From: Planctomyces sp.
GTDB taxonomy: Bacteria; Planctomycetota; Planctomycetia; Planctomycetales; Planctomycetaceae
NCBI GenBank assembly: GCA_019636235.1
Contig: JAHBXW010000001.1
Span: 682,001 to 746,000 of the forward strand
Length of the DNA stretch: 64,000 nt
Direction: 5' to 3'
A program made the translations under genes and the position numbers. Below, in pieces: positions 1 to 64,000 of the stretch. The notes under the pieces were generated by a model, which searched no databases, had not been told where the DNA came from, and saw only the letters and a program-made list of their open reading frames with translations. Numbering within the stretch: position 1 is the first letter of the stretch; each line of letters starts with the position of its first letter.

Positions 1-1442
1 TCCGGCAGCAGCGCGACGGGTCCGCCCGTGTCCTGCCGCCCGATGTTCAGTTGCACGCCGATCGCCCCCCCCTGCGGCACGACCAGCGTGGGCTGCACGT
101 ACTGCCGGGGCTCGACGGTGGTCGCCGTCAGCCGAGGAGAAACGGTCGTGACTTCAACGCGATAGGTCATCGCCGGTCCGCCGCCACCCAGGTGATCGCG
201 GATCTGCGCGAAATACTCGCCATCCTCCGGCACGTTGAATCGCAGCGCGCTGTCCGGTTCGCGATTGTCGTCGTTCTCGGCGAGCTGCGCCCCGCTGGCG
301 TTGTAGATCGTCAGCACGGTGTCGGCCGCGGAGCGGAGCTTGCGGGCGTACACCTGAATGTTGAGCACCTGTCCCTTGGAGGCGGTGAAGCGATACAGGT
401 CGACGTCGCCGGGCTCGGCGAGCTGGCCGTTCCAGGCGCCGGGCGCGGGGGCCGGCGTGGCCTCCTCGCGGGTGTTGTTCGGCTCCTGCTCGTTCACGCT
501 TTCCAGGGCGGAGACCCGGAATGGGTGCGCGGAGGGAGCGACGCCGAACTCATCCGCCGCCTCGACGAGCGCCAACTCGCGGCCGTCCGTCGGCACGACA
601 AACGGCTGCTCGAACACGCCGGCGGCGTCTCCCAGAAACGTGATGTTCAGCGAATCGCCGGGCCGTCCGCCCAGCGGGAAGATCGCCGCGGGCCGGGGAA
701 ACCGCCCGACGTGCATCAGGTAATAGGCGTTCTGGTCGCCGCCATAGGCCACGTCGCGAAGCTGGATCACATAGCGGCCGTCGGCGGGCGGCACGAACGA
801 GATGATCGGATCATTCCAGAACAGCGGCGTGTCGTCGCTGGCTTCCAGTTCAAAGCGATTGGAATCGAGGATGGCGATGTACGGATCGAAGTACTCGCCG
901 CCGTTGCCGGCGCTGGCGCCCAGCCGCAGGCCGACGACCTCCACGTTGATCCGCTCCCCCTGCCGCGCGTCGAACGCGAAGTAATCGACGTCTTCGCTGG
1001 TGATCTGGCCGTGCACGGTCACCCCGGGCGTCAGCACCTGCGGCTCACGGAAGTCGGAGTTCGGCTCCTGCTCCTCAATGACGGGCAACGTTCCGACCCA
1101 ATAGCACAGCAGGTTCGACAGGCCGGTGGCGGTCCGCAGCCGGAACCGTTGCGAGCCGAGCGGGCAGTCGGGACGAATGCGGACAACGATCTCGAGTTCG
1201 CGCCCCCGCCGCTGGCCGTCCTCGGGGACCGTCAGCGAGACGACCTCCAGGCCCTCGTCGTACAGCATCAACTCCTCCGCGTCCTCGAGGCCCGTGCCAC
1301 GAAGCGTCAGCGTCGATTCCGTGCCCCGCTGGCCGCCGTGCGGAAGCACCTGCTGCAGTCGCGGGTTGACGGCCAGCGCCGGGCTGGCGGCCGCCAGCAG
1401 AAACAGTCCACACGTCGTCGCTAGCAGCGATTGGACTCGCAT
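1..1442 (-). CDS. Exported PPC-domain protein, C-terminal part beyond the left edge
   Basis: The frame is open from the ATG at 1442 down to base 1, so the stop lies outside the window; about 480 residues are visible. Residues 1-24 form a signal peptide ending in PALA. A TIG/IPT-like beta region follows (about 28-110, with a GTESTLTLRGTGL segment), then two bacterial pre-peptidase C-terminal (PPC) domains (about 120-240 and 310-430), each opening with an EQEPN motif and containing the D-x-D-x-Y/F-x-F strand typical of the family. PPC domains are non-catalytic secreted beta-sandwiches. A GGAGA motif precedes the start. The architecture matches the protein at 33616-35943, so the two are paralogues. 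In planctomycetes such genes often sit beside DUF1549/DUF1553 genes; any partner here would lie off the left edge. The exact role is unknown. Confidence 0.9.
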   Translation of the reverse strand, partial: MRVQSLLATTCGLFLLAAASPALAVNPRLQQVLPHGGQRGTESTLTLRGTGLEDAEELMLYDEGLEVVSLTVPEDGQRRGRELEIVVRIRPDCPLGSQRFRLRTATGLSNLLCYWVGTLPVIEEQEPNSDFREPQVLTPGVTVHGQITSEDVDYFAFDARQGERINVEVVGLRLGASAGNGGEYFDPYIAILDSNRFELEASDDTPLFWNDPIISFVPPADGRYVIQLRDVAYGGDQNAYYLMHVGRFPRPAAIFPLGGRPGDSLNITFLGDAAGVFEQPFVVPTDGRELALVEAADEFGVAPSAHPFRVSALESVNEQEPNNTREEATPAPAPGAWNGQLAEPGDVDLYRFTASKGQVLNIQVYARKLRSAADTVLTIYNASGAQLAENDDNREPDSALRFNVPEDGEYFAQIRDHLGGGGPAMTYRVEVTTVSPRLTATTVEPRQYVQPTLVVPQGGAIGVQLNIGRQDTGGPVALLP

Positions 1443-1512
1443 CAATCGTCTCCGTGGCGGGGGACCCGAGGCGTGGTCGTGGATGCCGCCGCGGAGGGCG
1501 GATCCGGCAGGT

Positions 1513-2817
<1,305 letters not shown>

Positions 2818-2915
2818 GAAATTCAGAGTACCGTAGCGCGCCCGCGGGTGCCTACCCTGATTGCGGCGATCGGCGGTTCTGAACGCCTTCGGCGCGGTCG
2901 CCCGCGGCCGGGCAG

Positions 2916-3443
2916 TCACTCGGCGGCGAGCAGCGCCAGTGCCGCCAGCACGTTGGGGGAGGTCAGGACTCCGTCGCGCCGGCCGCGGCGCTTCGTCCAC
3001 GACAGCACTTTGTCGACGGGCACGAGATGCACGGCGATCCGCTCGCCGGCGACGCCGCCCCCCGGACCGACCCGCCGCACGCCCCGCGCGAGCAGAAAGT
3101 TCACGACTTCGTTCGACAGGCCCGCGGACGTGGGTCCACTGAACACGAGCTTCACGCTCCGCGCGCGATAGCCAACCTCCTCCTCCAGTTCACGCAGCGC
3201 TGCAGCCGCCAGGCTGTCGTGCTCCAGATCGTCGCCGACCAGTCCGGCCGGCAGGTCGATGACGTTCCGCCCCAGCGGGATCCGGAACTGCTCCGTCAGG
3301 ATGAGTTCGCGCTGCGGCGTGACGGCGATCACCGCCACCGCCTCCAGCCCGCGGCTGCGCTCCGCGAACTCCCAGCCCCCTTCCGCCACCAGCCGCAGGT
3401 AGCGACCCTCGGCCAGCACGCTGCGTTTCGCCCGCTTTGCCAT
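2916..3443 (-). CDS. Nudix hydrolase (ADP-ribose pyrophosphatase-like)
   Basis: This 175-residue protein carries a Nudix box at 70-92 with the metal-binding core RELEEEVGY at 84-92. The Glu of the GX5E part is replaced by Asp76. The preceding VIDLPAGLV and the [17 protein letters not shown] pattern resemble ADP-ribose or nucleotide-sugar pyrophosphatases of the NudF type, which cleave NDP-X pyrophosphate bonds in the cytosol. The substrate cannot be fixed from sequence. The ATG at 3443 gives the usual length; the upstream in-frame extension overlaps the gap to the beta-propeller gene and is Arg/Gly-rich. It lies 56 bp downstream of the beta-propeller gene and probably shares its transcript. 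Confidence 0.88.
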
Positions 3444-3499
3444 AACCCGCCCCCGGCCTGTGGCGGCGCGCCGCCGCACGTCCGCTGAACTGTGAAACG

Positions 3500-4687
3500 T
3501 CACCGGGCACCGAAACACAGGACCCGGCCGCTCGACGTTTCCGTGCCGATCACCAGCTTGCCTTCCGCGATGGCGGGCGAGCCCGTGACCGACTGCCCGG
3601 CCGCGTGCCGCCAGACCTGCTGACCGTCCGCCAGAGACACGCCATACAGAATCCGGTCGGACGAGCCGAAATAGACCCGATCTCCGGCGATCACCGGCGA
3701 GCCATCGATCTTCGCCCGGGTCTGGAAAGTCCAGCGACCTTCTCCCGTCTTGCGGTCGATGGCGTGCAGATGCCGGTCGCGGCTGCCTATCACCACCAGT
3801 TCCTCCGTCACGGCCGGCGAGGAATGAATCTGCTGCTGACGATTGGGAACCGAATACGTCCACACCGGCTCGTGCTTCCGCCAGTCGTAGGCATAGACCG
3901 TGCCGTTGTCGGTGCCGAAATACAGCAGGTCGCCGACGATCGCGGCGGACGCGATCATCAATTCGCGCAGCGGCGCCTCGGAGTGTTCGGCGCCGGTCTG
4001 CGTATCGACGATTCGCAGCACGGGTTTGTCGCAGCCGGTGACGAACGTGTATGGCCCGGCGAGGACGGGCGTGCCGTTGACAGGCCCTTCCGTGTTGTAT
4101 TCCCAGGCCTTCGCGCCGTCCGCCCGGGCCAGGCAGTACAGCTTGCCGTCGTGCGAACCGAAAATGACGTGCTGATCGTCAAACGTCGGGCCGCCGACAA
4201 TCTGATCCTTCGATTCAAACTTCCAGCGCAGCTCGCCGCTGGCGCGATCCACCGCGTGCATCACGCCGCTGTCGTCCCCGGCGAACACGAGGTCGCCCGC
4301 GATGCCGATCGGCGCGGCGAACCCCGGCACGAACGTGTTCTGATCCGGAGGAACCAGCGCCTGGTATTTCCAGATCTCCTCGCCGCTCGTCAGGTCCAGG
4401 CACAGCAGATCGCCGGACAGCGTGCCGACGAACGTCCTCCCGTCGAGGATTGCCGGCGTGCCGACCACGCCATCGGGCGTCGGCATCTCCCACAACAGTT
4501 CCAGTTTCTCGGGCAGCGGGCGGGCCGCGACGCCGCGCAGCTCCGGACCGTTGCGGAACGTCTTCCAGGAATCCTCAGGCGCTGCATCCGCCGCCAGCAA
4601 CCCTGCCAGCCGTTGCGGAAATGCGGCGGCCAGGCCGACGGCTGCCGCGTGCCGCAGAAAGTCCCGGCGGCCGGAATCGGAATTCAT
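3500..4687 (-). CDS. Tat-exported PQQ-like beta-propeller protein
   Basis: This 395-residue protein begins with a Tat signal (SGRRDFLRHAAAVGL, residues 5-19). After it come repeated PQQ-like propeller blades with the recurring 'G.v.a.d..tG...W.f' pattern, for example LDLTSGEEIWKY, VDRASGELRWKF, IDRKTGEGRWTF and SLADGQQVWRH. These proteins fold in the periplasm as seven- or eight-bladed propellers; members include BamB-like scaffolds and quinoprotein dehydrogenases. The length is short for a PQQ alcohol dehydrogenase, and I see no vicinal Cys pair or heme motif, so a binding or scaffold role is at least as likely as catalysis. The ATG overlaps the TGA of the iron alcohol dehydrogenase (ATGA at 4684-4687), which fixes the start and implies translational coupling. 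Confidence 0.9.
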   Translation of the reverse strand: MNSDSGRRDFLRHAAAVGLAAAFPQRLAGLLAADAAPEDSWKTFRNGPELRGVAARPLPEKLELLWEMPTPDGVVGTPAILDGRTFVGTLSGDLLCLDLTSGEEIWKYQALVPPDQNTFVPGFAAPIGIAGDLVFAGDDSGVMHAVDRASGELRWKFESKDQIVGGPTFDDQHVIFGSHDGKLYCLARADGAKAWEYNTEGPVNGTPVLAGPYTFVTGCDKPVLRIVDTQTGAEHSEAPLRELMIASAAIVGDLLYFGTDNGTVYAYDWRKHEPVWTYSVPNRQQQIHSSPAVTEELVVIGSRDRHLHAIDRKTGEGRWTFQTRAKIDGSPVIAGDRVYFGSSDRILYGVSLADGQQVWRHAAGQSVTGSPAIAEGKLVIGTETSSGRVLCFGAR

Positions 4688-5865
4688 GCGGGGCTGAGTG
4701 CGCATCGATAAAGCTCCTCGAAGTCCTTCGGTCCCGCGGGCCGGGGATTGAAGCGACCGGTCCACTGCTCCCCCGCCTCCCGGGACATCGTCTCCAGCTG
4801 GGTCGGATCGACGCCGCATTCGGCCAACGTCGTCGGCCCGCCGGACAGCGCCACGAAGTGCCGCAGCCGTTTCGCCAGCGGCTCGGCCGCCGGCGTGCCG
4901 TTCACCGAGATGCCGGCGTCCGCACAGAGCTGACCGTACAAGCCATCCACGGCCGGCGCGTTGAACCGCACGACATGCGGCAGCAGCACGCCGATCGCCA
5001 CGCCGTGCGTGACGTCGAATCGCGCCGTCACGGGATTGGCGAGGGCGTGCGTCGCTCCGAGCATTGAGTTCTCAATGGCCGCTCCGGCGAGATGCGCGCC
5101 CAGCAGCATCGCCCCGCGGGCCGCCAGATTGTCCGGTTGCTCGACGACCACTGGAAACGCCTGGCTGAGCATCCGCCAGGCCCGCCGCGCGAACAACTGG
5201 GAAATCGGATTCCGGCGGGTGGTGACGTAGCTCTCGACGGCGTGGCTGATGGCGTCGATGCCCGTGAAGGCCGTCACGCTGGCCGGCATCGTCAGGGTGA
5301 GTTCGGGATCCAGCAGCGCGACGCGGGGCGCGGCTCGTTTGTCGCCGCAGGCCATCTTCTCGTGCGATTGGGCATGTGAGATGACGGCGTACGACTGAGC
5401 CTCGCTGCCCGTTCCGGCCGTGGTGGGAACCGCGATCATGGGCAGCAACGGATTCCGGGCCTGGCCCATGCCCCGGTAATCCTCCATCCGCCCGCCATTG
5501 GTCAGCAGGAAGTTGATGCCCTTGGCGCAGTCCATGCTGCTGCCGCCCCCCAGGCCGATGATCAGGTCGATCCCCAGGCTCTGGGCGAAACGGGCGCCCT
5601 TGTCGACGTCGTCCGTGGTGGGATTCGGCGGGACGTCGTCAAAAATGCGGACCTGCATCCCGGCCGCTTCCAGCAGCCCCAGCGCCCGTTGTTCGTGTCC
5701 GGCGTCCCGCAGCCCCGGATCGGAGACGAGCAACACACGTCCGCCCCCGAGTTCGGAGGCGAATTCGCCGAGCCGCGCCAGCGCTCCGGCCCCGAACACG
5801 AGGCGCGTCCGCGGGTCGTAATCGAAGTCCGGAATGGGGGGGAAGTCGTGCGGCGGGGACGTCAT
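4684..5865 (-). CDS. Iron-containing (group III) alcohol dehydrogenase
   Basis: This 393-residue NAD(P)-dependent cytoplasmic enzyme belongs to the iron-type alcohol dehydrogenase family. It shows the nucleotide-binding GGGSSMDCAKG and TTAGTGSE motifs, the metal-ligand region GIDAISHAVE (Asp and His) and the GATHALANPVTARFDVTHG segment carrying the two further His ligands. The family oxidises primary alcohols or reduces aldehydes; some members act on methanol, lactaldehyde or 1,3-propanediol, and the substrate here is not readable. The ATG at 5865 is used; a GTG at 5880 is an alternative. A -10-like TACAAT (minus strand, 5907-5912) lies upstream without a good -35. The gene ends in an ATGA overlap with the Tat-exported beta-propeller gene. 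Confidence 0.93.
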   Translation of the reverse strand: MTSPPHDFPPIPDFDYDPRTRLVFGAGALARLGEFASELGGGRVLLVSDPGLRDAGHEQRALGLLEAAGMQVRIFDDVPPNPTTDDVDKGARFAQSLGIDLIIGLGGGSSMDCAKGINFLLTNGGRMEDYRGMGQARNPLLPMIAVPTTAGTGSEAQSYAVISHAQSHEKMACGDKRAAPRVALLDPELTLTMPASVTAFTGIDAISHAVESYVTTRRNPISQLFARRAWRMLSQAFPVVVEQPDNLAARGAMLLGAHLAGAAIENSMLGATHALANPVTARFDVTHGVAIGVLLPHVVRFNAPAVDGLYGQLCADAGISVNGTPAAEPLAKRLRHFVALSGGPTTLAECGVDPTQLETMSREAGEQWTGRFNPRPAGPKDFEELYRCALSPA

Positions 5866-6002
5866 GCGGTGGCGGGCCACGATGGGCGACGGGGGCGGGT
5901 CACATCATTGTAAACCCGCCGGCGCGGTTCCGGGACCGTGCTTGCCGCCACTTTTCGGATTTGTCCGCGCACTCCGCGAGGCGCGAATCCGCCGCGGGAC
6001 AT

Positions 6003-6377
6003 TCAGCCGTCGGCCTGCTTCGTCGCGGCGACCGCCTCTTCCAGCGCGTCGCAGATCGGCCACAGACTGTCGAGATGCGTGACCTTCAACACCTCGAGGC
6101 AGTACGGGTTGGAATTCAGAAGTGCAAACCGGCCGTTGCGTTCCTTCAGCCGCTTCCAGACCCGGAACAGGATCTCGATGAATGACGAGCCAAAGAACTC
6201 CGTCTGCCGCAGATCGATGACCAGCCGCATCGTCGGGGGCGAGGCCGCCTGCAGCAGCGCTTCGGTCGCAGCCGGGATGAGTTCCTCAGTGATCATCCGG
6301 TAATCGGGGCCGAACACGACCTGCGTGACGCCATCGAGGACAATCGTTTCAGGTTTCGACGGAGTCGGATGGCTCAC
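6003..6377 (-). CDS. STAS-domain protein, anti-sigma factor antagonist-like
   Basis: This 124-residue protein is a single STAS domain. The characteristic segment LVIDLRQTEFFGSSFIEIL (52-70) contains Ser64/Ser65, at the position phosphorylated in SpoIIAA/RsbV-type antagonists. Such proteins bind anti-sigma kinases (RsbW type) in a partner-switching cascade. No kinase, phosphatase or sigma factor is adjacent, so the partner is unknown. The start is a GTG at 6377. A consensus-like promoter (6437-6465) lies about 50 bp upstream and supports that start. It is transcribed away from the glutaredoxin-like gene. Confidence 0.88.
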   Translation of the reverse strand: MSHPTPSKPETIVLDGVTQVVFGPDYRMITEELIPAATEALLQAASPPTMRLVIDLRQTEFFGSSFIEILFRVWKRLKERNGRFALLNSNPYCLEVLKVTHLDSLWPICDALEEAVAATKQADG

Positions 6378-6436
6378 GGGCGGAATTCTGGTCGGGGCAA
6401 AAAGGCGGTTGGCCCAGGTTCGACAGGCAGGTCGAA

Positions 6437-6465
6437 ATTCTCCAAGCCCCCGGCGAAGCTGTCAA
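6437..6465 (-). promoter_or_regulatory. Promoter candidate for the STAS gene
   Basis: On the minus strand there is a perfect -35 TTGACA (6460-6465), a 17-bp spacer and a -10 GAGAAT (6437-6442). The predicted transcript begins near 6430, about 50 nt before the GTG at 6377. Confidence 0.55.
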
Positions 6466-6535
6466 TCGGCGCAAGCGTTCACGCTCGGGTCCTGGGTCAG
6501 GAATCCGGCGACCGGGAATTCCGGCGAGGCTGGAC

Positions 6536-6564
6536 TTGGAGTCCTGCCGCGAGGGCGAAATAAT
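6536..6564 (+). promoter_or_regulatory. Promoter candidate for the glutaredoxin-like gene
   Basis: The -35 TTGGAG (6536-6541), a 17-bp spacer and the -10 AATAAT (6559-6564) lie about 45 bp before the ATG at 6611. Its position argues against an upstream start within the promoter. Confidence 0.5.
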
Positions 6565-6610
6565 TCCGCTGCCGGCGCTCCCCGTTCACGCAGAATTCGG
6601 CAGACGTCCG

Positions 6611-7135
6611 ATGCCCGAGAACCAAGATCTGTCTCTGAGGGCCGCCAACGCGCGCGTGGCCGCCGGGCTGCTCGTGTTCAGCCTGCTGGGCCTGGCGGGG
6701 TGTCTGGCCGGGGCCCAGAACTGGCTTCCACTGGGGCCGCAGCGGATGTTTGACCGTTCCCCGTTCTTCTGGAGCGCGCTGACGTTCGCCATGCTGGTCG
6801 GCAGTTGCGTGCTGCAATGGAAAGCCAGCCACGCCCGGACCGAATGGAAGCCGGCGACTCCGGGCCGCCGGTTTCGCAGCGGCGTGCTGTACACGCGAAA
6901 AGACTGCTCGCTGTGCGACGAAGCCCGCGAACTGCTGGCGGCATACCGCCACTGGTTGCCGCCGCTGCGCGAGATCGACATCGACATCCATCCCGACTTC
7001 CGGGACGCGTTCAACACCTGTGTGCCGGTTCTGGAACTCGACGACGAGATCCGCTTCCGGGGCCGAATCAGCGAAGTGCTGCTGCGCCGGCTGCTGCAGG
7101 GCAACGCGCCTGTCGAGGATGTCCCGCTGGCCTGA
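6611..7135 (+). CDS. Membrane-anchored glutaredoxin-like protein (DUF836/Glrx-like)
   Basis: This 174-residue protein has two N-terminal membrane segments (about 16-35 and 52-70) followed by a thioredoxin-fold domain. That domain contains LYTRKDCSLCDEARELL (93-109) with a CxxC redox motif at 99-102 and a later TCVPVLELDDE cis-Pro region. It matches the small glutaredoxin-like family (DUF836), here tethered to the membrane. A thiol-disulfide or metal-handling role is likely, but the substrate is unknown. If the N-terminus faces the cytoplasm, two membrane passes leave the redox domain cytoplasmic. It is divergent from the STAS gene and convergent with the CHAD gene 36 bp away. Confidence 0.8.
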   Translation: MPENQDLSLRAANARVAAGLLVFSLLGLAGCLAGAQNWLPLGPQRMFDRSPFFWSALTFAMLVGSCVLQWKASHARTEWKPATPGRRFRSGVLYTRKDCSLCDEARELLAAYRHWLPPLREIDIDIHPDFRDAFNTCVPVLELDDEIRFRGRISEVLLRRLLQGNAPVEDVPLA

Positions 7136-7171
7136 CGTCGAGCTCCGCGGGCGCCGGTTCGGCGCCGGTCT

Positions 7172-8068
7172 TCACGCGCCCTCATCCTCGCTGTCGCGCG
7201 GGTTTCCATCCCACAGCGACCAGTAACGTTCGACCCGGTCCCGGAACGCGCTCGGCGATTCCGCCAGCACGATCCGCAGTCGCGCGATGGCCGCCGTCCG
7301 CAGCTCGGTCTGCCGCTCGTCCGCCGCGACGCGCACTGCCTTTCGCGCCGGCCCCTTCAACCGCGGACCCAACGTCGCCAGCAGCACGGCATGGTCGTTC
7401 GCGACGCCCAGTTCGTCCGTCGCCGACTTCAACAGGCCGGCCAGAGGACGCAGCAGCTCGGGGCAGGCGTGGCTGACCAACCGCACCTGATACATCAGGC
7501 GCTTGGCGCGCTTGCGCAGCTCGTGAGTCGCCTCCGGCGTCAAGGCCTCGGTCGCTTCCCGCAGTCCCCGGGACGTTTGCCGATACGACCGGGCGAGACC
7601 GCCGATCAGCAGGCCGTCGTCTGCCTTGAGTTTCAGCCGGCGGAACTGTTCCTGCGCCCTGCGAAACGAACCTCTCAGCGCGCTGACGTCCGTGGCGGCC
7701 TCCGCGGGGGGCCGCTGCTTCAGTTCAGCCCGCAGCGCCGCCCTGAGGGCCGGACGATCCCCGGACGGGAGGGCCTGACAGAGATCGCGCGTCGTGCCCT
7801 CCAGAACCCGCAGATCCCGAGCGGAGGCCAGCGCCCGTCCCAGGTCCCGCAGTTCGCGCGCGAGCCGGCGATCCGTCCGCCGCAGGCCGCCGCGAACGAC
7901 ATGCAGCAGCGCCCGCAGTTTCTTGATGCGCAGTCGGACCTGGTGCACGACCGCATCCCGATCGGGACCGACGACCGTCAGCTCGTCCAGAACGGATTCG
8001 AGCTGCTCGACTCCGATCCGCTGCACGCTGAGTCGAAGCGGTTCGCCACGACGGATGCGGTAGGACAT
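7172..8068 (-). CDS. CHAD domain-containing protein
   Basis: This 298-residue helical protein is a stand-alone CHAD domain. Both halves carry the conserved basic helix: VVHQVRLRIKKLRALLHVV (41-59, His42 with Arg/Lys) and THELRKRAKRLMYQVRLV in the second half. CHAD domains use this basic, histidine-containing surface to bind inorganic polyphosphate and often localise to polyphosphate granules. No CYTH (triphosphatase) domain is fused or adjacent. A 7-bp GGCGCCG/CGGCGCC hairpin (7150-7166) lies in the short convergent gap after its stop, without a T-run. Confidence 0.88.
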   Translation of the reverse strand: MSYRIRRGEPLRLSVQRIGVEQLESVLDELTVVGPDRDAVVHQVRLRIKKLRALLHVVRGGLRRTDRRLARELRDLGRALASARDLRVLEGTTRDLCQALPSGDRPALRAALRAELKQRPPAEAATDVSALRGSFRRAQEQFRRLKLKADDGLLIGGLARSYRQTSRGLREATEALTPEATHELRKRAKRLMYQVRLVSHACPELLRPLAGLLKSATDELGVANDHAVLLATLGPRLKGPARKAVRVAADERQTELRTAAIARLRIVLAESPSAFRDRVERYWSLWDGNPRDSEDEGA

Positions 8069-8152
8069 ATTCGCCCGTTCAGGAACTCAGGCAGCCTCGG
8101 CAGGCTCCTGAAGCCGGGCTTCTGGCAGACGGCACGGATTGACCGCTGTGGA

Positions 8153-9082
8153 TCAGGCCGGCCGCTGCCGGGGCAGGTAATTCCGAAGATACGTGGCGCT
8201 TTGAACCAGCGAAGCGGTTCGGCTGGCCAGCGTATCCTCGTACGCGCGGTCCTCCACTTCCACGCACACCGGTCCACGATACCCCACGTCCGTCAGCACG
8301 GAAAAGAACTTTCCCCAGTCCACATCGCCCAGGCCAGGCAGCTTCGGCACGTGGTACTCCAGCGGATGGGCCAGAATGCCGTGGTCATTCAGCCGCTGCG
8401 GGTCGACGCGGACGTCCTTGGCGTGGACGTGAAACAGCCGATCCGAAAACTCCCGCAGAGCCGGCAACGGATCCATGAACTGCCACGCGAAGTGGGACGG
8501 ATCGAAATTCAACCCGAAGTGCGAACTTGGAATGTCCTCGAACATGCGCCGCCAGATCGCCGGGCTGATCGCCAGGTTCTTGCCCCCCGGCCATTCATCC
8601 TTTGTGAACAGCATCGGACAGTTCTCGATGCCGATCCGCACGCCCTCCTTCTCCGCCAGGTCGATCAGCGGCCGCCAGGTCGCCAGAAACTGCGGCCAGT
8701 TGTCGTCGACCGACTTCGTCCAGTCCCGCCCCACAAACGAGTTCACCCGCGGAATGCCGAGCTTCGACGCCGCGGAAATCACCCGCCGCAGATGTTGCAC
8801 GGCCGTTTCCGCCTCCTCACGGTTTGGCGAGAGCGGGTTCGGATAATACCCCAGGCCGCTGATGCCGACGCCCGTGTCGCGGGTCAGCCGCTCAAGATCC
8901 GCCACGGTGGAGGAATCGAAGGACGTCACGTCGAGGTGCGTCACCCCCGCGTACCGCCGCTCGGCCTTGCTGACCGGCCAGCACATGACTTCGACGCAGT
9001 CATAACCAGCGTCGGCGGCCACTCGCAGCACTTCCGGCAGTGAGAGTTCCGGGAGGATGGCGGTGACGAATCCGAGTTGCAT
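8153..9082 (-). CDS. Sugar phosphate isomerase/epimerase family protein (xylose isomerase-like TIM barrel)
   Basis: This 309-residue protein has the fold of endonuclease IV/xylose isomerase-like epimerases. Probable metal ligands are the Glu of RIGIENC, the Asp of NFDPSHF, the His of FHVHAKD and the Glu of VCVEVED. Planctomycetes carry many paralogues near exported sugar-processing proteins; they are thought to isomerise or epimerise sugars or inositols, but the substrate is not determinable. The ATG at 9082 matches the family's N-terminus ([12 protein letters not shown]). It is divergently arranged with the zinc-ribbon gene. Confidence 0.9.
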
Positions 9083-9265
9083 GGTCGCCTCGCAGGCTGT
9101 GGGGAAGTTCTGGAGACTGAGGATCGGCGTGGCCGGGAGCCGACGGACCTCCGAGTCGGAAGCCTCGCGAAATCCTCGGCCGGCGGACATGATGACGGAA
9201 CGCCGACGCGGGGAAAAAACCGTCGAGGGCCTGCATTCTGCCAAGCCGAGGCGAGAGATTCATCC

Positions 9266-10360
9266 ATGCCCATCAAGTTCCGATGTCCGCACTGCTCGCA
9301 GTTCTTAGGAATTTCGCGGACTGCGGCGACATCGGTGGTGGATTGTCCGGCCTGCGGTCGAACGCTGCGCGTTCCCGATCTTGACGGTTCCGTTCGTCCC
9401 CTCCCGAAGCCGGCCCTGGATCTTTCGGACGCGTCTCTTTCCCGCGCGCTGGGCGAACTCGCGTCGCTGGAACCAAACGCGAAGGTCGAAGGCCCAGTCA
9501 TATTGACGACGGAATCGGCTGCGCTGCCTCCGTCCGCCGCGCCGATCGTGATCGATCCGCCCGCGCATGTCAGCCACATGCGGTCGGCCGCCGCGCCTGT
9601 GGCTGTCCCGGCTGATCCGTTCGCCGCGACCACCGAGACGCCCGCCCTTGGCCCTGTCGACTCGCACCTCGTGCTTGGCAAACTGGCTGCGTCAGTCCCT
9701 GCCCCCGGGCCCGCGGCGCCCGGACTCCGGAAGCCGACTCGTCGCGATGTATTGATCGCGCTGGGCGCAGCGCTGATCGTCTGGCCGTGCGCCTGGTGGC
9801 TGGGCCGCCGGTCGAGACCCACGGGGCCGTTGGCGTCAGGCGAGGGCGGAGCAACCGCGCCGCAGCCCGGTCAATCCAATCCCGCGACGACGGAGACGGC
9901 TTCCGTGGCGGGCGCCGTCAGCCTGTCCGGGAGGATCTCATACATCGCACGCGACGGCGTGACACGCGCGGATTCCGGAGCGCGGATCCTCATCCTGCCT
10001 GAGAAGCGGCAGGGCACGGCGCTGTTGTCGATCGAAGGCTTTAGGAACGGCGCGCAGGCGGCCGATCTGCAGTTGGCCCAGGAATCGCTGCGGCTGCTGG
10101 GAGGCGCATACGCTATCGCGGACGACGGGGGACGGTATCAGGCGACGCTGAATTCGGGGGGAGTCTACGACGTCCTGATTGTCTCGCGGCATCAGTCCCG
10201 CGATGGACGTCCCGCGCTGCCCGCCGAGGTCGACCGGATTCTCGGCAGCTATTTCGATCGCCCGAGGCTGTTGATCGGTCAGACCCAGTTCCACTTCAGC
10301 CGTCTGCGGTATCACGGCCACGAGCCGGAACTTCGCGACCACGTGTTCGTCGCCGGCTGA
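9266..10360 (+). CDS. Zinc-ribbon, single-pass membrane protein of unknown function
   Basis: This 364-residue protein starts with a zinc ribbon (CPHC at about 8-11, CPAC at about 28-31). A disordered Ala/Pro-rich stretch with a second low-complexity patch follows, then one membrane helix (RDVLIALGAALIVWPCAWWLG, about 155-175). The C-terminal domain of about 130 residues begins at SLSGRISYIARDG, resembles a carboxypeptidase-regulatory-like beta-sandwich and ends in a YDVLIVSRHQSRDG region. This cytosolic-ribbon plus extracytoplasmic-sandwich layout is common in planctomycetes. The function is unknown. The start at MPIKFRCPHC was chosen because it opens directly into the ribbon. Confidence 0.78.
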   Translation: MPIKFRCPHCSQFLGISRTAATSVVDCPACGRTLRVPDLDGSVRPLPKPALDLSDASLSRALGELASLEPNAKVEGPVILTTESAALPPSAAPIVIDPPAHVSHMRSAAAPVAVPADPFAATTETPALGPVDSHLVLGKLAASVPAPGPAAPGLRKPTRRDVLIALGAALIVWPCAWWLGRRSRPTGPLASGEGGATAPQPGQSNPATTETASVAGAVSLSGRISYIARDGVTRADSGARILILPEKRQGTALLSIEGFRNGAQAADLQLAQESLRLLGGAYAIADDGGRYQATLNSGGVYDVLIVSRHQSRDGRPALPAEVDRILGSYFDRPRLLIGQTQFHFSRLRYHGHEPELRDHVFVAG

Positions 10361-10435
10361 TCCGTCTCGCCAGACGACCCGAAACAGCGGCCAGCGGACT
10401 TGTCGATTCGCCGCCCAGGCCGCGACGCGGCTGGA

Positions 10436-12325
10436 TCACAGGGGCCGGAAGTCGTCCGCGGCAGGAGCGGCCGCCGAGCGCTCATAGCTCGCCGGAAGCA
10501 CCTGCGGGGCCGTCCGGTGCTGCATGTCGCGGGCGATCTCCCGGCGCATGGCCTGCAGCATGGCCACAGGAGCCTGTCCGGGCCCTTCGAGGAACGTCAC
10601 GTCCTCGACCACAAACCGGTCCCGTTCGAGAATCAGGTCGACTTCCGCGACCTCGCGACCGTTGGACAGCGTCACCCGGGACTGCGTCGCGTCGATCTTC
10701 GCCGCATGAATCGGCAGGGCCAGTCGGCCCTCGATGTTCACGCCAATTTCAGGAGTCTCCTGGACCTGCTGCCAGACGATCCGGTCGAGCCCCGTTCCAG
10801 AGGCAGCCATCAGCGCGTTGCGGTCTCCGCTGGCCAGCCCCGCGCGGAACTCCGCGATCGGCGCCAGCACCTGCATGGTCTTCTTGAGGGACGACGGCCG
10901 GTTCAGAACGGGCATCAGGACGTCATCGACGACGAGCCGCCCTCCCTCGGAATGCAGAACGTATGTCAGAGCTCGCGAGCCCTGCATGACGGTCACCTCC
11001 GTCACCGGCCCCTGGAACACGGTCGTCGCATGCGTCGGCGGCGCCGTCTCGATCTCGTTCAACCCGATCGCCTGCAGAATCTGCGGCGGAAACCGCTTCC
11101 ACACGCGGTCGTTGAAGTCCGTCGTGGACAACTGCCGCAACTGCACCGCGTCGCGAGCCGCCAGAAGTTCGCTGTACACCTCGACGACCGCCTGCGACTG
11201 GAACACAGCCGACAGCCGCTTGATCTCGCCGCTCTTGCGATCGTAGACCGTGACCTCCTCGACACGCCGCTCGCTGGCCATCGCGGGGTCCGTCTCCTCG
11301 CCGATCGCCGATTTCGGAGGCACGATATTCAGCGTGTACGTCGTGTCGTTCAACGTCAGCAGCACGTCGATCCGCTCGCGATGCTGCTGGACGTCGAACG
11401 GCTGGGTCAACAGGTCCATGGCGGGCAGCGGGGCCCGGGACAGATCGCCGGGAAGCAGGCTCTTCTCGTGGAACTCGCGAGTCGACATTTGCGCGAGGGC
11501 CGGCTTGTCCCCCGCGGCGTAGGCCTCCAGAAACTGCCGCGCCTGCGTCAGGGACGTGCACAACTTGCGGACCGAGGAAACCTCCTCCTCTTTGCCGCCG
11601 CTCCAGGAGGCGTCGTTCAGCAGCCAGCGACCGCTCGAGTTCCGAAACTCCATGACCAGCAGGCCGTCCCCGCGCCGCAAACCGACCGCCGCGCGATCCT
11701 GCTCCATCCGAACTTCAGGACGGAAGGAATTGGCCCGGATCGGGCTGTCCCCGGCGACGCGGCTGGCGATCTTGTCGAGCCACGCGGGAGGCAGACCCTC
11801 AAGTTCCTTCGCCAGCTCCGGCGTGGTGACCGTCTGCATCGCCTCGCGCTCGCGCGACTGCAGCGCCGCGAGCATCTCGCGCACGCACAGCAGCATGTTC
11901 ATCTGGTCGGTCACCGAGCGAACGACTTCCGAGCTGCTGCCCTCCAGCTTCTGGCCGACGAACACGTCGTCGACGACCCAGCGGCCCTTCTTCGGGTTGC
12001 GCGTCAGTCGGTACTCCACCCGCTTCTTCGACTCGCCGACTTCGACGACGACGACGCGCTCCTTCGGCGACGACTCATCGATGGAAACGACCTTGGCCTT
12101 GCCCGTCGGCAGTTGCACCAGCCGCAGGTCCTGCGTCGCTTCCGGCAGCCGCAGCGCCCGCGAACCGAATTCGTCCGACGAACTCGACTTCAACTGCGCG
12201 AGATCCTTGTTCTCCAGGCCCCGGGCGAATGCCGTGACGGCGCGCTGCGTGATCAACCCGGTGCAGCCCGGAAGACTGACGCCCAGCACTGAGCACGCGA
12301 GCGCCGCGCTCGTCAGACGTTTCAT
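10436..12325 (-). CDS. Lipoprotein of about five degenerate NTF2-like repeats
   Basis: This 629-residue protein has a lipoprotein signal peptide with lipobox SLPGC (Cys21). The mature part reads as about five copies of a ~100-residue unit (roughly 27-123, 143-242, 260-368, 375-472, 485-579). Each begins with a helix ending in a 'GD..L..mst.eF' turn (AYAAGDKPALAQMSTREF, LAARDAVQLRQLSTTDF, LASGDRNALMAAS). Four of the five close with a strand such as GRWVVDDV, GRWLLNDA, GRLVVDDV or RFVVEDV; the third has lost it. This is the SnoaL/NTF2-like pattern. No catalytic residue is evident. The start at MKRL follows a strong GGAGG Shine-Dalgarno sequence that overlaps an in-frame GTG (MEEV) four codons upstream. 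Confidence 0.85.
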   Translation of the reverse strand: MKRLTSAALACSVLGVSLPGCTGLITQRAVTAFARGLENKDLAQLKSSSSDEFGSRALRLPEATQDLRLVQLPTGKAKVVSIDESSPKERVVVVEVGESKKRVEYRLTRNPKKGRWVVDDVFVGQKLEGSSSEVVRSVTDQMNMLLCVREMLAALQSREREAMQTVTTPELAKELEGLPPAWLDKIASRVAGDSPIRANSFRPEVRMEQDRAAVGLRRGDGLLVMEFRNSSGRWLLNDASWSGGKEEEVSSVRKLCTSLTQARQFLEAYAAGDKPALAQMSTREFHEKSLLPGDLSRAPLPAMDLLTQPFDVQQHRERIDVLLTLNDTTYTLNIVPPKSAIGEETDPAMASERRVEEVTVYDRKSGEIKRLSAVFQSQAVVEVYSELLAARDAVQLRQLSTTDFNDRVWKRFPPQILQAIGLNEIETAPPTHATTVFQGPVTEVTVMQGSRALTYVLHSEGGRLVVDDVLMPVLNRPSSLKKTMQVLAPIAEFRAGLASGDRNALMAASGTGLDRIVWQQVQETPEIGVNIEGRLALPIHAAKIDATQSRVTLSNGREVAEVDLILERDRFVVEDVTFLEGPGQAPVAMLQAMRREIARDMQHRTAPQVLPASYERSAAAPAADDFRPL

Positions 12326-12452
12326 GACTTCCTCCACACGGGCAAAGCGACGACCGGGCGCATTCCGCTCTCCGGAACAGGCGGTGGGAACCGCGCACGG
12401 CGGGCGTGCGATTTTCCGCGGGGGATGTGTCAGAATCCGACAGACCGGTCAA

Positions 12453-12524
12453 CGGCAGGAACCGCAGGGACGCCGTTCCGGGGTCCGCGGGCAGCGAACG
12501 GCGTCCGGCACCGGCAGGAACCGC
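12453..12524. repeat. 13-bp direct repeat, two copies
   Basis: CGGCAGGAACCGC occurs at 12453-12465 and again at 12512-12524. The copies start 59 bp apart and flank the 11-bp inverted repeat. Confidence 0.7.
12468..12506. repeat. Perfect 11-bp inverted repeat
   Basis: GGACGCCGTTC (12468-12478) pairs exactly with GAACGGCGTCC (12496-12506) around a 17-nt GC-rich loop. It lies between the two copies of the 13-bp direct repeat. Confidence 0.75.
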
Positions 12525-12542
12525 CGGCGCGGCGCCGCGAAT

Positions 12543-12577
12543 TGGCCGACCGTCGGCTGACTCCGCGCCGTCGGCCA
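12543..12577. repeat. Perfect 8-bp inverted repeat
   Basis: TGGCCGAC (12543-12550) pairs with GTCGGCCA (12570-12577) around a 19-nt spacer. Confidence 0.65.
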
Positions 12578-12592
12578 GACGCCCATTTCGCC

Positions 12593-12616
12593 GTTGCAGG
12601 GACGTTTCCCTGCAAC
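12593..12616. repeat. Perfect 10-bp hairpin upstream of the 12677 gene
   Basis: GTTGCAGGGA (12593-12602) pairs with TCCCTGCAAC (12607-12616) across a CGTT tetraloop. It ends 60 bp before the ATG at 12677. No T-run follows, so it is not a standard intrinsic terminator. Confidence 0.75.
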
Positions 12617-12676
12617 CCCGCCCGCGAAACGGCTGGTAGACCAGACGACCACTCCCTTTCAGACTCCGGATTGTCC

Positions 12677-14335
12677 ATGACGTTCCGTCTTCGCTCGCGC
12701 AGCCCCGTCCGCTGGCTGGTCCTCATTCTGGCGCTCGGAACGGCGTCCCGCGCCGACGCGCAAAATGCCACGCCCCCCCTCGCCGTCGCGGCGATCGCCA
12801 GCATCGACGCGGTGCTCGACGACGTCGACTATCTGTTCGACGCCTCGGGACATCCTCAGTACGCGCAGTTCGTGCGGGGCCTGGTCGCCAACCTCAACGA
12901 GTTGAAGGGCATCGATCGCGGCCGGCCGCTGGGCGTCATGGTCTTCTTTCCTCAGACGCTGGGGGCTGATCCCGACGCCGCCGTGTTCATTCCGGTGGCG
13001 GACATCGAGCAGTTGAAATCCACCGCGCGGCTGGGAAACGTCATCAGCCTCGAAGATGACGCGCAGCCGGGACGTCTCGTCCTCAAGACGCCGGAGAAGT
13101 CGATTCCCGTCCGGCTGGAACATGGTTACGCCTTCCTCAGCGAGAAGCCCGACGTCCTGCTTCGCACCCTGCCCGATCCGAGCAGCGTGATGGGCGACCT
13201 GCTCAGCCGGTACGACGGCGCGATTTCGCTGCGCCGGGAAGGCATTCCAGTCCACCTGGCCCTGATGGCGCGAGGCACGCTGGACGGGCTGCTGGCATCG
13301 ACGCGCTCGCAGGCTCAGGGCGGCACGGAAACTGAGACCCAGCTGGTGCAGGACTCTCTGGGATTTGGCGGGCAGATCGCCCGTGCGCTGTTCGAAGACA
13401 CCGAGCGGCTGGAGGCCGGCTGGCGGCTGGAGCGGGACGCACGTTCGCTGGTGATCGAAGGCGCCGTGGTGGCCGGTTCGGGGAAGCCGCGGATTCCCAA
13501 CGCGTTTCAGTCGCTGGCTGAGGGCTCGCCCCGCTTTGGAGCGCTGGCCGCCGAGGCGGCGCCAATGGGACTCGTGCTGCATGTGAATCTGCCGGTCGAG
13601 CTGCGTGAGATGATCGGCCGTGCGCTGGATTTGAGCCAGCAAAAGGCGGAGGGCGAGACGGAGCGCGGCGCGGCCATCCTGCTGCCGCACGTGCGGACGC
13701 TGTTCTCGACGCTGCGGCGAACGGCGGAAGCCGGGCAACTGGATGCGGTGTTTCAGGTGGTCGGCGGACCGCCCGACCACTTCACGGCGATCGGCGGAAT
13801 CGCGCTGGCGGATGGCGAGCCGCTGGCACGCGCCGTCCAGGCGGTGCTGCCCTTCGCGCAGGCCTCGCCCGAGGGACGGAAGATCGACATGAACGCCATG
13901 GAGATCCGCGGCGTGGCGTTTCATCGCGTCCGGGGCGTGGCGGAGCGACCGCAGGATCAGTTGCTGTACGGCGAAGATGCGGCCCTGCTGGTCGGCGTCG
14001 CCCATGATGCGATCTGGTTCGCCATTGGCGGCGAGGAAGCCCGCGACCGGCTCGAAGAGGCCATGGGAGCATCCGGCGCCGCAGACGGCGATGCGGGACG
14101 TCTCGCCGCCGCCCGGCTGCATCTCACCGACTGGCTGGGACTGGTCCGCGACGAGGGGGATGAGGCCGCCCGCCAATTCCGGGCCGTGGCGCAACGGGCG
14201 TTCCCGCAGCCGGAGGATGACCAGCTGGAAATCGCGATCGCGCCTGTCGACCGGGGCCTGCAGCTGAGGATCACGTTGGAAGAGGGCTACCTGCGGATGA
14301 TCGGACACGCGATCGCCGTCTCGCAGGGACGCTGA
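12677..14335 (+). CDS. Exported protein of unknown function
   Basis: This 552-residue protein has a signal peptide ending in ASRADA (about residue 28). The mature part has no motif I recognise. It alternates amphipathic helices and strands, with repeated short 'A-x-x-D-A-V' and 'L-x-D-W-L' helices, no Cys-rich or transmembrane segments and no obvious catalytic triad. Fully or near-fully conserved-looking blocks include VMVFFPQTLGADPDAAVFIPV and the helix-rich C-terminus LEIAIAPVDRGLQLRI. It is probably a planctomycete-specific exported protein. It is divergent from the NTF2-like-repeat lipoprotein across a structured gap and converges on fhcC with only 6 bp between the stops. Confidence 0.78.
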   Translation: MTFRLRSRSPVRWLVLILALGTASRADAQNATPPLAVAAIASIDAVLDDVDYLFDASGHPQYAQFVRGLVANLNELKGIDRGRPLGVMVFFPQTLGADPDAAVFIPVADIEQLKSTARLGNVISLEDDAQPGRLVLKTPEKSIPVRLEHGYAFLSEKPDVLLRTLPDPSSVMGDLLSRYDGAISLRREGIPVHLALMARGTLDGLLASTRSQAQGGTETETQLVQDSLGFGGQIARALFEDTERLEAGWRLERDARSLVIEGAVVAGSGKPRIPNAFQSLAEGSPRFGALAAEAAPMGLVLHVNLPVELREMIGRALDLSQQKAEGETERGAAILLPHVRTLFSTLRRTAEAGQLDAVFQVVGGPPDHFTAIGGIALADGEPLARAVQAVLPFAQASPEGRKIDMNAMEIRGVAFHRVRGVAERPQDQLLYGEDAALLVGVAHDAIWFAIGGEEARDRLEEAMGASGAADGDAGRLAAARLHLTDWLGLVRDEGDEAARQFRAVAQRAFPQPEDDQLEIAIAPVDRGLQLRITLEEGYLRMIGHAIAVSQGR

Positions 14336-14341
14336 CCGGCG

Positions 14342-15157
14342 TCACGCCGCGGCGAAGATTTCGCCCTTGCCGAGTTCCAGCAGATCGCCGCAGTACCGGC
14401 GGACGCGGCGGTTGCGGAGCATCCCGGCCGGTTCGAAGCCCAGCGATTCCAGCCTCGCGGCAACGAGGTTCAGGAACACCGGCTGGCATTCGCAGGCCTC
14501 GCGGAAGGTCGGCAGCAGCTCCGGGTCCCGGGCGCCAAGCAGTCCGATCGTGCCGCGCTTCATTCCCGCGCCATGGCGGATGCCGACCTCGCCAAAGGTC
14601 AGGATCGAGCCCGCGATCATCGACACGCCCAGGAAGTCCCCCGCGGCGCCGGCGATGGCGATCAGGCCGCGGCGCATGGCGTGGCCGATTTCATTGCCGA
14701 CGTGGCCGTCGATGATGATTTCGCCGCCGGTCATCCCGCGCCGCGCCCCGCGGTAGGCCGACCCGACCAGATGCCCGGCGTTCCCGCGGATGCGAATCCG
14801 ACCGCCGTGAAGCTCGGCTCCGGCCCAGTCCGCGACGTTGCCGCGGACCTCGATCTCGCCCCCCGTCATCTCCGAGCCGAGGTGCATCCCGCAGTTCCCC
14901 TCGACGAGGACACGTCCGCCGGAATGGCGGGCGCCGATCCATTTCACGCGGGACAGATCGCCCTGCCAGACCAGCGTGTCGTCGGCGGCGGAGCCGCTGA
15001 CGTCGAAGAAGTCCCCGAGCGGCGCCTGCCGGTTGCCGCGCTGGATGAGGATGCCACGGACGGCGTCGGGCTTCAGGTCGCGCACCGCCTGCAGGGTGAC
15101 GGCGTCGACCTCCAGCGGAATGGCTGAAGGAGTTGTGAGTGCAATCGCGAGCGGCAT
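14342..15157 (-). CDS. fhcC: Formyltransferase/hydrolase complex subunit C (FwdC/FhcC family)
   Basis: This 271-residue protein has the repeating 'GG.i.v.G..G...G..M..G.i.v.G' beta-helix of the GXGXG superfamily. Examples are GGRVLVEGNCGMHLGSEMTG, GGRIRIRGNAGHLVGSAYRG and GGEIIIDGHVGNEIGHAMRR. Its length and the GAGMKRGTI signature fit subunit C of the formylmethanofuran dehydrogenase-derived Fhc complex rather than the glutamate synthase C-terminal domain. In bacteria with the tetrahydromethanopterin pathway, including many planctomycetes, Fhc releases formate during formaldehyde oxidation. The usual partners fhcA, fhcB and fhcD are absent from the window. The gene starts 37 bp after the FHA-domain gene, so the two are probably co-transcribed. 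Confidence 0.85.
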   Translation of the reverse strand: MPLAIALTTPSAIPLEVDAVTLQAVRDLKPDAVRGILIQRGNRQAPLGDFFDVSGSAADDTLVWQGDLSRVKWIGARHSGGRVLVEGNCGMHLGSEMTGGEIEVRGNVADWAGAELHGGRIRIRGNAGHLVGSAYRGARRGMTGGEIIIDGHVGNEIGHAMRRGLIAIAGAAGDFLGVSMIAGSILTFGEVGIRHGAGMKRGTIGLLGARDPELLPTFREACECQPVFLNLVAARLESLGFEPAGMLRNRRVRRYCGDLLELGKGEIFAAA

Positions 15158-15194
15158 GACGATCCGGGAACGGCAGGGTCCGGGGAACCTGCGG

Positions 15195-16037
15195 TTACGT
15201 GGGCCGCCGGGTTCGGTACTGCTTGATGATATCCGCGGCCGTCTCCGGAATTGTAGCCGGCTTGCCGCTCGCCGCGGCGCCGCCATCAGCAGCGGGCTTG
15301 GGAGGTTCCGGGGCTTTGGCGCCGGTCGTCTCGGGATCGGGCAGACGAACGTCCGGCGTGCTGCCGGCCGGGGCCTCAGTGGAGGCGGGAGCCGGCATGC
15401 CGGGAACCTGCTGCATTGGCATCCCGGGATACATCCCCATCGGCGGGGGATAGCCCATGGCCTGCGGGTAGTACCCGGGCATCGGATAGCCAGGCGGATA
15501 GCCGAACTGCGGAGCGTATTGCGGATAGCCCAAAGGCTGCCCGTACATGCCGGGGGGCGTCATCTGCGGCTGGACGAATGCGGTGTCGCCAGAGGTCATA
15601 TCTGGAGCGACCGGCATTTCGAGCATGGTCTCGCTGGTCGACGGTTCCGGCTCGGCCTTGGCCGGCTCCGAGACCGTCCCCGCGGGAATGCTCGTCTGTG
15701 TGTCGAGATTCACGTTCAGCGACGTGTCCTCGGCGGTGGGATCCCGCAGCACCACGTCGAATTCGAGCTTGCCGATCGCGACCCGGTCGCCGTCGTTCAA
15801 CAGGACGGCCCCGCGAATCCGCTCGCCGTTCACGAACGTGCCGTTCGTGCTGCCCAGATCGCGCAGACGGAGCGACAATTCGTCCGCTGTAAAGACGCAG
15901 TGATGGCGGCTGACGAGGTCGCTGTTCGGCCGCAGATGACAGTCTTCTTCCCGGCCGATCAGGAACTTGCCCAGGGGCAGCGTAATTACGCTGCCGGCCT
16001 GCCGGCCCGATGACACTCGCAGTTCTGCCTGCACCAT
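15195..16037 (-). CDS. FHA-domain protein with Pro/Tyr/Gly-rich tail
   Basis: This 280-residue protein carries an N-terminal forkhead-associated domain with all hallmark residues: GR at 28-29, SRHH at 43-46, STNGT at 63-67 and NG at 70-71. It should bind phosphothreonine peptides. A low-complexity region (about 145-225) rich in PGM, YGQP, GYPP and PMGM repeats follows, then an acidic/Pro-rich stretch and a short C-terminal helix (AADIIKQYRTRR). No kinase or phosphatase is next to it, so the ligand is unknown. The ATG at 16037 is preferred; in-frame GTG and TTG codons (to 16076) are alternatives. It is upstream of fhcC on the same strand. Confidence 0.83.
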   Translation of the reverse strand: MVQAELRVSSGRQAGSVITLPLGKFLIGREEDCHLRPNSDLVSRHHCVFTADELSLRLRDLGSTNGTFVNGERIRGAVLLNDGDRVAIGKLEFDVVLRDPTAEDTSLNVNLDTQTSIPAGTVSEPAKAEPEPSTSETMLEMPVAPDMTSGDTAFVQPQMTPPGMYGQPLGYPQYAPQFGYPPGYPMPGYYPQAMGYPPPMGMYPGMPMQQVPGMPAPASTEAPAGSTPDVRLPDPETTGAKAPEPPKPAADGGAAASGKPATIPETAADIIKQYRTRRPT

Positions 16038-16193
16038 AGGAGATCTCACGCGCACGTTGCCGACGTCAGTTGACAATGCTCCTCAGGCCGGACCGCATCC
16101 GATCGGAAACGCATTCCCGATCCGACGACAGGCGACGCGAATGCCGTAGGCCTTTAGATTCCACAGGAAGTGATGACGAACGCGAGAGAAAAG

Positions 16194-16207
16194 CCGCCGA
16201 TCGGCGG
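16194..16207 (-). promoter_or_regulatory. 14-bp palindrome with T-run: operator, attenuator or terminator candidate
   Basis: CCGCCGATCGGCGG is a perfect palindrome. Read on the minus strand it is followed by GCTTTTCTC, resembling a short intrinsic terminator or attenuator hairpin. It starts about 14 nt after the predicted start point of the promoter at 16228-16256, so it could also be a dimeric repressor site. It lies 170 bp after the stop of the 16377-16913 gene. Confidence 0.4.
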
Positions 16208-16227
16208 AAAAAGGCATGACTAGTGCT

Positions 16228-16256
16228 ACGCTACGAATGCCAACGCGGCGTGTCAA
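16228..16256 (-). promoter_or_regulatory. Promoter candidate upstream of FHA-fhcC
   Basis: On the minus strand a perfect -35 TTGACA (16251-16256), a 17-bp spacer and a -10 TAGCGT (16228-16233, key T1/A2/T6 present) predict a transcript from about 16221. That gives a leader of about 180 nt before the FHA start at 16037. Confidence 0.5.
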
Positions 16257-16376
16257 TCAGCACCTCAACGTCCGCCCTCGGTTTCACATAAAAGTTCCGC
16301 CGGACGTCCGAAAACTCGCTTCGTCGCGCTTCATTTTGCTCCGCGTGATCGACTCTGCGCCGCGGAACCCATGCAA

Positions 16377-16913
16377 TTATTTCATCTCGCCGACAGCCTC
16401 CGCCGGCTCCTCCTGTGCGGCGTTCGGATGCTCGATCGTGCCGAACATCAGGCCGCCGACCTTCCCGTGACGCCAGGTCCCCGCATAACGGCCATCGTAA
16501 AACAACAGCCGTGCGGTGAACTCGCTTCCCACCAGCGGAATCGTCAGGTCGGTCACCGACAGCACGGGCGTGTCGTTCGCCCAGTGCACCTGCACCGGCA
16601 CCGGCACCGTCACGTCCAGCTGGCCGTACTTGATTTGCGAGTGGACCAGCCAGCGGTCCTCTGCGACCTTCGAAATCCCCTTGATCGCGTAACGCTCGTC
16701 ATGTCGCTGAGCGTCCGATCCCTTTCCGTCCCGTTCGATCGTGAACGTGCCGGCCAGAACGGCGTTGGTCATCAGTTTGACGAACGCCTGTTCCTGCTCG
16801 TTGAGTTCCGCTGTCTCGGACTTCGGCGTCTCCGCCGCCGGTTCATCAGCCGCGATGGCCGAACCGGCCCCCAGCCCCAGCGCCACGAGCGCGATCGTCA
16901 GATACTTCGCCAT
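16377..16913 (-). CDS. Small exported protein of unknown function
   Basis: This 178-residue protein has a clear signal peptide (MAKYLTIALVALGLGAGSAIAADE, cleavage after AIA). The mature part is a single beta-rich domain with GTFTIERDGKG, RWLVHSQIKYGQLDVTVPVPV and FEARLLFYDGRYAGTW-like strands; the tail is acidic. The pattern of alternating strands with a VTDLTIPLVG turn suggests a lipocalin- or beta-barrel-like fold, but no family could be assigned. A GGGAG Shine-Dalgarno motif sits 8 nt before the ATG, and a promoter (16958-16985) lies about 45 bp upstream. Confidence 0.82.
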   Translation of the reverse strand: MAKYLTIALVALGLGAGSAIAADEPAAETPKSETAELNEQEQAFVKLMTNAVLAGTFTIERDGKGSDAQRHDERYAIKGISKVAEDRWLVHSQIKYGQLDVTVPVPVQVHWANDTPVLSVTDLTIPLVGSEFTARLLFYDGRYAGTWRHGKVGGLMFGTIEHPNAAQEEPAEAVGEMK

Positions 16914-16957
16914 GCCGGTACTCCCTGCCTGGATCACCCAGTCGCCGCACGCTGCAG

Positions 16958-16985
16958 ATCGTAGCGTCGCCCGCCCGGACAGCAA
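16958..16985 (-). promoter_or_regulatory. Promoter candidate for the small exported protein
   Basis: Minus strand: -35 TTGCTG (16980-16985), 16-bp spacer, -10 TACGAT (16958-16963, five of six consensus bases). Confidence 0.5.
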
Positions 16986-17021
16986 TTCCACAGGCCGGAT
17001 TGGTGAAGTCCGCGGAGCCCG

Positions 17022-18554
17022 TCAGGCCGGAGGTACGGCGCTGGCGCTGACGATCGCGTCAAACAGGCCGGACCAATTGAACTCGGTCGCGACTGCGAAG
17101 ACCTCGAGCCCCTCCGCCGCAGCCGCCTCCGCCGTCACCGGGCTGATGGCAGCCAGCCGCACCCGCCGGCCGGCCTCGGACTTCAGCAGCGACCCGGCCA
17201 GCCTCGCCAGATTCCGGGCGATCGAAGGGCTGCTGAGCGCGATCCAGTCCAGCTCTCCGCGGGCGATCCGCTCGGCGACGCCCTCCGGCAGCGCGGCCAC
17301 ATCCTCATTGCGATACACGACGACCTGCTCCAGCTTTGCCCCGGCACGCGACAACGCGTCCGGAAGGACGTCCCGCCCGCTGTTCGCCCGCGCCCACAGC
17401 ACGTGCCTGCCATGGACATGCGGCTCCAGTGCATCGGCAAGCTCCTCGGCCCGGAAGGATTCCGGAACCAGATCCGCGCGCAACCGAAATTCCTCAAGCG
17501 CCCGGGCGGTAGCCGGCCCGATCGCCGCGACCCGGACGCCAGACAGAGCCCGCGCGTCCCCCCCGCCATCCCACAGCCGTCCCAGGCACGAGCGCACCCC
17601 GTTCGCGCTCGTGAACACCAGCCAGTCGAACTCTCCGATCCGGCCCAGCGCCGCGTCCACGTCCGACCAGTCCTGCGGCGGACCGATGTCGATCAACGGC
17701 ATGACGACCGGCTCGGCCCCCAGCCGCAACGCGAGTTCGATCGCGTCGTCCTGCTGCTCGGCGGACCGGGTCAGCGCGATCGAGACTCCGCGCAGCGGAC
17801 GGTCGTCGAACCAGCGGGGCGGCTCCCGCGCGCCGGCGGCGGCCCCGACGACGATCAGCGACGGCGGCTGGACCTTCGCGGCCCGGGCGCGATCGGCAAT
17901 GTCCGCCAGCGTCCCGGCGACCACCTGCTGGTGCGGCAGCGTCGTCTGGCAGATGACGGCGGCAGGCGTGTCGTGCGGCTTGCCCGCGCCGATCAGCGCC
18001 TGTGCAATCGCCTCCAACTTGTGCAGCCCCATATAGAACACAAGCGTGCCGGGGAACTTCGCGAGAGCCCCGTAATCCAGGCTGCGTTCCGGCTTTTCGG
18101 GATTCTCATGCCCCGTAATCAGCGCCACGGCCGATGCATGATCGCGATGCGTGAGGGAGATGCCGGCGTAGACCGCCGCCGCTGTCGCCGCTGTGATGCC
18201 CGGAACGACTTCATACGGGATGCCGGCCCGGGCCAGGTCCGCGGCCTCTTCCCCTCCCCGGCCGAAGATGAACGGGTCGCCCCCTTTGAGACGCACGACG
18301 ACCTGTCCGGCCTGCGCCGCTTCGATCATTCGCGCGGTGACGTTCGCCTGAGCCACGCAGCGCACCCCGGGACGCGTCGTCCGCGCCGTCCGCTCCACCA
18401 ACCCCCGGGCATGCCGCAACAGCAGCGGGTTCACCAGGCCGTCGTACAAGACGAGATCCGCCTCGCGCAAACATTCCAGACCGCGCAGCGTGATCAGCCC
18501 CGGATCACCCGGACCCGCCCCGACAAGATGCACCCTGCCCGATTGACGAGTCAT
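17022..18554 (-). CDS. cobA-hemD: Fused uroporphyrinogen-III C-methyltransferase / uroporphyrinogen-III synthase
   Basis: This 510-residue fusion has two enzymes. Residues about 5-245 are SUMT (CobA/SirA type): [18 protein letters not shown], the SAM-binding [18 protein letters not shown] and [20 protein letters not shown]. It methylates uroporphyrinogen III to precorrin-2 for siroheme or cobalamin. Residues about 258-510 are HemD, with [30 protein letters not shown] and ISPVTAEAA; HemD closes hydroxymethylbilane to uroporphyrinogen III. Such CobA-HemD fusions are known in several bacteria. Its ATG overlaps the TGA of the upstream BshC-like gene (ATGA at 18551-18554), fixing the start and making it the last gene of a three-gene operon. 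Confidence 0.93.
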
Positions 18555-20176
18555 CGCCCGACCGCCGACTTCGATTCCAATTCGCCGCTGACCTGCGCGA
18601 CCCATGCAGCATACGCGTTCTCCGGATGCAGCACCGCGGCATATTCACGGCTCATCAGGACCTTGTGCGCCGCAAGCTTCTGCTCCGCAGCATGTCGCTG
18701 CCGCCGACGGTCGATCTTCAAGTCCGCGGCGTCGGCCGCCAGCGATTGTTCCACCGCCGCCAGTCGTCTCGCGACGTCCCGCCGCCGCGCGCGCAACGCG
18801 CCGCGCAGCGTCTGCCCCTGCAGCGGCCGCAATTCGGAAATCAGCCTCAGCTTTTCCACGGCCCGAGGATCGGCCGAGCCGCCGGGCAGATGCCGTTCCG
18901 CGTTGAATTCCAGGCTCCGCAGTTCAACCTGCGACAGATGCCGCTCCGCCCACGCGCCGGGATAGCCCGGACCGATCGGCAGCCGCCGCGTCGCCGTCAG
19001 CGTGGCATAGCTGGGCATCTCCAGGGCGAAGAACTCAGCCGCGATCGCGTCCGTCAGTTCGTCGTACTTCGCGCCGCCGATCCCATGCAGGAACACATCG
19101 GCCAGGAGCAGCCGCGAGAACAGCGTCGTCAGCAGCGCCCGTGGACGCATCCGGATGTTGCGGGACGCAAGCTCCCGCAGCGGCTCAAGCCCTGCTTCGC
19201 CAGGTTGCGCGGAGAACCGCACGAACACGGACTGGCCGTTCGAGAGTTCGATCGTGTCGCCGACGATTCGCGACAGAACCTGCCGCCGATGCGAATCCCC
19301 CCCCTTCCAGGTCCAGGCGGGAATCTCCGTCCATTCCCCCTGCCGCACCAGTTCCGGCACCGGATGCGACCGACTCCGAATCCGGTTCGACCGCCGATAG
19401 GCCGCCAGCCAGCGATTGTGGCATTCGCGGAACGCCTCGGCCCGCCGCGCCAGATGCCGCACCAGATGCAGGAAAGCGTCGGTCTCCGACATCAGCGAGA
19501 TCGGCAGCTCCACATTGCCGATCCCCGCGCGGCGTTCGAGTTCGATGCGCACCGCCGTCAGGGCCGCGACCAGCCCCCCGCCCTGCCGTTGAACATCGAC
19601 GGCGGCGGGCCACAGCGATCCCAGCGCGGGGGCATAGCCCCAGTCGGCCTCGATCCGGGCGCGAACGCGGTCGCCAAACGACTCAAACAACGCTTCATCG
19701 AGAATCCGCGCCTCTTCGCCCGGCAGTTGCCCCCCCGGCGCGTCGAACGTTTCCATCGCCAGCGTCGGCTGGTTCCGGGGACCCCGTGGAATCGCGATCC
19801 CGCGGGTCAGCAGGATGTCGTTGTCGACAATCAGATTGACCCCGACGCCCCCGCAGCGCGCCGCCAGCCGCGACACGGCAATGTTCTTGACCCATACGCC
19901 GGGGTGCGCGAGGAGCGGCTGATGCCCGGTGACGTACCACAGCGCTTCCGCGCAGCCCTCGTGATTCGCACACCCCGTGCGGATCGAAGTCCGGGAGAGC
20001 CGCCGGAGTTCGGAGAGCGGACGCCCGTCGATCAACGATGTCGATTCATCGATCCTCGCGCGGTTTGACGCGGCCAGTTCGCAAAGGTCGCCGAGCGGCG
20101 GGACAGCCAGCAGCTCGCCATCCTGCTGCGGCGCCCGGAACCGGCGACTGACAATGCCCGAGGTCTCGTGGCTCAC
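18551..20176 (-). CDS. BshC-like protein (putative bacillithiol ligase relative)
   Basis: This 541-residue cytoplasmic protein has no close family I can name with certainty. It carries two blocks reminiscent of BshC, the cysteine-adding enzyme of bacillithiol synthesis: YVTGHQPLL (81-89), like the TGQQPGL of BshC, and FLHGIGGAKYDELTD (362-376), like its GIGGA-Y-TD motif. A basic, probably coiled-coil C-terminal stretch (RARRRDVARRLAAVEQSL) also fits. No bshA or bshB is in the window. The start is a GTG at 20176 that overlaps the TGA of the LOG-family gene (GTGA at 20173-20176); the gene also overlaps cobA-hemD by ATGA. Function is inferred only from distant similarity. Confidence 0.62.
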   Translation of the reverse strand: MSHETSGIVSRRFRAPQQDGELLAVPPLGDLCELAASNRARIDESTSLIDGRPLSELRRLSRTSIRTGCANHEGCAEALWYVTGHQPLLAHPGVWVKNIAVSRLAARCGGVGVNLIVDNDILLTRGIAIPRGPRNQPTLAMETFDAPGGQLPGEEARILDEALFESFGDRVRARIEADWGYAPALGSLWPAAVDVQRQGGGLVAALTAVRIELERRAGIGNVELPISLMSETDAFLHLVRHLARRAEAFRECHNRWLAAYRRSNRIRSRSHPVPELVRQGEWTEIPAWTWKGGDSHRRQVLSRIVGDTIELSNGQSVFVRFSAQPGEAGLEPLRELASRNIRMRPRALLTTLFSRLLLADVFLHGIGGAKYDELTDAIAAEFFALEMPSYATLTATRRLPIGPGYPGAWAERHLSQVELRSLEFNAERHLPGGSADPRAVEKLRLISELRPLQGQTLRGALRARRRDVARRLAAVEQSLAADAADLKIDRRRQRHAAEQKLAAHKVLMSREYAAVLHPENAYAAWVAQVSGELESKSAVGR

Positions 20177-20748
20177 GTCCGCTCCACGGGCAGAGGTCGG
20201 TCAACAGTCCGCGCGGCGTACAGGCTGTCCAGCAGCGCCGGCGGCGACGAATCGACCAGCAGGACGTCCCGATGCGCCGGCCGGACGAACTCCTCGACGA
20301 CGGCGCGATCCAGAAACCCCAACAGAGAGTCGAAGAAACCGCCCGTGTTCAGCAGGCCGATCGGCTTGTGATGCAGGTTGAGCTGCCTCCAGGTCCAGAT
20401 TTCGGCGAGTTCCTCAAGCGTCCCCAGTCCACCGGGCAATGCGACGAACGCCGACGACTCCGCGGCCATCAGCGCTTTGCGTTCATGCATCGACCGCACG
20501 ACCTGGAGCGTGGTGACTCCCTGATGTCCCAGCTCCTTCTCCAGGAGATGGTCCGGAATCACGCCCAGGACCTCGCCCCCTTCCGCCAGAGCCGCATCCG
20601 CCAGGACGCCCATCAGGCCGATGTTGCCGCCGCCATACACCAGTCGCCAGTCGCGGCGGGCGATCTCCGCGCCCAGTTCCGCCGCGGCCCGCGCGTAGTT
20701 CTCGCGCAAACCGTGGCGGGAACCGCAGAAGACGCAGACGGAGAACAT
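20173..20748 (-). CDS. LOG family protein (lysine decarboxylase-like fold)
   Basis: This 191-residue protein is a complete LOG/TIGR00730 family member. The signature PGGLGTLEE is at 105-113 and Arg90-Lys91 precede it, matching the active-site arrangement of cytokinin riboside 5'-monophosphate phosphoribohydrolases. The nucleotide-binding YGGGNIGLMG is at 38-47. These enzymes cleave nucleoside 5'-monophosphates into base and ribose 5-phosphate. The physiological substrate in bacteria is often unclear. It is the first gene of the operon leading to the BshC-like and cobA-hemD genes. Confidence 0.9.
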   Translation of the reverse strand: MFSVCVFCGSRHGLRENYARAAAELGAEIARRDWRLVYGGGNIGLMGVLADAALAEGGEVLGVIPDHLLEKELGHQGVTTLQVVRSMHERKALMAAESSAFVALPGGLGTLEELAEIWTWRQLNLHHKPIGLLNTGGFFDSLLGFLDRAVVEEFVRPAHRDVLLVDSSPPALLDSLYAARTVDRPLPVERT

Positions 20749-20829
20749 GACGGTATTGTGCGTCCCCGCGGCGGTCCGTCGAGGGGGCGATGCGGATTTC
20801 CTCACACCGGACCGGCGCGACGCCCGTAA

Positions 20830-21867
20830 TCAGGTCCAGCCGTGCGCCTCGCGAACCTTCAGCATGGCCTTGAGAATCGTGTTCCACGTCGACTGGGTCT
20901 CCAGCATCGCGTTCGGGAACATGCAGCCATCCCAGCAGATGTGTCGAATCCCGCGGTCCGCGGCCCCCTGCAGCCAGTAGCCCGAGCACTTGGTAATGTC
21001 CAGACGCCCCTTGGGATCGTCGGCCGGGCAGTGCCGGCCCGTCTTGTCGTGCGTTCCCGAGCCATGCACCGACCCGTCGTTCTGGGCGACATGGAAATCG
21101 ATCGTCCAGGGACGCAGCGCGTCGGTCATTGTCTTGTAAGCAGCCTCGAACTCCGCCTCGGAATACGTCTCGGACTTCAACAGCGCCGCCTCGGGAGCGT
21201 TCACCCCCAGCAGATACAGATACGTATGCGCCAGGTCCGCCTGGAAACCGACCGTGCCCGGCATGTCGACCTGCTCCAGCAGGTCGACCATGTTCTTCCA
21301 GGAATGCATGCCGGCCCAGCAGACTTCCCCTTCCGCGGCCAGCCGCTCGCCATGCGCGGCCGCGACGATGCCCGCCTCGCGGAACGTCGCCGCGATCTTC
21401 TTCGTATTGCCTTTCGCGTCGCCGGCCCAGTGCGACGGACCATCCGCGGCGTCGATCCGAATCACGCCATATTGACGCACGCCATGCCGGTTCAGCAGCT
21501 CGGCGATCCGGCAGGCCTTTTTGACCGCCAGCACGAACTTCGCCCGCTGTTCGGGACCGCCCATCGCCGAATCGCCGACGGTGCCGGGCCACACGGGGGC
21601 CACCAGCGAGCCGACCGCCAACCCCTGGGACGCGATCTTGTCAGCGATCCGCTTGAGGTCGTCTTCGCTGAGGTCGATCGCGATGTGCGGATCGAACAGA
21701 AACAGGTCCACGCCGTCGAACTTCTGGCCGTCGACGCTGGCGTTGACCGTCAGTTCCAGCATTCGGTCCAGCGACAGAAACGGCTCGGCGCCGGGCGACC
21801 CCTTGCCCACGAGGCCGGGCCACATCGCGTTGTGCAGCTTGGGATAAGACTTGGCGGGAGCGCTCAT
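20830..21867 (-). CDS. Sugar phosphate isomerase/epimerase-like TIM barrel protein
   Basis: This 345-residue protein is a xylose isomerase-like barrel of the planctomycete-expanded family. Visible blocks are [18 protein letters not shown] near the N-terminus, a mid-barrel [14 protein letters not shown], the [13 protein letters not shown] segment and the C-terminal [12 protein letters not shown] and CWDGCMFPN regions, carrying likely Asp/His metal ligands. The substrate is unknown. The N-terminus [21 protein letters not shown] suits a cytosolic protein. It faces a DUF1080 gene across a 271-bp divergent gap. Confidence 0.87.
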
Positions 21868-21971
21868 GGTCGATGATTCACTGGGCGGGTGTCGGCGGAT
21901 TGGCGCGGACGAGGCACGGGCCGCCCTCACGGGGCGAAACGGCACGCACGCGCCTGCGTTCGCGAAACGGC

Positions 21972-22000
21972 ATGACACACGGGAGGCCGGACAGCGTCAA
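21972..22000 (-). promoter_or_regulatory. Weak promoter candidate for the isomerase-like gene
   Basis: Minus strand: -35 TTGACG (21995-22000), 17-bp spacer, -10 TGTCAT (21972-21977). The predicted leader is about 100 nt. Confidence 0.35.
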
Positions 22001-22065
22001 GCCAGCGGCAGGCCGTTCAATCGCCGGCCCCTGAGACGGGCCGCCGCGGCCGCCCCTTGCGGCGT

Positions 22066-22095
22066 TTGAAATCCGCGCCGCAGGCGCGTCACAAT
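22066..22095 (+). promoter_or_regulatory. Promoter candidate for the DUF1080 gene
   Basis: -35 TTGAAA (22066-22071), 18-bp spacer, -10 CACAAT (22090-22095). It overlaps the ATG at 22094, which favours the later ATG at 22139 as the start. Confidence 0.38.
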
Positions 22096-22138
22096 GCGGT
22101 TCGTTTCCCTCCGCCTGCTCCTTCGGGACCCCCGCCTC

Positions 22139-22894
22139 ATGCGACCACTCGCCGCACTGCCGCTGTTCCTCGCGCTCGTTTCCGCCTCGCTCGATGCCCC
22201 GGCCGCGGACTTCACGCGCGAAACGTTCGACGACTCCGGCTTCGAAACGATCTTTGACGGCAAGTCGCTGCGCGGCTGGCACGTCAGCACCCAGACCGGG
22301 CACAGCGGCGCCAGCATGCACACCAGCGGCGGGCGCTGGCGGCTCGAAGACGGCGCGATCGTCGGCAGCCAGGACATCCCCGGCAACGGCGGCATCATTC
22401 TCACCGACCGCCACTTTGGAGATTTCGAAGTCATCGTCGAGATGAACAACGATTACGGCCCGGACAGCGGCCTGTTTCTCCGCAGCAACGAACGCGGTCA
22501 GGCCTACCAGTACCTCGTCGATTACCACAGCGCCGGCAGCATCGCCGGGCTGTACGGCGAAGGCCTGTCCGGCGGCATTCATGTCCGCAACTTCAACCTG
22601 CTCGACGAGCCCTCGAAAATCGAGATCGTCGACGCGCCCTTCAAATGCCCCGTGACGCCCGAGACCTGGCCGGAACTGTGGAAGCACGGGACCTGGAACG
22701 AGCTGCGGGCCCGCATCGAAGGCAACCCGCCGCAGATCACGACCTGGATCAACGGCGTGCGGTTCATGGAATGGAAAGACGTCGAGAAGCGGCACCCGGA
22801 CGAGGGCTCGATCGCCCTGCAGGTGCACGGCGGCGGAGACTACACGCAGCAGTTCGTCCGCTATCGGAATGTCCGCGTGAAAGCCCTGCGATGA
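22139..22894 (+). CDS. Exported DUF1080 protein (3-keto-disaccharide hydrolase family)
   Basis: This 251-residue protein has a signal peptide (MRPLAALPLFLALVSASLDAPAA) and one DUF1080 jelly-roll domain. Its hallmarks are FDGKSLRGWHV (about 44-54), GGRWRLEDGAIVG, FGDFEVIVEMNNDYGPDSGLFLRS and the terminal strand FVRYRNVRVKAL. The fold is concanavalin/LamG-like and binds or hydrolyses sugars; planctomycetes export many copies. The ATG at 22094 would add 15 residues and lies inside a -10-like hexamer, so the 22139 start is preferred, though not certain. It precedes the DUF1549/1553 gene by about 210 bp on the same strand. Confidence 0.88.
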   Translation: MRPLAALPLFLALVSASLDAPAADFTRETFDDSGFETIFDGKSLRGWHVSTQTGHSGASMHTSGGRWRLEDGAIVGSQDIPGNGGIILTDRHFGDFEVIVEMNNDYGPDSGLFLRSNERGQAYQYLVDYHSAGSIAGLYGEGLSGGIHVRNFNLLDEPSKIEIVDAPFKCPVTPETWPELWKHGTWNELRARIEGNPPQITTWINGVRFMEWKDVEKRHPDEGSIALQVHGGGDYTQQFVRYRNVRVKALR

Positions 22895-23107
22895 AGAATT
22901 CGCTTTGAAGAATGTTGCGATCGAGAATTGCGGCGGCCGGCCCCTCGCGGGCCGTACAATGAATCGTCCCTGCCAGAATCCCGCCGACAGGCCCCGTCGA
23001 AACTCCCCGCCCCCGGAGAATCGGCGAACGCCTCGGCCGCCGCCGACCCTCCCCCAAGTCCCGCCTGACAGCCCCCGGCGGCCCTGCCTGCCCATAAAGG
23101 TGACAAC

Positions 23108-26100
23108 ATGACGGTGACCGGCCGCCTCCTGAGAGTGGGACTTGCCTGCGTCGGGCTGTGCTCCGTCGGCTGGCGCGCAACCGAGCTGCGGGGGGACGAG
23201 GTCCGGTTCAATCGTGACATTCGCCCGATCCTGTCGGACAACTGCTTCGCCTGCCACGGGCCGTCGAGCGCGGGGCGGCAGGCGGACCTGCGGCTCGACC
23301 AGCGGGAAGCGGCCGTTGAAGCGGGCGTTCTGGGCCCTGGCGATCCGCAGACCAGCGAACTGCTCCGCCGGGTCCTCAGCGAGGATCCCGCCGAGGTCAT
23401 GCCTCCGCCGGAAGCGAAGAAGACGCTCACCGCCGAACAGAAGGACCTGCTTCAGCGGTGGATCGCCGCTGGGTCCGAATACGAAGCGCACTGGGCGTTT
23501 CTCCCCGTGCCGCGGGCAATTGACGTCCCCGCCCCCGACGATTCCCGCGGCTGGATCCGGAATCCGATCGACGCGTTTGTCCTCGACCGGCTGAGCCGCG
23601 AGGGGCTGCAACCCGCGCCGATGGCCGAGAAGGAACAATGGCTGCGCCGCGTGAGTTTCGACGTCACCGGTCTGCCGCCGACGCTCGCGGAGCTGGACGC
23701 GTTCCTGGCCGATGACGCCGAAGCGGCGTTTGACACAGCCATCTCGCGGCTGCTGGCATCTCCCGCCCACGGCGAGCGGATGGCCCGCGACTGGCTGGAC
23801 GCCGCACGCTATGCCGACACGTTCGGCTACCAGGCGGATCGCGACACGCACACCTGGCCCTGGCGGGACTGGGTCATCCGGGCCTTCAACGAGAACCTGC
23901 CCTACGACGAATTCATTGTCTGGCAGGTCGCGGGCGACATGCTCGAGAACGCCACGCGCGACCAGCAGTTGGCGACCGCCTTCAACCGGCTGCATCGCCA
24001 GACCAATGAAGGCGGCAGCATCGAGGAAGAGTTTCGCGCCGAGTATGTCGCGGACCGCGTGCGAACCATGGGCTCCGCGTTCCTGGGGCTGACGCTCGAA
24101 TGCGCCCGCTGCCATGACCACAAGTACGATCCGATCACTCAGCACGAGTACTACGCGTTGTCGGCGTTCTTCAACAACATCGACGAGCACGGGCTCTATT
24201 CGCACTTCACCGAAACCGCGCCGACGCCGACGCTCCGGCTCTATGAAGGGGACCAGGAGGCGCGGCACCACGAACTGCAGCAACAGGTGCGGGAAAAGAC
24301 TGCCGCCCTTGATGCGGCGCGCGACCGGGTCCGCTCCCGGGACCGCTCGACGGAGCCTTCCATGGATGGCGTTGAACCTCCGGCGGCCGTCGCCGCCTAT
24401 GCGTTCGACGACCTCCAGCCATCCGGGGACTACCGCCCCGTCGAGGGCCGCCGCGGCCAGGGCATTCAGTTTGGCGGGGATGACGCCTACATCTGCGCCG
24501 ACGCTCCGGCGTTCAGCCGCGCCGCGCCGTTCAGCCTGGCGCTGTGGGCAAAACCCGGCCTGCATCAGCCGCGTCAGATTCTGGCCCACCGTTCGCGAGC
24601 CGCCGAAGACTCGGCGTTCCGCGGATTCTCGCTGGTTCTGGATGACGGCATCCCGGTGGTTTCGCTGGTGCACTTCTGGCCGGGGAACGCCATCCGCGTC
24701 CGCGCGGAGTCCGCGGTTCCGATCGGCGAATGGACGCACCTGGCCGTGACGTACGACGGGGGCAGCCGGGCCGCGGGCGTGCGGCTGTACATCAACGGCC
24801 GCGAGACGCCGCTGCACGTCGAGCGGGACGCCCTGACTCGCGACATTCAGCATCGCGCCGAATGGGGCGACTACGATGCCGCGTCGGTGCAGTTGTCCCT
24901 GGGAGCGAGGTTTCGCGACGTCGGCTTCAAGGAAGGCGTTCTGGATGATGTGCAGGTGTTCGACCGCGCGCTGACGCCGCTGGAAGCGGCCGCGATCGCC
25001 TCGGCAAACGTCGAACCGACCGATGCGATGCGCCTCGAGCAGGCATGGCTGGCGGATGCGGACTGCCGCGCCGCGACGGCCGAGCTGCAGGCGGCCCGGG
25101 CCGCGGAAAACGACCTCATCAGCCAGGTCCGTCAGATCATGGTGATGCATGAGCTCGAGGAGCGCAGGCCGACTCACATTCTGGCGCGCGGCGCGTACGA
25201 CGCTCCCGGCGAAATCGTCCAGCCGATCACGCCCCAGGACATCTTCCCGCTGCCGGACGATCTGCCCCGGAACAGGCTCGGATTTGCGAAGTGGCTGGTC
25301 GACGAGCGGAATCCGCTGACGGCCCGCGTCGCCGTGAACCGCCTGTGGACCCAGTTCTTCGGACGGGGACTCGTGGCGACAAGCCAGGATTTCGGCAGCC
25401 AGGGGGAGACGCCTCCTCACCCGGAACTGCTGGACTGGCTGGCGCGGGATTTCATGGACTCCGGCTGGGACGTCCAGCGACTGATTCGCCTCATCGCGCT
25501 GTCTTCAACCTACCGGCAGTCGTCGACGCCGTCCGATCCGTCGCTGTATGCCCGGGACCCGGCCAACCGGTTGTTGGCGCGGGGGCCGCGGCATCGGTTG
25601 TCGGCGGAGGAGCTGCGCGATTCCGCGCTGTCTGTCAGCGGCCTGATGAAGCCGCGGCTGGGAGGCCCCAGCGTGTTCCCGTATCAGCCCGCCGGACTGT
25701 GGGAGGAGTCGGGCACAAATCAGACGTATCGCCAGTCGCAGGGAGACGACCTGTATCGCCGCAGCCTGTACACGTTCTGGCGGAGGACATCCCCCCCGCC
25801 GACGATGATCACGTTCGACGCCCCCTCGCGGGAGTACTGCGTGGTCGAGCGGGAGCGGACCGCGACGCCCCTGCAGGCGCTCACCCTGCTGAACGATCCG
25901 CAGTTTGTGGAAGCCGCCCGCGCGATGGCGGAGAACCTGCTTCAGGCGACCGAGGCCGACGACGGCAAACGCCTGGCGGCCGCGTTCCGAACACTCACGA
26001 GCCGCGCGCCAAGCGACGCCGAACGGCAGGTCCTGAGCGATCTGCTCCGCACACAGCGGAGCTGGTTCGAGGTCCATCCGGAAGCGGCGGCCGATTACGT

Positions 26101-26212
26101 CGCCGTGGGCGAGTCTCCCCGGAGCGGAAACGTCGATGCCCGGGAGCATGCCGCCTGGACGGCCGTACTCCAGGCGCTGATGAACTATGACGAGTGCGTG
26201 ACAAAGCGCTGA
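23108..26212 (+). CDS. Exported cytochrome c / DUF1549 / LamG / DUF1553 protein (PSCyt-PSD family)
   Basis: This 1034-residue protein is the classic planctomycete mosaic. It has a signal peptide (1-29) and a PSCyt1 cytochrome c domain with heme motif CFACH (46-50). DUF1549 (PSCyt2, about 150-355) contains a second heme-like motif CARCH. A LamG/concanavalin insert (about 420-620) includes APFSLALWAKPG and VRLYINGRE. DUF1553 (PSD1) fills about 720-980. Such proteins sit in the periplasm, usually paired with a DUF1501 protein, and are linked to complex polysaccharide breakdown, but no reaction is established. An AGGTG motif precedes the ATG, and the DUF1501 gene follows by 45 bp. A TACAAT -10 (22955-22960) lies upstream with a poorly spaced -35. 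Confidence 0.93.
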   Translation: MTVTGRLLRVGLACVGLCSVGWRATELRGDEVRFNRDIRPILSDNCFACHGPSSAGRQADLRLDQREAAVEAGVLGPGDPQTSELLRRVLSEDPAEVMPPPEAKKTLTAEQKDLLQRWIAAGSEYEAHWAFLPVPRAIDVPAPDDSRGWIRNPIDAFVLDRLSREGLQPAPMAEKEQWLRRVSFDVTGLPPTLAELDAFLADDAEAAFDTAISRLLASPAHGERMARDWLDAARYADTFGYQADRDTHTWPWRDWVIRAFNENLPYDEFIVWQVAGDMLENATRDQQLATAFNRLHRQTNEGGSIEEEFRAEYVADRVRTMGSAFLGLTLECARCHDHKYDPITQHEYYALSAFFNNIDEHGLYSHFTETAPTPTLRLYEGDQEARHHELQQQVREKTAALDAARDRVRSRDRSTEPSMDGVEPPAAVAAYAFDDLQPSGDYRPVEGRRGQGIQFGGDDAYICADAPAFSRAAPFSLALWAKPGLHQPRQILAHRSRAAEDSAFRGFSLVLDDGIPVVSLVHFWPGNAIRVRAESAVPIGEWTHLAVTYDGGSRAAGVRLYINGRETPLHVERDALTRDIQHRAEWGDYDAASVQLSLGARFRDVGFKEGVLDDVQVFDRALTPLEAAAIASANVEPTDAMRLEQAWLADADCRAATAELQAARAAENDLISQVRQIMVMHELEERRPTHILARGAYDAPGEIVQPITPQDIFPLPDDLPRNRLGFAKWLVDERNPLTARVAVNRLWTQFFGRGLVATSQDFGSQGETPPHPELLDWLARDFMDSGWDVQRLIRLIALSSTYRQSSTPSDPSLYARDPANRLLARGPRHRLSAEELRDSALSVSGLMKPRLGGPSVFPYQPAGLWEESGTNQTYRQSQGDDLYRRSLYTFWRRTSPPPTMITFDAPSREYCVVERERTATPLQALTLLNDPQFVEAARAMAENLLQATEADDGKRLAAAFRTLTSRAPSDAERQVLSDLLRTQRSWFEVHPEAAADYVAVGESPRSGNVDAREHAAWTAVLQALMNYDECVTKR

Positions 26213-26257
26213 TTGCCGGCCGGCCCGACCGGCGACCACTGCGAGGACCGATCAACC

Positions 26258-27718
26258 ATGAATTCCAGACTGTGCAACGGCCGCCCGGCGGCGACGGGCT
26301 TGTCGCGACGCGCACTGCTGTCCCGGATGGGCGGCGGATTCGGCGCGGTGGCGCTGGCGGATCTGCTGCTGCAGGACCGGAGCGCGACGGCCGGGCTGGC
26401 GACACCCGGCGCGCTGCCCGCACTGCACCATCCGCCGCGAGCCAAGCGCGTGATCTCGCTGTTCCAGAGCGGCGGGCCGTCGCAGCTTGAAACGTTCGAC
26501 TACAAGCCGCTGTTGAACGAGATGTGGGGCCAGGCCCTGCCCGATTCCGTCCGCCAGGGGCAGCGGTTGACCGGCATGTCGGCCAACCAGGCCGCCCTCC
26601 CGCTGGCCGGTTCGGTCTTCCCCTTCCAACAGCACGGCGAATCCGGCATCTGGATGTCGGATCTGCTGCCGCACACGGCCCAGCAGGCGGATCGGCTGTG
26701 CGTCATCCGGTCGATGCACACCGAGGCCATCAATCACGATCCCGCCATCACGTTCCTGCAGACGGGGCAGCAGATCGCCGGCCGGCCCAGTATGGGCGCC
26801 TGGCTGAGTTACGGGCTGGGCAGCGACAACGCAAATCTTCCTGCGTTCGTCGTGCTCATCACGCGAAACAAGGGGGATCAACCATTGTATTCGCGGCTGT
26901 GGGGCGCCGGCTTTCTCCCGTCCGAATACCAGGGGGTGCAGTTTCGATCGGGCGCGAGTCCGGTGCTGTTTCTGAACAATCCCCCGGGCGTCAGCCGGGA
27001 GTCGCGGCGTGACTTGCTCGACGGCCTCAACGCGCTGCATGGACTCGAAGGCGCCGCGACCGGCGATCCCGAGGTCGAAGCCCGCATTGCGCAGTACGAA
27101 ATGGCATTTCGCATGCAGGCCAGCGTGCCCGAGGCGACCGACGTGACGGGCGAGCCGGAGCACATCCTCGAGCTGTACGGTCCGGACGCGCAGAAAGCCG
27201 GCACATTCGCGGCCAACTGCCTCCTCGCCCGACGGCTCGCCGAGCGCGGCGTCAAGTTCATCCAGTTGTACCACCAGGGCTGGGACCAGCACGGCGGCCT
27301 GCCGGGGGGCATCTCGACGCAATGCCGCGAGACGGATCAGCCGGCGGCCGCGCTCCTGAAGGACCTCGACCAGCGGGGCCTGCTCGACGAAACGCTCGTC
27401 CTGTGGGGAGGCGAGTTCGGACGCACGAACTACAGCCAGGGCAAGCTCGAAAAGAACAACTACGGACGCGACCACCACCCCAGATGCTTCAGCATGTGGC
27501 TGGCCGGCGGAGGCGTGAAGGGGGGCGTCACGCACGGGGAGACCTGCCCGTTCGGCTACAACGTCGTCTCGGACGGCGTCAGCGTGCACGACCTTCACGC
27601 GACCGTGCTGCACCTGCTCGGCATCGACCACGAGCGCCTGACGTTCAAGTTTCAGGGGCTGAACGCGAAACTGACAGGAGTGGAGCCCAGCCGGGTTCTG
27701 CACGAGCTTCTCGCCTGA
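26258..27718 (+). CDS. Tat-exported DUF1501 protein
   Basis: This 486-residue protein of the DUF1501 family (sulfatase/alkaline phosphatase superfamily fold) has a twin-arginine signal (LSRRALLSRMGGGFGAVAL). Family blocks present are FQSGGPSQLETFDYKP, DRLCVIRSMHTEAINHDPA, WDQHGG, LWGGEFGRT, GRDHHPRCFSMWLAGGGVKGG and HDLHATVLHLLGIDHERLT. The role is unknown; these proteins are encoded in pairs with DUF1549/1553 proteins in planctomycetes and are probably their partners. The start ATG at 26258 follows a GAGGA motif. The 45-bp gap to the previous stop fits one operon. Confidence 0.93.
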   Translation: MNSRLCNGRPAATGLSRRALLSRMGGGFGAVALADLLLQDRSATAGLATPGALPALHHPPRAKRVISLFQSGGPSQLETFDYKPLLNEMWGQALPDSVRQGQRLTGMSANQAALPLAGSVFPFQQHGESGIWMSDLLPHTAQQADRLCVIRSMHTEAINHDPAITFLQTGQQIAGRPSMGAWLSYGLGSDNANLPAFVVLITRNKGDQPLYSRLWGAGFLPSEYQGVQFRSGASPVLFLNNPPGVSRESRRDLLDGLNALHGLEGAATGDPEVEARIAQYEMAFRMQASVPEATDVTGEPEHILELYGPDAQKAGTFAANCLLARRLAERGVKFIQLYHQGWDQHGGLPGGISTQCRETDQPAAALLKDLDQRGLLDETLVLWGGEFGRTNYSQGKLEKNNYGRDHHPRCFSMWLAGGGVKGGVTHGETCPFGYNVVSDGVSVHDLHATVLHLLGIDHERLTFKFQGLNAKLTGVEPSRVLHELLA

Positions 27719-27823
27719 AACGCCCCGTGGCGGAGGCTCCACGTCCGTGCCGCGCCCGAGTGGGAATCGAGTTTCCCGCGGGGCGGAACATCGGGCCTCG
27801 ACGCGGGGCGTTAGACTTTGGCC

Positions 27824-27853
27824 TTGCCCCGGTTTTTCGGCCGGATTTAGGAT
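27824..27853 (+). promoter_or_regulatory. Promoter candidate for shc
   Basis: -35 TTGCCC (27824-27829), 18-bp spacer, -10 TAGGAT (27848-27853). The predicted leader is about 140 nt before the ATG at 28000. The match is moderate. Confidence 0.33.
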
Positions 27854-27999
27854 GGATTCGATTCCGTCGACCCGGGGTGGAGCGGGCATGGCCCGGCCGG
27901 ATTCGACCCGCACTGACCCGACAACACGTCCTGGACTGTCGACGTGGACCGCGCGCATGCCGCTCGCGTCCCGTCCGCTCGGGACTCGAAAGCCCTGAA

Positions 28000-30171
28000 A
28001 TGACTTCAGGTATCAATCGGCTGGGACGCCGGCCCCATCCCATGTCCGGACTCGCCGCAGACGCTCCCCGCCTTTCGGAGCGCCAGGAAGCCGAAGTCGA
28101 AAGCAACCTCCGCCGCGCGCGGGACTGGCTGCTCGACCAGCAGCATCTGGAAGGCCACTGGATCGGCGAACTGGAAGGGGACTCGATCCTCGAATCCGAG
28201 TACATCCTGCTGCTGACGTACCTCGGTCGAGGACAGTCGGAAATCGCTCGCGCCTGCGCAAACACCATCCGCGGCCAGCAGCTCGCCGGCGGCGGCTGGG
28301 CGATGTTTCCCGGCGGGCCGCTGGAAATCAGCGCCTCGGTGAAAGCCTACTGGGCATTGAAGATTGTCGGCGATGATCCGAACGCCGAACACATGCGGCG
28401 GGCTTGCGAGGCGATTCGCGCCGCCGGCGGAGCCGAGAAGGTCAACAGCTTCACCCGCTACTACCTGGCGCTGCTGGGCGTCATCTCTTACCGGCAGTGC
28501 CCGGCCATCCCGCCGGAGCTGATGTTCATCCCCAAATGGTCCCCCTTCAACATCTATGAGATGTCGGCCTGGTCGCGGACGATCCTCGTCCCGCTGAGCC
28601 TGCTGTGGGCCTTCCAGCCCTGCGTCCCGGTCAGCGACGCGGAGAACATCCGCGAGCTGTTTCTGAAGACTCCTGAAGAGCTGCCGGTCGTCATGCACGA
28701 CTGCCAGCAGCTCGACGCCCTGTCGCGGCGGACGCGACTCAACTGGTCGGCTGTGTTCCGGGGCGTCGATCGCGTCTGGAAGGGCCTTGAACGGATGCGG
28801 CTGATGCCGTTGCGGCAGCGGGCGATCCGCCGCGCCGCGCGGTGGATGATGGAACGGTTTGAGGGCAGCGACGGCCTGGGCGCGATCTTCCCGCCGATCG
28901 TCTGGAGCATCGTGGCGCTGAAGTGCCTGGGCTACTCCGAGGAGTCGCCGGAAATCCGGACGGCCCTCGGGGAACTCGAAAAACTCACGCTGCGCGACGG
29001 CGACGAGGCGTGGCTGGAACCCTGCCGGTCCCCGGTCTGGGACACCGCGATCAGCATCATCGCCCTGCGCGACGCTGGCGTTCCCGAAAGCGATCCGCAG
29101 ATCCAGCAGGCGGCGGCATGGCTGCTGTCGAAGGAGATCCGCAGGGCGGGCGACTGGTCGGTGCGGCGTCCCGACGTCGAGCCCTCGGGCTGGGCGTTCG
29201 AGTTCCACAATGAGTTCTACCCGGACGTCGACGACACGATCATGGTGCTGATGGCGCTGGCCAGAGTCCTGCCGGACCAGGCCGACGTCGACTGGACGAC
29301 GGCCTTCGCGCCGGACCGGACCACAGGCTCGATGATTCAGATCGAGACCGCCGTGCTGGCGGCCCGGACGTCCGATCCGCGGCGCGCTGTCGAGCGGCTG
29401 TCGGCGGCGCAGCCCATTCTTGAAGCCATGCGGCGCGGCATGAACTGGATCCTCTCGATGCAGAGCCGCAACGGCGGCTGGGGCGCCTTCGACGCCGACA
29501 ACACCCGCGAACTGCTGACGCGCGTGCCCTTCGCCGACCACAACGCGATGATCGACCCGCCGACGGCCGACATCACCGCCCGCACGCTGGAGATGTTCGG
29601 CCGCTGCGGCGCGGCGCCGACGCTGTCGGCGCTCGCACGAGCCTTGGATTTCGTGTGGGCCAGCCAGGAGTCGGACGGCGCCTGGTACGGCCGCTGGGGC
29701 GTGAATTATCTGTATGGCACGTGGCAGGTGCTGGTCGGGCTGGAGGCGATCGGCGTGCCGTCGTCCGACCCGCGCGTGCAGCGCGCGGCGGCGTGGCTGA
29801 AGTCGAAGCAGCAGGCGTCGGGCGGCTGGGGCGAGACGGCCTGCAGCTACGATCACCCGGAACTGCGGGGCGAGGGGATCGCGACTGCGTCTCAGACCGC
29901 GTGGGCGGTGCTGGGGCTGATCGCGGCCGGCGAGGCGGGCTCGCTTTCAGTGACGCGCGGCATCCGGTTCCTGACCGAAACTCAGACGGCCGAAGGAACC
30001 TGGGAGGAAACGGAGTTCACCGGGACCGGCTTCCCCAAAGTGTTCTACCTTCGCTATCACCTGTACCGGCACTACTTCCCGCTGATGGCGCTGGGCCGGC
30101 ATCTCCAGTCCTGCGGCGGCGTGCCGGAACATTCGCCGCTGCGGGTCTCGGGGACTTCCGACGAAGGTTGA
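28000..30171 (+). CDS. shc: Squalene-hopene cyclase
   Basis: This 723-residue protein cyclises squalene to hopene/diplopterol, a membrane-bound step of hopanoid synthesis. The catalytic acid motif DVDD is at 409-412 inside FEFHNEFYPDVDDT, and several QW repeats are visible (for example GGWGAF, DGAWYGRWGVNYLYGTW, GGWGET). The N-terminal helix region (HLEGHWIGELEGDSILESEYILL) is typical of the bacterial enzyme. Length is in the usual range with an N-terminal extension of about 15 residues; an in-frame ATG at 28042 is an alternative start. No squalene-synthesis gene (hpnCDE) is adjacent. An aldolase-like gene follows after 46 bp. Confidence 0.95.
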   Translation: MTSGINRLGRRPHPMSGLAADAPRLSERQEAEVESNLRRARDWLLDQQHLEGHWIGELEGDSILESEYILLLTYLGRGQSEIARACANTIRGQQLAGGGWAMFPGGPLEISASVKAYWALKIVGDDPNAEHMRRACEAIRAAGGAEKVNSFTRYYLALLGVISYRQCPAIPPELMFIPKWSPFNIYEMSAWSRTILVPLSLLWAFQPCVPVSDAENIRELFLKTPEELPVVMHDCQQLDALSRRTRLNWSAVFRGVDRVWKGLERMRLMPLRQRAIRRAARWMMERFEGSDGLGAIFPPIVWSIVALKCLGYSEESPEIRTALGELEKLTLRDGDEAWLEPCRSPVWDTAISIIALRDAGVPESDPQIQQAAAWLLSKEIRRAGDWSVRRPDVEPSGWAFEFHNEFYPDVDDTIMVLMALARVLPDQADVDWTTAFAPDRTTGSMIQIETAVLAARTSDPRRAVERLSAAQPILEAMRRGMNWILSMQSRNGGWGAFDADNTRELLTRVPFADHNAMIDPPTADITARTLEMFGRCGAAPTLSALARALDFVWASQESDGAWYGRWGVNYLYGTWQVLVGLEAIGVPSSDPRVQRAAAWLKSKQQASGGWGETACSYDHPELRGEGIATASQTAWAVLGLIAAGEAGSLSVTRGIRFLTETQTAEGTWEETEFTGTGFPKVFYLRYHLYRHYFPLMALGRHLQSCGGVPEHSPLRVSGTSDEG

Positions 30172-30217
30172 CCCGCGGGACCGGCCGCTCCTGACCTCCT
30201 GCCCTCCGCCGCCGCCG

Positions 30218-31408
30218 TTGAAGAAGACGCTCGAACACAAGCTGGCCGCGATTCATGCCGACCCCGCCGGCTGTCGCGAATTCCTCATCGCCGACGCCAA
30301 GGACGCCGACATGGCGTTCGGAATCGGCGCGCCGGGCATGTCGCCCGAGAGGCATGACGGCGAACTGCGCTTCCGCACGCTCGCTGAGTACCGCGAACAG
30401 ATCCGGCTGATCGTCCGCCAGGCCGACGTCGACATCATGCTGATGTCGGCCAGCACCAGCGAAGTCCTGACGCTTCAGGACCGGCTATTCGACGATTCGC
30501 CCGTCACGCCCGCGATCCGCGCCAACGACACGACCGACATCTGGGTGTTCCGGGGCAGCCGGATCGGCGGCGAGGCGTCCCGCCCGTTCCGGTCGGCGAG
30601 CATCGATCATGCGCAGTGCGGCCGGCTCGACTGCGGCCCGGACGAGCGGACCCGCGGCGCGAATCTGGGCCTGTATTCGATCACATTCAACAACGACCGC
30701 GATCGCGATCTGGAAGCCCTCGAATGCTACGCGCAATTCCGCGACGAAGCGGAGCGCAAGGGCTTCCGGCACTTCCTGGAAGTCTTCTATCCGAACGTTT
30801 CGGGCGTTGTCGCGCCGGAGCTGCTCCCGCAGTTCATCTGCGACGCCATCGTCCGAACGCTGGCCGGCGTGACCTCGTCGTCGCGGCCGATGTTCCTGAA
30901 AATCCCCTTCCCCGGCCCGCGGGTGCTGGAGGAACTGGTCGCTTACGATCCGCATCTGGTGGTGGGCGTTTTAGGAGGCTCAGCGGGCACGACGCGGGAC
31001 GCATTCCAGCTCATCGCCGATGCGCGGCGGCACGGCGCGCGGATCGCGCTGTTCGGCCGGAAGATCAACCAGGCGGAGAATCAGCTCGCCTTCATCCGGT
31101 TTCTGCGGCTGATCGTCGAGGACGCGCTGAGCGCCGAAGAGGCGGTGCGCGCCTACCACAGCGTGTTGGAGAAGCTGGGGCTGCACCCGCACCGGCCGCT
31201 GTCGGAGGACCAGGAGCTGACCTCGACGGGAACAAGCTACGGCGGCGGCGGGTCGACGCGTCGCTCGACGTCGGTCGGCCGAAACGGCGGCGAGGCGGCG
31301 GGCGGCAGCGGGTCGGGGGCCACGGACGCGAAGAAGTTGACGGAAATGACGGCCGAGGAGCGGCTGGCGTACCACCGGGCGCGGCTGAATCGGGCGCTGG
31401 GGGAATGA
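30218..31408 (+). CDS. Aldolase-like (beta/alpha)8 barrel protein with Gly/Ser-rich tail
   Basis: This 396-residue protein of unknown function appears to be a TIM barrel. Visible blocks are FLIADAKDADMAFGIGAPG near the start, LMSASTSEVLTLQDRLF, GANLGLYSITFNNDRD, FRHFLEVFYPNV, PMFLKIPFPGPRVLEELVAYDP and RIALFGRKINQAENQLAFIRFLRL. A Lys in FLKIPF and one in GRKINQ could serve a class I aldolase (DeoC/LacD-like), but this is inference. Residues about 330-375 are a Gly/Ser/Thr/Arg-rich linker before a short terminal helix. The start is a TTG at 30218, chosen because coding-like sequence begins there; the first in-frame ATG (MAFGIG) would truncate the conserved N-terminus. It is likely co-transcribed with shc. 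Confidence 0.72.
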   Translation: MKKTLEHKLAAIHADPAGCREFLIADAKDADMAFGIGAPGMSPERHDGELRFRTLAEYREQIRLIVRQADVDIMLMSASTSEVLTLQDRLFDDSPVTPAIRANDTTDIWVFRGSRIGGEASRPFRSASIDHAQCGRLDCGPDERTRGANLGLYSITFNNDRDRDLEALECYAQFRDEAERKGFRHFLEVFYPNVSGVVAPELLPQFICDAIVRTLAGVTSSSRPMFLKIPFPGPRVLEELVAYDPHLVVGVLGGSAGTTRDAFQLIADARRHGARIALFGRKINQAENQLAFIRFLRLIVEDALSAEEAVRAYHSVLEKLGLHPHRPLSEDQELTSTGTSYGGGGSTRRSTSVGRNGGEAAGGSGSGATDAKKLTEMTAEERLAYHRARLNRALGE

Positions 31409-31472
31409 CGATCGGCGAACTTCGCGGGATCGCGAGGTTCGGGCGGGCTGCGAAGGGTCCGCGGCGTCGGGC

Positions 31473-31502
31473 TTTCGGTTCCGGCCGAGCGTCTGCTATA
31501 AC
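31473..31502 (+). promoter_or_regulatory. Promoter candidate for rpsA
   Basis: -10 TATAAC (31497-31502) with a weak -35 TTTCGG (31473-31478), spacer 18 bp. It leaves a leader of about 155 nt before the S1 gene, containing a short CCGGTC-AGTGG-GACCGG hairpin. Confidence 0.42.
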
Positions 31503-31662
31503 CTGAGCCGGAGCCACAAGTAGCGCTTCGGCCATCGGCTGTGCGCCGGTCAGTGGGACCGGTCCCGATCGTCCATTGCGCGGAGAGTCCCTTTTCACTT
31601 TGCCCCAGTCTTTGCCCGCGGCGGACGGCTCGACGCCCGCGCGTAAAGCCCTTATGTGACAC

Positions 31663-33447
31663 ATGGTCGATCGGAACCTCATTCGGGAATTTCATGTTGA
31701 TGATGCGGACCTCGACGCGCAGTTCGGCGAGTCTCTGAACGAATTGATGGACGGCAATGGCGAGTTCGACATCGCCATTGATGAGCGGTCGCGCGGGTTT
31801 GATCAAAACCAGATCGTCATCGGGACGGTGCTGGAAACGGATGGCGACGAAGTGCTCGTCGACATCGGCTATAAAAGCGAAGGCGTCGTTCCGCTGAACG
31901 AATGGGCCGACGAAGAAGAGAAGCCGAAGCCGGGCGACCGGATCGAAGTCCTGCTGGAAGAGGTCGAGGGCGAGCAGGGTCTGATCATGCTTTCCAAGCG
32001 GAAAGCGGATCGGATGAAGGACTGGATGAGCGTCGTCGAGTCGAAGAAGGAAGGCGACATCGTCGAGGGCGCGGTCGTCCGGAAGATCAAGGGCGGCCTG
32101 CTGGTGAACATCGGCGAGAACACGACGACCACGGGCAGCCGGGGCGTCAACGTGTTCCTGCCGGCCAGCCAGGTCGACATCCGCCGCCCGCAGGACATTG
32201 GCGACTACATCGGCCAGCGCATCCAGTGCATGATCCTGAAGATCGACGAGCAGCGCCGGAACATTGTCGTTTCGCGCCGCAAGCTGATCGAGGACCAGCG
32301 CGCCGAAATGAAGCGCAAGCTGCTGGCCGAACTCGAGAAGGGCCAGATCCGCAAGGGCGTGGTCAAAAACATCGCCGACTTCGGCGCGTTCGTGGACCTC
32401 GGCGGCATCGACGGCCTGCTGCACATCACCGACATGAGCTGGGGCCGCATCGGCCATCCCTCGGAGATGGTCAAGATCGACCAGGAACTCGAGGTGATGG
32501 TGCTGAACGTCGACCGCGAGAAGGAAAAAGTCGCGCTCGGCCTGAAGCAGCGTCTGCCCAGCCCGTGGGACAACGTCCCGGCCAAGTATCCGGTCGGAAC
32601 GCGGGTCAAGGGCGAGGTCGTCAACGTGATGAGCTACGGCGCCTTCGTGAAGCTGGAAGACGGCATCGAAGGCCTGGTGCACATCAGCGAGATGTCCTGG
32701 ACCAAACGCGTCAATCACCCCAGCGAGCTGGTGCGGATCGGCGACGAGGTCGAGGTGGTGGTGCTGGCCATCAACACCGACAAGCAGGAAATTTCGCTGG
32801 GCATGAAGCAGACCCAGCCCAACCCGTGGGACAACGTGGCCGCCAAGTACCCGGTCGGCCAGCAGGTCACCGGGGTGGTCCGGAACCTCACGAACTACGG
32901 CGCCTTCATCGAACTCGAAGAGGGCGTGGACGGCCTGCTGCACGTCAGCGACATGTCGTGGACCCGCAAAATCTCGCACGCCAGCGAGATGCTGAAGAAG
33001 GGGGACACGGTCACCTGCACGGTCATCTCCGTGGACGAGCCCCGCAAACGGATCGCCCTGGGCATGAAGCAGCTCGGCAACGATCCCTGGGAGAACCAGA
33101 TTCCCGACCGCTACAAGCCGGGATCGATCGTCACCGGCAAGGTCACGAAGATCACGAACTTCGGCGTGTTCGTCGAGCTGGAAGAGCAGCTCGAAGGACT
33201 GCTGCACGTCTCTGAGCTGGCGGATCAGAAGATCGCCAACCCGGAAGACATCGTGAAGATCGGCCAGGAGCTCGAAGTGAAGATCCTGCGGGTCGACACG
33301 GCCGACCGCAAGATCGGCCTGAGCCGCAAGCTGGACGCTCCGATCGAAGAGGATCCCGCCTCCCCCGAATCCCGCGCCCCGCGCGAGCTGAAGGGCGGCA
33401 TGGGCGAATCCAGCGGCCCGCTGTTCGGCACCGGTTCGACGTCGTGA
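31663..33447 (+). CDS. rpsA: 30S ribosomal protein S1
   Basis: This 594-residue protein has six S1 RNA-binding domains (roughly 50-120, 130-205, 218-290, 303-377, 390-463, 476-545). Domains 3-6 carry the consensus 'G.V..i..fGaFV.l..giEGLvHiSe.sW'. The second domain holds an insertion (ENTTTTGSRGVN). S1 tethers mRNA to the 30S subunit during initiation. The N-terminus (REFHVDDADLDAQFGESLNELM) resembles the ribosome-binding segment of S1. There is no good Shine-Dalgarno before the ATG, as is often true of rpsA, which hints at autoregulation through the leader. A strong terminator follows. Confidence 0.97.
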   Translation: MVDRNLIREFHVDDADLDAQFGESLNELMDGNGEFDIAIDERSRGFDQNQIVIGTVLETDGDEVLVDIGYKSEGVVPLNEWADEEEKPKPGDRIEVLLEEVEGEQGLIMLSKRKADRMKDWMSVVESKKEGDIVEGAVVRKIKGGLLVNIGENTTTTGSRGVNVFLPASQVDIRRPQDIGDYIGQRIQCMILKIDEQRRNIVVSRRKLIEDQRAEMKRKLLAELEKGQIRKGVVKNIADFGAFVDLGGIDGLLHITDMSWGRIGHPSEMVKIDQELEVMVLNVDREKEKVALGLKQRLPSPWDNVPAKYPVGTRVKGEVVNVMSYGAFVKLEDGIEGLVHISEMSWTKRVNHPSELVRIGDEVEVVVLAINTDKQEISLGMKQTQPNPWDNVAAKYPVGQQVTGVVRNLTNYGAFIELEEGVDGLLHVSDMSWTRKISHASEMLKKGDTVTCTVISVDEPRKRIALGMKQLGNDPWENQIPDRYKPGSIVTGKVTKITNFGVFVELEEQLEGLLHVSELADQKIANPEDIVKIGQELEVKILRVDTADRKIGLSRKLDAPIEEDPASPESRAPRELKGGMGESSGPLFGTGSTS

Positions 33448-33474
33448 CGAATCTGTGAACGCGGCGAGTCAATC

Positions 33475-33515
33475 AAAGCCCGGGGGCGTCGCCGCTCCCG
33501 GGCTTTCTTGTTTTC
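33475..33515 (+). terminator. Intrinsic terminator after rpsA
   Basis: AAAGCCCGGG (33475-33484) pairs perfectly with CCCGGGCTTT (33497-33506), followed by CTTGTTTTCC. It lies 28 bp after the rpsA stop. This is the clearest terminator in the window. Confidence 0.88.
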
Positions 33516-33517
33516 CT

Positions 33518-33547
33518 TTGAATCTCATGACGCGAATGAGCTACGAT
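33518..33547 (+). promoter_or_regulatory. Promoter candidate for the second PPC operon
   Basis: -35 TTGAAT (33518-33523), 18-bp spacer, -10 TACGAT (33542-33547), immediately after the rpsA terminator. It excludes in-frame starts upstream of about 33555 for the next gene. Confidence 0.52.
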
Positions 33548-33615
33548 GGCATGAATCAAGATTGATGCGTTCGCCCCGCGAACGCACACGACACCTGAGT
33601 ACGGGGATCCGTGGA

Positions 33616-35943
33616 ATGCCGGTCTTTCGTCGCAGTTCGCCAACGCCCGGGCGCTTCACGGGCTGGGGCTGGCTGCTGCTTGCGTTCACATCCTCGACAG
33701 CGCCTGCCGTCGCTCAAACTCCGGCCATCGGGCTGGTTCAGCCGCGGGCCGTCGCTCCCGGCCAGGAAACGTCAGTCACTGTCCGCGGGCAGGGGCTGGC
33801 CGGCGCCGCACACCTGTGGACGACCTTCTCCGCTCCGATCCCCCCCGCGGGGGACGTCGAGGGCAACGGGCAAAGCGAAACCGAATGCGTGTTCCGCGTC
33901 GCCGCTCCCGCCGATGCCCCGCTGGGCATTCACGCCGTGCGGATCGTCTCCCCAAGGGGCGCCAGTCTGATCGCCCCGCTGCTGATCGACGACCTCCCCT
34001 CGGTCGCCGAGGCTGGCGGCAATCAGTCTGCTGCCACCGCCCAGGAAGTGGCCCTGCCCTGCGGCATCGACGGCCGCGTCGACAACCTGACTCGCGACTT
34101 CTTCAAATTCCACGTCCAGGGGGGACAGACCGTCACTCTCGAGGCGCTGGCCCGCCGGCTGGGCTCCCCCCTCGACGCCAGCTTGTATCTGTACGACTCG
34201 CAGGGCCGGATTCTGGCCTACAGCGACGACGCCCCCGGCCTCAGCGCCGATCCGCAGATCGTGCATACCTTCAAGGACGAGGGGACGTACGTCGTGGAAC
34301 TTCGGGACATCCGCTATCAGGGGGGGGATGGGCACACCTATCGCCTCCGCATCGGCGACTTCCCCGGACTGAACTCCGCCAGTCCCCTGGCCGTTCGTCG
34401 CGGATCGGATGCGCGAATCGACTTCGCCGGCGTCAGCGTCGCCGACGCCTCCCCCGCCTTCATCTCGGTCCCCGCTGACTGGCCGCACGGTTGGTACCCC
34501 GTCAGCACCCGCCGCGCCGGCGGCGTGTCGAGCGCCTTCGCCTTCGTCGCGGTCAGCGACACCGAAGAAGTTCTGGAACGCGAACCGAACGACACACAGC
34601 CGCAGGCTCAACGCGCCCCGCTGGGCGCGAGCATCAGCGGACGGCTCGATCAGCCGGGAGACGTCGACCGCTTCACCTTCACGGCGGCGCAGGGAGACCG
34701 ATTTATCTTCACCGGCATGACCCGCGATCAGGGTTCGCCGGCCGACCTCCTGCTGCGGATGCTGGACGCGAGCGGCAATCAGCTGGCGGCCGTGGACGAC
34801 AACGGAACGGCCGAGGGCGTGCTGGATTTCGCGTTTCCCGCGGCGGGCGAGTTCACGCTGGAAGTCAGCGACCTCAGCCGCCGCGGCGGTCCACAGTACG
34901 CCTATCGCATCGCGCAGGAGCGCTGGCGTCCCGGTTTCTCGCTGGCCGCCTCGTCCGACACGCTCAGCGTCCCGGCCGGAGGCGTCGCGGCTCTGACCGT
35001 CTCGGCGGCACGCCGCGATTACGGCGGCGCCATCGAGCTGACCGTCGAGGGGCTGCCTGAAGGGTATGCCGTTCCGTCGACGCACATCGGCCCGGGACTT
35101 AACCAGACGGTGCTGACGATCGCTGTCGACGCCGGCGCGCTGCCCGCGAACCTGTCCGGCGTGTCGATCGTCGGGCGGGCCCGGATCGGCGAAGACGACG
35201 TCGCCGCGCGGGCCAGCGTCACGGCCGCGCTGCGGGCCCGCTGGAGCAACGCCATCGTGGTCCCCGCGCGGATGGAACGGGAGGTCGCGGTCGCCGTGGC
35301 CCCCGCCCAGCCGATCCGGCTGCGCGTCGAGCCGCCCGTCGTGGTGTTTGGCAAGAATCTGACGGCGACGGCTCGCGTCATCGTCGAACGCGGCGACGGC
35401 ATGGACGAGGCGATCGCGCTGGCCGTCAATCCTCCCCAGGACGGCCTGCCGCCCAACGTCGCTGTCGATCTCAAGCCGATCGACAAAGGGCAGACGGAAT
35501 CAGTGGCGACGTTCACCGCGAACGAGAATGCGGCGCTCGGCCCGTTCACCGTCGTCCTCAGCGGAACGCACCAGAAGGACAACGCGGCCGTGGTCGCGAC
35601 GACGCCGGGGATCGGGCTGCGGCTCGAACCTCCCTTCGAGGCGACCGCGGCGATGCCGGAATCGACGGCCCTGCCCCGCGGCGGCGAACTTAAACTGAAG
35701 ATTGACCTCAAGCGGAACCCGGCTTACGCGGGGGACGCGAAACTGGTGGTCGAGAAATTGCCGGCCGGAGTGACCGCGGCCGAGACTGTTCTGCCGGCCG
35801 ATCAGTCGACCGTGGAACTGCTGCTGACCGCCGCGGCGGATGCCGCCCCGGCGACGATTGCTGATGCCCTCCTGAAGATCACGTCACCGGCCGACGCCAA
35901 GCTGGCCGTGGACGTCCCCTTGCCGGCGTTTCAGATCCAGTGA
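33616..35943 (+). CDS. Exported PPC-domain protein (paralogue of the left-edge gene)
   Basis: This 775-residue exported protein has a signal peptide (GWGWLLLAFTSSTAPAVAQ, about 16-34) and a TIG/IPT-like domain (IGLVQPRAVAPGQETSVTVRGQGL). It then has a PPC-like domain (about 120-240, with RDFFKFHVQGGQTVTLEALARR), a second PPC domain (about 310-430, with EREPNDTQ and DVDRFTFTAAQGDRF), and several Ig-like beta modules to the C-terminus. No catalytic motif is visible, so it is probably a surface or periplasmic binding protein. The ATG at 33616 follows a GGGGA motif; an ATG at 33565 is possible. The DUF1549/1553 gene follows after 63 bp in the same operon. Confidence 0.88.
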   Translation: MPVFRRSSPTPGRFTGWGWLLLAFTSSTAPAVAQTPAIGLVQPRAVAPGQETSVTVRGQGLAGAAHLWTTFSAPIPPAGDVEGNGQSETECVFRVAAPADAPLGIHAVRIVSPRGASLIAPLLIDDLPSVAEAGGNQSAATAQEVALPCGIDGRVDNLTRDFFKFHVQGGQTVTLEALARRLGSPLDASLYLYDSQGRILAYSDDAPGLSADPQIVHTFKDEGTYVVELRDIRYQGGDGHTYRLRIGDFPGLNSASPLAVRRGSDARIDFAGVSVADASPAFISVPADWPHGWYPVSTRRAGGVSSAFAFVAVSDTEEVLEREPNDTQPQAQRAPLGASISGRLDQPGDVDRFTFTAAQGDRFIFTGMTRDQGSPADLLLRMLDASGNQLAAVDDNGTAEGVLDFAFPAAGEFTLEVSDLSRRGGPQYAYRIAQERWRPGFSLAASSDTLSVPAGGVAALTVSAARRDYGGAIELTVEGLPEGYAVPSTHIGPGLNQTVLTIAVDAGALPANLSGVSIVGRARIGEDDVAARASVTAALRARWSNAIVVPARMEREVAVAVAPAQPIRLRVEPPVVVFGKNLTATARVIVERGDGMDEAIALAVNPPQDGLPPNVAVDLKPIDKGQTESVATFTANENAALGPFTVVLSGTHQKDNAAVVATTPGIGLRLEPPFEATAAMPESTALPRGGELKLKIDLKRNPAYAGDAKLVVEKLPAGVTAAETVLPADQSTVELLLTAAADAAPATIADALLKITSPADAKLAVDVPLPAFQIQ

Positions 35944-36006
35944 ACCGCCGCGACGCCGCGCCTGCGGCCCTGCCCCCAACGACCCCGCCTGAGTGACGAG
36001 GGAAGC

Positions 36007-38463
36007 ATGAAGTCTCCAATCGACGCCCCACGGATGACCGTCCGAGTGTTCGCCGCCTGCGCCGCCTTCGCGCTGGCCGCCCCTGCCGCGCTGGCCGATT
36101 CCGCCAGCCCGCTACGGATCTCGGTCATCCCGGAACGCTGCGTTCTGCAGGGTCCGCGCGGCGAACAGCGGATCGTCGTCACCGGACACTACGCCGGCGA
36201 TGAGGTCCGCGACCTGACCCAGGCAGCGACGTTGACGCCGGCTGCGTCCGAGATTGTCCGCAGCGAAGGCCATATTCTGCGTCCTGTTGGCGACGGCGAG
36301 TCGGAGGTGACGGTCTCCGTCGGCGGGCAGACGACCGTGGTCCATGTCGAGGTGCGGGACTTCGGCATGCCCGACCCGGTTTCGTTCAAGACGGAAACGC
36401 TCGCGGCGCTCACCAAGGCCGGCTGCAACATGGGCGCCTGCCATGGGTCCCCCTCCGGCAAAGGGGGGTTCCGGCTGTCCCTGCGGGGCTACGATCCGCC
36501 GCTGGACATCATGACGCTCCGCTCGGAATTCGCCGGGCGCCGGACCAATTCCGCCGAACCGGATGAAAGTCTGATCCTCAAGAAGGGGCTGATGCAGGTC
36601 GCCCACGGCGGCAGCCAGCGGCTGTTCGCCGGCGATCCCAACCACGTCGCCCTTCGAAACTGGATCGCCGAAGGTCAGAAGCTCGACGCGGCCGACGAGC
36701 CGGACCTCGAACGCATTGAAGTCCTGCCCCGCCAACGCATCTTCCGCGACGCCGGAAACCGCCAGCAGCTCATTGTGAATGGCTATTTCAGCGACGGCAG
36801 CGTCCGCGACGTCACGGCGCTGACCGTGTTCAGCTCGTCCGCGGAGTCGGTCGCCAAAGTGGACGAGCGGGGCCTCGTCCGCAAGGCCGGCCGCGGCGAA
36901 GCGGCGATCCTCGCCCGGTACCTCGACAAAATGGACAACGCCGCCGTCACGTTCCTGGAAACCGTGCAGGGCTTCGCCTGGAACGGTTCGCCGGAATTCA
37001 ACTTCATCGACCGCGCGGTCAACGCCAAGCTGCTGCAGTTGCAGATCCTGCCCTCCGACCTGTGCAGCGACGACGAGTTCCTGCGGCGGGCCTACCTCGA
37101 CGCCATCGGCCGGCTGCCGACGATCGAAGAGGCGCAGGTGTTCATGAATGACCTGTCGGACGACAAGCGCGAGCGGCTGGTCGACCGGCTGCTCGAAACG
37201 CCCGACTACGCGGCGTTCTGGACGATGAAGTGGGCGGACGTCCTGCGGGCCAACACAAACCGCATCAATGCCGCGGGCGTCCACAAGTTCAATGGCTGGA
37301 TTTACGAAGGCGTTCTGACCGATGCGCCGATGGATCAGTTCGCCCGCGAACTGCTGACAGCCAGCGGCAGCGTCTACGAGAACCCGGCCGCAAACTACTG
37401 GCGCTCGAGCCGCGACCCGTCGGACGCCGTTGAAACCACAGCCCAGCTCTTCCTGGGCGTGCGGATCCAGTGCGCCAAGTGCCACAACCATCCGTTCGAA
37501 CGCTGGACGCAGGACAACTATTACGGCGTCGGCGCGGCTTTCGCCCGCGTCGGCCGCAAGCCGGGGCCGACCCCCAACGATGAAATCATCTTCCCCGCCG
37601 CCGGTGGCGAGCTGACCCAGCCGCGAACCGGCGCGACGATGAAGGTCCATCTGCTGCTGACGGGCGATGTCGACGACGAGCCGGGGCGCGACCGCCGAGA
37701 GATCTTCGCGGAATGGCTCACGAAGCCCGAGAATCCGTTCTTCGGCCGATCGATCGTCAACCGCGTCTGGGGACATCTGCTGGGTCGCGGCATCGTCGAT
37801 CCGGTCGACGACTTCCGGGATTCGAACCCGGCGTCCAACCCGCAACTGCTGGATGAACTGGCCCGCCAGTTCGCCGAGCGCGGCTTCAGCCGCAAATGGC
37901 TGATCCGGACGATCATGAACAGCCATACCTATCAGCGCAGCGCGCGGACGAACGACTTCAACAAGGACGATGAAATCTACTTCAGCCACGCGACGACGCG
38001 GATGCTGTCCGCGGAGCAGCTGCTGGACTCGATCTGCGCAGTGACGGACGTTCCGGAAACGTTCCCGGGCGTCCCCGCCGGCACCCGCGCGACGCAACTC
38101 CCCGAGCCGCCGGCCGATCACTACTTCCTGAAGATTTTCGGCCAGCCGCAGCGGGAGATGGCCTGCGAGTGCGAACGCTCGTCCGAGTCGAACCTGTCGC
38201 AGGCGCTGCAGATGATCAACGGCCCCACGGTGCACAACAAGCTCCGCGACGACGCGGGCCGCATCAACCGCATGATCGAAGCGGGCGCGTCGGATGACGA
38301 AATCATCACCACCCTGTACCTCGCCGGCGTGTCCCGGACGCCGACCACGCAGGAGCTGGAGACCGCCCGCACGCACGTCGCGGCCTCGGAAAGCCGGCGG
38401 TTCGGCCTCGAAGACGTCGGCTGGGCGCTCCTGAACACGAAGGAATTCCTGTTCCAGCACTGA
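36007..38463 (+). CDS. Exported Ig-like / cytochrome c-like / DUF1549 / DUF1553 protein
   Basis: This 818-residue protein has a signal peptide (ending ALAD, about residue 31) and a bacterial Ig-like (Big2-type) domain (about 37-117). A Cys/His motif follows in GCNMGACHGSPSGKGGF (139-155), then a second Ig-like domain (about 240-320) and DUF1549 with CAKCH (about 484-488). DUF1553 forms the C-terminus (EWLTKPENPFFGRSIVNRVWGHLLGRG to LNTKEFLFQH). It differs from the 23108-26212 protein by having Ig domains and no LamG insert. A GAGGG motif precedes the ATG. No DUF1501 gene follows, unlike the first module. The biochemical role is unknown. Confidence 0.92.
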   Translation: MKSPIDAPRMTVRVFAACAAFALAAPAALADSASPLRISVIPERCVLQGPRGEQRIVVTGHYAGDEVRDLTQAATLTPAASEIVRSEGHILRPVGDGESEVTVSVGGQTTVVHVEVRDFGMPDPVSFKTETLAALTKAGCNMGACHGSPSGKGGFRLSLRGYDPPLDIMTLRSEFAGRRTNSAEPDESLILKKGLMQVAHGGSQRLFAGDPNHVALRNWIAEGQKLDAADEPDLERIEVLPRQRIFRDAGNRQQLIVNGYFSDGSVRDVTALTVFSSSAESVAKVDERGLVRKAGRGEAAILARYLDKMDNAAVTFLETVQGFAWNGSPEFNFIDRAVNAKLLQLQILPSDLCSDDEFLRRAYLDAIGRLPTIEEAQVFMNDLSDDKRERLVDRLLETPDYAAFWTMKWADVLRANTNRINAAGVHKFNGWIYEGVLTDAPMDQFARELLTASGSVYENPAANYWRSSRDPSDAVETTAQLFLGVRIQCAKCHNHPFERWTQDNYYGVGAAFARVGRKPGPTPNDEIIFPAAGGELTQPRTGATMKVHLLLTGDVDDEPGRDRREIFAEWLTKPENPFFGRSIVNRVWGHLLGRGIVDPVDDFRDSNPASNPQLLDELARQFAERGFSRKWLIRTIMNSHTYQRSARTNDFNKDDEIYFSHATTRMLSAEQLLDSICAVTDVPETFPGVPAGTRATQLPEPPADHYFLKIFGQPQREMACECERSSESNLSQALQMINGPTVHNKLRDDAGRINRMIEAGASDDEIITTLYLAGVSRTPTTQELETARTHVAASESRRFGLEDVGWALLNTKEFLFQH

Positions 38464-38616
38464 GTTCGGCCTCTTTCCGGGGAGCGCGGGCCGAGCCCGG
38501 GGAACCCGCCGCGCGGAGCGGATTCGGGGTTGATTTTCGCGTCTCGCGGCCGAAACTTCTGCAATCGTCAGAACCAACCGCAACCTCCCGATTGGCCGAC
38601 CTCCGGCAGCACCACG

Positions 38617-39324
38617 ATGGCCCGCGCCGCGTTCGTTTCGGACCTGCATCTGTTTGCCCGCCGCTCCCACGCTGAACGTCACCTTCCGCAAGTGCGCAAG
38701 GCGGCGACAGAAGTCGACCACTTCATTCTCGGCGGCGACATCTTCGATTTCCGCTGGGCTCAGGGCTGTCCCCGGGCGGCGATCGATTCGGCCGTCAGCT
38801 GGCTGCGGGACATGGCCGTCCAGGCCCCGCAGAGCCGCATCCATTTCCTGCTGGGCAATCACGACGACCACCGCGACCTCGTCGCCCGTTTGCCGGGCCT
38901 CTGCGAGGAACTGCCGAACTTCAACTGGCATCGCTTTTATCTCCGGCTGGGTTCCAGCGTGTTTCTGCATGGGGATGCCGCTGACGGACGGCTGACGGCC
39001 GAACGTCTGCTTCGCCGCCGGGAGACTTTCCGGCATTGCGCCGCAGCGTCCTGGAAGCACGACGCCTACCACTGGGTCCTCAAAACCCGGCTGGACCAGA
39101 TCGTCTGTCGCGCCGTGCATCCGCAGCGGCTCGTCGTCAGGCGCCTGCTGGCCTATCTCCGGGACATTCAGCAAGGCCCCGAACAGGGAGTCGAGTCGGT
39201 CTACTTCGGGCACACCCACCGGCAGATCGACGGCCTGCGGCACGGCGGCGTCGTGTTTCACAACGGCGGAGCGCCGATCGGCGCCGCCCGGTTCCGCATT
39301 CTTCGGGCCGAGGTCGAAGAGTGA
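38617..39324 (+). CDS. UDP-2,3-diacylglucosamine pyrophosphatase-like metallophosphoesterase
   Basis: This 235-residue calcineurin-like phosphoesterase has all five metal motifs: DLH (9-11), GGDIFDF (39-45), GNHD (80-83), HGD (118-120) and GHTH (198-201). Its size and the order of motifs resemble LpxH, which makes lipid X in lipid A synthesis at the inner membrane. The sequence between motifs diverges, so another phosphoester substrate cannot be excluded. Its TGA overlaps the GTG of tsaE (GTGA at 39321-39324). Confidence 0.85.
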   Translation: MARAAFVSDLHLFARRSHAERHLPQVRKAATEVDHFILGGDIFDFRWAQGCPRAAIDSAVSWLRDMAVQAPQSRIHFLLGNHDDHRDLVARLPGLCEELPNFNWHRFYLRLGSSVFLHGDAADGRLTAERLLRRRETFRHCAAASWKHDAYHWVLKTRLDQIVCRAVHPQRLVVRRLLAYLRDIQQGPEQGVESVYFGHTHRQIDGLRHGGVVFHNGGAPIGAARFRILRAEVEE

Positions 39325-39809
39325 GGCCGCTCTCCTCGACCGTCGTCGAGTTTCTCAGCGGCAGCGAAGCAGAGACCGATCGGTTCGCCGCTGCGCTCGC
39401 GCCGCTATTGCGTCCGGGCGACGTCGTCGCGCTCGATGGAGACCTGGGCGCGGGAAAAACCCGCCTCGTCCGGGCGCTGGCCGCCGCCCTGGGCTGCGAT
39501 GCCGCGCAGGTGTCCAGCCCGACGTTCGGCCTCGTTCAGCATTACGCCGGCCCGCTGCCGCTGGTGCACATCGACGCCTACCGGCTGAGGGACTGCGACG
39601 AGTTCGAGGAGCTGGGAGGCCGCGAGCTGTTCGAAGCGGACGCCGTCACGCTGATCGAATGGGCCGACCGAATCGCGCCGTCGCTGCCCACGAAACGCTG
39701 GACCATCGCCGCGGAGCACGTGGGACCGACGTCGCGCCGTTACCGGGTCGCCTGCCCGCCCGATGAACGCGCCGCGCGGCTGTTGGCCGCGGCGGCCGGC
39801 GGGGCATGA
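39321..39809 (+). CDS. tsaE: tRNA threonylcarbamoyladenosine biosynthesis ATPase TsaE
   Basis: This 162-residue P-loop ATPase has Walker A GDLGAGKT (40-47) and the family motifs SSPTFGLVQHYAG, VHIDAYRL and LIEWADRI. TsaE works with TsaD and TsaB to place the t6A modification at position 37 of ANN-decoding tRNAs. The GTG start overlaps the stop of the LpxH-like gene, so the two are translationally coupled. TsaB and TsaD are not in the window. Confidence 0.93.
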   Translation: MRPLSSTVVEFLSGSEAETDRFAAALAPLLRPGDVVALDGDLGAGKTRLVRALAAALGCDAAQVSSPTFGLVQHYAGPLPLVHIDAYRLRDCDEFEELGGRELFEADAVTLIEWADRIAPSLPTKRWTIAAEHVGPTSRRYRVACPPDERAARLLAAAAGGA

Positions 39810-39838
39810 GGCTCGAGCGTGGCGCCGATCGGCCCCGA

Positions 39839-40627
39839 TCAGGCGGAGAGCGGCGCGGCTGGCAGTCGGAACAGTTCCCGGGCGTTGGCCGTCGTCTGCT
39901 CGCCGATCTCCGCGGGAGTCGCGCCGCGCACCTCCGCCAACCGGCGGGCTGTGAACCGCACGTACGCCGGTTCATTGCGCTTGCCGCGATGTTCGGCCGG
40001 CGCCAGGTAGGGCGCGTCGGTCTCGACCAGCAGCCGGTCCGCCGGAACCCAGGCGGCGATCCGCCGCAGCGCCTCGCTGCGCTTGTAGGTCAACATCCCC
40101 GCGAACGACAGCCACAACCCGTGCGCCAGGCACCGCCGCGCCGCGTCCTCGCTGCCGCAGAACGAGTGCATCACCCCCCTCAGCGGCCCCTGCTCCGCGG
40201 CGCGGTCCAGCTCCGCCAGCACGTCCGGTTCGGCCTCCCGGCAGTGCACGATGAACGGCTTGCCCGTCGTCCGTGACAACTCCAGATGCCGGCGAAACCA
40301 GTCGACCTGCACCTCGATCGGCGTGTGATCCCAGTAGCGGTCCAGCCCCGTCTCCCCGATTCCGACGACCTTCGGATGCGCCGCCAGTTCCTCGATCGTC
40401 CGCCAGTCCGCCTCGCTGGCGGAAGCCGCGTAGTTCGGATGCACGCCGACGGCCGCATACACCTCAGGGTACTGTTCGGAAAGCTCGATCGCCGTCCGGC
40501 TGCTGGCGGCGGTGGTGCCGATCGTGACGACGGCGACCAGGCCGGCTTCGCGGGCCCGCAGCAGCGTCGGCACGAGGTCGCCGCGAAAAGCGTCCTCGTC
40601 CAGGTGGGCGTGCGTGTCGATCAGCAT
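39839..40627 (-). CDS. tatD: TatD family metal-dependent hydrolase
   Basis: This 262-residue protein is a full-length TatD family amidohydrolase-fold nuclease. Metal ligands are His6 and His8 (DTHAHLD), the Glu of IGETGLDRYW, the His of PFIVHCRE, the His of GVMHSFCG and the Asp of LLVETDAPYL. Family members act as Mg-dependent 3'-5' exonucleases or D-aminoacyl-tRNA deacylases. It is the last gene of the run that starts at nuoH and begins 3 bp after the preceding stop. Confidence 0.93.
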   Translation of the reverse strand: MLIDTHAHLDEDAFRGDLVPTLLRAREAGLVAVVTIGTTAASSRTAIELSEQYPEVYAAVGVHPNYAASASEADWRTIEELAAHPKVVGIGETGLDRYWDHTPIEVQVDWFRRHLELSRTTGKPFIVHCREAEPDVLAELDRAAEQGPLRGVMHSFCGSEDAARRCLAHGLWLSFAGMLTYKRSEALRRIAAWVPADRLLVETDAPYLAPAEHRGKRNEPAYVRFTARRLAEVRGATPAEIGEQTTANARELFRLPAAPLSA

Positions 40628-40630
40628 GGC

Positions 40631-41452
40631 TCAGTCGCGTTCGTCCACAAAGTCAGCGGACCGGGAATCGTAGGGGACGAACCCCGCCCCGTCATCGCCG
40701 TCAGTCTCCTCGTCCGGCCAGCAGTCTTCCGGCCGTTCCGCCGCGATCCAGCGCCGCACCGTCTCGATCATCGCTGCCAGCGTCAGAACAACCAGCAGGA
40801 TGCCGCCCGCCAGCATCCAGTTGCCCGCCGGCCCTTGCCCATCCGCCGCAACAGCCACCCCCAGCAACCCCACCGCTCCGATCACGAGCGAATTCAGCAA
40901 AACAACACCACCCAGCTGATTCTCTTTCGCGGCCGGACGGGGCGGCCAACCGTGGGCCATCAGCGCCGACAGCACGCCCCCCGACAACCACAACCGCTGG
41001 CGAACGAACAGCGCGCCGGCCCAGGCCGTCAGAGACAACAGCGTCGCCGTCGCCATGGCGATCAGGCCGACGGTCAGCATCGCGTCCGTCGGATCCGCAA
41101 TCGGCCCCCGGGGCCAGAAGTGTGCGATCACGCCGCTGGCGACCAGGCCCAGCAGAACGCCCAGAATCAGCACCTTGAGCGCCCCGAACGACAGGTACTG
41201 CAGCCCGCAGATCAAACCTCGCGTCGTGCTGGGATCGCGGATCGGCAGCCAGATGGCGACGACAAATTCCGGCATCCCGAATTTGACGCAGAACACGACG
41301 GAGGCAACCAGCGGGTCAGCCGACCACTCGAATGCGACCAGCGCGAACAACGGAAAGGCCGTCCAGGCGGCGACCTGCAGACGCGATAGCTGCCCGGGAG
41401 GATCCGTTTCGCCGAACTCCCCGGCGGCGAATCCCTCGTCGTCGGGGCGCAT
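40631..41452 (-). CDS. Membrane protein of unknown function
   Basis: This 273-residue protein has about six hydrophobic segments: around 27-47, 50-70 (VVFCVKFGMPEFVVAIWLPI), 88-110, 127-155, 185-205 and 218-240. N- and C-termini are hydrophilic and acidic. No conserved motif suggests a function. The ATG at 41452 overlaps the stop of the upstream 149-residue gene (TGATG), with a GTG one codon upstream as alternative. Its position behind nuoN and before tatD suggests it is co-transcribed with complex I genes but does not prove a role in that complex. Confidence 0.8.
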   Translation of the reverse strand: MRPDDEGFAAGEFGETDPPGQLSRLQVAAWTAFPLFALVAFEWSADPLVASVVFCVKFGMPEFVVAIWLPIRDPSTTRGLICGLQYLSFGALKVLILGVLLGLVASGVIAHFWPRGPIADPTDAMLTVGLIAMATATLLSLTAWAGALFVRQRLWLSGGVLSALMAHGWPPRPAAKENQLGGVVLLNSLVIGAVGLLGVAVAADGQGPAGNWMLAGGILLVVLTLAAMIETVRRWIAAERPEDCWPDEETDGDDGAGFVPYDSRSADFVDERD

Positions 41453-41901
41453 CACCCGGCCCGCGACGGCGCGGCCGCACGGGACGTCTGCTGCAACGCC
41501 CTCAGCGCGGCCAGCCGCTCCCGTTCGGCGACGGCGACCGTGTTGAGCACCGCGCCGTCCTCCGGATCATCAGCCAGTTCCCGGGCGGCCGCTTCGCAGT
41601 CCGCGACAACCCGCTGCTGATCGGCGATCAGCCGGGTCAGCAGAAAGTCCAGCGACACGTAGTTCAGATGGCTGAAGTCGGGGTACGTGCCGAACTGGAT
41701 GGGGTAGCCGCGATCGCGGAGCAGCGACGCCAGCTGCTCCACGGTGTGATGCTGCAGCACCGACTGGGCAAGGACGGCATCCCGCGTGGCGACGGAGTGC
41801 GCGTCGGCCCAGGGCCAGGCCTCGGCGACATACTGCAGCAGCGAACGGTGCAGCGAAACCAGGACGTCGTTGAGGATCGGGTCGGCAGCGGTGTTCATCA
41901 T
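41452..41901 (-). CDS. Small helical protein of unknown function
   Basis: This 149-residue protein is almost entirely predicted helical, with four or so amphipathic helices. Conserved-looking features include LLQYVAEAWPWAD, an HHTVEQLASLLRDRG turn and FSHLNYVSLDFLLTRLIADQQ. The pattern is compatible with a four-helix bundle, but no metal-binding set was recognised. The start is one of two adjacent ATG codons (41901 or 41898) after GGAA. It lies 93 bp downstream of nuoN and overlaps the next membrane-protein gene by TGATG. Confidence 0.72.
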   Translation of the reverse strand: MMNTAADPILNDVLVSLHRSLLQYVAEAWPWADAHSVATRDAVLAQSVLQHHTVEQLASLLRDRGYPIQFGTYPDFSHLNYVSLDFLLTRLIADQQRVVADCEAAARELADDPEDGAVLNTVAVAERERLAALRALQQTSRAAAPSRAG

Positions 41902-41994
41902 TTCCGAACCGTTCGGCTGGGGAATCGGAGTCGTATCGACTGGGGCGCCGCCAAGTCCCGCCCGCGGGCGCGGCCGGACGCCGCCGCGGGAACG

Positions 41995-43716
41995 TCAGTA
42001 AAACAGGCTGGCCGAAATCGCCCGGGCCGTCTCGCTGAGCCGCGCCTGCAGCGGCGAGGCGCCCAGCAAAAAGATGGGCAGCGCGATGATCACCGAATAG
42101 GCCGCCACGACGCCCGGCATCTCCAGCGGACGCTGGTTCTCCGCCCGCGGCAGAATGAACACCGCCCGCATCACCCGGAAGTAGTAGAACAGGCTGATGA
42201 CGGTGTTCAGGCCGGCGATCGCCAGCACGCCCCACAGCACCGGATGCAGGTAACCCGCGACGAAAATCGACCGGAAGATCAGGAACTTCGCGAAGAAGCC
42301 CCCCAGCGGCGGAATGCCGATCAGACTGGCGAACGACAGCAGCAGCGCCACGCAGACAAGCTGAGTCCAGAAGTTCCCGGTGATCAGTCCCCGGCAGGCG
42401 TCGATGTCTTCACGGTAAGTCTCGTTGCGGATGAACGCCACCGCCGCAAACGCCATCAGATTCATGAACAGGTAGACCGCCAGATAGTAAATCAGTCCCT
42501 CGACCGCCAGCACCGATTCCTGCAGCGGATCTCGGGAACCCAGCAGTCCGCCCGGAGCGGCGCTGCGGAACACCATCATCGCGGCGACAGCCAGCACCAT
42601 GTATCCCGCGTGGGCGATCGTCGAATAGGCCAGCATCCGCTTGAGGTTCGATTGCGTGTAGGCCGCCAGGTTGCCCAGCGTCATGCTGGCCGCGCCGACC
42701 ACCGCCAGTCCCACTCCCAGGTAGGACGTCAACTGCCGGATCGATTCGCCGTCTCCTGTGAAGGCCGTCGCGAACCGGAGCAGCGCCCCGAACACCGCCG
42801 CCTTGGAGGCGATCGACAGGAAGCCGGCGACCTCCGCCGAGGCGCCCTCGAACGCGTCCGGGCACCAGAAGTGAAACGGAACCAGCGACAGCTTGAAGGC
42901 GATGCCCACAAACAGCATCGCGACCCCCAGCAGCGTCAGAATCACCACCCCGCTCGTCAGGCTGAACGGTTCCCCGGCCATGGCCACCGTGAACCGTGCC
43001 GCGAACTCATGGAAATTGGCCGTGCCGAACAGTCCCGCCAGCAGGCTCAGCCCGTACAGCATCACCCCTGCCGAACCGGCCCCGTAAACCACGAACTTCA
43101 GCGCCGCCTCGCTGGACTGCCGGCGGCCCTTCAAATAGCCCACCATCGCGTAGCTCGGCACGCTCATCATTTCGATGCTCAGGAACAGCATCAGCAGATG
43201 ATTCACGCCGGTCGCCATCAGCATGCCCACCACGGCGCCCAGCAGCAGCGTGTAAAAGTCCGCTCCGTCTTCCTGATCCGGCAGCCCGGTCAGCACAGTC
43301 AGCGACAGCGTGAGCACCAGCAGCAGCAGCAGGCCCAGGCGGAACATCACCGCCAGGGCGTCATGCATCATCAGCCCGGTGAAGTATGGACCGGGCGTTC
43401 CGACCCCCTCCTCCGTCAGGTGAAACAACGCGGCCAGGCCCCGCACCGCTCCGCCGATCGCCCAGCCGAAGAAATCCGACGGCAGTTCCAGACCTGGAGA
43501 CTGCATGAACCGCAACTGAACCACCACCCCCAGAAACGCCGCCAGAGACCCCGCCAACGCGATCCAGCAGGCCGGGATCCGGCGGTCCACGCCAATCATG
43601 CGGCACAGCAGCAGCAGCACGACCGTCGCCGACAGGATCAGTTCGGGGCAGAAGATCTCCAGCGACCGGAGCAGGTCGACGCTGATGAATCGATCGAGGA
43701 GTTGCGTGACTGTCAT
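41995..43716 (-). CDS. nuoN: NADH-quinone oxidoreductase subunit N
   Basis: This 573-residue antiporter-like membrane subunit of complex I has about 14-16 transmembrane helices. Diagnostic segments are FFLSIEMMSVPSYAMVGYLKG-like (LLMLFLSIEMMSVPSYAMVG), SEAALKFVVYGAGSAGVMLYG and FKLSLVPFHFWCPDAFEGAS. The Lys of GIAFKLS and the Glu of SIEMM are the conserved channel residues. It is longer than typical NuoN (about 485 residues), owing to an N-terminal insert after the first two helices. It is the last core gene of the nuo run, 73 bp after nuoM. Confidence 0.95.
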   Translation of the reverse strand: MTVTQLLDRFISVDLLRSLEIFCPELILSATVVLLLLCRMIGVDRRIPACWIALAGSLAAFLGVVVQLRFMQSPGLELPSDFFGWAIGGAVRGLAALFHLTEEGVGTPGPYFTGLMMHDALAVMFRLGLLLLLVLTLSLTVLTGLPDQEDGADFYTLLLGAVVGMLMATGVNHLLMLFLSIEMMSVPSYAMVGYLKGRRQSSEAALKFVVYGAGSAGVMLYGLSLLAGLFGTANFHEFAARFTVAMAGEPFSLTSGVVILTLLGVAMLFVGIAFKLSLVPFHFWCPDAFEGASAEVAGFLSIASKAAVFGALLRFATAFTGDGESIRQLTSYLGVGLAVVGAASMTLGNLAAYTQSNLKRMLAYSTIAHAGYMVLAVAAMMVFRSAAPGGLLGSRDPLQESVLAVEGLIYYLAVYLFMNLMAFAAVAFIRNETYREDIDACRGLITGNFWTQLVCVALLLSFASLIGIPPLGGFFAKFLIFRSIFVAGYLHPVLWGVLAIAGLNTVISLFYYFRVMRAVFILPRAENQRPLEMPGVVAAYSVIIALPIFLLGASPLQARLSETARAISASLFY

Positions 43717-43789
43717 GAGTGGCTGGTGACCCGCGGACTTTGAAGACGGCCGTTCCGCCGGGGATGTCGCTGCGTGGGTGGAAAATCGC

Positions 43790-45409
43790 TCAACGGTTCG
43801 GGAGCGCCGGGAAGGGCGATTCTTGGGTCAACGACAGTTCGACCGCCGGTTCTTCGCGCGTCGCCTCGTATCCCTGCTGCATCGTCCGCGTCAGTTGATC
43901 CGTCGTGTTCTCCATCAAGCGGAACATGGTATTCGGCACGATGCCCAGCACGACGGCCAGGGCCGACAGCGTGAAGGCGACTGAGAACTCGCGCTCGTTC
44001 ATCTCGCTGAGGGCTTCCGGATGCGGGCCCCGGTATTCCGGCCCCAGGTACACCCGCTGGATCGTCCACAGGATATAGGCCGCGGTCAGGATCACGCCGC
44101 TGGCCGCGATGATCGCCAGCAGCGGACTGTAGTTCCAACTGCTGAGCACCACGAACACTTCGCCGATGAAGCCGCACAGGCCGGGCAGCCCCAGGCCGGC
44201 GAAGAACAGGACGATCGCGAAGCCGCTGTACAGCGGCATCTTCTGCATCAGGCCGCCGAACTGGTTCAGGTCGCGGTGGTGAACCCGGTCGTACACGACG
44301 CCCACCATGAAGAACATGCCGGCCGACGACACGCCGTGAGCCAGCATCTGGAACATCGCGCCGTTGATGCCCATGTTCCAGTAGTCCCGGCCGATCAGCT
44401 CCCCCCCTTCGCCGATCTTCCACACGGCCATGCCGATCAGCACGTAACCCATGTGGCTGACCGAGCTGTAGGCGACCAGCCGCTTGAAGTCCGTCTGCGC
44501 CAGCGCGGCGAACGCGCCATAAATGATGCTGAACGCGCCGATGGCGACCAGCGCGTACGCGGCCACCTGCGTGCCGTAGGGGCACAGCGGCATGGCGATC
44601 CGCAGGATGCCGTAGCCGCCCATCTTCAGCAGCACGCCCGCCAGGATCATCGAAATCGGCGTCGGGGCCTCGACGTGCGCGTCCGGCAACCAGGTATGGA
44701 ACGGGAACGACGGCAGCTTGATCGCGAAGCCGATGAACAGCAGCACGAACGCGATGATCTGCATCTCGCGGCTGAACACCGTCCCCGCCCGGGCCATCTC
44801 CGCCAGCTCGACGAGGTTAAAGTTGTTCCCGCTGTTGAAGTAGAACATCAGCATGGCGATCAGCATCAGCACGCCGCCCGCCAGCGTGTACAGGAAGAAC
44901 TTGATCGCCGCGTATTCCCGACGCGGACCGCCCCAGATGCCGATCAGGAAGTACATCGGCAGCAGCATGACTTCCCAGAACACGTAGAACAGGAAGAAGT
45001 CCAGCGCCATGAACACGCCCAGCATGCCCGTTTCCAGCAGCAGAAACAGGATCATGTAGCCGCGGACCTGCCGGGTGATGCTCCACGACGCGAGCGCCGA
45101 CAGAAACGTGATCACCGTCGTCAGCAGGATCAGCGGCATGCTGATGCCGTCCACGCCCAGCCGGTATTCGACGTTCCAGCTCGGAATCCAGCTCTTGACG
45201 GAAACGAGCTGCATCCCCGCCTGGGCCGGGTCGAAGCGCTGATAAATCAGGAACGACAGGATCATCGTCACGAACGTGACGCCGGCCGTGAACCAGCGCA
45301 TCGCGCGGATGGAGTTCGGGTTCTCGTCCCGGAATCCGACGCCCAGAACGGCCGCGGCGGCCGTGGGCAGGAAGATCGTCCAGGACAGCAATGCAAGGTC
45401 GTTATTCAT
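43790..45409 (-). CDS. nuoM: NADH-quinone oxidoreductase subunit M
   Basis: This 539-residue proton-pumping antiporter-like subunit has the conserved VFWEVMLLPMYFLIGIWGG and AIKFFLYTLAGGVLMLIAM blocks. It also has FAIKLPSFPFHTWLPDAHVE with APTPISMILAGVLLKMGGYGILR, and FKRLVAYSSVSHMGYVLIG, which carries the channel Lys. The C-terminal tail is acidic/Glu-rich. The start at MNNDLALL was preferred over an upstream in-frame ATG because it opens at the first transmembrane helix. It follows nuoL after 81 bp. Confidence 0.96.
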   Translation of the reverse strand: MNNDLALLSWTIFLPTAAAAVLGVGFRDENPNSIRAMRWFTAGVTFVTMILSFLIYQRFDPAQAGMQLVSVKSWIPSWNVEYRLGVDGISMPLILLTTVITFLSALASWSITRQVRGYMILFLLLETGMLGVFMALDFFLFYVFWEVMLLPMYFLIGIWGGPRREYAAIKFFLYTLAGGVLMLIAMLMFYFNSGNNFNLVELAEMARAGTVFSREMQIIAFVLLFIGFAIKLPSFPFHTWLPDAHVEAPTPISMILAGVLLKMGGYGILRIAMPLCPYGTQVAAYALVAIGAFSIIYGAFAALAQTDFKRLVAYSSVSHMGYVLIGMAVWKIGEGGELIGRDYWNMGINGAMFQMLAHGVSSAGMFFMVGVVYDRVHHRDLNQFGGLMQKMPLYSGFAIVLFFAGLGLPGLCGFIGEVFVVLSSWNYSPLLAIIAASGVILTAAYILWTIQRVYLGPEYRGPHPEALSEMNEREFSVAFTLSALAVVLGIVPNTMFRLMENTTDQLTRTMQQGYEATREEPAVELSLTQESPFPALPNR

Positions 45410-45490
45410 GTCGAGCCGGCCTGTGCGACCGAAATCCGGAATCCAACGCTCTGACCATTTCCTGCCGGACAACGCGCCGGCCGGAAACGC

Positions 45491-47947
45491 CTACCGGGGC
45501 AGGAACGCAAACATCAGCAGAAACAAACCGAGAACGCCGAAGGCGATGAACATCACATATTGACGGAGACGCCCGGTCTGCAGCCGCCGCAGGCTGGCGC
45601 CCGCCGCATACGTGGCGTCTCCCACGACATTGACGGCGCGATCGACGACCGTCTCATCGAACTTGCGGTCCCATTTCGAAATCCACACGACGGCGCGACC
45701 CGTCGCGTGCAGGAAGCCATCGAGATACTTCTGATCGAAGCCCTGCGCCCAGCGGGCCACGACATGCACCGGGCGAACGAACATCGCGTCGTACAGCGCG
45801 TCGAACTCCCACTTCTCAATCAGGAAGGAATGCAGCCCGGACAACTGGCTGCGGATCGTCGCCGGGTTCACCAGTCCCGCGCCATAGAAGACATAGGACA
45901 GCACCGCGCCGGTCAGCGCCGCCAGCAGCGCGGCGATGCCCGCCGTGGTGTGATACTCGTGAATCAACGCATGGCCGGGCAGGTTCACCGCCACTGTCCC
46001 GGCGACCGCCGCGCCGGCCACGGCCTGCGTCGGCTCGCTCGCAAACAGCATCCGCGCCAGCGGGCCGCCTTCCCCGCCGACGGCGCACACTGCGGCAAAC
46101 ACCGACAGAATGACCAGCGGCCCCAACATAATCCACGGCGACTCGTGCGCGTGGTCGTAAACGTGCTGGTTCCGCGGCTTCCCGGAGAAGGTCATGAACC
46201 ACAGGCGGAACATGTAGAAGGCCGTGATGCCGGCTGTCGCCAGCGGCAGCAAGAACAGCAGGAAGTGCTGCCGGTTCTGCGACATGAAGGCCAGCGACGT
46301 CGCCAAGATGGCGTCCTTCGAGTGGTAGCCGGAAAAGGCGATCGCCATCCAGGGGGTCGGAATCGCCAGTCCGGCGATCGCGATCACGCCGACCAGCATG
46401 GCCCACGCGGTGATCGGCATTTTCCGGCGGAGGCCCCCCATCTCCTGCATGTCCTGCACGTGATGGCAGCCGTGAATCACGCTGCCCGACGCCAGGAACA
46501 TCAGCGACTTGAAAAACGCGTGCGTGATCAGGTGGAACAGTCCGGCGAACCAGCCCCCCACGCCCAGCGCCAGCATCATGTAACCGAGCTGGCTGATCGT
46601 CGAATACGCCAGCACGCGTTTGATGTCCGTCACTACGATGGCGATCGTGGCGCCGATGAACAGCGTGATGCAGCCGATGTAGGCGATGACCAGCAGCACC
46701 TCGGGGACGAACATGGGATAGAAACGTCCGGCGAGATACACGCCGGCGGCGACCATCGTCGCCGAGTGCACCAGCGCCGAGACCGGCGTGGGCCCTTCCA
46801 TCGCGTCCGGCAACCATGTCTGCAGCGGGAACTGGGCGCTCTTGCCGATGCAGCCCGCGAAGATCCCCAGTCCGGCGGCGATCAGCAGCCAGAAGGGAAT
46901 GGAGCGCGGCTGTCCCGAAGCGGCGTCGACGGCCGCCCCGCCCAGGCCGTCGTTCAGGACGACCGCCCGGTCGAGGCCGGCGCCGTGCTCATGAATGTGG
47001 CCGTCGGCGTCGCGGACCATCTGGAACAGTCCGGGGGCGCCGGGCTGGGCCGGATCGGTGTTCGCGAAGCGGAACGTGCCGAACCAGGTCCACAGAATCA
47101 TCAGGCCGATCAGGAAGCCGAAGTCGCCGACGCGGTTCATTACGAACGCTTTATTGGCGGCCGTGCTGGCCGACTTGCGTTCGACGTAGAACCCGATCAG
47201 CAGGTAGCTGCAGACGCCGACCAGCTCCCAGAACACGAACACCTGGAAGATGTTGCCGGCGAGGACCAGCCCCAGCATCGCGAAACAGAACAGCGACAGA
47301 TACGAGAAGAAGCGGTAGTAGCGGCCCGGACGGTGGAAGTGCCGCCCGCCCGGCAGATGGACCTCGTGATCCTCGTAGTTGTCGGTCAGCTCATCGCTCA
47401 TGTAGCCCATCGCGAACAGATGGATGCAGGTCGCGATGAGCGTGACCATCATGAACATCACGATGGTCAGGCTGTCGATGTAGTAGTCAATGTCGATCGA
47501 CAGGCCGCCGAACGTGGCCAGGTTGTAGAACGAGCCGGACAGCGCGAACGCGTAGGGGGAGCTGGCGTGCGCGGCGTCATGCCCGTGCGGCGGCCCGTCG
47601 TGCGGATGACCATGCTCCGCAGGCGCGGCGGGCGCCTGGGCGCCCGTGACGGCCGCCGGCGCCGCGTCCGGGCTTTGCCCGCGGGCGTGGGCGTCGCCGT
47701 GATGATCGTCAACAACGGCGAAAGCGCCCCAATGAGTCGCCGACCCCCAGGTCACGAACGCGATCGTGCTGAGCACGAACCCGCCGCCGATGCAGCCCAC
47801 GGCCAGCCAGGCCGGAGCGCGGCTGCGGCGATCGGTCCAGTAACCGCCCAGCACTTCGATACAGAAGCCGGCCAGCGGCAGCAGCCAGGCCAGGCCCAGC
47901 AGCCACTTCAGCGCCGCTCCAGTGCTCGCGAATTGCTCGGGGCTCAT
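45491..47947 (-). CDS. nuoL: NADH-quinone oxidoreductase subunit L with His-rich insert
   Basis: This 818-residue subunit is the distal antiporter of complex I. Conserved segments are WELVGVCSYLLIGFY, KSAQFPLQTWLPDAMEGPTPVSAL with VHSATMVAAGVYL, and IKRVLAYSTISQLGYMMLA. A long C-terminal part should hold the lateral helix. It exceeds the usual length (about 610) by roughly 200 residues. Part of this is a His/Ala/Pro-rich loop at about 79-130 (HGHPHDGPPHGHDAAH) between the second and third helices. A second charged loop lies at about 300-355 (AGLDRAVVLNDGLGGAAVD). It follows nuoK by 48 bp. Confidence 0.95.
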   Translation of the reverse strand: MSPEQFASTGAALKWLLGLAWLLPLAGFCIEVLGGYWTDRRSRAPAWLAVGCIGGGFVLSTIAFVTWGSATHWGAFAVVDDHHGDAHARGQSPDAAPAAVTGAQAPAAPAEHGHPHDGPPHGHDAAHASSPYAFALSGSFYNLATFGGLSIDIDYYIDSLTIVMFMMVTLIATCIHLFAMGYMSDELTDNYEDHEVHLPGGRHFHRPGRYYRFFSYLSLFCFAMLGLVLAGNIFQVFVFWELVGVCSYLLIGFYVERKSASTAANKAFVMNRVGDFGFLIGLMILWTWFGTFRFANTDPAQPGAPGLFQMVRDADGHIHEHGAGLDRAVVLNDGLGGAAVDAASGQPRSIPFWLLIAAGLGIFAGCIGKSAQFPLQTWLPDAMEGPTPVSALVHSATMVAAGVYLAGRFYPMFVPEVLLVIAYIGCITLFIGATIAIVVTDIKRVLAYSTISQLGYMMLALGVGGWFAGLFHLITHAFFKSLMFLASGSVIHGCHHVQDMQEMGGLRRKMPITAWAMLVGVIAIAGLAIPTPWMAIAFSGYHSKDAILATSLAFMSQNRQHFLLFLLPLATAGITAFYMFRLWFMTFSGKPRNQHVYDHAHESPWIMLGPLVILSVFAAVCAVGGEGGPLARMLFASEPTQAVAGAAVAGTVAVNLPGHALIHEYHTTAGIAALLAALTGAVLSYVFYGAGLVNPATIRSQLSGLHSFLIEKWEFDALYDAMFVRPVHVVARWAQGFDQKYLDGFLHATGRAVVWISKWDRKFDETVVDRAVNVVGDATYAAGASLRRLQTGRLRQYVMFIAFGVLGLFLLMFAFLPR

Positions 47948-47995
47948 GCCAGTTCGGTTTCAATCCTGTGTGGTCGACGGGGGGAACCGGGGAAT

Positions 47996-48307
47996 TCAGC
48001 TGTTGAGCTGCCGCGCCTGATCCACGTCGACAGTCAGGTGGTTGTTGTAGAAGTTCAGGACGATGGCCAGCGCCACGGCCGCCTCGGCCGCCGCCAGCAC
48101 GATCACGAACATGGCGATCGCCTGACCGTCGAATCCCAGCTGGCCGTATCGCGAAAACGCGATCAGGTTCAGGTTGGCGCCGTTCAGCACCAGCTCAACG
48201 CCCATCAGTACGCCAATGGCGTTGCGCTTCGTGGCCATGCACACAATGCCGCATACGAACAGCACGGCCGCCACGATCAGGTAGGGGGTCAGCCCGACGT
48301 CGCTCAT
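47996..48307 (-). CDS. nuoK: NADH-quinone oxidoreductase subunit K
   Basis: This 103-residue three-helix subunit has the conserved Glu in LMGVELVLNGANLNLIAFSRY and a second Glu in AAAEAAVALAIVL; both lie on the proton-translocation path. Length is exactly family-typical. Its ATG overlaps the nuoJ TGA (ATGA, 48304-48307). Confidence 0.97.
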   Translation of the reverse strand: MSDVGLTPYLIVAAVLFVCGIVCMATKRNAIGVLMGVELVLNGANLNLIAFSRYGQLGFDGQAIAMFVIVLAAAEAAVALAIVLNFYNNHLTVDVDQARQLNS

Positions 48308-48936
48308 GATTCCAGCGACTCCTCAAGCGGGTTCGGCCGGCGACGCTTCGTCCGAGCCAGATACGAGGCCCCCACCAGCACCACCAGCAGATGCACGGAG
48401 ACGATTTCGAACGGCAGCAGGTAACCGGTGCTCAGCGTCTCGGAGTTGCGACCGAGATCCCGGTCGAACCGGACGCCCAGCAGGGCCGCGCCCAGCCGGC
48501 GGGCCGTGTTCCCCTCGCCCTCCGGGTTGTAACCCATCGACCGCTCGCCGCGACCCTCTTCCGCGGCAGCCGAATACATCCGCGTCTGCTGCGACTCCCA
48601 ATCCACGCTCAGCATGCCGAACACCAGCATGCCCAGCACCGCCAGGCCGACCAAGCCGCCCAGCACCACCTCGCCAGGACCGCTGCGGATCGTCAGCATC
48701 GGCCCGCTGGCCGTGAGCATCACGCCGAAAATCAGCAGCACGACCGTGCCGCCGACGTAAATCAACAACTGAGTCGCGCCCAGAAAGTCCGCATGCAGCA
48801 GGAAGAACAGTCCGGCCACCGACCCCAGCGAGATCACCAGCCAGAAGGCCATGCGCACAACGTTCTGGCTGACCATCACGGCAATCGCGCCGCCGCAGGC
48901 CGCCAGTGCGTAAATCGTGAAAATCACGGTCTCCAT
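48304..48936 (-). CDS. nuoJ: NADH-quinone oxidoreductase subunit J
   Basis: This 210-residue subunit has five membrane helices. Conserved blocks are NVVRMAFWLVISLGSVAGLFFLL, DFLGATQLLIYVGGTVVLLIFGVMLT and the C-terminal LLPFEIVSVHLLVVLVGASYLA. A hydrophilic Arg/Glu-rich segment (about 125-165) between helices four and five is longer than in many homologues. Its ATG overlaps the nuoH stop (TGATG at 48934-48938) and its own stop overlaps nuoK. Confidence 0.96.
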   Translation of the reverse strand: METVIFTIYALAACGGAIAVMVSQNVVRMAFWLVISLGSVAGLFFLLHADFLGATQLLIYVGGTVVLLIFGVMLTASGPMLTIRSGPGEVVLGGLVGLAVLGMLVFGMLSVDWESQQTRMYSAAAEEGRGERSMGYNPEGEGNTARRLGAALLGVRFDRDLGRNSETLSTGYLLPFEIVSVHLLVVLVGASYLARTKRRRPNPLEESLES

Positions 48937-50183
48937 CAGCGGGATCCCTCCGCTTCCTGAGTCGACCGCGAAACGCGCGTCGCCATGTTTCTCCCCGCCG
49001 CGGGCGCCGAAAGGCCGGCCTGCGCCGGTACGACGCGGGCTCCAATCGGCTCATCTCCCAGGGGCAGCACCGAAGGACGCCCCAGCACGGCCAGCAACAC
49101 CAGCGGCCAGATCGTCGCCCCCAGAAACAGAAAGCAACTGATCGGAACCAGATACTTCAAACACGTCGTCATCACCTGGTCGATTCGCAGCCGCGGCAGC
49201 GTCCATCGAATCCAGATCTGCACGCAGACCAGAATCGACGACTTCGCCAGCAGCACCACCATGCCCAGCACCCGGGCCGGATACCCGCCGACCGCCGCAA
49301 TCACCGCCTCATCCAACCCGGGAAGCCCCGTCCACCAGCCCCCCAGAAACAGCAGCACGGCGAGCATGCTCACGAAGAACATGCTGGCGTACTCCGCCAG
49401 GAAGAAGAAGGACCAGCGCATCCCGCTGTATTCCGTGTGGAAGCCGCCAACGAGTTCGCTTTCCGCTTCCGCGAGGTCGAACGGCGCCCGCTTGTTGCTC
49501 GCCAGCGTCACCGTGAAGAACACGAAGAAGGCGATGAACGTGAACGGGTCGTGAAACACCAGCCAGTGCCCGGCCCAGCCACGCTGCATGTTGGCGATTT
49601 CATTCAGGTTCAGAGAGCCCGCGGCGACCACCGGAATGACGGCCGTCAGCCCCAGGGGAACTTCATAGCTGACCATCTGCGCGGCTTCGCGCATCCCGCC
49701 GAACAGCGACCACTTCGAGCCGCTTGAGTACCCGGCCAGAATGATGCCCAGCACTTCCAGCGACAGAATCGCCAGCCCCAGAAACAGACCGACATCGAGC
49801 GCCTGGGCGATCCAGCCATCGCTGAACGGGATCACAATGAACGCCGCAAACGAAGCGACCACCACAATATAGGGCGCGACGCGAAACAGCATCGAATCGG
49901 CCGCGGCGGGAACAAGGTCCTCTTTCGAGACGAGTTTGACGCCGTCGGCCAGCGACTGCAGCCACCCGAACCGGCCCCCCGTTCGCGTCGGACCCAGGCG
50001 GTCCTGAATCCGGCCGGAGATCTTGCGCTCCGCCCAGATGAACACGAACGCCGGCAATCCGAAGAACAGCCCCACCAGCAGGGCGTGGATCAACGCGGCG
50101 GCCAGCAGCGCGCCCGACTGGCCCAGCCAGCCGACCTCGGAGAGCCGCTCTGCCAGAGATAATTCCGCCAAGTGCGGTGACAT
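48936..50183 (-). CDS. nuoH: NADH-quinone oxidoreductase subunit H
   Basis: This 415-residue membrane subunit forms the quinone-binding pocket with the peripheral arm. The hallmark WAERKISGRIQDRLGPTRTG follows the first helix, and SYEVPLGL, RAPFDLAEAESELVGGFHTEYSGM and CVQIWIRWTLPRLRIDQ are all present. It is longer than NuoH of E. coli (about 325) at both ends. It is the promoter-proximal gene of the nuo run. nuoI, normally between nuoH and nuoJ, is missing: nuoJ begins within the nuoH stop codon. Confidence 0.97.
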   Translation of the reverse strand: MSPHLAELSLAERLSEVGWLGQSGALLAAALIHALLVGLFFGLPAFVFIWAERKISGRIQDRLGPTRTGGRFGWLQSLADGVKLVSKEDLVPAAADSMLFRVAPYIVVVASFAAFIVIPFSDGWIAQALDVGLFLGLAILSLEVLGIILAGYSSGSKWSLFGGMREAAQMVSYEVPLGLTAVIPVVAAGSLNLNEIANMQRGWAGHWLVFHDPFTFIAFFVFFTVTLASNKRAPFDLAEAESELVGGFHTEYSGMRWSFFFLAEYASMFFVSMLAVLLFLGGWWTGLPGLDEAVIAAVGGYPARVLGMVVLLAKSSILVCVQIWIRWTLPRLRIDQVMTTCLKYLVPISCFLFLGATIWPLVLLAVLGRPSVLPLGDEPIGARVVPAQAGLSAPAAGRNMATRVSRSTQEAEGSR

Positions 50184-50269
50184 CCGGTCGTCTCGGTGTC
50201 CGTCATGGAAACCCTGATGCTGTCTCAGGGTACGTCGAGCAAGGACGGTCCGGCCGCCCTCGGACGGGC

Positions 50270-50298
50270 GTTATGACAGATGCCGAAGGGGGATTCAA
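50270..50298 (-). promoter_or_regulatory. Promoter candidate for the nuoH operon
   Basis: Minus strand: -35 TTGAAT (50293-50298), 17-bp spacer, -10 CATAAC (50270-50275). The leader would be about 80 nt. Confidence 0.5.
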
Positions 50299-50475
50299 GC
50301 GACTGGAATTCGCTGCGCGCGGCGATTCCCATGAGAGAGAACATCGAGAAATTCCACGCTGCGGCGCGCTCCGCCCACACGGTCGTCGCCCCCTGCTCTG
50401 TCGCGCCGGATGAGGCGTCGAAGACCGTGCTGCTGCGGCTCGCCGGAGTCGGTGGCCTGACCTGCCGCCGGGCGG

Positions 50476-50505
50476 TTGAATTGTCGGCTTGCCGTCGGCG
50501 ATAGT
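50476..50505 (+). promoter_or_regulatory. Promoter candidate for hemL
   Basis: -35 TTGAAT (50476-50481), 18-bp spacer, -10 GATAGT (50500-50505), ending 33 bp before the ATG at 50539. Confidence 0.45.
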
Positions 50506-50538
50506 CGTCTCTTTCGCCCTCTGCCCCGCTGAGATCGC

Positions 50539-51840
50539 ATGCCCTCTGATTCGTCCCGCCCGCTCAGCCAGAGCGCTTTCCATCGCGCCCGCCGGGTCAT
50601 TCCCGGTGGGGTGAACAGCCCGGCCCGCGCGTTCGGCGCCGTCGGCGGTCATCCGTCCTTCATCCGCCGCGCCGATGGGGCCTGGCTGGAGGACATCGAT
50701 GGCCATCGGCTTGTCGACTTCATCGGCTCCTGGGGACCGCAGATCCTCGGACACCGGCATCCAGCCGTCGTGGCCGCGATCCGGGACGCCCTGGACTCCG
50801 GCACAAGCTACGGCGCGCCCACGGAACTCGAATCAGAACTCGCGGAACTCGTGGTCGCCGCCGTGCCGTCGATCGAGAAGGTGCGGATGGTCAGTTCCGG
50901 CACCGAAGCGACAATGAGCGCCATCCGCATGGCCCGCGGATTCACCGGCCGCAGCGTGATCATCAAGTTCGCCGGCTGCTACCACGGACACGTCGACAGC
51001 CTGCTTGTGCAGGCGGGAAGCGGCGCGCTGACGCACGGTCACCCGTCGAGCCCCGGGGTTCCCGAGGGCTGCACCGCCGACACGCTGGCGCTGGAGTTCA
51101 ATGACGTCGACCAACTGCGGGACGCCTTTCGCCGCCAAGGCGACCGGCTGGCGGCCGTCATTCTCGAGCCGGTCGTCGGCAACATGGGACTCGTGATGCC
51201 CGAGCCGGGCTTCCTGGAAGCGGCCCGGGAGCTGTGCACGCGGCATGGCGCCGTACTGATTTTCGATGAAGTGATGACGGGCTTTCGCCTGGCGTACGGC
51301 GGCGCGCAGGAGCGGCTGGGCGTCCAACCCGACCTGACGACGCTGGGCAAAATCATTGGCGGCGGACTGCCGGTCGGGGCCTACGGAGGCCGGGCGGACA
51401 TCATGCAGGTCGTGTCGCCGGACGGGCCGGTGTATCAGGCCGGCACGCTGTCGGGGAATCCGCTGGCGATGGCCAGCGGCATCGCGACCCTGACGACGTT
51501 GAAGTCGCTGAATCCCTACGACCAGCTCGAGCGTCGGACGGCCGCGCTGGTCGAGGGTCTTGAGGCGGCGGCGGCCGAAGCGGGCGTCGAAGTGTGGTCG
51601 GCCCGGTGCGGCAGCATGTTCACCGTCTTCTTCCAGACCGGGCCGGTGCGGAACCTGACCGAGGCTCTTCGCAGCGACACGCCGAAGTTCGCCGCGTTCT
51701 TCCACGGGCTGTTGAACCGCGGCGTGTACTTCGCCTGCAGCCAGTTTGAGGCGAATTTTCTGTCGGTCGCGCACGGCGATGCGGAGATCGAGGCGACGCT
51801 GGCGGCGGCCCGCGAGGCGCTTCTGGAATTGCCGTCCTGA
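50539..51840 (+). CDS. hemL: Glutamate-1-semialdehyde 2,1-aminomutase
   Basis: This 433-residue PLP enzyme converts glutamate-1-semialdehyde to 5-aminolevulinate in the C5 route to tetrapyrroles. The Schiff-base lysine is Lys271 in LTTLGKIIGGGLPVGAYGG. Other signatures are IPGGVNSPARAF near the start, the VSSGTEATMSAIRMAR substrate region and IFDEVMTGFRLAYGG. Length is typical. It stands alone; the only other tetrapyrrole genes in the window are the cobA-hemD fusion and the hemN-like gene. Its own promoter is visible upstream. Confidence 0.97.
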   Translation: MPSDSSRPLSQSAFHRARRVIPGGVNSPARAFGAVGGHPSFIRRADGAWLEDIDGHRLVDFIGSWGPQILGHRHPAVVAAIRDALDSGTSYGAPTELESELAELVVAAVPSIEKVRMVSSGTEATMSAIRMARGFTGRSVIIKFAGCYHGHVDSLLVQAGSGALTHGHPSSPGVPEGCTADTLALEFNDVDQLRDAFRRQGDRLAAVILEPVVGNMGLVMPEPGFLEAARELCTRHGAVLIFDEVMTGFRLAYGGAQERLGVQPDLTTLGKIIGGGLPVGAYGGRADIMQVVSPDGPVYQAGTLSGNPLAMASGIATLTTLKSLNPYDQLERRTAALVEGLEAAAAEAGVEVWSARCGSMFTVFFQTGPVRNLTEALRSDTPKFAAFFHGLLNRGVYFACSQFEANFLSVAHGDAEIEATLAAAREALLELPS

Positions 51841-51925
51841 GGCGTCCGGGCTGGCTCCTTTCGGCTTGCGGCTGTCCCCGAACGTGAGAAACCGGACGTT
51901 TCCGCCGGCAGGGCGTCGGAGAATC

Positions 51926-51954
51926 TTGTCGGAGCGGCGACGCTCATCTACACT
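51926..51954 (+). promoter_or_regulatory. Promoter candidate for sufE-sufS
   Basis: -35 TTGTCG (51926-51931), 17-bp spacer, -10 TACACT (51949-51954). The leader would be about 60 nt. Confidence 0.45.
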
Positions 51955-52021
51955 TTTGACAGACTGAATTGCGAAAAACCGCCTCGCCTGCAAACCGCTT
52001 CCCCGGTTCCCTTTACGCACC

Positions 52022-52462
52022 ATGCCGGCACTCGACTTGACTCTGGAACAGCTCTACGAGGAGTTCGAGCAGCTCCCCGACTGGGGGGATCGCTGTGACT
52101 ATCTCATCGATCTGGGCATGGAACTGCCGACGCTCGATGAGTCGGAACGTGTGGAGGCGAACCGTGTTCACGGCTGCCAGAGCAATGTGTGGCTGGTCGC
52201 GGATGTGGCGGATCGCGACGGAACTCCGGTCATCGAGTTTCGTGCGGAAAGCGACTCCATGTTCGTCAACGGGCTGATCGCGATCCTGTTATTGATTTTC
52301 GACGGCCGGACGCCCGAGGACGTGCTGCAGACCGACGAGTCCGAAGTCTTTCGCCGACTCGAGTTGAACCGACATTTGAGCGGCCAGCGGCGCAATGGAC
52401 TGGCCGGCATGGTGCAACGGGTCCGCTCGATCGCCGCGCAGGCCGAGCGAAACGCCGCGTAA
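52022..52462 (+). CDS. sufE: SufE-type sulfur acceptor
   Basis: This 146-residue protein accepts persulfide sulfur from SufS and passes it to the SufBCD scaffold for Fe-S cluster assembly. The acceptor Cys52 lies in NRVHGCQSNVWLVA, the family signature. The rest (DWGDRCDYLIDLGMELP, GLIAILLLIFDGRTPEDV) matches SufE throughout. sufS follows after only 19 bp; sufB, sufC and sufD are not in the window. Confidence 0.95.
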   Translation: MPALDLTLEQLYEEFEQLPDWGDRCDYLIDLGMELPTLDESERVEANRVHGCQSNVWLVADVADRDGTPVIEFRAESDSMFVNGLIAILLLIFDGRTPEDVLQTDESEVFRRLELNRHLSGQRRNGLAGMVQRVRSIAAQAERNAA

Positions 52463-52481
52463 CGGATCAGGAACCCGTGAG

Positions 52482-53759
52482 ATGTCGAGCGGATCAAGCG
52501 CCGCGCCCAGGCTTCGAGACGACGCGCCCCCCGCCTGGAATGAATCCGCGGTTCGACGCGAGTTTCCGATCTTCTCCGATCCGGACAACGCGGATCTGAC
52601 GTATCTCGACACGGCCGCAACGGCTCAGAAGCCCGGCTGCGTCATCGACCGCGAGGCGGAGGTCTATCGCCGGTCCTATGCGAATGCCTATCGAGGCGTG
52701 TATCGGCTGGGCGCGCTCGTCGACGATGCGATCGAAGAGACGCGTCAATCCGTGCGCGGACTGATCGGCGCCGCCTCGTCCGAAGAGATCGTGTTCACCT
52801 CCGGGACGACGGCCGCGATCAACATCGCCGCCCTCGGCTGGAGCCGGCGGTTCCTGCAGCCGGGAGACGAGATCCTCCTCAGCCCTTTGGAACATCACGC
52901 GAACATCGTTCCCTGGCATCTCGTCGCCGGGGAGCACGGTGCGCGGCTGACATGGATGCCGTTGACGCCGGACGGACGAATCGACCTCGACCGGCTGGAC
53001 GAAGCGTTCACCCCCCGGACGCGGATGGTCGCCGTCACGGGGATGTCGAACGTGCTGGGCACGATCCCGCCGGTGCGGGAAATCGCGGCCCGGGCGAAGC
53101 GGGCCGGTGCGCTGATCCTGGTCGACGCCGCGCAAAGCATTCCGCACGGCGGCATCGACGTGCAGCGGGACGGCATCGACCTGCTCGCGTTTTCCGGACA
53201 CAAGCTGTATGGCCCCAGCGGCGTTGGCGTGCTGTACGGTCGCCGCGAGCTGCTGAACGCCATGCAGCCCGCGCTGGGCGGCGGGCACATGATCGAGCGG
53301 GTGAGTTTCGACGCTTGCACGTGGGCGGCCGCGCCGGCGCGGTTCGAGGCGGGCACGCTGCCGATCGCGCAGGTCATCGCGCTGAAGACGGCCATTGACT
53401 ATGTCCGTGGACTGGGCTTCGAGGCCATCCACTCGCACGAACAGCGCTTGCTCGCGGCCGCACACGAGCGGTTGTCCGCCATTCCGGGGCTGCGGATCCT
53501 CGGCCCGGCCCCGGATCAGAAAGGGCCGATCATCAGTTTCGTGACGGAGGGCGCCGCCGCGCAGGACGTGGCGCTGCTGCTGGACCGGCAGGGAATCGCC
53601 GTCCGGCACGGGCATCACTGCGCGATGCCGCTGCACGAGCAGTTGCTGCAGATTCCCGCGTCGGTCCGCGCCAGCTTCGGCGTCTACAACTTGCTGGACG
53701 ACGTCGAACGTCTGGCCAGCGGTCTGGAACGAGTGCGTCAGCGACTGCGGTTGACGTGA
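52482..53759 (+). CDS. sufS: Cysteine desulfurase SufS
   Basis: This 425-residue PLP enzyme of the class II (SufS/CsdA) group has the PLP lysine Lys241 in FSGHKLYGPSGVGVLYG and the catalytic Cys380 in RHGHHCAMPLHEQL. The loop around Cys380 is the short type found in SufE-dependent enzymes, consistent with sufE just upstream. ATAQKPGCVID and PLEHHANIVPWHLV are further family marks. The ATG at 52482 gives a normal N-terminus; upstream in-frame sequence overlaps sufE. Confidence 0.96.
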   Translation: MSSGSSAAPRLRDDAPPAWNESAVRREFPIFSDPDNADLTYLDTAATAQKPGCVIDREAEVYRRSYANAYRGVYRLGALVDDAIEETRQSVRGLIGAASSEEIVFTSGTTAAINIAALGWSRRFLQPGDEILLSPLEHHANIVPWHLVAGEHGARLTWMPLTPDGRIDLDRLDEAFTPRTRMVAVTGMSNVLGTIPPVREIAARAKRAGALILVDAAQSIPHGGIDVQRDGIDLLAFSGHKLYGPSGVGVLYGRRELLNAMQPALGGGHMIERVSFDACTWAAAPARFEAGTLPIAQVIALKTAIDYVRGLGFEAIHSHEQRLLAAAHERLSAIPGLRILGPAPDQKGPIISFVTEGAAAQDVALLLDRQGIAVRHGHHCAMPLHEQLLQIPASVRASFGVYNLLDDVERLASGLERVRQRLRLT

Positions 53760-53826
53760 GCTGCGTGACTGGCGCGTGAGGCCCCTGCTCGGCCGGGAAC
53801 CGGTCGCAGTCCGGTCCGCGCGGCGC

Positions 53827-54798
53827 TCACTCGAACGCATCGACTTCGTCGTCTTCCTCGTCATCCGGCAACCGGATGGAGGCGGCCGCGTCCGGATCCG
53901 ATTCGCTGTCGTCGGCCTCTGCGCTGCGCCGCTCGTGCGGGCCATTCATCCGCCGCTGCAGGCGGGCGATCTGTTTCAGGACGAGACGGTTGGCCTCGTC
54001 CGCCGGCAGGCCCAGCTTCTGCGAAAACGGCTTCGAATTCGCGCCGTCGCGGTGGCTGTGGATGTAGCTGATCAGCAAAGGCCGCTGCTGGGTGCGGTTG
54101 CGATTCAGCAGCGTGTAGGCCCAGGCCCAGGCCTCGTGGTAGTCGAGAGCCTGCATTTCGCTGACGTCGCTGAGCTGTTCCAGCCGGGCCAGATCGGGCT
54201 GCCAGCCCCCTTCGATGGCGGCCGCCAGGCGTTCGAGGTGTTCCAGGTTGACGTGGTTCGCTTCGCGGGGCGGCTCGAAGAATTCCGCCAACGCTTCATC
54301 CAGCCACAACGGCAGGCCCTTCAGCGAAGCGTGCAGCACGCCGTGCGTGTACTCATGGCGCAGGTCGATGAGCATCTGGTCGCCGCGGAATGCGTACACG
54401 GCCAGTTCGGAAGGCGTGCCGATGAAGAACGCCCGCCGCGGCGGAAGTCTCGGGAAGTTGGTCCGCATGTAGGCGGCGTAGCGCGGCTCGTTCTCGAACA
54501 GATAGATCACCACCGGCCGCCGACACTCGGGCAGTCCCAGCGTCGACAGGATGTCCACCCGCAGCGCCGCGAGATCCCGGACCAGCGGCGAATCCTCCTG
54601 GACCGGAACATCGGAATGGATGATGAGCTTGGCCAGCCGCACGTGGTGCGCGTCGGGCAGATCCAGCGTGCTCTGTCCGCGATGCGTGACGCAGCCGGGA
54701 AACGCGGCAAGAAACAGGGCGACCGCCGCCCCGGCCAGCCAGGCCACCGGCCAGCGAAGACGCCGCACAGCCGATTCTGCTCTCCGAGCCGCATCCAT
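53827..54798 (-). CDS. Putative zinc metallopeptidase lipoprotein (DUF1570-like)
   Basis: This 323-residue protein has an N-terminal hydrophobic segment ending in a lipobox-like AAFPGC (Cys36), though with a long n-region. The mature part contains LRHEYTHGVLHASLKGLPLWLDEALAEFFE: HEYTH (148-152) is a zincin HExxH motif, with the downstream Glu172 of EALAEFFE placed as the third ligand of gluzincins. This is the DUF1570-type layout common in planctomycetes. The C-terminus is Asp/Glu-rich. The substrate is unknown. It begins 43 bp after the E2 gene and is likely in the same transcript. Confidence 0.82.
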   Translation of the reverse strand: MDAARRAESAVRRLRWPVAWLAGAAVALFLAAFPGCVTHRGQSTLDLPDAHHVRLAKLIIHSDVPVQEDSPLVRDLAALRVDILSTLGLPECRRPVVIYLFENEPRYAAYMRTNFPRLPPRRAFFIGTPSELAVYAFRGDQMLIDLRHEYTHGVLHASLKGLPLWLDEALAEFFEPPREANHVNLEHLERLAAAIEGGWQPDLARLEQLSDVSEMQALDYHEAWAWAYTLLNRNRTQQRPLLISYIHSHRDGANSKPFSQKLGLPADEANRLVLKQIARLQRRMNGPHERRSAEADDSESDPDAAASIRLPDDEEDDEVDAFE

Positions 54799-54841
54799 GC
54801 TGCACCTCGCGGAATCCTGTCTGTCCCCGGACGCCGGGCCG

Positions 54842-56656
54842 TCAGATCGTCGTCAACAACTGGAACGGGTCCGCCAGCATATTGCACAACGTCGCCACAA
54901 ACCGAGCCGCATCCGCGCCATTGATGACGCGATGGTCGTACGACAGCGACAACGGCAGCATCTGCCGCTCCTCGACCTGGCCTTCGACCATCCGCAGCTC
55001 GGACTGCGTCCGGGACATCCCCAGGATGCAGACTTCCGGATAATTCACAATGGGCGTGAAGCCCACGCCGCCGATGCCGCCCAGGTTGGTGACCGTGCAG
55101 GTCGCGCCCTGCATCGAGTCGATCGGCAGCTTGCGGTCGCGGGCCTTTTCCGCCAGCTCATTCAAGTCCCGCGCGATCTGCAGAATGCTTTTCGTGTGGC
55201 AGTCCTTGATGACCGGCACGACCAGCCCGTGCTCGGTATCGACCGCGCAGCCGATGTTGTAGAAGCCCTTGAGGACGATCTCGTTCGTCAGCGGGTCGAG
55301 GCTGCTGTTGAACTTCGGGAACGCCTGCAGGCAGGTGGACAGGGCCTTGATGACAATGGCCGTCATCGTGACCTTGGGCCCCTTCTTGCCCAAGCCCTCA
55401 ACGAACCGCTTGCGCGCCAGCTCCAGGTCGGTGATGTCGGCCCGGTCATGCTGCGTGACATGCGGAATGACGTTCCAGGAGACGGTCAGGTTCTCCGCGG
55501 CGACGCGGCCGATCTTGCTGAGCGCCTGACGCTCGACCGGTCCGAAACGTGTGAAATCCGGAAGAGGCGGCGGGGCGATCGATCCCGCGGACAGCACCGC
55601 GCCCGATGCCGGGCCGCGGCCGGACGGGACGCTCAGGCCCTGCAGCCGGTTGCGAACATAGGACTGCACGTCTTCCTGCGTGATGCGGCCTCCAGGACCG
55701 CTGCCGCGGACCGAACGGAGATCGACTCCCAGCTCACGGGCCAGGCGGCGCGTCGAGGGCGCGGCGGGCGCCGGCGCTCCATCCGAGCCGTTCTCTCCCG
55801 GCGATTTGCCCGGCACGACGAGTTCCTGCACTCCGCCCCGCGCGGGCGTCGATTCTCGCCCCTTCGATTCCGGCCGTTCCTTCGACGACGAGCGCTGCGG
55901 CTGCGACTCCTCAGCGTCCGCGGCCGTGGCCTGCGCAGATTCCGCGTCCGCGTCCTCTTCTGTTTCGGCTTCGGCGGTCGCCTCGATCGTCAGCACATTC
56001 GCGCCGACCTGGATCGTGTCCCCCGCCTTTACGTGCACGGCGGTGATTTTCCCGGCGTGCGGGCACTGCAGCTCGACGACGGCCTTCTCGGTCTCCAGCT
56101 CGACGACGACCTGGTTGGCCTCGATGACGTCTCCCGGCTTGACGAGCACTTCCGCGACGTCGGCCTCCGCCACTCCTTCGCCGATGCTCGGCAGCGGGAA
56201 TTCGATCGTCTGCGACCCGCCCGGGGATTCCTTCCGGCCCTTCGATTTGCTCTCGCCATTGGCCGCGGCCGACTTCGAGCCGCTGGCGGATTTCTTCGCG
56301 TTGTCCGATTTCGTCGCGGCGGCTGAGGACTTTTCGGCGGCGGCAGCGGGCTTCTCCTCCGCTTTCGCGGCGGGCGCCTTCTTGCCGGCCGGCTTCTTGT
56401 CCTTGTCCTTCGCTTCCCCGTTGCCGCTGATCGTCATCAGCGGTTGCCCGACGTCGATCGAGTCTCCTGCCTTCACCAGCAGGGACTCAATGGTCCCGGC
56501 GTGCGGGCAGCGCAGCTCGACGACCGCTTTCTCGGTCTCCAGCTCCATGACGACCTGATCCGCCTCAATGGCGTCTCCGGGCGCGACGAGGATTTCGGCG
56601 ATGTCAGCAGAGGAGACCCCCTCCCCGATGCTGGGCAGCTTGAATTCGATGCTCAT
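54842..56656 (-). CDS. aceF: Dihydrolipoamide acyltransferase (E2) of a 2-oxoacid dehydrogenase complex
   Basis: This 604-residue protein has the E2 modular order. Lipoyl domain 1 has Lys43 in ELETEKAVVEL, and an Ala/Lys/Ser-rich linker spans about 82-145. Lipoyl domain 2 has Lys191 in the same motif, and an acidic/Ser linker follows. The peripheral subunit-binding domain is around APSTRRLARELGVDLRSVRGSGPGGRITQEDVQ. The catalytic acyltransferase domain ends in YDHRVINGADAARF with His575. The sequence resembles AceF of pyruvate dehydrogenase. No E1 or E3 gene is in the window, so the complex identity is inferred. The start at MSIEFKLPSIGEG is the conserved lipoyl-domain start. Confidence 0.93.
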   Translation of the reverse strand: MSIEFKLPSIGEGVSSADIAEILVAPGDAIEADQVVMELETEKAVVELRCPHAGTIESLLVKAGDSIDVGQPLMTISGNGEAKDKDKKPAGKKAPAAKAEEKPAAAAEKSSAAATKSDNAKKSASGSKSAAANGESKSKGRKESPGGSQTIEFPLPSIGEGVAEADVAEVLVKPGDVIEANQVVVELETEKAVVELQCPHAGKITAVHVKAGDTIQVGANVLTIEATAEAETEEDADAESAQATAADAEESQPQRSSSKERPESKGRESTPARGGVQELVVPGKSPGENGSDGAPAPAAPSTRRLARELGVDLRSVRGSGPGGRITQEDVQSYVRNRLQGLSVPSGRGPASGAVLSAGSIAPPPLPDFTRFGPVERQALSKIGRVAAENLTVSWNVIPHVTQHDRADITDLELARKRFVEGLGKKGPKVTMTAIVIKALSTCLQAFPKFNSSLDPLTNEIVLKGFYNIGCAVDTEHGLVVPVIKDCHTKSILQIARDLNELAEKARDRKLPIDSMQGATCTVTNLGGIGGVGFTPIVNYPEVCILGMSRTQSELRMVEGQVEERQMLPLSLSYDHRVINGADAARFVATLCNMLADPFQLLTTI

Positions 56657-56704
56657 AGACGGAAATGATGTCGGCGACGAGGGTCGCGGTCCGTGGTCCT
56701 CCGG

Positions 56705-56733
56705 ATGATAGTCCGTTCTGTCGCGAGGCAGAA
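56705..56733 (-). promoter_or_regulatory. Promoter candidate for aceF
   Basis: Minus strand: -35 TTCTGC (56728-56733), 17-bp spacer, -10 TATCAT (56705-56710, five of six consensus bases). Confidence 0.43.
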
Positions 56734-56786
56734 GCCGGAAAGAATCGCCCACGTTCCGCCGTGCCCCGGCCCTGCCCCCATTTGCC

Positions 56787-57731
56787 GTGCAGCGCATCCA
56801 GGTCATCGACACTCATACCGGCGGCGAGCCCACGCGCGTCGTCGTACACGGCGGCCCGGACCTCGGCGCGGGGACGCCGGCGCAGATCCGTGAGCGGTTC
56901 CGCTCGCATGGCGACGCCTTCCGGTCGGCCGTCGTCAATGAGCCGCGGGGCTCCGACGTCATGGTCGGAGCGCTGCTGCTGCCGGCCACGCGGCCGGACT
57001 GCGCGGCGGGGGTCGTGTTCTTCAACAACGTGGGCTGCCTGAACATGTGCGGCCACGGCACGATCGGCGTGGTCGTCGCGCTGGCCCATCTGGGGCGGAT
57101 CGATCTGGGCAAAGGTCAACTCGAGACGCCGGTAGGCGTGGTGGGCTACGAGCTCGCGCCCGGACACCGCGTCACGATCGAGAATGTCGAATCGTATCGC
57201 TTCCAGAAACAGGCGATCGTCGAGCCGCCGGGGCTGGGCCCGATCTCCGGCGACGTCGTCTGGGGCGGCAACTGGTTCTTCCTCACCGCCCACCGCCCGG
57301 CCGAACTGACGCTGCCCAACGTCGACGTGCTGACCGATCACGCCTGGCGAATTCGCGAGGCGCTGACGGCGCAGGGCATCGCCGGCGAGGAGGGCGCGGA
57401 GATCGATCACATCGAACTGCTGGGGCCGCCGGCCGACCCTGCGAATCATGGGCGGAGCTTCGTGCTCTGCCCCGGGAAGGCCTACGACCGTTCCCCCTGC
57501 GGAACGGGGACGAGCGCTAAACTGGCCTGCCTGCACGCCGACGGGCTGCTCCGCGAAGGGGACGTCTGGCGTCAGGAGAGCGTCGTGGGCAGCGTCTTCG
57601 AAGGCCGGTTCCGCGATGTCGGCAATGGACGCGTCATCCCCCGGATCACCGGAACGGCCTGGGTGAACGGCGAGGCGACGCTGCTGCTCGACGAGCGCGA
57701 TCCGTTCTGCTGGGGCATCCGCCCGCAGTGA
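56787..57731 (+). CDS. Proline racemase family protein (probable 4-hydroxyproline epimerase)
   Basis: This 314-residue enzyme has both catalytic cysteines of the family: Cys88 in NMCGHGTIG and Cys238 in DRSPCGTGTSAKLA. The remaining conserved IDTHTGGEPTRVV start and ESVVGSVFEGR are present. Two cysteines fit a proline racemase or 4-hydroxyproline 2-epimerase rather than a dehydratase, in which one is Thr. Substrate choice cannot be settled, because no other hydroxyproline-catabolic gene (dehydrogenase, deaminase) is nearby. The start is a GTG at 56787, divergent from aceF. Confidence 0.9.
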   Translation: MQRIQVIDTHTGGEPTRVVVHGGPDLGAGTPAQIRERFRSHGDAFRSAVVNEPRGSDVMVGALLLPATRPDCAAGVVFFNNVGCLNMCGHGTIGVVVALAHLGRIDLGKGQLETPVGVVGYELAPGHRVTIENVESYRFQKQAIVEPPGLGPISGDVVWGGNWFFLTAHRPAELTLPNVDVLTDHAWRIREALTAQGIAGEEGAEIDHIELLGPPADPANHGRSFVLCPGKAYDRSPCGTGTSAKLACLHADGLLREGDVWRQESVVGSVFEGRFRDVGNGRVIPRITGTAWVNGEATLLLDERDPFCWGIRPQ

Positions 57732-57767
57732 AGTCCGCGCGGTTCGACGCCGACGATGCGCGGCGTC

Positions 57768-58346
57768 TCACCCGTGGAGCGCCGCAGTCGTCCGGACCAG
57801 CGTCCCCGCGAATTTCCCCAGCCGGTCGCGCAGCCCGGAGTCCTTCAGCGAGCCGTCCGGAGCGAACGCCTCGTGCGCCTTGGCGACGGTCACCTGATCT
57901 GGCAGCACCAGCACGCCAATGTTCCCCAGAATCGAACGGACGTGCACCAGGCCCCGCATTCCGCCGTTCACCGACGGCGACGCGCTGATCAGACCCGCGA
58001 CCTTCCCCTGATAGGCCGCCAGCGGCGCTTCGCTCCCATGCCGCCGCGACACCCAGTCGATGACGTTCTTCAACAGCGGCGTGATTGAGCTGTTGTACTC
58101 CGGGCAGGCAAGCAGCAACCCCTGATGGGCAAGAAACAGCTGTTTGAGCGCCGCGGCGTTCGCCGGCTCTCCCTGGCCCGCTTCAAGATCCTCATCCATC
58201 AGCGGCAGCGGGTAGTCGGCCAGGTCGACGACCGTCAGGTCCCCGCCCGCGGCCCGCGCTGCGTCGACGGCGCAATTCAGCAGTTTTCGGTTCACCGATT
58301 CGCGGCGCGTGCTGCCGGCGAAGGACAGAATGCGGGGAGCGGACAT
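57768..58346 (-). CDS. NADPH-dependent FMN reductase family protein
   Basis: This 192-residue flavodoxin-like protein has the phosphate-binding loop GSTRRESVNRKL (11-22) and the PEYNSSITPLLKNVIDW motif of the NAD(P)H:FMN/quinone/azo reductase family. These soluble enzymes transfer hydride to flavins, quinones or chromate; the substrate here is not readable. It converges on the epimerase gene with 36 bp between stops. Confidence 0.92.
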   Translation of the reverse strand: MSAPRILSFAGSTRRESVNRKLLNCAVDAARAAGGDLTVVDLADYPLPLMDEDLEAGQGEPANAAALKQLFLAHQGLLLACPEYNSSITPLLKNVIDWVSRRHGSEAPLAAYQGKVAGLISASPSVNGGMRGLVHVRSILGNIGVLVLPDQVTVAKAHEAFAPDGSLKDSGLRDRLGKFAGTLVRTTAALHG

Positions 58347-58402
58347 CAGACGAGTCTCCGAAGGGCCGGGCGGTCGGCCGTGGGTTGTGCGAGCAGGGTC
58401 TT

Positions 58403-58430
58403 AGCATATCGGCCCGCGCGGCGCGATCAA
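58403..58430 (-). promoter_or_regulatory. Promoter candidate for the FMN reductase gene
   Basis: Minus strand: -35 TTGATC (58425-58430), 16-bp spacer, -10 TATGCT (58403-58408). The leader would be about 50 nt. Confidence 0.4.
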
Positions 58431-58501
58431 TTGGCTCGCCGATGGACATTCGGCCGGAACCAGGGCCACGCCGCAGCGCGATGACCGCCGCGAGCGTGCG
58501 C

Positions 58502-60343
58502 TCAGCGGAGCGCGCCCGACTCCTGGACGGCGATCCGCCCCCGCGTACCGGGCCGCCGCTCGATGACGAACACGTCGCCCGTTCGCGGAAACCGCGGTCG
58601 CGCGTCGACCACCTGGAACAAGGGGCCGCAGCCGGCCTCCAGCTGCTCGATTCCCGAGTCGGTCGTGATCAACGCGGCCTCCGGGTGCTGCGACAGGAAC
58701 TCCGCCGCTTCGTGGAGGGTTCGCAGTCGTTCGACGCGCCGGCCGGCGTAGAACACAAGGCTGGGCGGGAAATGTCGATACGCGCCCAGTGGTTGCGGCG
58801 CATCGCCGCGACGCGTCGCCTCGGCGGCCTGCGTCAGCGGAAAACTCGTCTGATGCGGATCGAGAACGCCCGCGGCGCCGATCAGCACGGTCGCCGTGAA
58901 GGCCATTCCCGCGAGGCTGGCGCACCACGCGGCCCGCATCCGCAAATCGCGCCGCTGGAGTTCCATCGCCAACAGCCCGCCCGCCAGCGGAATCACGCCC
59001 AGCCATGCCAGCGAGGCGACTGGGGCCGTCAGCGCGCCGTTGACGCCGAGTCGCTCCAGCAGCGGCCTGCCGCCAAGCGGCGTCAGCCCCACGGCCGGGA
59101 GAGCAATCAGCAGCGCCAGGCCCACGCCCGCCAGCGTGCCGAACGCAAGTTGCGGCCAACGGGACCACGTCGCCTCCCGCCGCGCCAGCCACGCATCCAC
59201 CCATGCGCCGATCAACAACGCGACGGCCGGATACGCCGGCAGCACATAATTCGGCAGCTTCGTGCGGGCGATCGAAAAAAAGCCCACCATCCACGCCAGC
59301 CAGCACAGGACGAACACGAACCGCGCCCGACTCCCCGGATCGCGGACGCCGTTCCGCAAATGGGCCAGCGTCGGCATCGTGAACATCGTCCACGGAAAAC
59401 AGCCGATCAGCATCACGGGGATGTAGTACACGATCGGGCCGCGATGATTCTCCATCGGAGTCAGGAACCGGCCCACGTTGTGCACGCCGAAAAACTCCCG
59501 CAGGAACGCGCCCTGCGTCTGCAGGTGGACCAGCATGAACCAGGGCCCCGCCACCAGCAGCAGCATGCCGATCGCCGTCAACGGACGCATTTGCCAGAAC
59601 GTCGCCCACAGGGGACGGCCCACGAACGGTCTGAGACGCTGCAGCAGTCGCCGCCACGCGGGCTGCCCGGCGTCGATCCGGCAGGGCGCCTGACTCAGGA
59701 CGAACAGGCCGATCGCCGCGCCGGGCAACAGCATCCCGATCGGGCCTTTCACCAGCACGGCCAGCGCCATCGCGCCATACATCGCCGCGAACGTCGACCA
59801 GCGGCCGGGCAGCCACGCGACGAGCACATCGTCCAGCGACTGCGGCGCCGCGGTTCGTTCCATGCCGCCCTCGGCGGCGGGGAACACGGCCCTCACGTAA
59901 ATCAGCATCGCCAGAGTGGTGAAGAACGCCAGGTAGCAGTCGGCCGTCGCGGCTCGCGAGACCACGCCCCACATCAGGCAGCCCGGCAGGATCAGGCCCG
60001 CGAGCAAACCGGCCCGGCGAGAGAACAGTCGCGCGCCCAGCCGCCAGGCGACCAGCGCCGTCAGAATCGAAAACACGGCCGAGCCAAAACGCGCGCCGAA
60101 TTCGTTCAGCCCGAACAGTGCGAACCCGACCCGCATCATCCAATACATGAAGGGAGGCTTGTGGGCGAACAGCTCGTCATTGAATGTGGGCACGACCCAG
60201 TCGCCGCGGCGATGCATCTCCGCGGCGGCGGCCGCGAAAAACGCTTCGTCCTCGTCCCACAGCCGCGTCTGCCCCAGGGCCGACAGGGACATTGCCGCTG
60301 CGGCCGCGACGATCAGCAGCGCATCTCGAACGGAAGGCTTCAT
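58502..60343 (-). CDS. ArnT-like glycosyltransferase (family 39, dolichol-phosphate mannosyltransferase superfamily)
   Basis: This 613-residue polytopic membrane protein has a short N-terminal helix and then the GT-C active-site Asp/Glu in LWDEDEAFFAAAAAEM. ELFAHKPPFMYWMMRVGF follows, and about 12 membrane helices precede a C-terminal soluble domain (YAGRRVERLRTLHEAAEFL). GT-C enzymes move a sugar from a polyprenyl-phosphate donor to a lipid or protein outside the inner membrane; ArnT adds aminoarabinose to lipid A. The acceptor here is unknown. It is translated from an ATG that overlaps the PAP2 stop (ATGA at 60340-60343), suggesting a shared envelope role. Confidence 0.9.
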   Translation of the reverse strand: MKPSVRDALLIVAAAAAMSLSALGQTRLWDEDEAFFAAAAAEMHRRGDWVVPTFNDELFAHKPPFMYWMMRVGFALFGLNEFGARFGSAVFSILTALVAWRLGARLFSRRAGLLAGLILPGCLMWGVVSRAATADCYLAFFTTLAMLIYVRAVFPAAEGGMERTAAPQSLDDVLVAWLPGRWSTFAAMYGAMALAVLVKGPIGMLLPGAAIGLFVLSQAPCRIDAGQPAWRRLLQRLRPFVGRPLWATFWQMRPLTAIGMLLLVAGPWFMLVHLQTQGAFLREFFGVHNVGRFLTPMENHRGPIVYYIPVMLIGCFPWTMFTMPTLAHLRNGVRDPGSRARFVFVLCWLAWMVGFFSIARTKLPNYVLPAYPAVALLIGAWVDAWLARREATWSRWPQLAFGTLAGVGLALLIALPAVGLTPLGGRPLLERLGVNGALTAPVASLAWLGVIPLAGGLLAMELQRRDLRMRAAWCASLAGMAFTATVLIGAAGVLDPHQTSFPLTQAAEATRRGDAPQPLGAYRHFPPSLVFYAGRRVERLRTLHEAAEFLSQHPEAALITTDSGIEQLEAGCGPLFQVVDARPRFPRTGDVFVIERRPGTRGRIAVQESGALR

Positions 60344-61062
60344 GGAGTGGTCGCCTCATACCGGTCAAAGACGCGTCCCAGCGGACCCGGTCCGCACAGC
60401 ACGCCGGCCACCAGCAGCCCCAGGAGGGCCCCGGCCACGACATCGCTGAGGTAGTGCGAATGCGACGTCAGCCGCTGCAGGCCGGCGCAGATCGCGAGCG
60501 TCACAAAAACCGCACGGCCGCGCGGATACACGAGGCCGAGCGCCAGGCACAGCGCCACAGCCGACGCCGTGTGGGCCGAGGGAAAGCTCTGAAAACGCGA
60601 ACCGCCCGCCCCGAACGGGAGCACCCCGACGAATCCGGCTGACCAGTCCAGCGCCGCCAGATCGGCGTACTTGGGGCGGGTCCGCGCCAGGAATAATTTG
60701 ACGATGTTGGCCGCCATGCCCCCCAGCCACGCCGCGGCGACGATTCTGGGCAGCCGCCGCCTCTGCAGGGGATCCAGCGCGAACACGAGGCCGAAGACGA
60801 TCAGGTGTCCGTAGATCGTGCCCAGCGGCTCGGCCGCCTCGAAAAACTTTGAGGGGACGTCGGGAAGCTTGTGCGCCGCCAGCCAGCGGGCCAAGGGCGC
60901 ATCGGCGAGCACGAACGCGGCCGGCCAGGCGATGCCGAGAATGCCGGCCAATGCCAGCCAGCGGCCAGCGCGAGGGCGCATCGAGGCGATGTCGGCGGGA
61001 CCACTGGCGGGGACCGCGTTGTGAGCGGCGTCCGTGGCCAGCGGCGAAGTGGCGGCGGTCAT
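60340..61062 (-). CDS. PAP2 superfamily phosphatase
   Basis: This 240-residue membrane phosphatase has six or so helices and the three PAP2 signature motifs: KLFLARTRPKY (K-x6-RP), FPSAHTAS (PSGH-like, Ala replacing Gly) and RLTSHSHYLSDVVAG (SR-x5-H-x3-D-like). Family members dephosphorylate undecaprenyl pyrophosphate, phosphatidate or related lipids. Coupling to an ArnT-like glycosyltransferase suggests recycling or trimming of a polyprenyl carrier, which is inference. The start at MTAATSPLATDA is used. Confidence 0.88.
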   Translation of the reverse strand: MTAATSPLATDAAHNAVPASGPADIASMRPRAGRWLALAGILGIAWPAAFVLADAPLARWLAAHKLPDVPSKFFEAAEPLGTIYGHLIVFGLVFALDPLQRRRLPRIVAAAWLGGMAANIVKLFLARTRPKYADLAALDWSAGFVGVLPFGAGGSRFQSFPSAHTASAVALCLALGLVYPRGRAVFVTLAICAGLQRLTSHSHYLSDVVAGALLGLLVAGVLCGPGPLGRVFDRYEATTP

Positions 61063-61200
61063 GTGAAACGTCGAATCCCTGACGTGCTGCGGACCTTCGG
61101 CATCCCGCCCAAGGCCCGCGAATCGTAAAGCAACCCGCCGGACCCCGGCTAGCGGAAGTTTCGCTGCGGCCCGGGCCTTGCGGCTGGCTCCGGGCGGCCG

Positions 61201-61229
61201 TTGAATCCTCCAGCGCGGCGCGCTACAAC
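61201..61229 (+). promoter_or_regulatory. Promoter candidate for dapL
   Basis: -35 TTGAAT (61201-61206), 17-bp spacer, -10 TACAAC (61224-61229). It overlaps in-frame upstream codons and so supports the ATG at 61270 as the start. Confidence 0.5.
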
Positions 61230-61269
61230 CGCCTTCTTCCCCACTCCGCACGAACGTCTGACGCAATTC

Positions 61270-62502
61270 ATGGCCCGCATCAACGACAGCTATCTCAAAC
61301 TCAAGGCCGGCTACCTGTTTCCGGAAATCGCCCGGCGCGTCCGCACGTTCGCCGAGGCCCACCCGAACGCCGCCATCATCCGGCTCGGAATCGGGGACGT
61401 CACCGAACCGCTGCCCCCCGCCATCGTCGAGGCCATGCAGCGGGCCGTCGGCGAAATGTCGCGCCGCGAATCGTTCCGCGGCTATGGCCCCGAGCAGGGC
61501 TATGACTTCCTCCGCGAGGCGATCGCGGAGCACGATTTCCGCGCCCGGGGTTGCGACATCAGCGCGGACGAAGTTTTCGTCTCGGACGGATCGAAGTGCG
61601 ACACGGGCAACATCCTGGACATCTTCGGGATCGAGAACCGCGTCGCGGTGCAGGACCCGGTGTACCCGGTGTACGTCGATACGAACGTCATGGCGGGACG
61701 GACCGGGGCGGCGACGCCCGAGGGGCGGTACGCGGGACTGGTGTATCTCCCCTGCACCGAAGCCAATCAGTTCTCCCCGGCGCTGCCCGACGAGCCGGTC
61801 GACCTGATCTACCTCTGCTCGCCGAACAACCCCACCGGAACGGCGCTCACGAAATCGGCGCTCCAGGGCTGGGTCGACTACGCCAGGCGGAATGATGCGA
61901 TCATTCTGTTCGACGCCGCGTACGAGGCCTACATCACGGACGCGGAGATACCCCACTCGATTTACGAGATCCCCGGCGCCCGGGACGTCGCGATCGAGTT
62001 CCGCAGCTTCAGCAAGAATGCCGGATTCACCGGGACCCGCTGCGCTTACACGATCGTTCCCAAAACGCTGACGGGCGCGGCGGCGGACGGCGGCCGGCAT
62101 AACATTCACGCCCTGTGGACCCGGCGGCATACGACGAAGTTCAACGGCGTTTCCTATCCGGTTCAGGCGGGGGCCGCGGCGGCCTACTCCCCGGAAGGCC
62201 GCCAGCAGATTCGCGAACTGGTTCGCTTCTATCTGGAGAACGCCTCGCTCCTGCGCTCCGGCCTGGAACGGGCCGGCATCCAGGTGTTCGGCGGCGTCAA
62301 CGCGCCTTACATCTGGCTGAAGACGCCCGGCGGCCAGTCGAGCTGGGATTTCTTCGATGCGCTGCTGACGCAGGCGCACCTCGTGGGGACGCCCGGCAGC
62401 GGGTTCGGGTCCTGTGGAGAGGGCTACTTCCGGCTGAGCGCCTTCAACAGCCGCCAGAACATCGAGGAAGCGCTCGCCCGCTTGACGAAATTTGTCGGTT
62501 GA
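61270..62502 (+). CDS. dapL: LL-diaminopimelate aminotransferase
   Basis: This 410-residue PLP aminotransferase converts tetrahydrodipicolinate directly to LL-diaminopimelate, supplying lysine and peptidoglycan precursors. The PLP lysine is Lys249 in [13 protein letters not shown]. Signatures are the N-terminal [43 protein letters not shown] and [12 protein letters not shown]. Length is typical of DapL. The route is known in planctomycetes, chlamydiae and plants. It is divergent from the PAP2 gene. Confidence 0.97.
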
Positions 62503-62606
62503 GGGGGAAGGCGAAATTCCAGGAGGGCCGACCCGTCGCGAATTTCCTGCTCCGTGCCCGACGTGGGATCGCGTACACTGGTAGACGGCCATCAATCGAG
62601 GATGCC

Positions 62607-64000
62607 GTGAGACGACAGTTATCGCTGATTGTGTTTATGGCGTTGTTGGCGGGCGGGCTGGCCGTTCCGCGGCCGGGTTGGGCCGTGGACCCGAACCGCG
62701 CGGGGGCTGCCGCCATCGCGGAGGCTCCGGCGCCGGCGGCGTTTCTCAAGCGTTACGAGCGTCTGGAGCAGGAGCTGGACCGCCTGGGCCTGCCGCCGCT
62801 GTTCAAAGGCGAGCGTCCGGACGTGCTGCCGCTGATCCGGGACGCCGCGCTGAAGTCCACCAACGTTTATGACGCCTCGGGCTTCCGATACCTGACGCTG
62901 CACCTGTTGCTGTTGAACGAATCGGATCAGCCGCAGACGCTGCTGACTTCGGAAATGTCGCTGGTGGTCGATGGCCGCGAAATGCGGATGGCGGACATCC
63001 CGCGCGAGCTGCACGGCCAGGTTGTGGATTCCGGCGGCCGGCTCGTGCCGCTGACGGACGCCTTGCCGCCGCTGTCGGTGACGGCCCCGCCGCAAGGCAC
63101 GGCGGTCGTTCCGGTCGTATTCGCGCCGATTTCCTCGCGCGACGCCGTCCCTGCCCTGCGACTCAAGTACTCCCTGAACGGCAAGCCCTTCGAGCTGAAC
63201 CTCAATCACACTCAGCAGGCGGCGCTGGAGTTGAGCGTGGAACGCATCGGCCCGCGCGGGGCCTGCGTGCTGGCGGAGGTCGGCGGCATCCTCGACCCGC
63301 TGAATGCGGCCGATTTTGCGGAGGAGCTGACGGCGTTGACCGCGCAGGGCGCGCGTCGGTTCGTCGTCGCCTGGAAGCCGGACTCGCCGCCCCCGTCGAG
63401 CTTTGTCATGGGCTGGCTGGGAGCGGCCGGCGACCTGGAGTCTTCGGTGTTCGGACAGTTTCCGGCGCTGCCGACGGAGCTGAAGGAGTTTCACCTGGCG
63501 GCAATCCCCGAGGGCACGCCGACGGAACTGCTCGAGGACTCCGAACTGGTGAAGGTGCATGCGGACGTCGCGGATGCGGTGTCCGCCGCGCTGGCCACCG
63601 CGCTGCCGCGGCAGACCCGCGCGGACGTGCTGCAGGAGTTGTCCTCCGGCCATGCGCTCTGCCGCGCGGCCGCGCTGCGGTACGGGACGGTGCAGTTGCT
63701 GCCGTCTGACGTGCCGACGGTGCTGCGCTTCCTGTCGGATCCCGGTTCGCGGGAAGCCCGCGCGGCGTGCGCCGGGCTGGCCGAGCTGGACGATGACCGA
63801 TCGCGAAAGGCGCTGGAGGACCTCGTGCTCCGGGGGGCGCCGGAACTGGCGGCGGCGGCGTTCGAAGCGCTTGCGGCCTCGCGTTTCGCGTCCCATATCG
63901 AACTGGCCAGCCGGCTGATTCCGAAGCTGACGACCATTCCCGAAGAGCGTTTGCTGGAGATTCTGGGACGTTCAGGGCACCCGGCGTTTCAGTCGCGGGT
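62607..64000 (+). CDS. Exported protein with HEAT-like repeats, C-terminus beyond the right edge
   Basis: The frame stays open from a GTG at 62607 to the end of the window, giving 464 visible residues. Residues 1-27 form a signal peptide (LSLIVFMALLAGGLAVP, cleavage near GWA). The first domain (about 50-210) is beta-rich, with YLTLHLLLLNESDQ and EMSLVVDGREMRM strands. From about residue 300 the sequence becomes helical repeats of about 30 residues, rich in Ala/Leu, resembling HEAT repeats (LSDPGSREARAACAGLAELD and the following helices). The function is unknown. An upstream -10-like TACACT (about 62573-62578) lacks a convincing -35. The in-frame ATG 10 codons later is an alternative start. 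Confidence 0.75.
   Translation, partial: MRRQLSLIVFMALLAGGLAVPRPGWAVDPNRAGAAAIAEAPAPAAFLKRYERLEQELDRLGLPPLFKGERPDVLPLIRDAALKSTNVYDASGFRYLTLHLLLLNESDQPQTLLTSEMSLVVDGREMRMADIPRELHGQVVDSGGRLVPLTDALPPLSVTAPPQGTAVVPVVFAPISSRDAVPALRLKYSLNGKPFELNLNHTQQAALELSVERIGPRGACVLAEVGGILDPLNAADFAEELTALTAQGARRFVVAWKPDSPPPSSFVMGWLGAAGDLESSVFGQFPALPTELKEFHLAAIPEGTPTELLEDSELVKVHADVADAVSAALATALPRQTRADVLQELSSGHALCRAAALRYGTVQLLPSDVPTVLRFLSDPGSREARAACAGLAELDDDRSRKALEDLVLRGAPELAAAAFEALAASRFASHIELASRLIPKLTTIPEERLLEILGRSGHPAFQSR

Follow-up and report, generated by a model that had tools for sequence, protein, structure and literature searches.

The gap at 12390-12620 between two divergent predicted genes of Planctomyces sp. 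appears to be the promoter region of a lipoprotein gene with tandem regulator sites, and the inverted repeats crowded into it are probably lineage-specific; we assign this reading a probability of about 0.6. Positions refer to the window, that is, the whole stretch of 64,000 nucleotides that was analysed. The gap would serve mainly to control the lipoprotein gene on the minus strand: RNA polymerase would start at a conserved promoter-like box, and a putative DNA-binding regulator, whose existence, identity and sign are all presumed here, would occupy 13-bp direct repeats. The positions of its two sites, one directly adjoining the -35 element on the upstream side and one 59 bp beyond that, make an activator the most likely kind of regulator. 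The inverted repeats to the right of approximately 12540 would lie in, or at the edge of, a block that contains the plus-strand gene and that is absent from the one relative available within the genus (G001). A repeat-rich gap thereby becomes a testable control region, with a promoter-like box that precedes a single uncharacterised lipoprotein gene in the orthologues sampled from a planctomycete family, and the conserved box with its unusual -10 element gives a way into the transcription signals of planctomycetes and into a widespread, functionally uncharacterised gene.

The predicted lipoprotein gene (10436..12325, minus strand) encodes 629 amino acids from an ATG at 12325; an LPGC lipobox and a GGAGG Shine-Dalgarno sequence before the ATG were both recognized by eye. 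The protein matched no Pfam or NCBIfam family above cut-off, and matches to it were found in 140 of 150 family genomes, including the genome studied here. A first protein-level scan for a closer relative found none, and a second one, based on an 8-row alignment, gave 19 loci, none with more than 40% identity; 18 of these 19 were named as Planctomycetota and one was labelled just as a bacterium. On the other side of the gap, the predicted exported protein gene (12677..14335, plus strand; 552 amino acids, signal peptide by eye) has homologues in 144 of the 150 family genomes, with identities of at most 34% among the matches listed (own copy aside), and its product had no Pfam or NCBIfam match above cut-off. 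Beyond this gene, at 14342-16076 on the minus strand, a FwdC/FhcC-like protein adjoins an FHA-domain protein. The former matched the formylmethanofuran dehydrogenase subunit C family (TIGR03122) at 259 bits (cut-off 130.65). The plus-strand gene is not at this place in G001, on which alone the genus comparison is based: there, the lipoprotein gene (56% amino-acid identity) lies directly after FwdC-like and FHA-type genes, with a gap of 252 bp and no plus-strand gene. Neither of these two neighbours was found in the flanks, of 1.5 kb or less, of the other 28 loci tested.

The promoter-like box lies at 12424..12452 on the minus strand and comprises a -35 element TTGACC (12447-12452), a 17-nt spacer and a -10-like element CACATC (12424-12429) with TCTG just before it. 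Judging from the distance to the -10-like element, the minus-strand transcript would start near 12417, giving the lipoprotein mRNA a predicted 5' leader at 12326..12417, whose fold was no better than that of shuffled sequences (z +1.20). To characterize the box, 70 regions upstream of family lipoprotein orthologues were used, comprising the 30 best loci and 40 of the next-ranked ones (G123, G120 and G109 in that range were skipped); the pattern was derived from the first 30 regions and then applied to the full set. Judged by the best match to TTGAC-N17-GACAA in each region, 28 of the 70 regions scored 0, and scores of up to 1, 1.5 and 2 were found in 57, 66 and 70 regions, respectively, compared with 0.05, 0.75, 1.7 and 4.15 regions expected from shuffles that preserve single-base composition only and with 0, 2, 2 and 9 matches on the other strand. 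Among the 40 regions fetched later, 38 scored 1.5 or less. It should be noted that the boxes of our genome and of G001 both score 2.0 and are in the weakest four of the 70, at a level reached by 4.15 shuffled regions and 9 other-strand matches; therefore, neither would stand out by that score alone. A logo built from the 61 sites whose spacing is 17 nt reads cTTGACC-N11-wwTCTGnGASAAgCC, in which TTGACC, TCTG, GA-AA and the following Cs are kept and the spacer is unconserved, and from which the two genus boxes differ at two -10 positions.

We also searched genomes with the box. A matrix trained without the two genus sequences found one site of at least 8 bits in 464 kb of our genome, namely the 40 nt at 12415-12454 on the minus strand (15.5 bits), and the reversed control gave 0. 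Applied to 400 kb of another genome (G002), the same matrix gave three sites of at least 8 bits (one in the control), and of the three the known site alone exceeded 10 bits. The strict box pattern occurred 15 times, spread over 14 of 41 genomes (42 places in the reversed control), and by coordinates 9 of these 15 lie at lipoprotein orthologues and 6 elsewhere. Thus, in the samples examined, the matrix and pattern scans tie the box to the lipoprotein gene and not to a common promoter consensus.

We infer that the box is a promoter, as it combines a TTGACA-like -35 element with a -10-like element at a 17-nt spacer and recurs upstream of orthologues, in the manner of sigma-70-type promoters. The box is similar to the sigma-70 extended -10 promoter (TGn) in the TTGAC -35 element, the 17-nt spacer and a TG one base before the -10-like element, but has GASAAg (in the family) or CACATC (here) in place of TATAAT. 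It also differs from a general sigma-70 promoter in that, in the 464 kb and 400 kb of the two genomes, only the box of the lipoprotein gene exceeds 10 bits; a scan with the sigma-70 consensus reported nothing. In the literature, predicted planctomycete promoters have been set against the sigma-70 consensus (PMC11958385), and the passages of that article consulted contain nothing on the TTGACC-N11-wwTCTGnGASAAgCC box. No planctomycete start-site map was among the papers listed by our literature search, as judged by title. A further-reaching proposal would be that the lipoprotein gene has a deeply conserved promoter type of its own with this consensus, served by a nearly dedicated sigma factor or regulator, and that tandem activator sites were gained in the genus; we consider this doubtful.

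The 13-bp direct repeat CGGCAGGAACCGC has copies at 12453 and 12512. In the minus-strand reading (GCGGTTCCTGCCG), copy 1 (12453..12465) abuts the -35 element and copy 2 (12512..12524) lies 59 bp further upstream, and both are putative regulator sites. With respect to the -35 element, GCGGTTCCTGC stands at -72 and -13 in our genome, and the corresponding positions in G001 are occupied by GCGATTCCTGC and GCGGTCCCTGC, copy 1 being in place and the spacing also being 59 bp. The far copy is identical at 14 of 15 ungapped positions, which was equalled in 1 of 2000 shuffles preserving single-base composition only, compared with 16 of 46 positions between the copies and 24 of 80 beyond them (ungapped, anchored on TTGACC). 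In this alignment, the box and both 13-bp copies are the best-kept parts of the gap. A gapped alignment revealed additional weaker patches of similarity in the leader, and therefore these three islands are the strongest but not the sole kept parts. The comparison shows a candidate promoter box recurring upstream of family orthologues, and putative paired sites recurring with their spacing in G001. Like sites in equal orientation with kept sequence and spacing, as expected of tandem sites, were found in two genomes of one genus only. A third, weaker copy (CGGTGGGAACCGC, 11 of 13 matching) lies at 12382-12394, with no counterpart seen in the G001 alignment, and an imperfect direct repeat of 26 nt encloses the 13-mer.

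The arrangement resembles the textbook one of an activator site abutting the -35 element together with a second upstream site, in that both sites have the same orientation. It differs from it in the 59-bp spacing, in that the regulator is putative and in that no regulon was found; the fact that 59 bp is no whole number of helical turns is a point against the paired-site reading. As regards the regulon, the site joined to TTGAC occurred at 34 places in 25 genomes versus 75 in the reversed control, and this candidate was rejected. In the wider family, we counted words with at most two mismatches from GCGGTTCCTGC in the 130 nt that precede the box. With our genome, G001 and L075 dropped (the last being near-identical to L074), 10 such words were found in 67 regions outside the genus versus 3.5 in shuffled ones, a number reached by 0.5% of dinucleotide shuffles and 3% of permuted words; before L075 was dropped, 10 of 68 regions had them. 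Their distances vary, and we regard these words as suggestive only of similar sites elsewhere in the family.

Other explanations of the direct repeat were also considered. As a dispersed element, the 13-mer was rejected, with 105 places at up to one mismatch versus 79 in the reversed control. Exact copies were found at 11 places (contexts checked by eye), and a 24-nt hairpin from the gap, allowing up to three mismatches in its 18 specified bases, was found at one place in the genome and was rejected as a repeat; neither has the many genome copies typical of REP-like elements. The related motif GCAGGRAYCGC was in excess (81 versus 38 in the control for our genome, 60 versus 37 for G001), which looks like codon usage based on 30 contexts of the 141 places, inspected by eye without gene calling. 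By eye, the CsrA/RsmA GGA hairpins are alike in having AGGA or AGGGA in a small loop, as do three of the four copies of our genome and G001, but here the copies precede the point at which the lipoprotein RNA is predicted to begin.

The first-pass annotation had described the gap as packed with four perfect inverted repeats of 6, 11, 8 and 10 bp and with a 13-bp direct repeat flanking the 11-bp one, and all of these are present and perfect at definite coordinates. The 6-bp repeat (12394-12399/12405-12410) is within the predicted lipoprotein mRNA leader; the 11-bp repeat (12468-12478/12496-12506) has a 17-nt loop and lies between the two direct-repeat copies; the 8-bp repeat (12543-12550/12570-12577) is at the edge of the block missing from G001; and the 10-bp repeat (12593-12602/12607-12616) has a 4-nt loop, in agreement with the tetraloop proposed for the last hairpin. 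That earlier list lacked another perfect 8-bp inverted repeat (12525-12532/12563-12570). The arm sequences differ among themselves. We compared perfect inverted repeats with loops of 3-30 nt with 2000 dinucleotide shuffles of 12390-12620, and found four with arms of at least 8 bp (shuffle mean 0.36, P = 0.0005) and two with arms of at least 10 bp (shuffle mean 0.03, P = 0.0005), so the observation holds for the longer arms. For arms of at least 6 bp the count is not unusual (seven versus a mean of 3.9, P = 0.10), so the 6-bp repeat is ordinary. The claim that the density stands out from other gaps in the window was borne out: among 231-nt stretches taken every 30 nt, none elsewhere in the window has four repeats with arms of at least 8 bp. 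In a 400-kb sample of the same genome taken every 10 nt, one other cluster equals the four stems of the gap. The repeat density is real as regards the longer arms.

Conservation of the stems among relatives, as expected of a structured RNA, was not found in G001, the single relative and a weak covariation test. The 11-bp stem retains 5 of 11 pairs (G-T counted), the 6-bp stem 4 of 6, and the two 8-bp stems 2 of 8 (12543-12577; 5 pairs fall in alignment gaps) and 4 of 8. The 10-bp stem could not be aligned to G001, and the 8- and 10-bp stems are in or beside the block with the plus-strand gene that G001 lacks. These observations are in line with the alternative that survives best, in which the inverted repeats, as distinct from the box and the direct repeats, are neutral products of local duplication or inversion in GC-rich DNA close to the border of the plus-strand gene block. 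The imperfect 26-nt direct repeat around the 13-mer also agrees with such a history. However, clusters of this density are uncommon in the genome, some homologues of the plus-strand gene also have long stems upstream, and the kept 13-mers and box are left unexplained. We hold this alternative tentatively, at clearly lower odds than the promoter reading, with which it is compatible.

Less probable, and in our view unlikely, is a structured leader RNA or small RNA on the plus strand toward the 12677 gene with a functional compound hairpin, which could also coexist with the promoter reading. The compound hairpin (12581..12633, plus strand) consists of the 10-bp stem (12593-12616) nested in TTTCGC/GCGAAA (12586-12591/12624-12629) and GCC/GGC, and may lie in the leader of the plus-strand gene. 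Through this 10-bp stem inside two outer stems, 12540-12676 on the plus strand folds better than shuffled sequences (z -2.71, 1 of 200); for 12390-12676 the values were z -2.40 on the plus strand (6 of 200 shuffles) and z -1.35 on the minus strand. Upstream of homologues of the plus-strand gene, seven stems of at least 10 bp were found in 6 of 29 loci, compared with an expectation of 1.0 based on the remainder of these loci (a control of mostly coding DNA, with several homologue starts uncertain) and with one upstream of 29 lipoprotein orthologues. In the closest homologue (L036, 34% identity), a 10-bp stem closed by a 4-nt loop is situated near the assigned start. On the other hand, the remaining 23 loci have no such stem, no locus has a cluster like that of the gap (at most two stems of at least 8 bp per locus), and the long stems differ in sequence and distance. 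GTTTTCC follows two of them (L045 and L053), which could be terminators belonging to the genes before. No intrinsic terminator (GC-rich stem plus T run) was found in 12200-12800, where the compound hairpin is without a T run, and the promoter scan recognized no plus-strand promoter. Considering the differing stems, the GTTTTCC tails and the mostly coding control, hairpins in leaders are not separable from terminators of the genes before. A leader shared by the homologues, and with it the 24-nt hairpin, is kept in play because stems of at least 10 bp occur in 6 of 29 loci, and a leader or terminator hairpin before the plus-strand gene is possible. Thus, a structured RNA just before this gene draws some support from its fold and from the homologue stems, and is weakened by their differing sequences and partly T-rich tails. 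A structured leader RNA or riboregulator spanning the whole gap, as originally suggested, is not supported, given the stems not kept in the one relative, the fold of 12447-12540, which was no better than shuffles (z +0.56), and the absence of any Rfam match at gathering score in the window. The six stem-bearing loci are L036, L045, L047, L053, L056 and L058, with arms of 10-20 bp no more than 290 nt ahead of the assigned start, and L058 carries a perfect inverted repeat of 20 bp.

Finally, operators of one or more repressors common to both divergent genes would fit the perfect dyads, their density above chance and the divergent layout, but are improbable given that the arms are unlike one another, that the 11-bp dyad is not kept in G001 and that the rest are in or beside the missing block. 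A multi-site operator is nevertheless the best supported of the three options originally offered, by way of the direct repeats and not of the inverted repeats. A search of 40 relatives with the gap DNA returned three weak partial hits outside our genome (E-values of 1.8e-4 to 8.5e-4), which were taken as chance; the third hit was in L003, and in L002 and L004, the two loci examined, ORFs overlap the hit.
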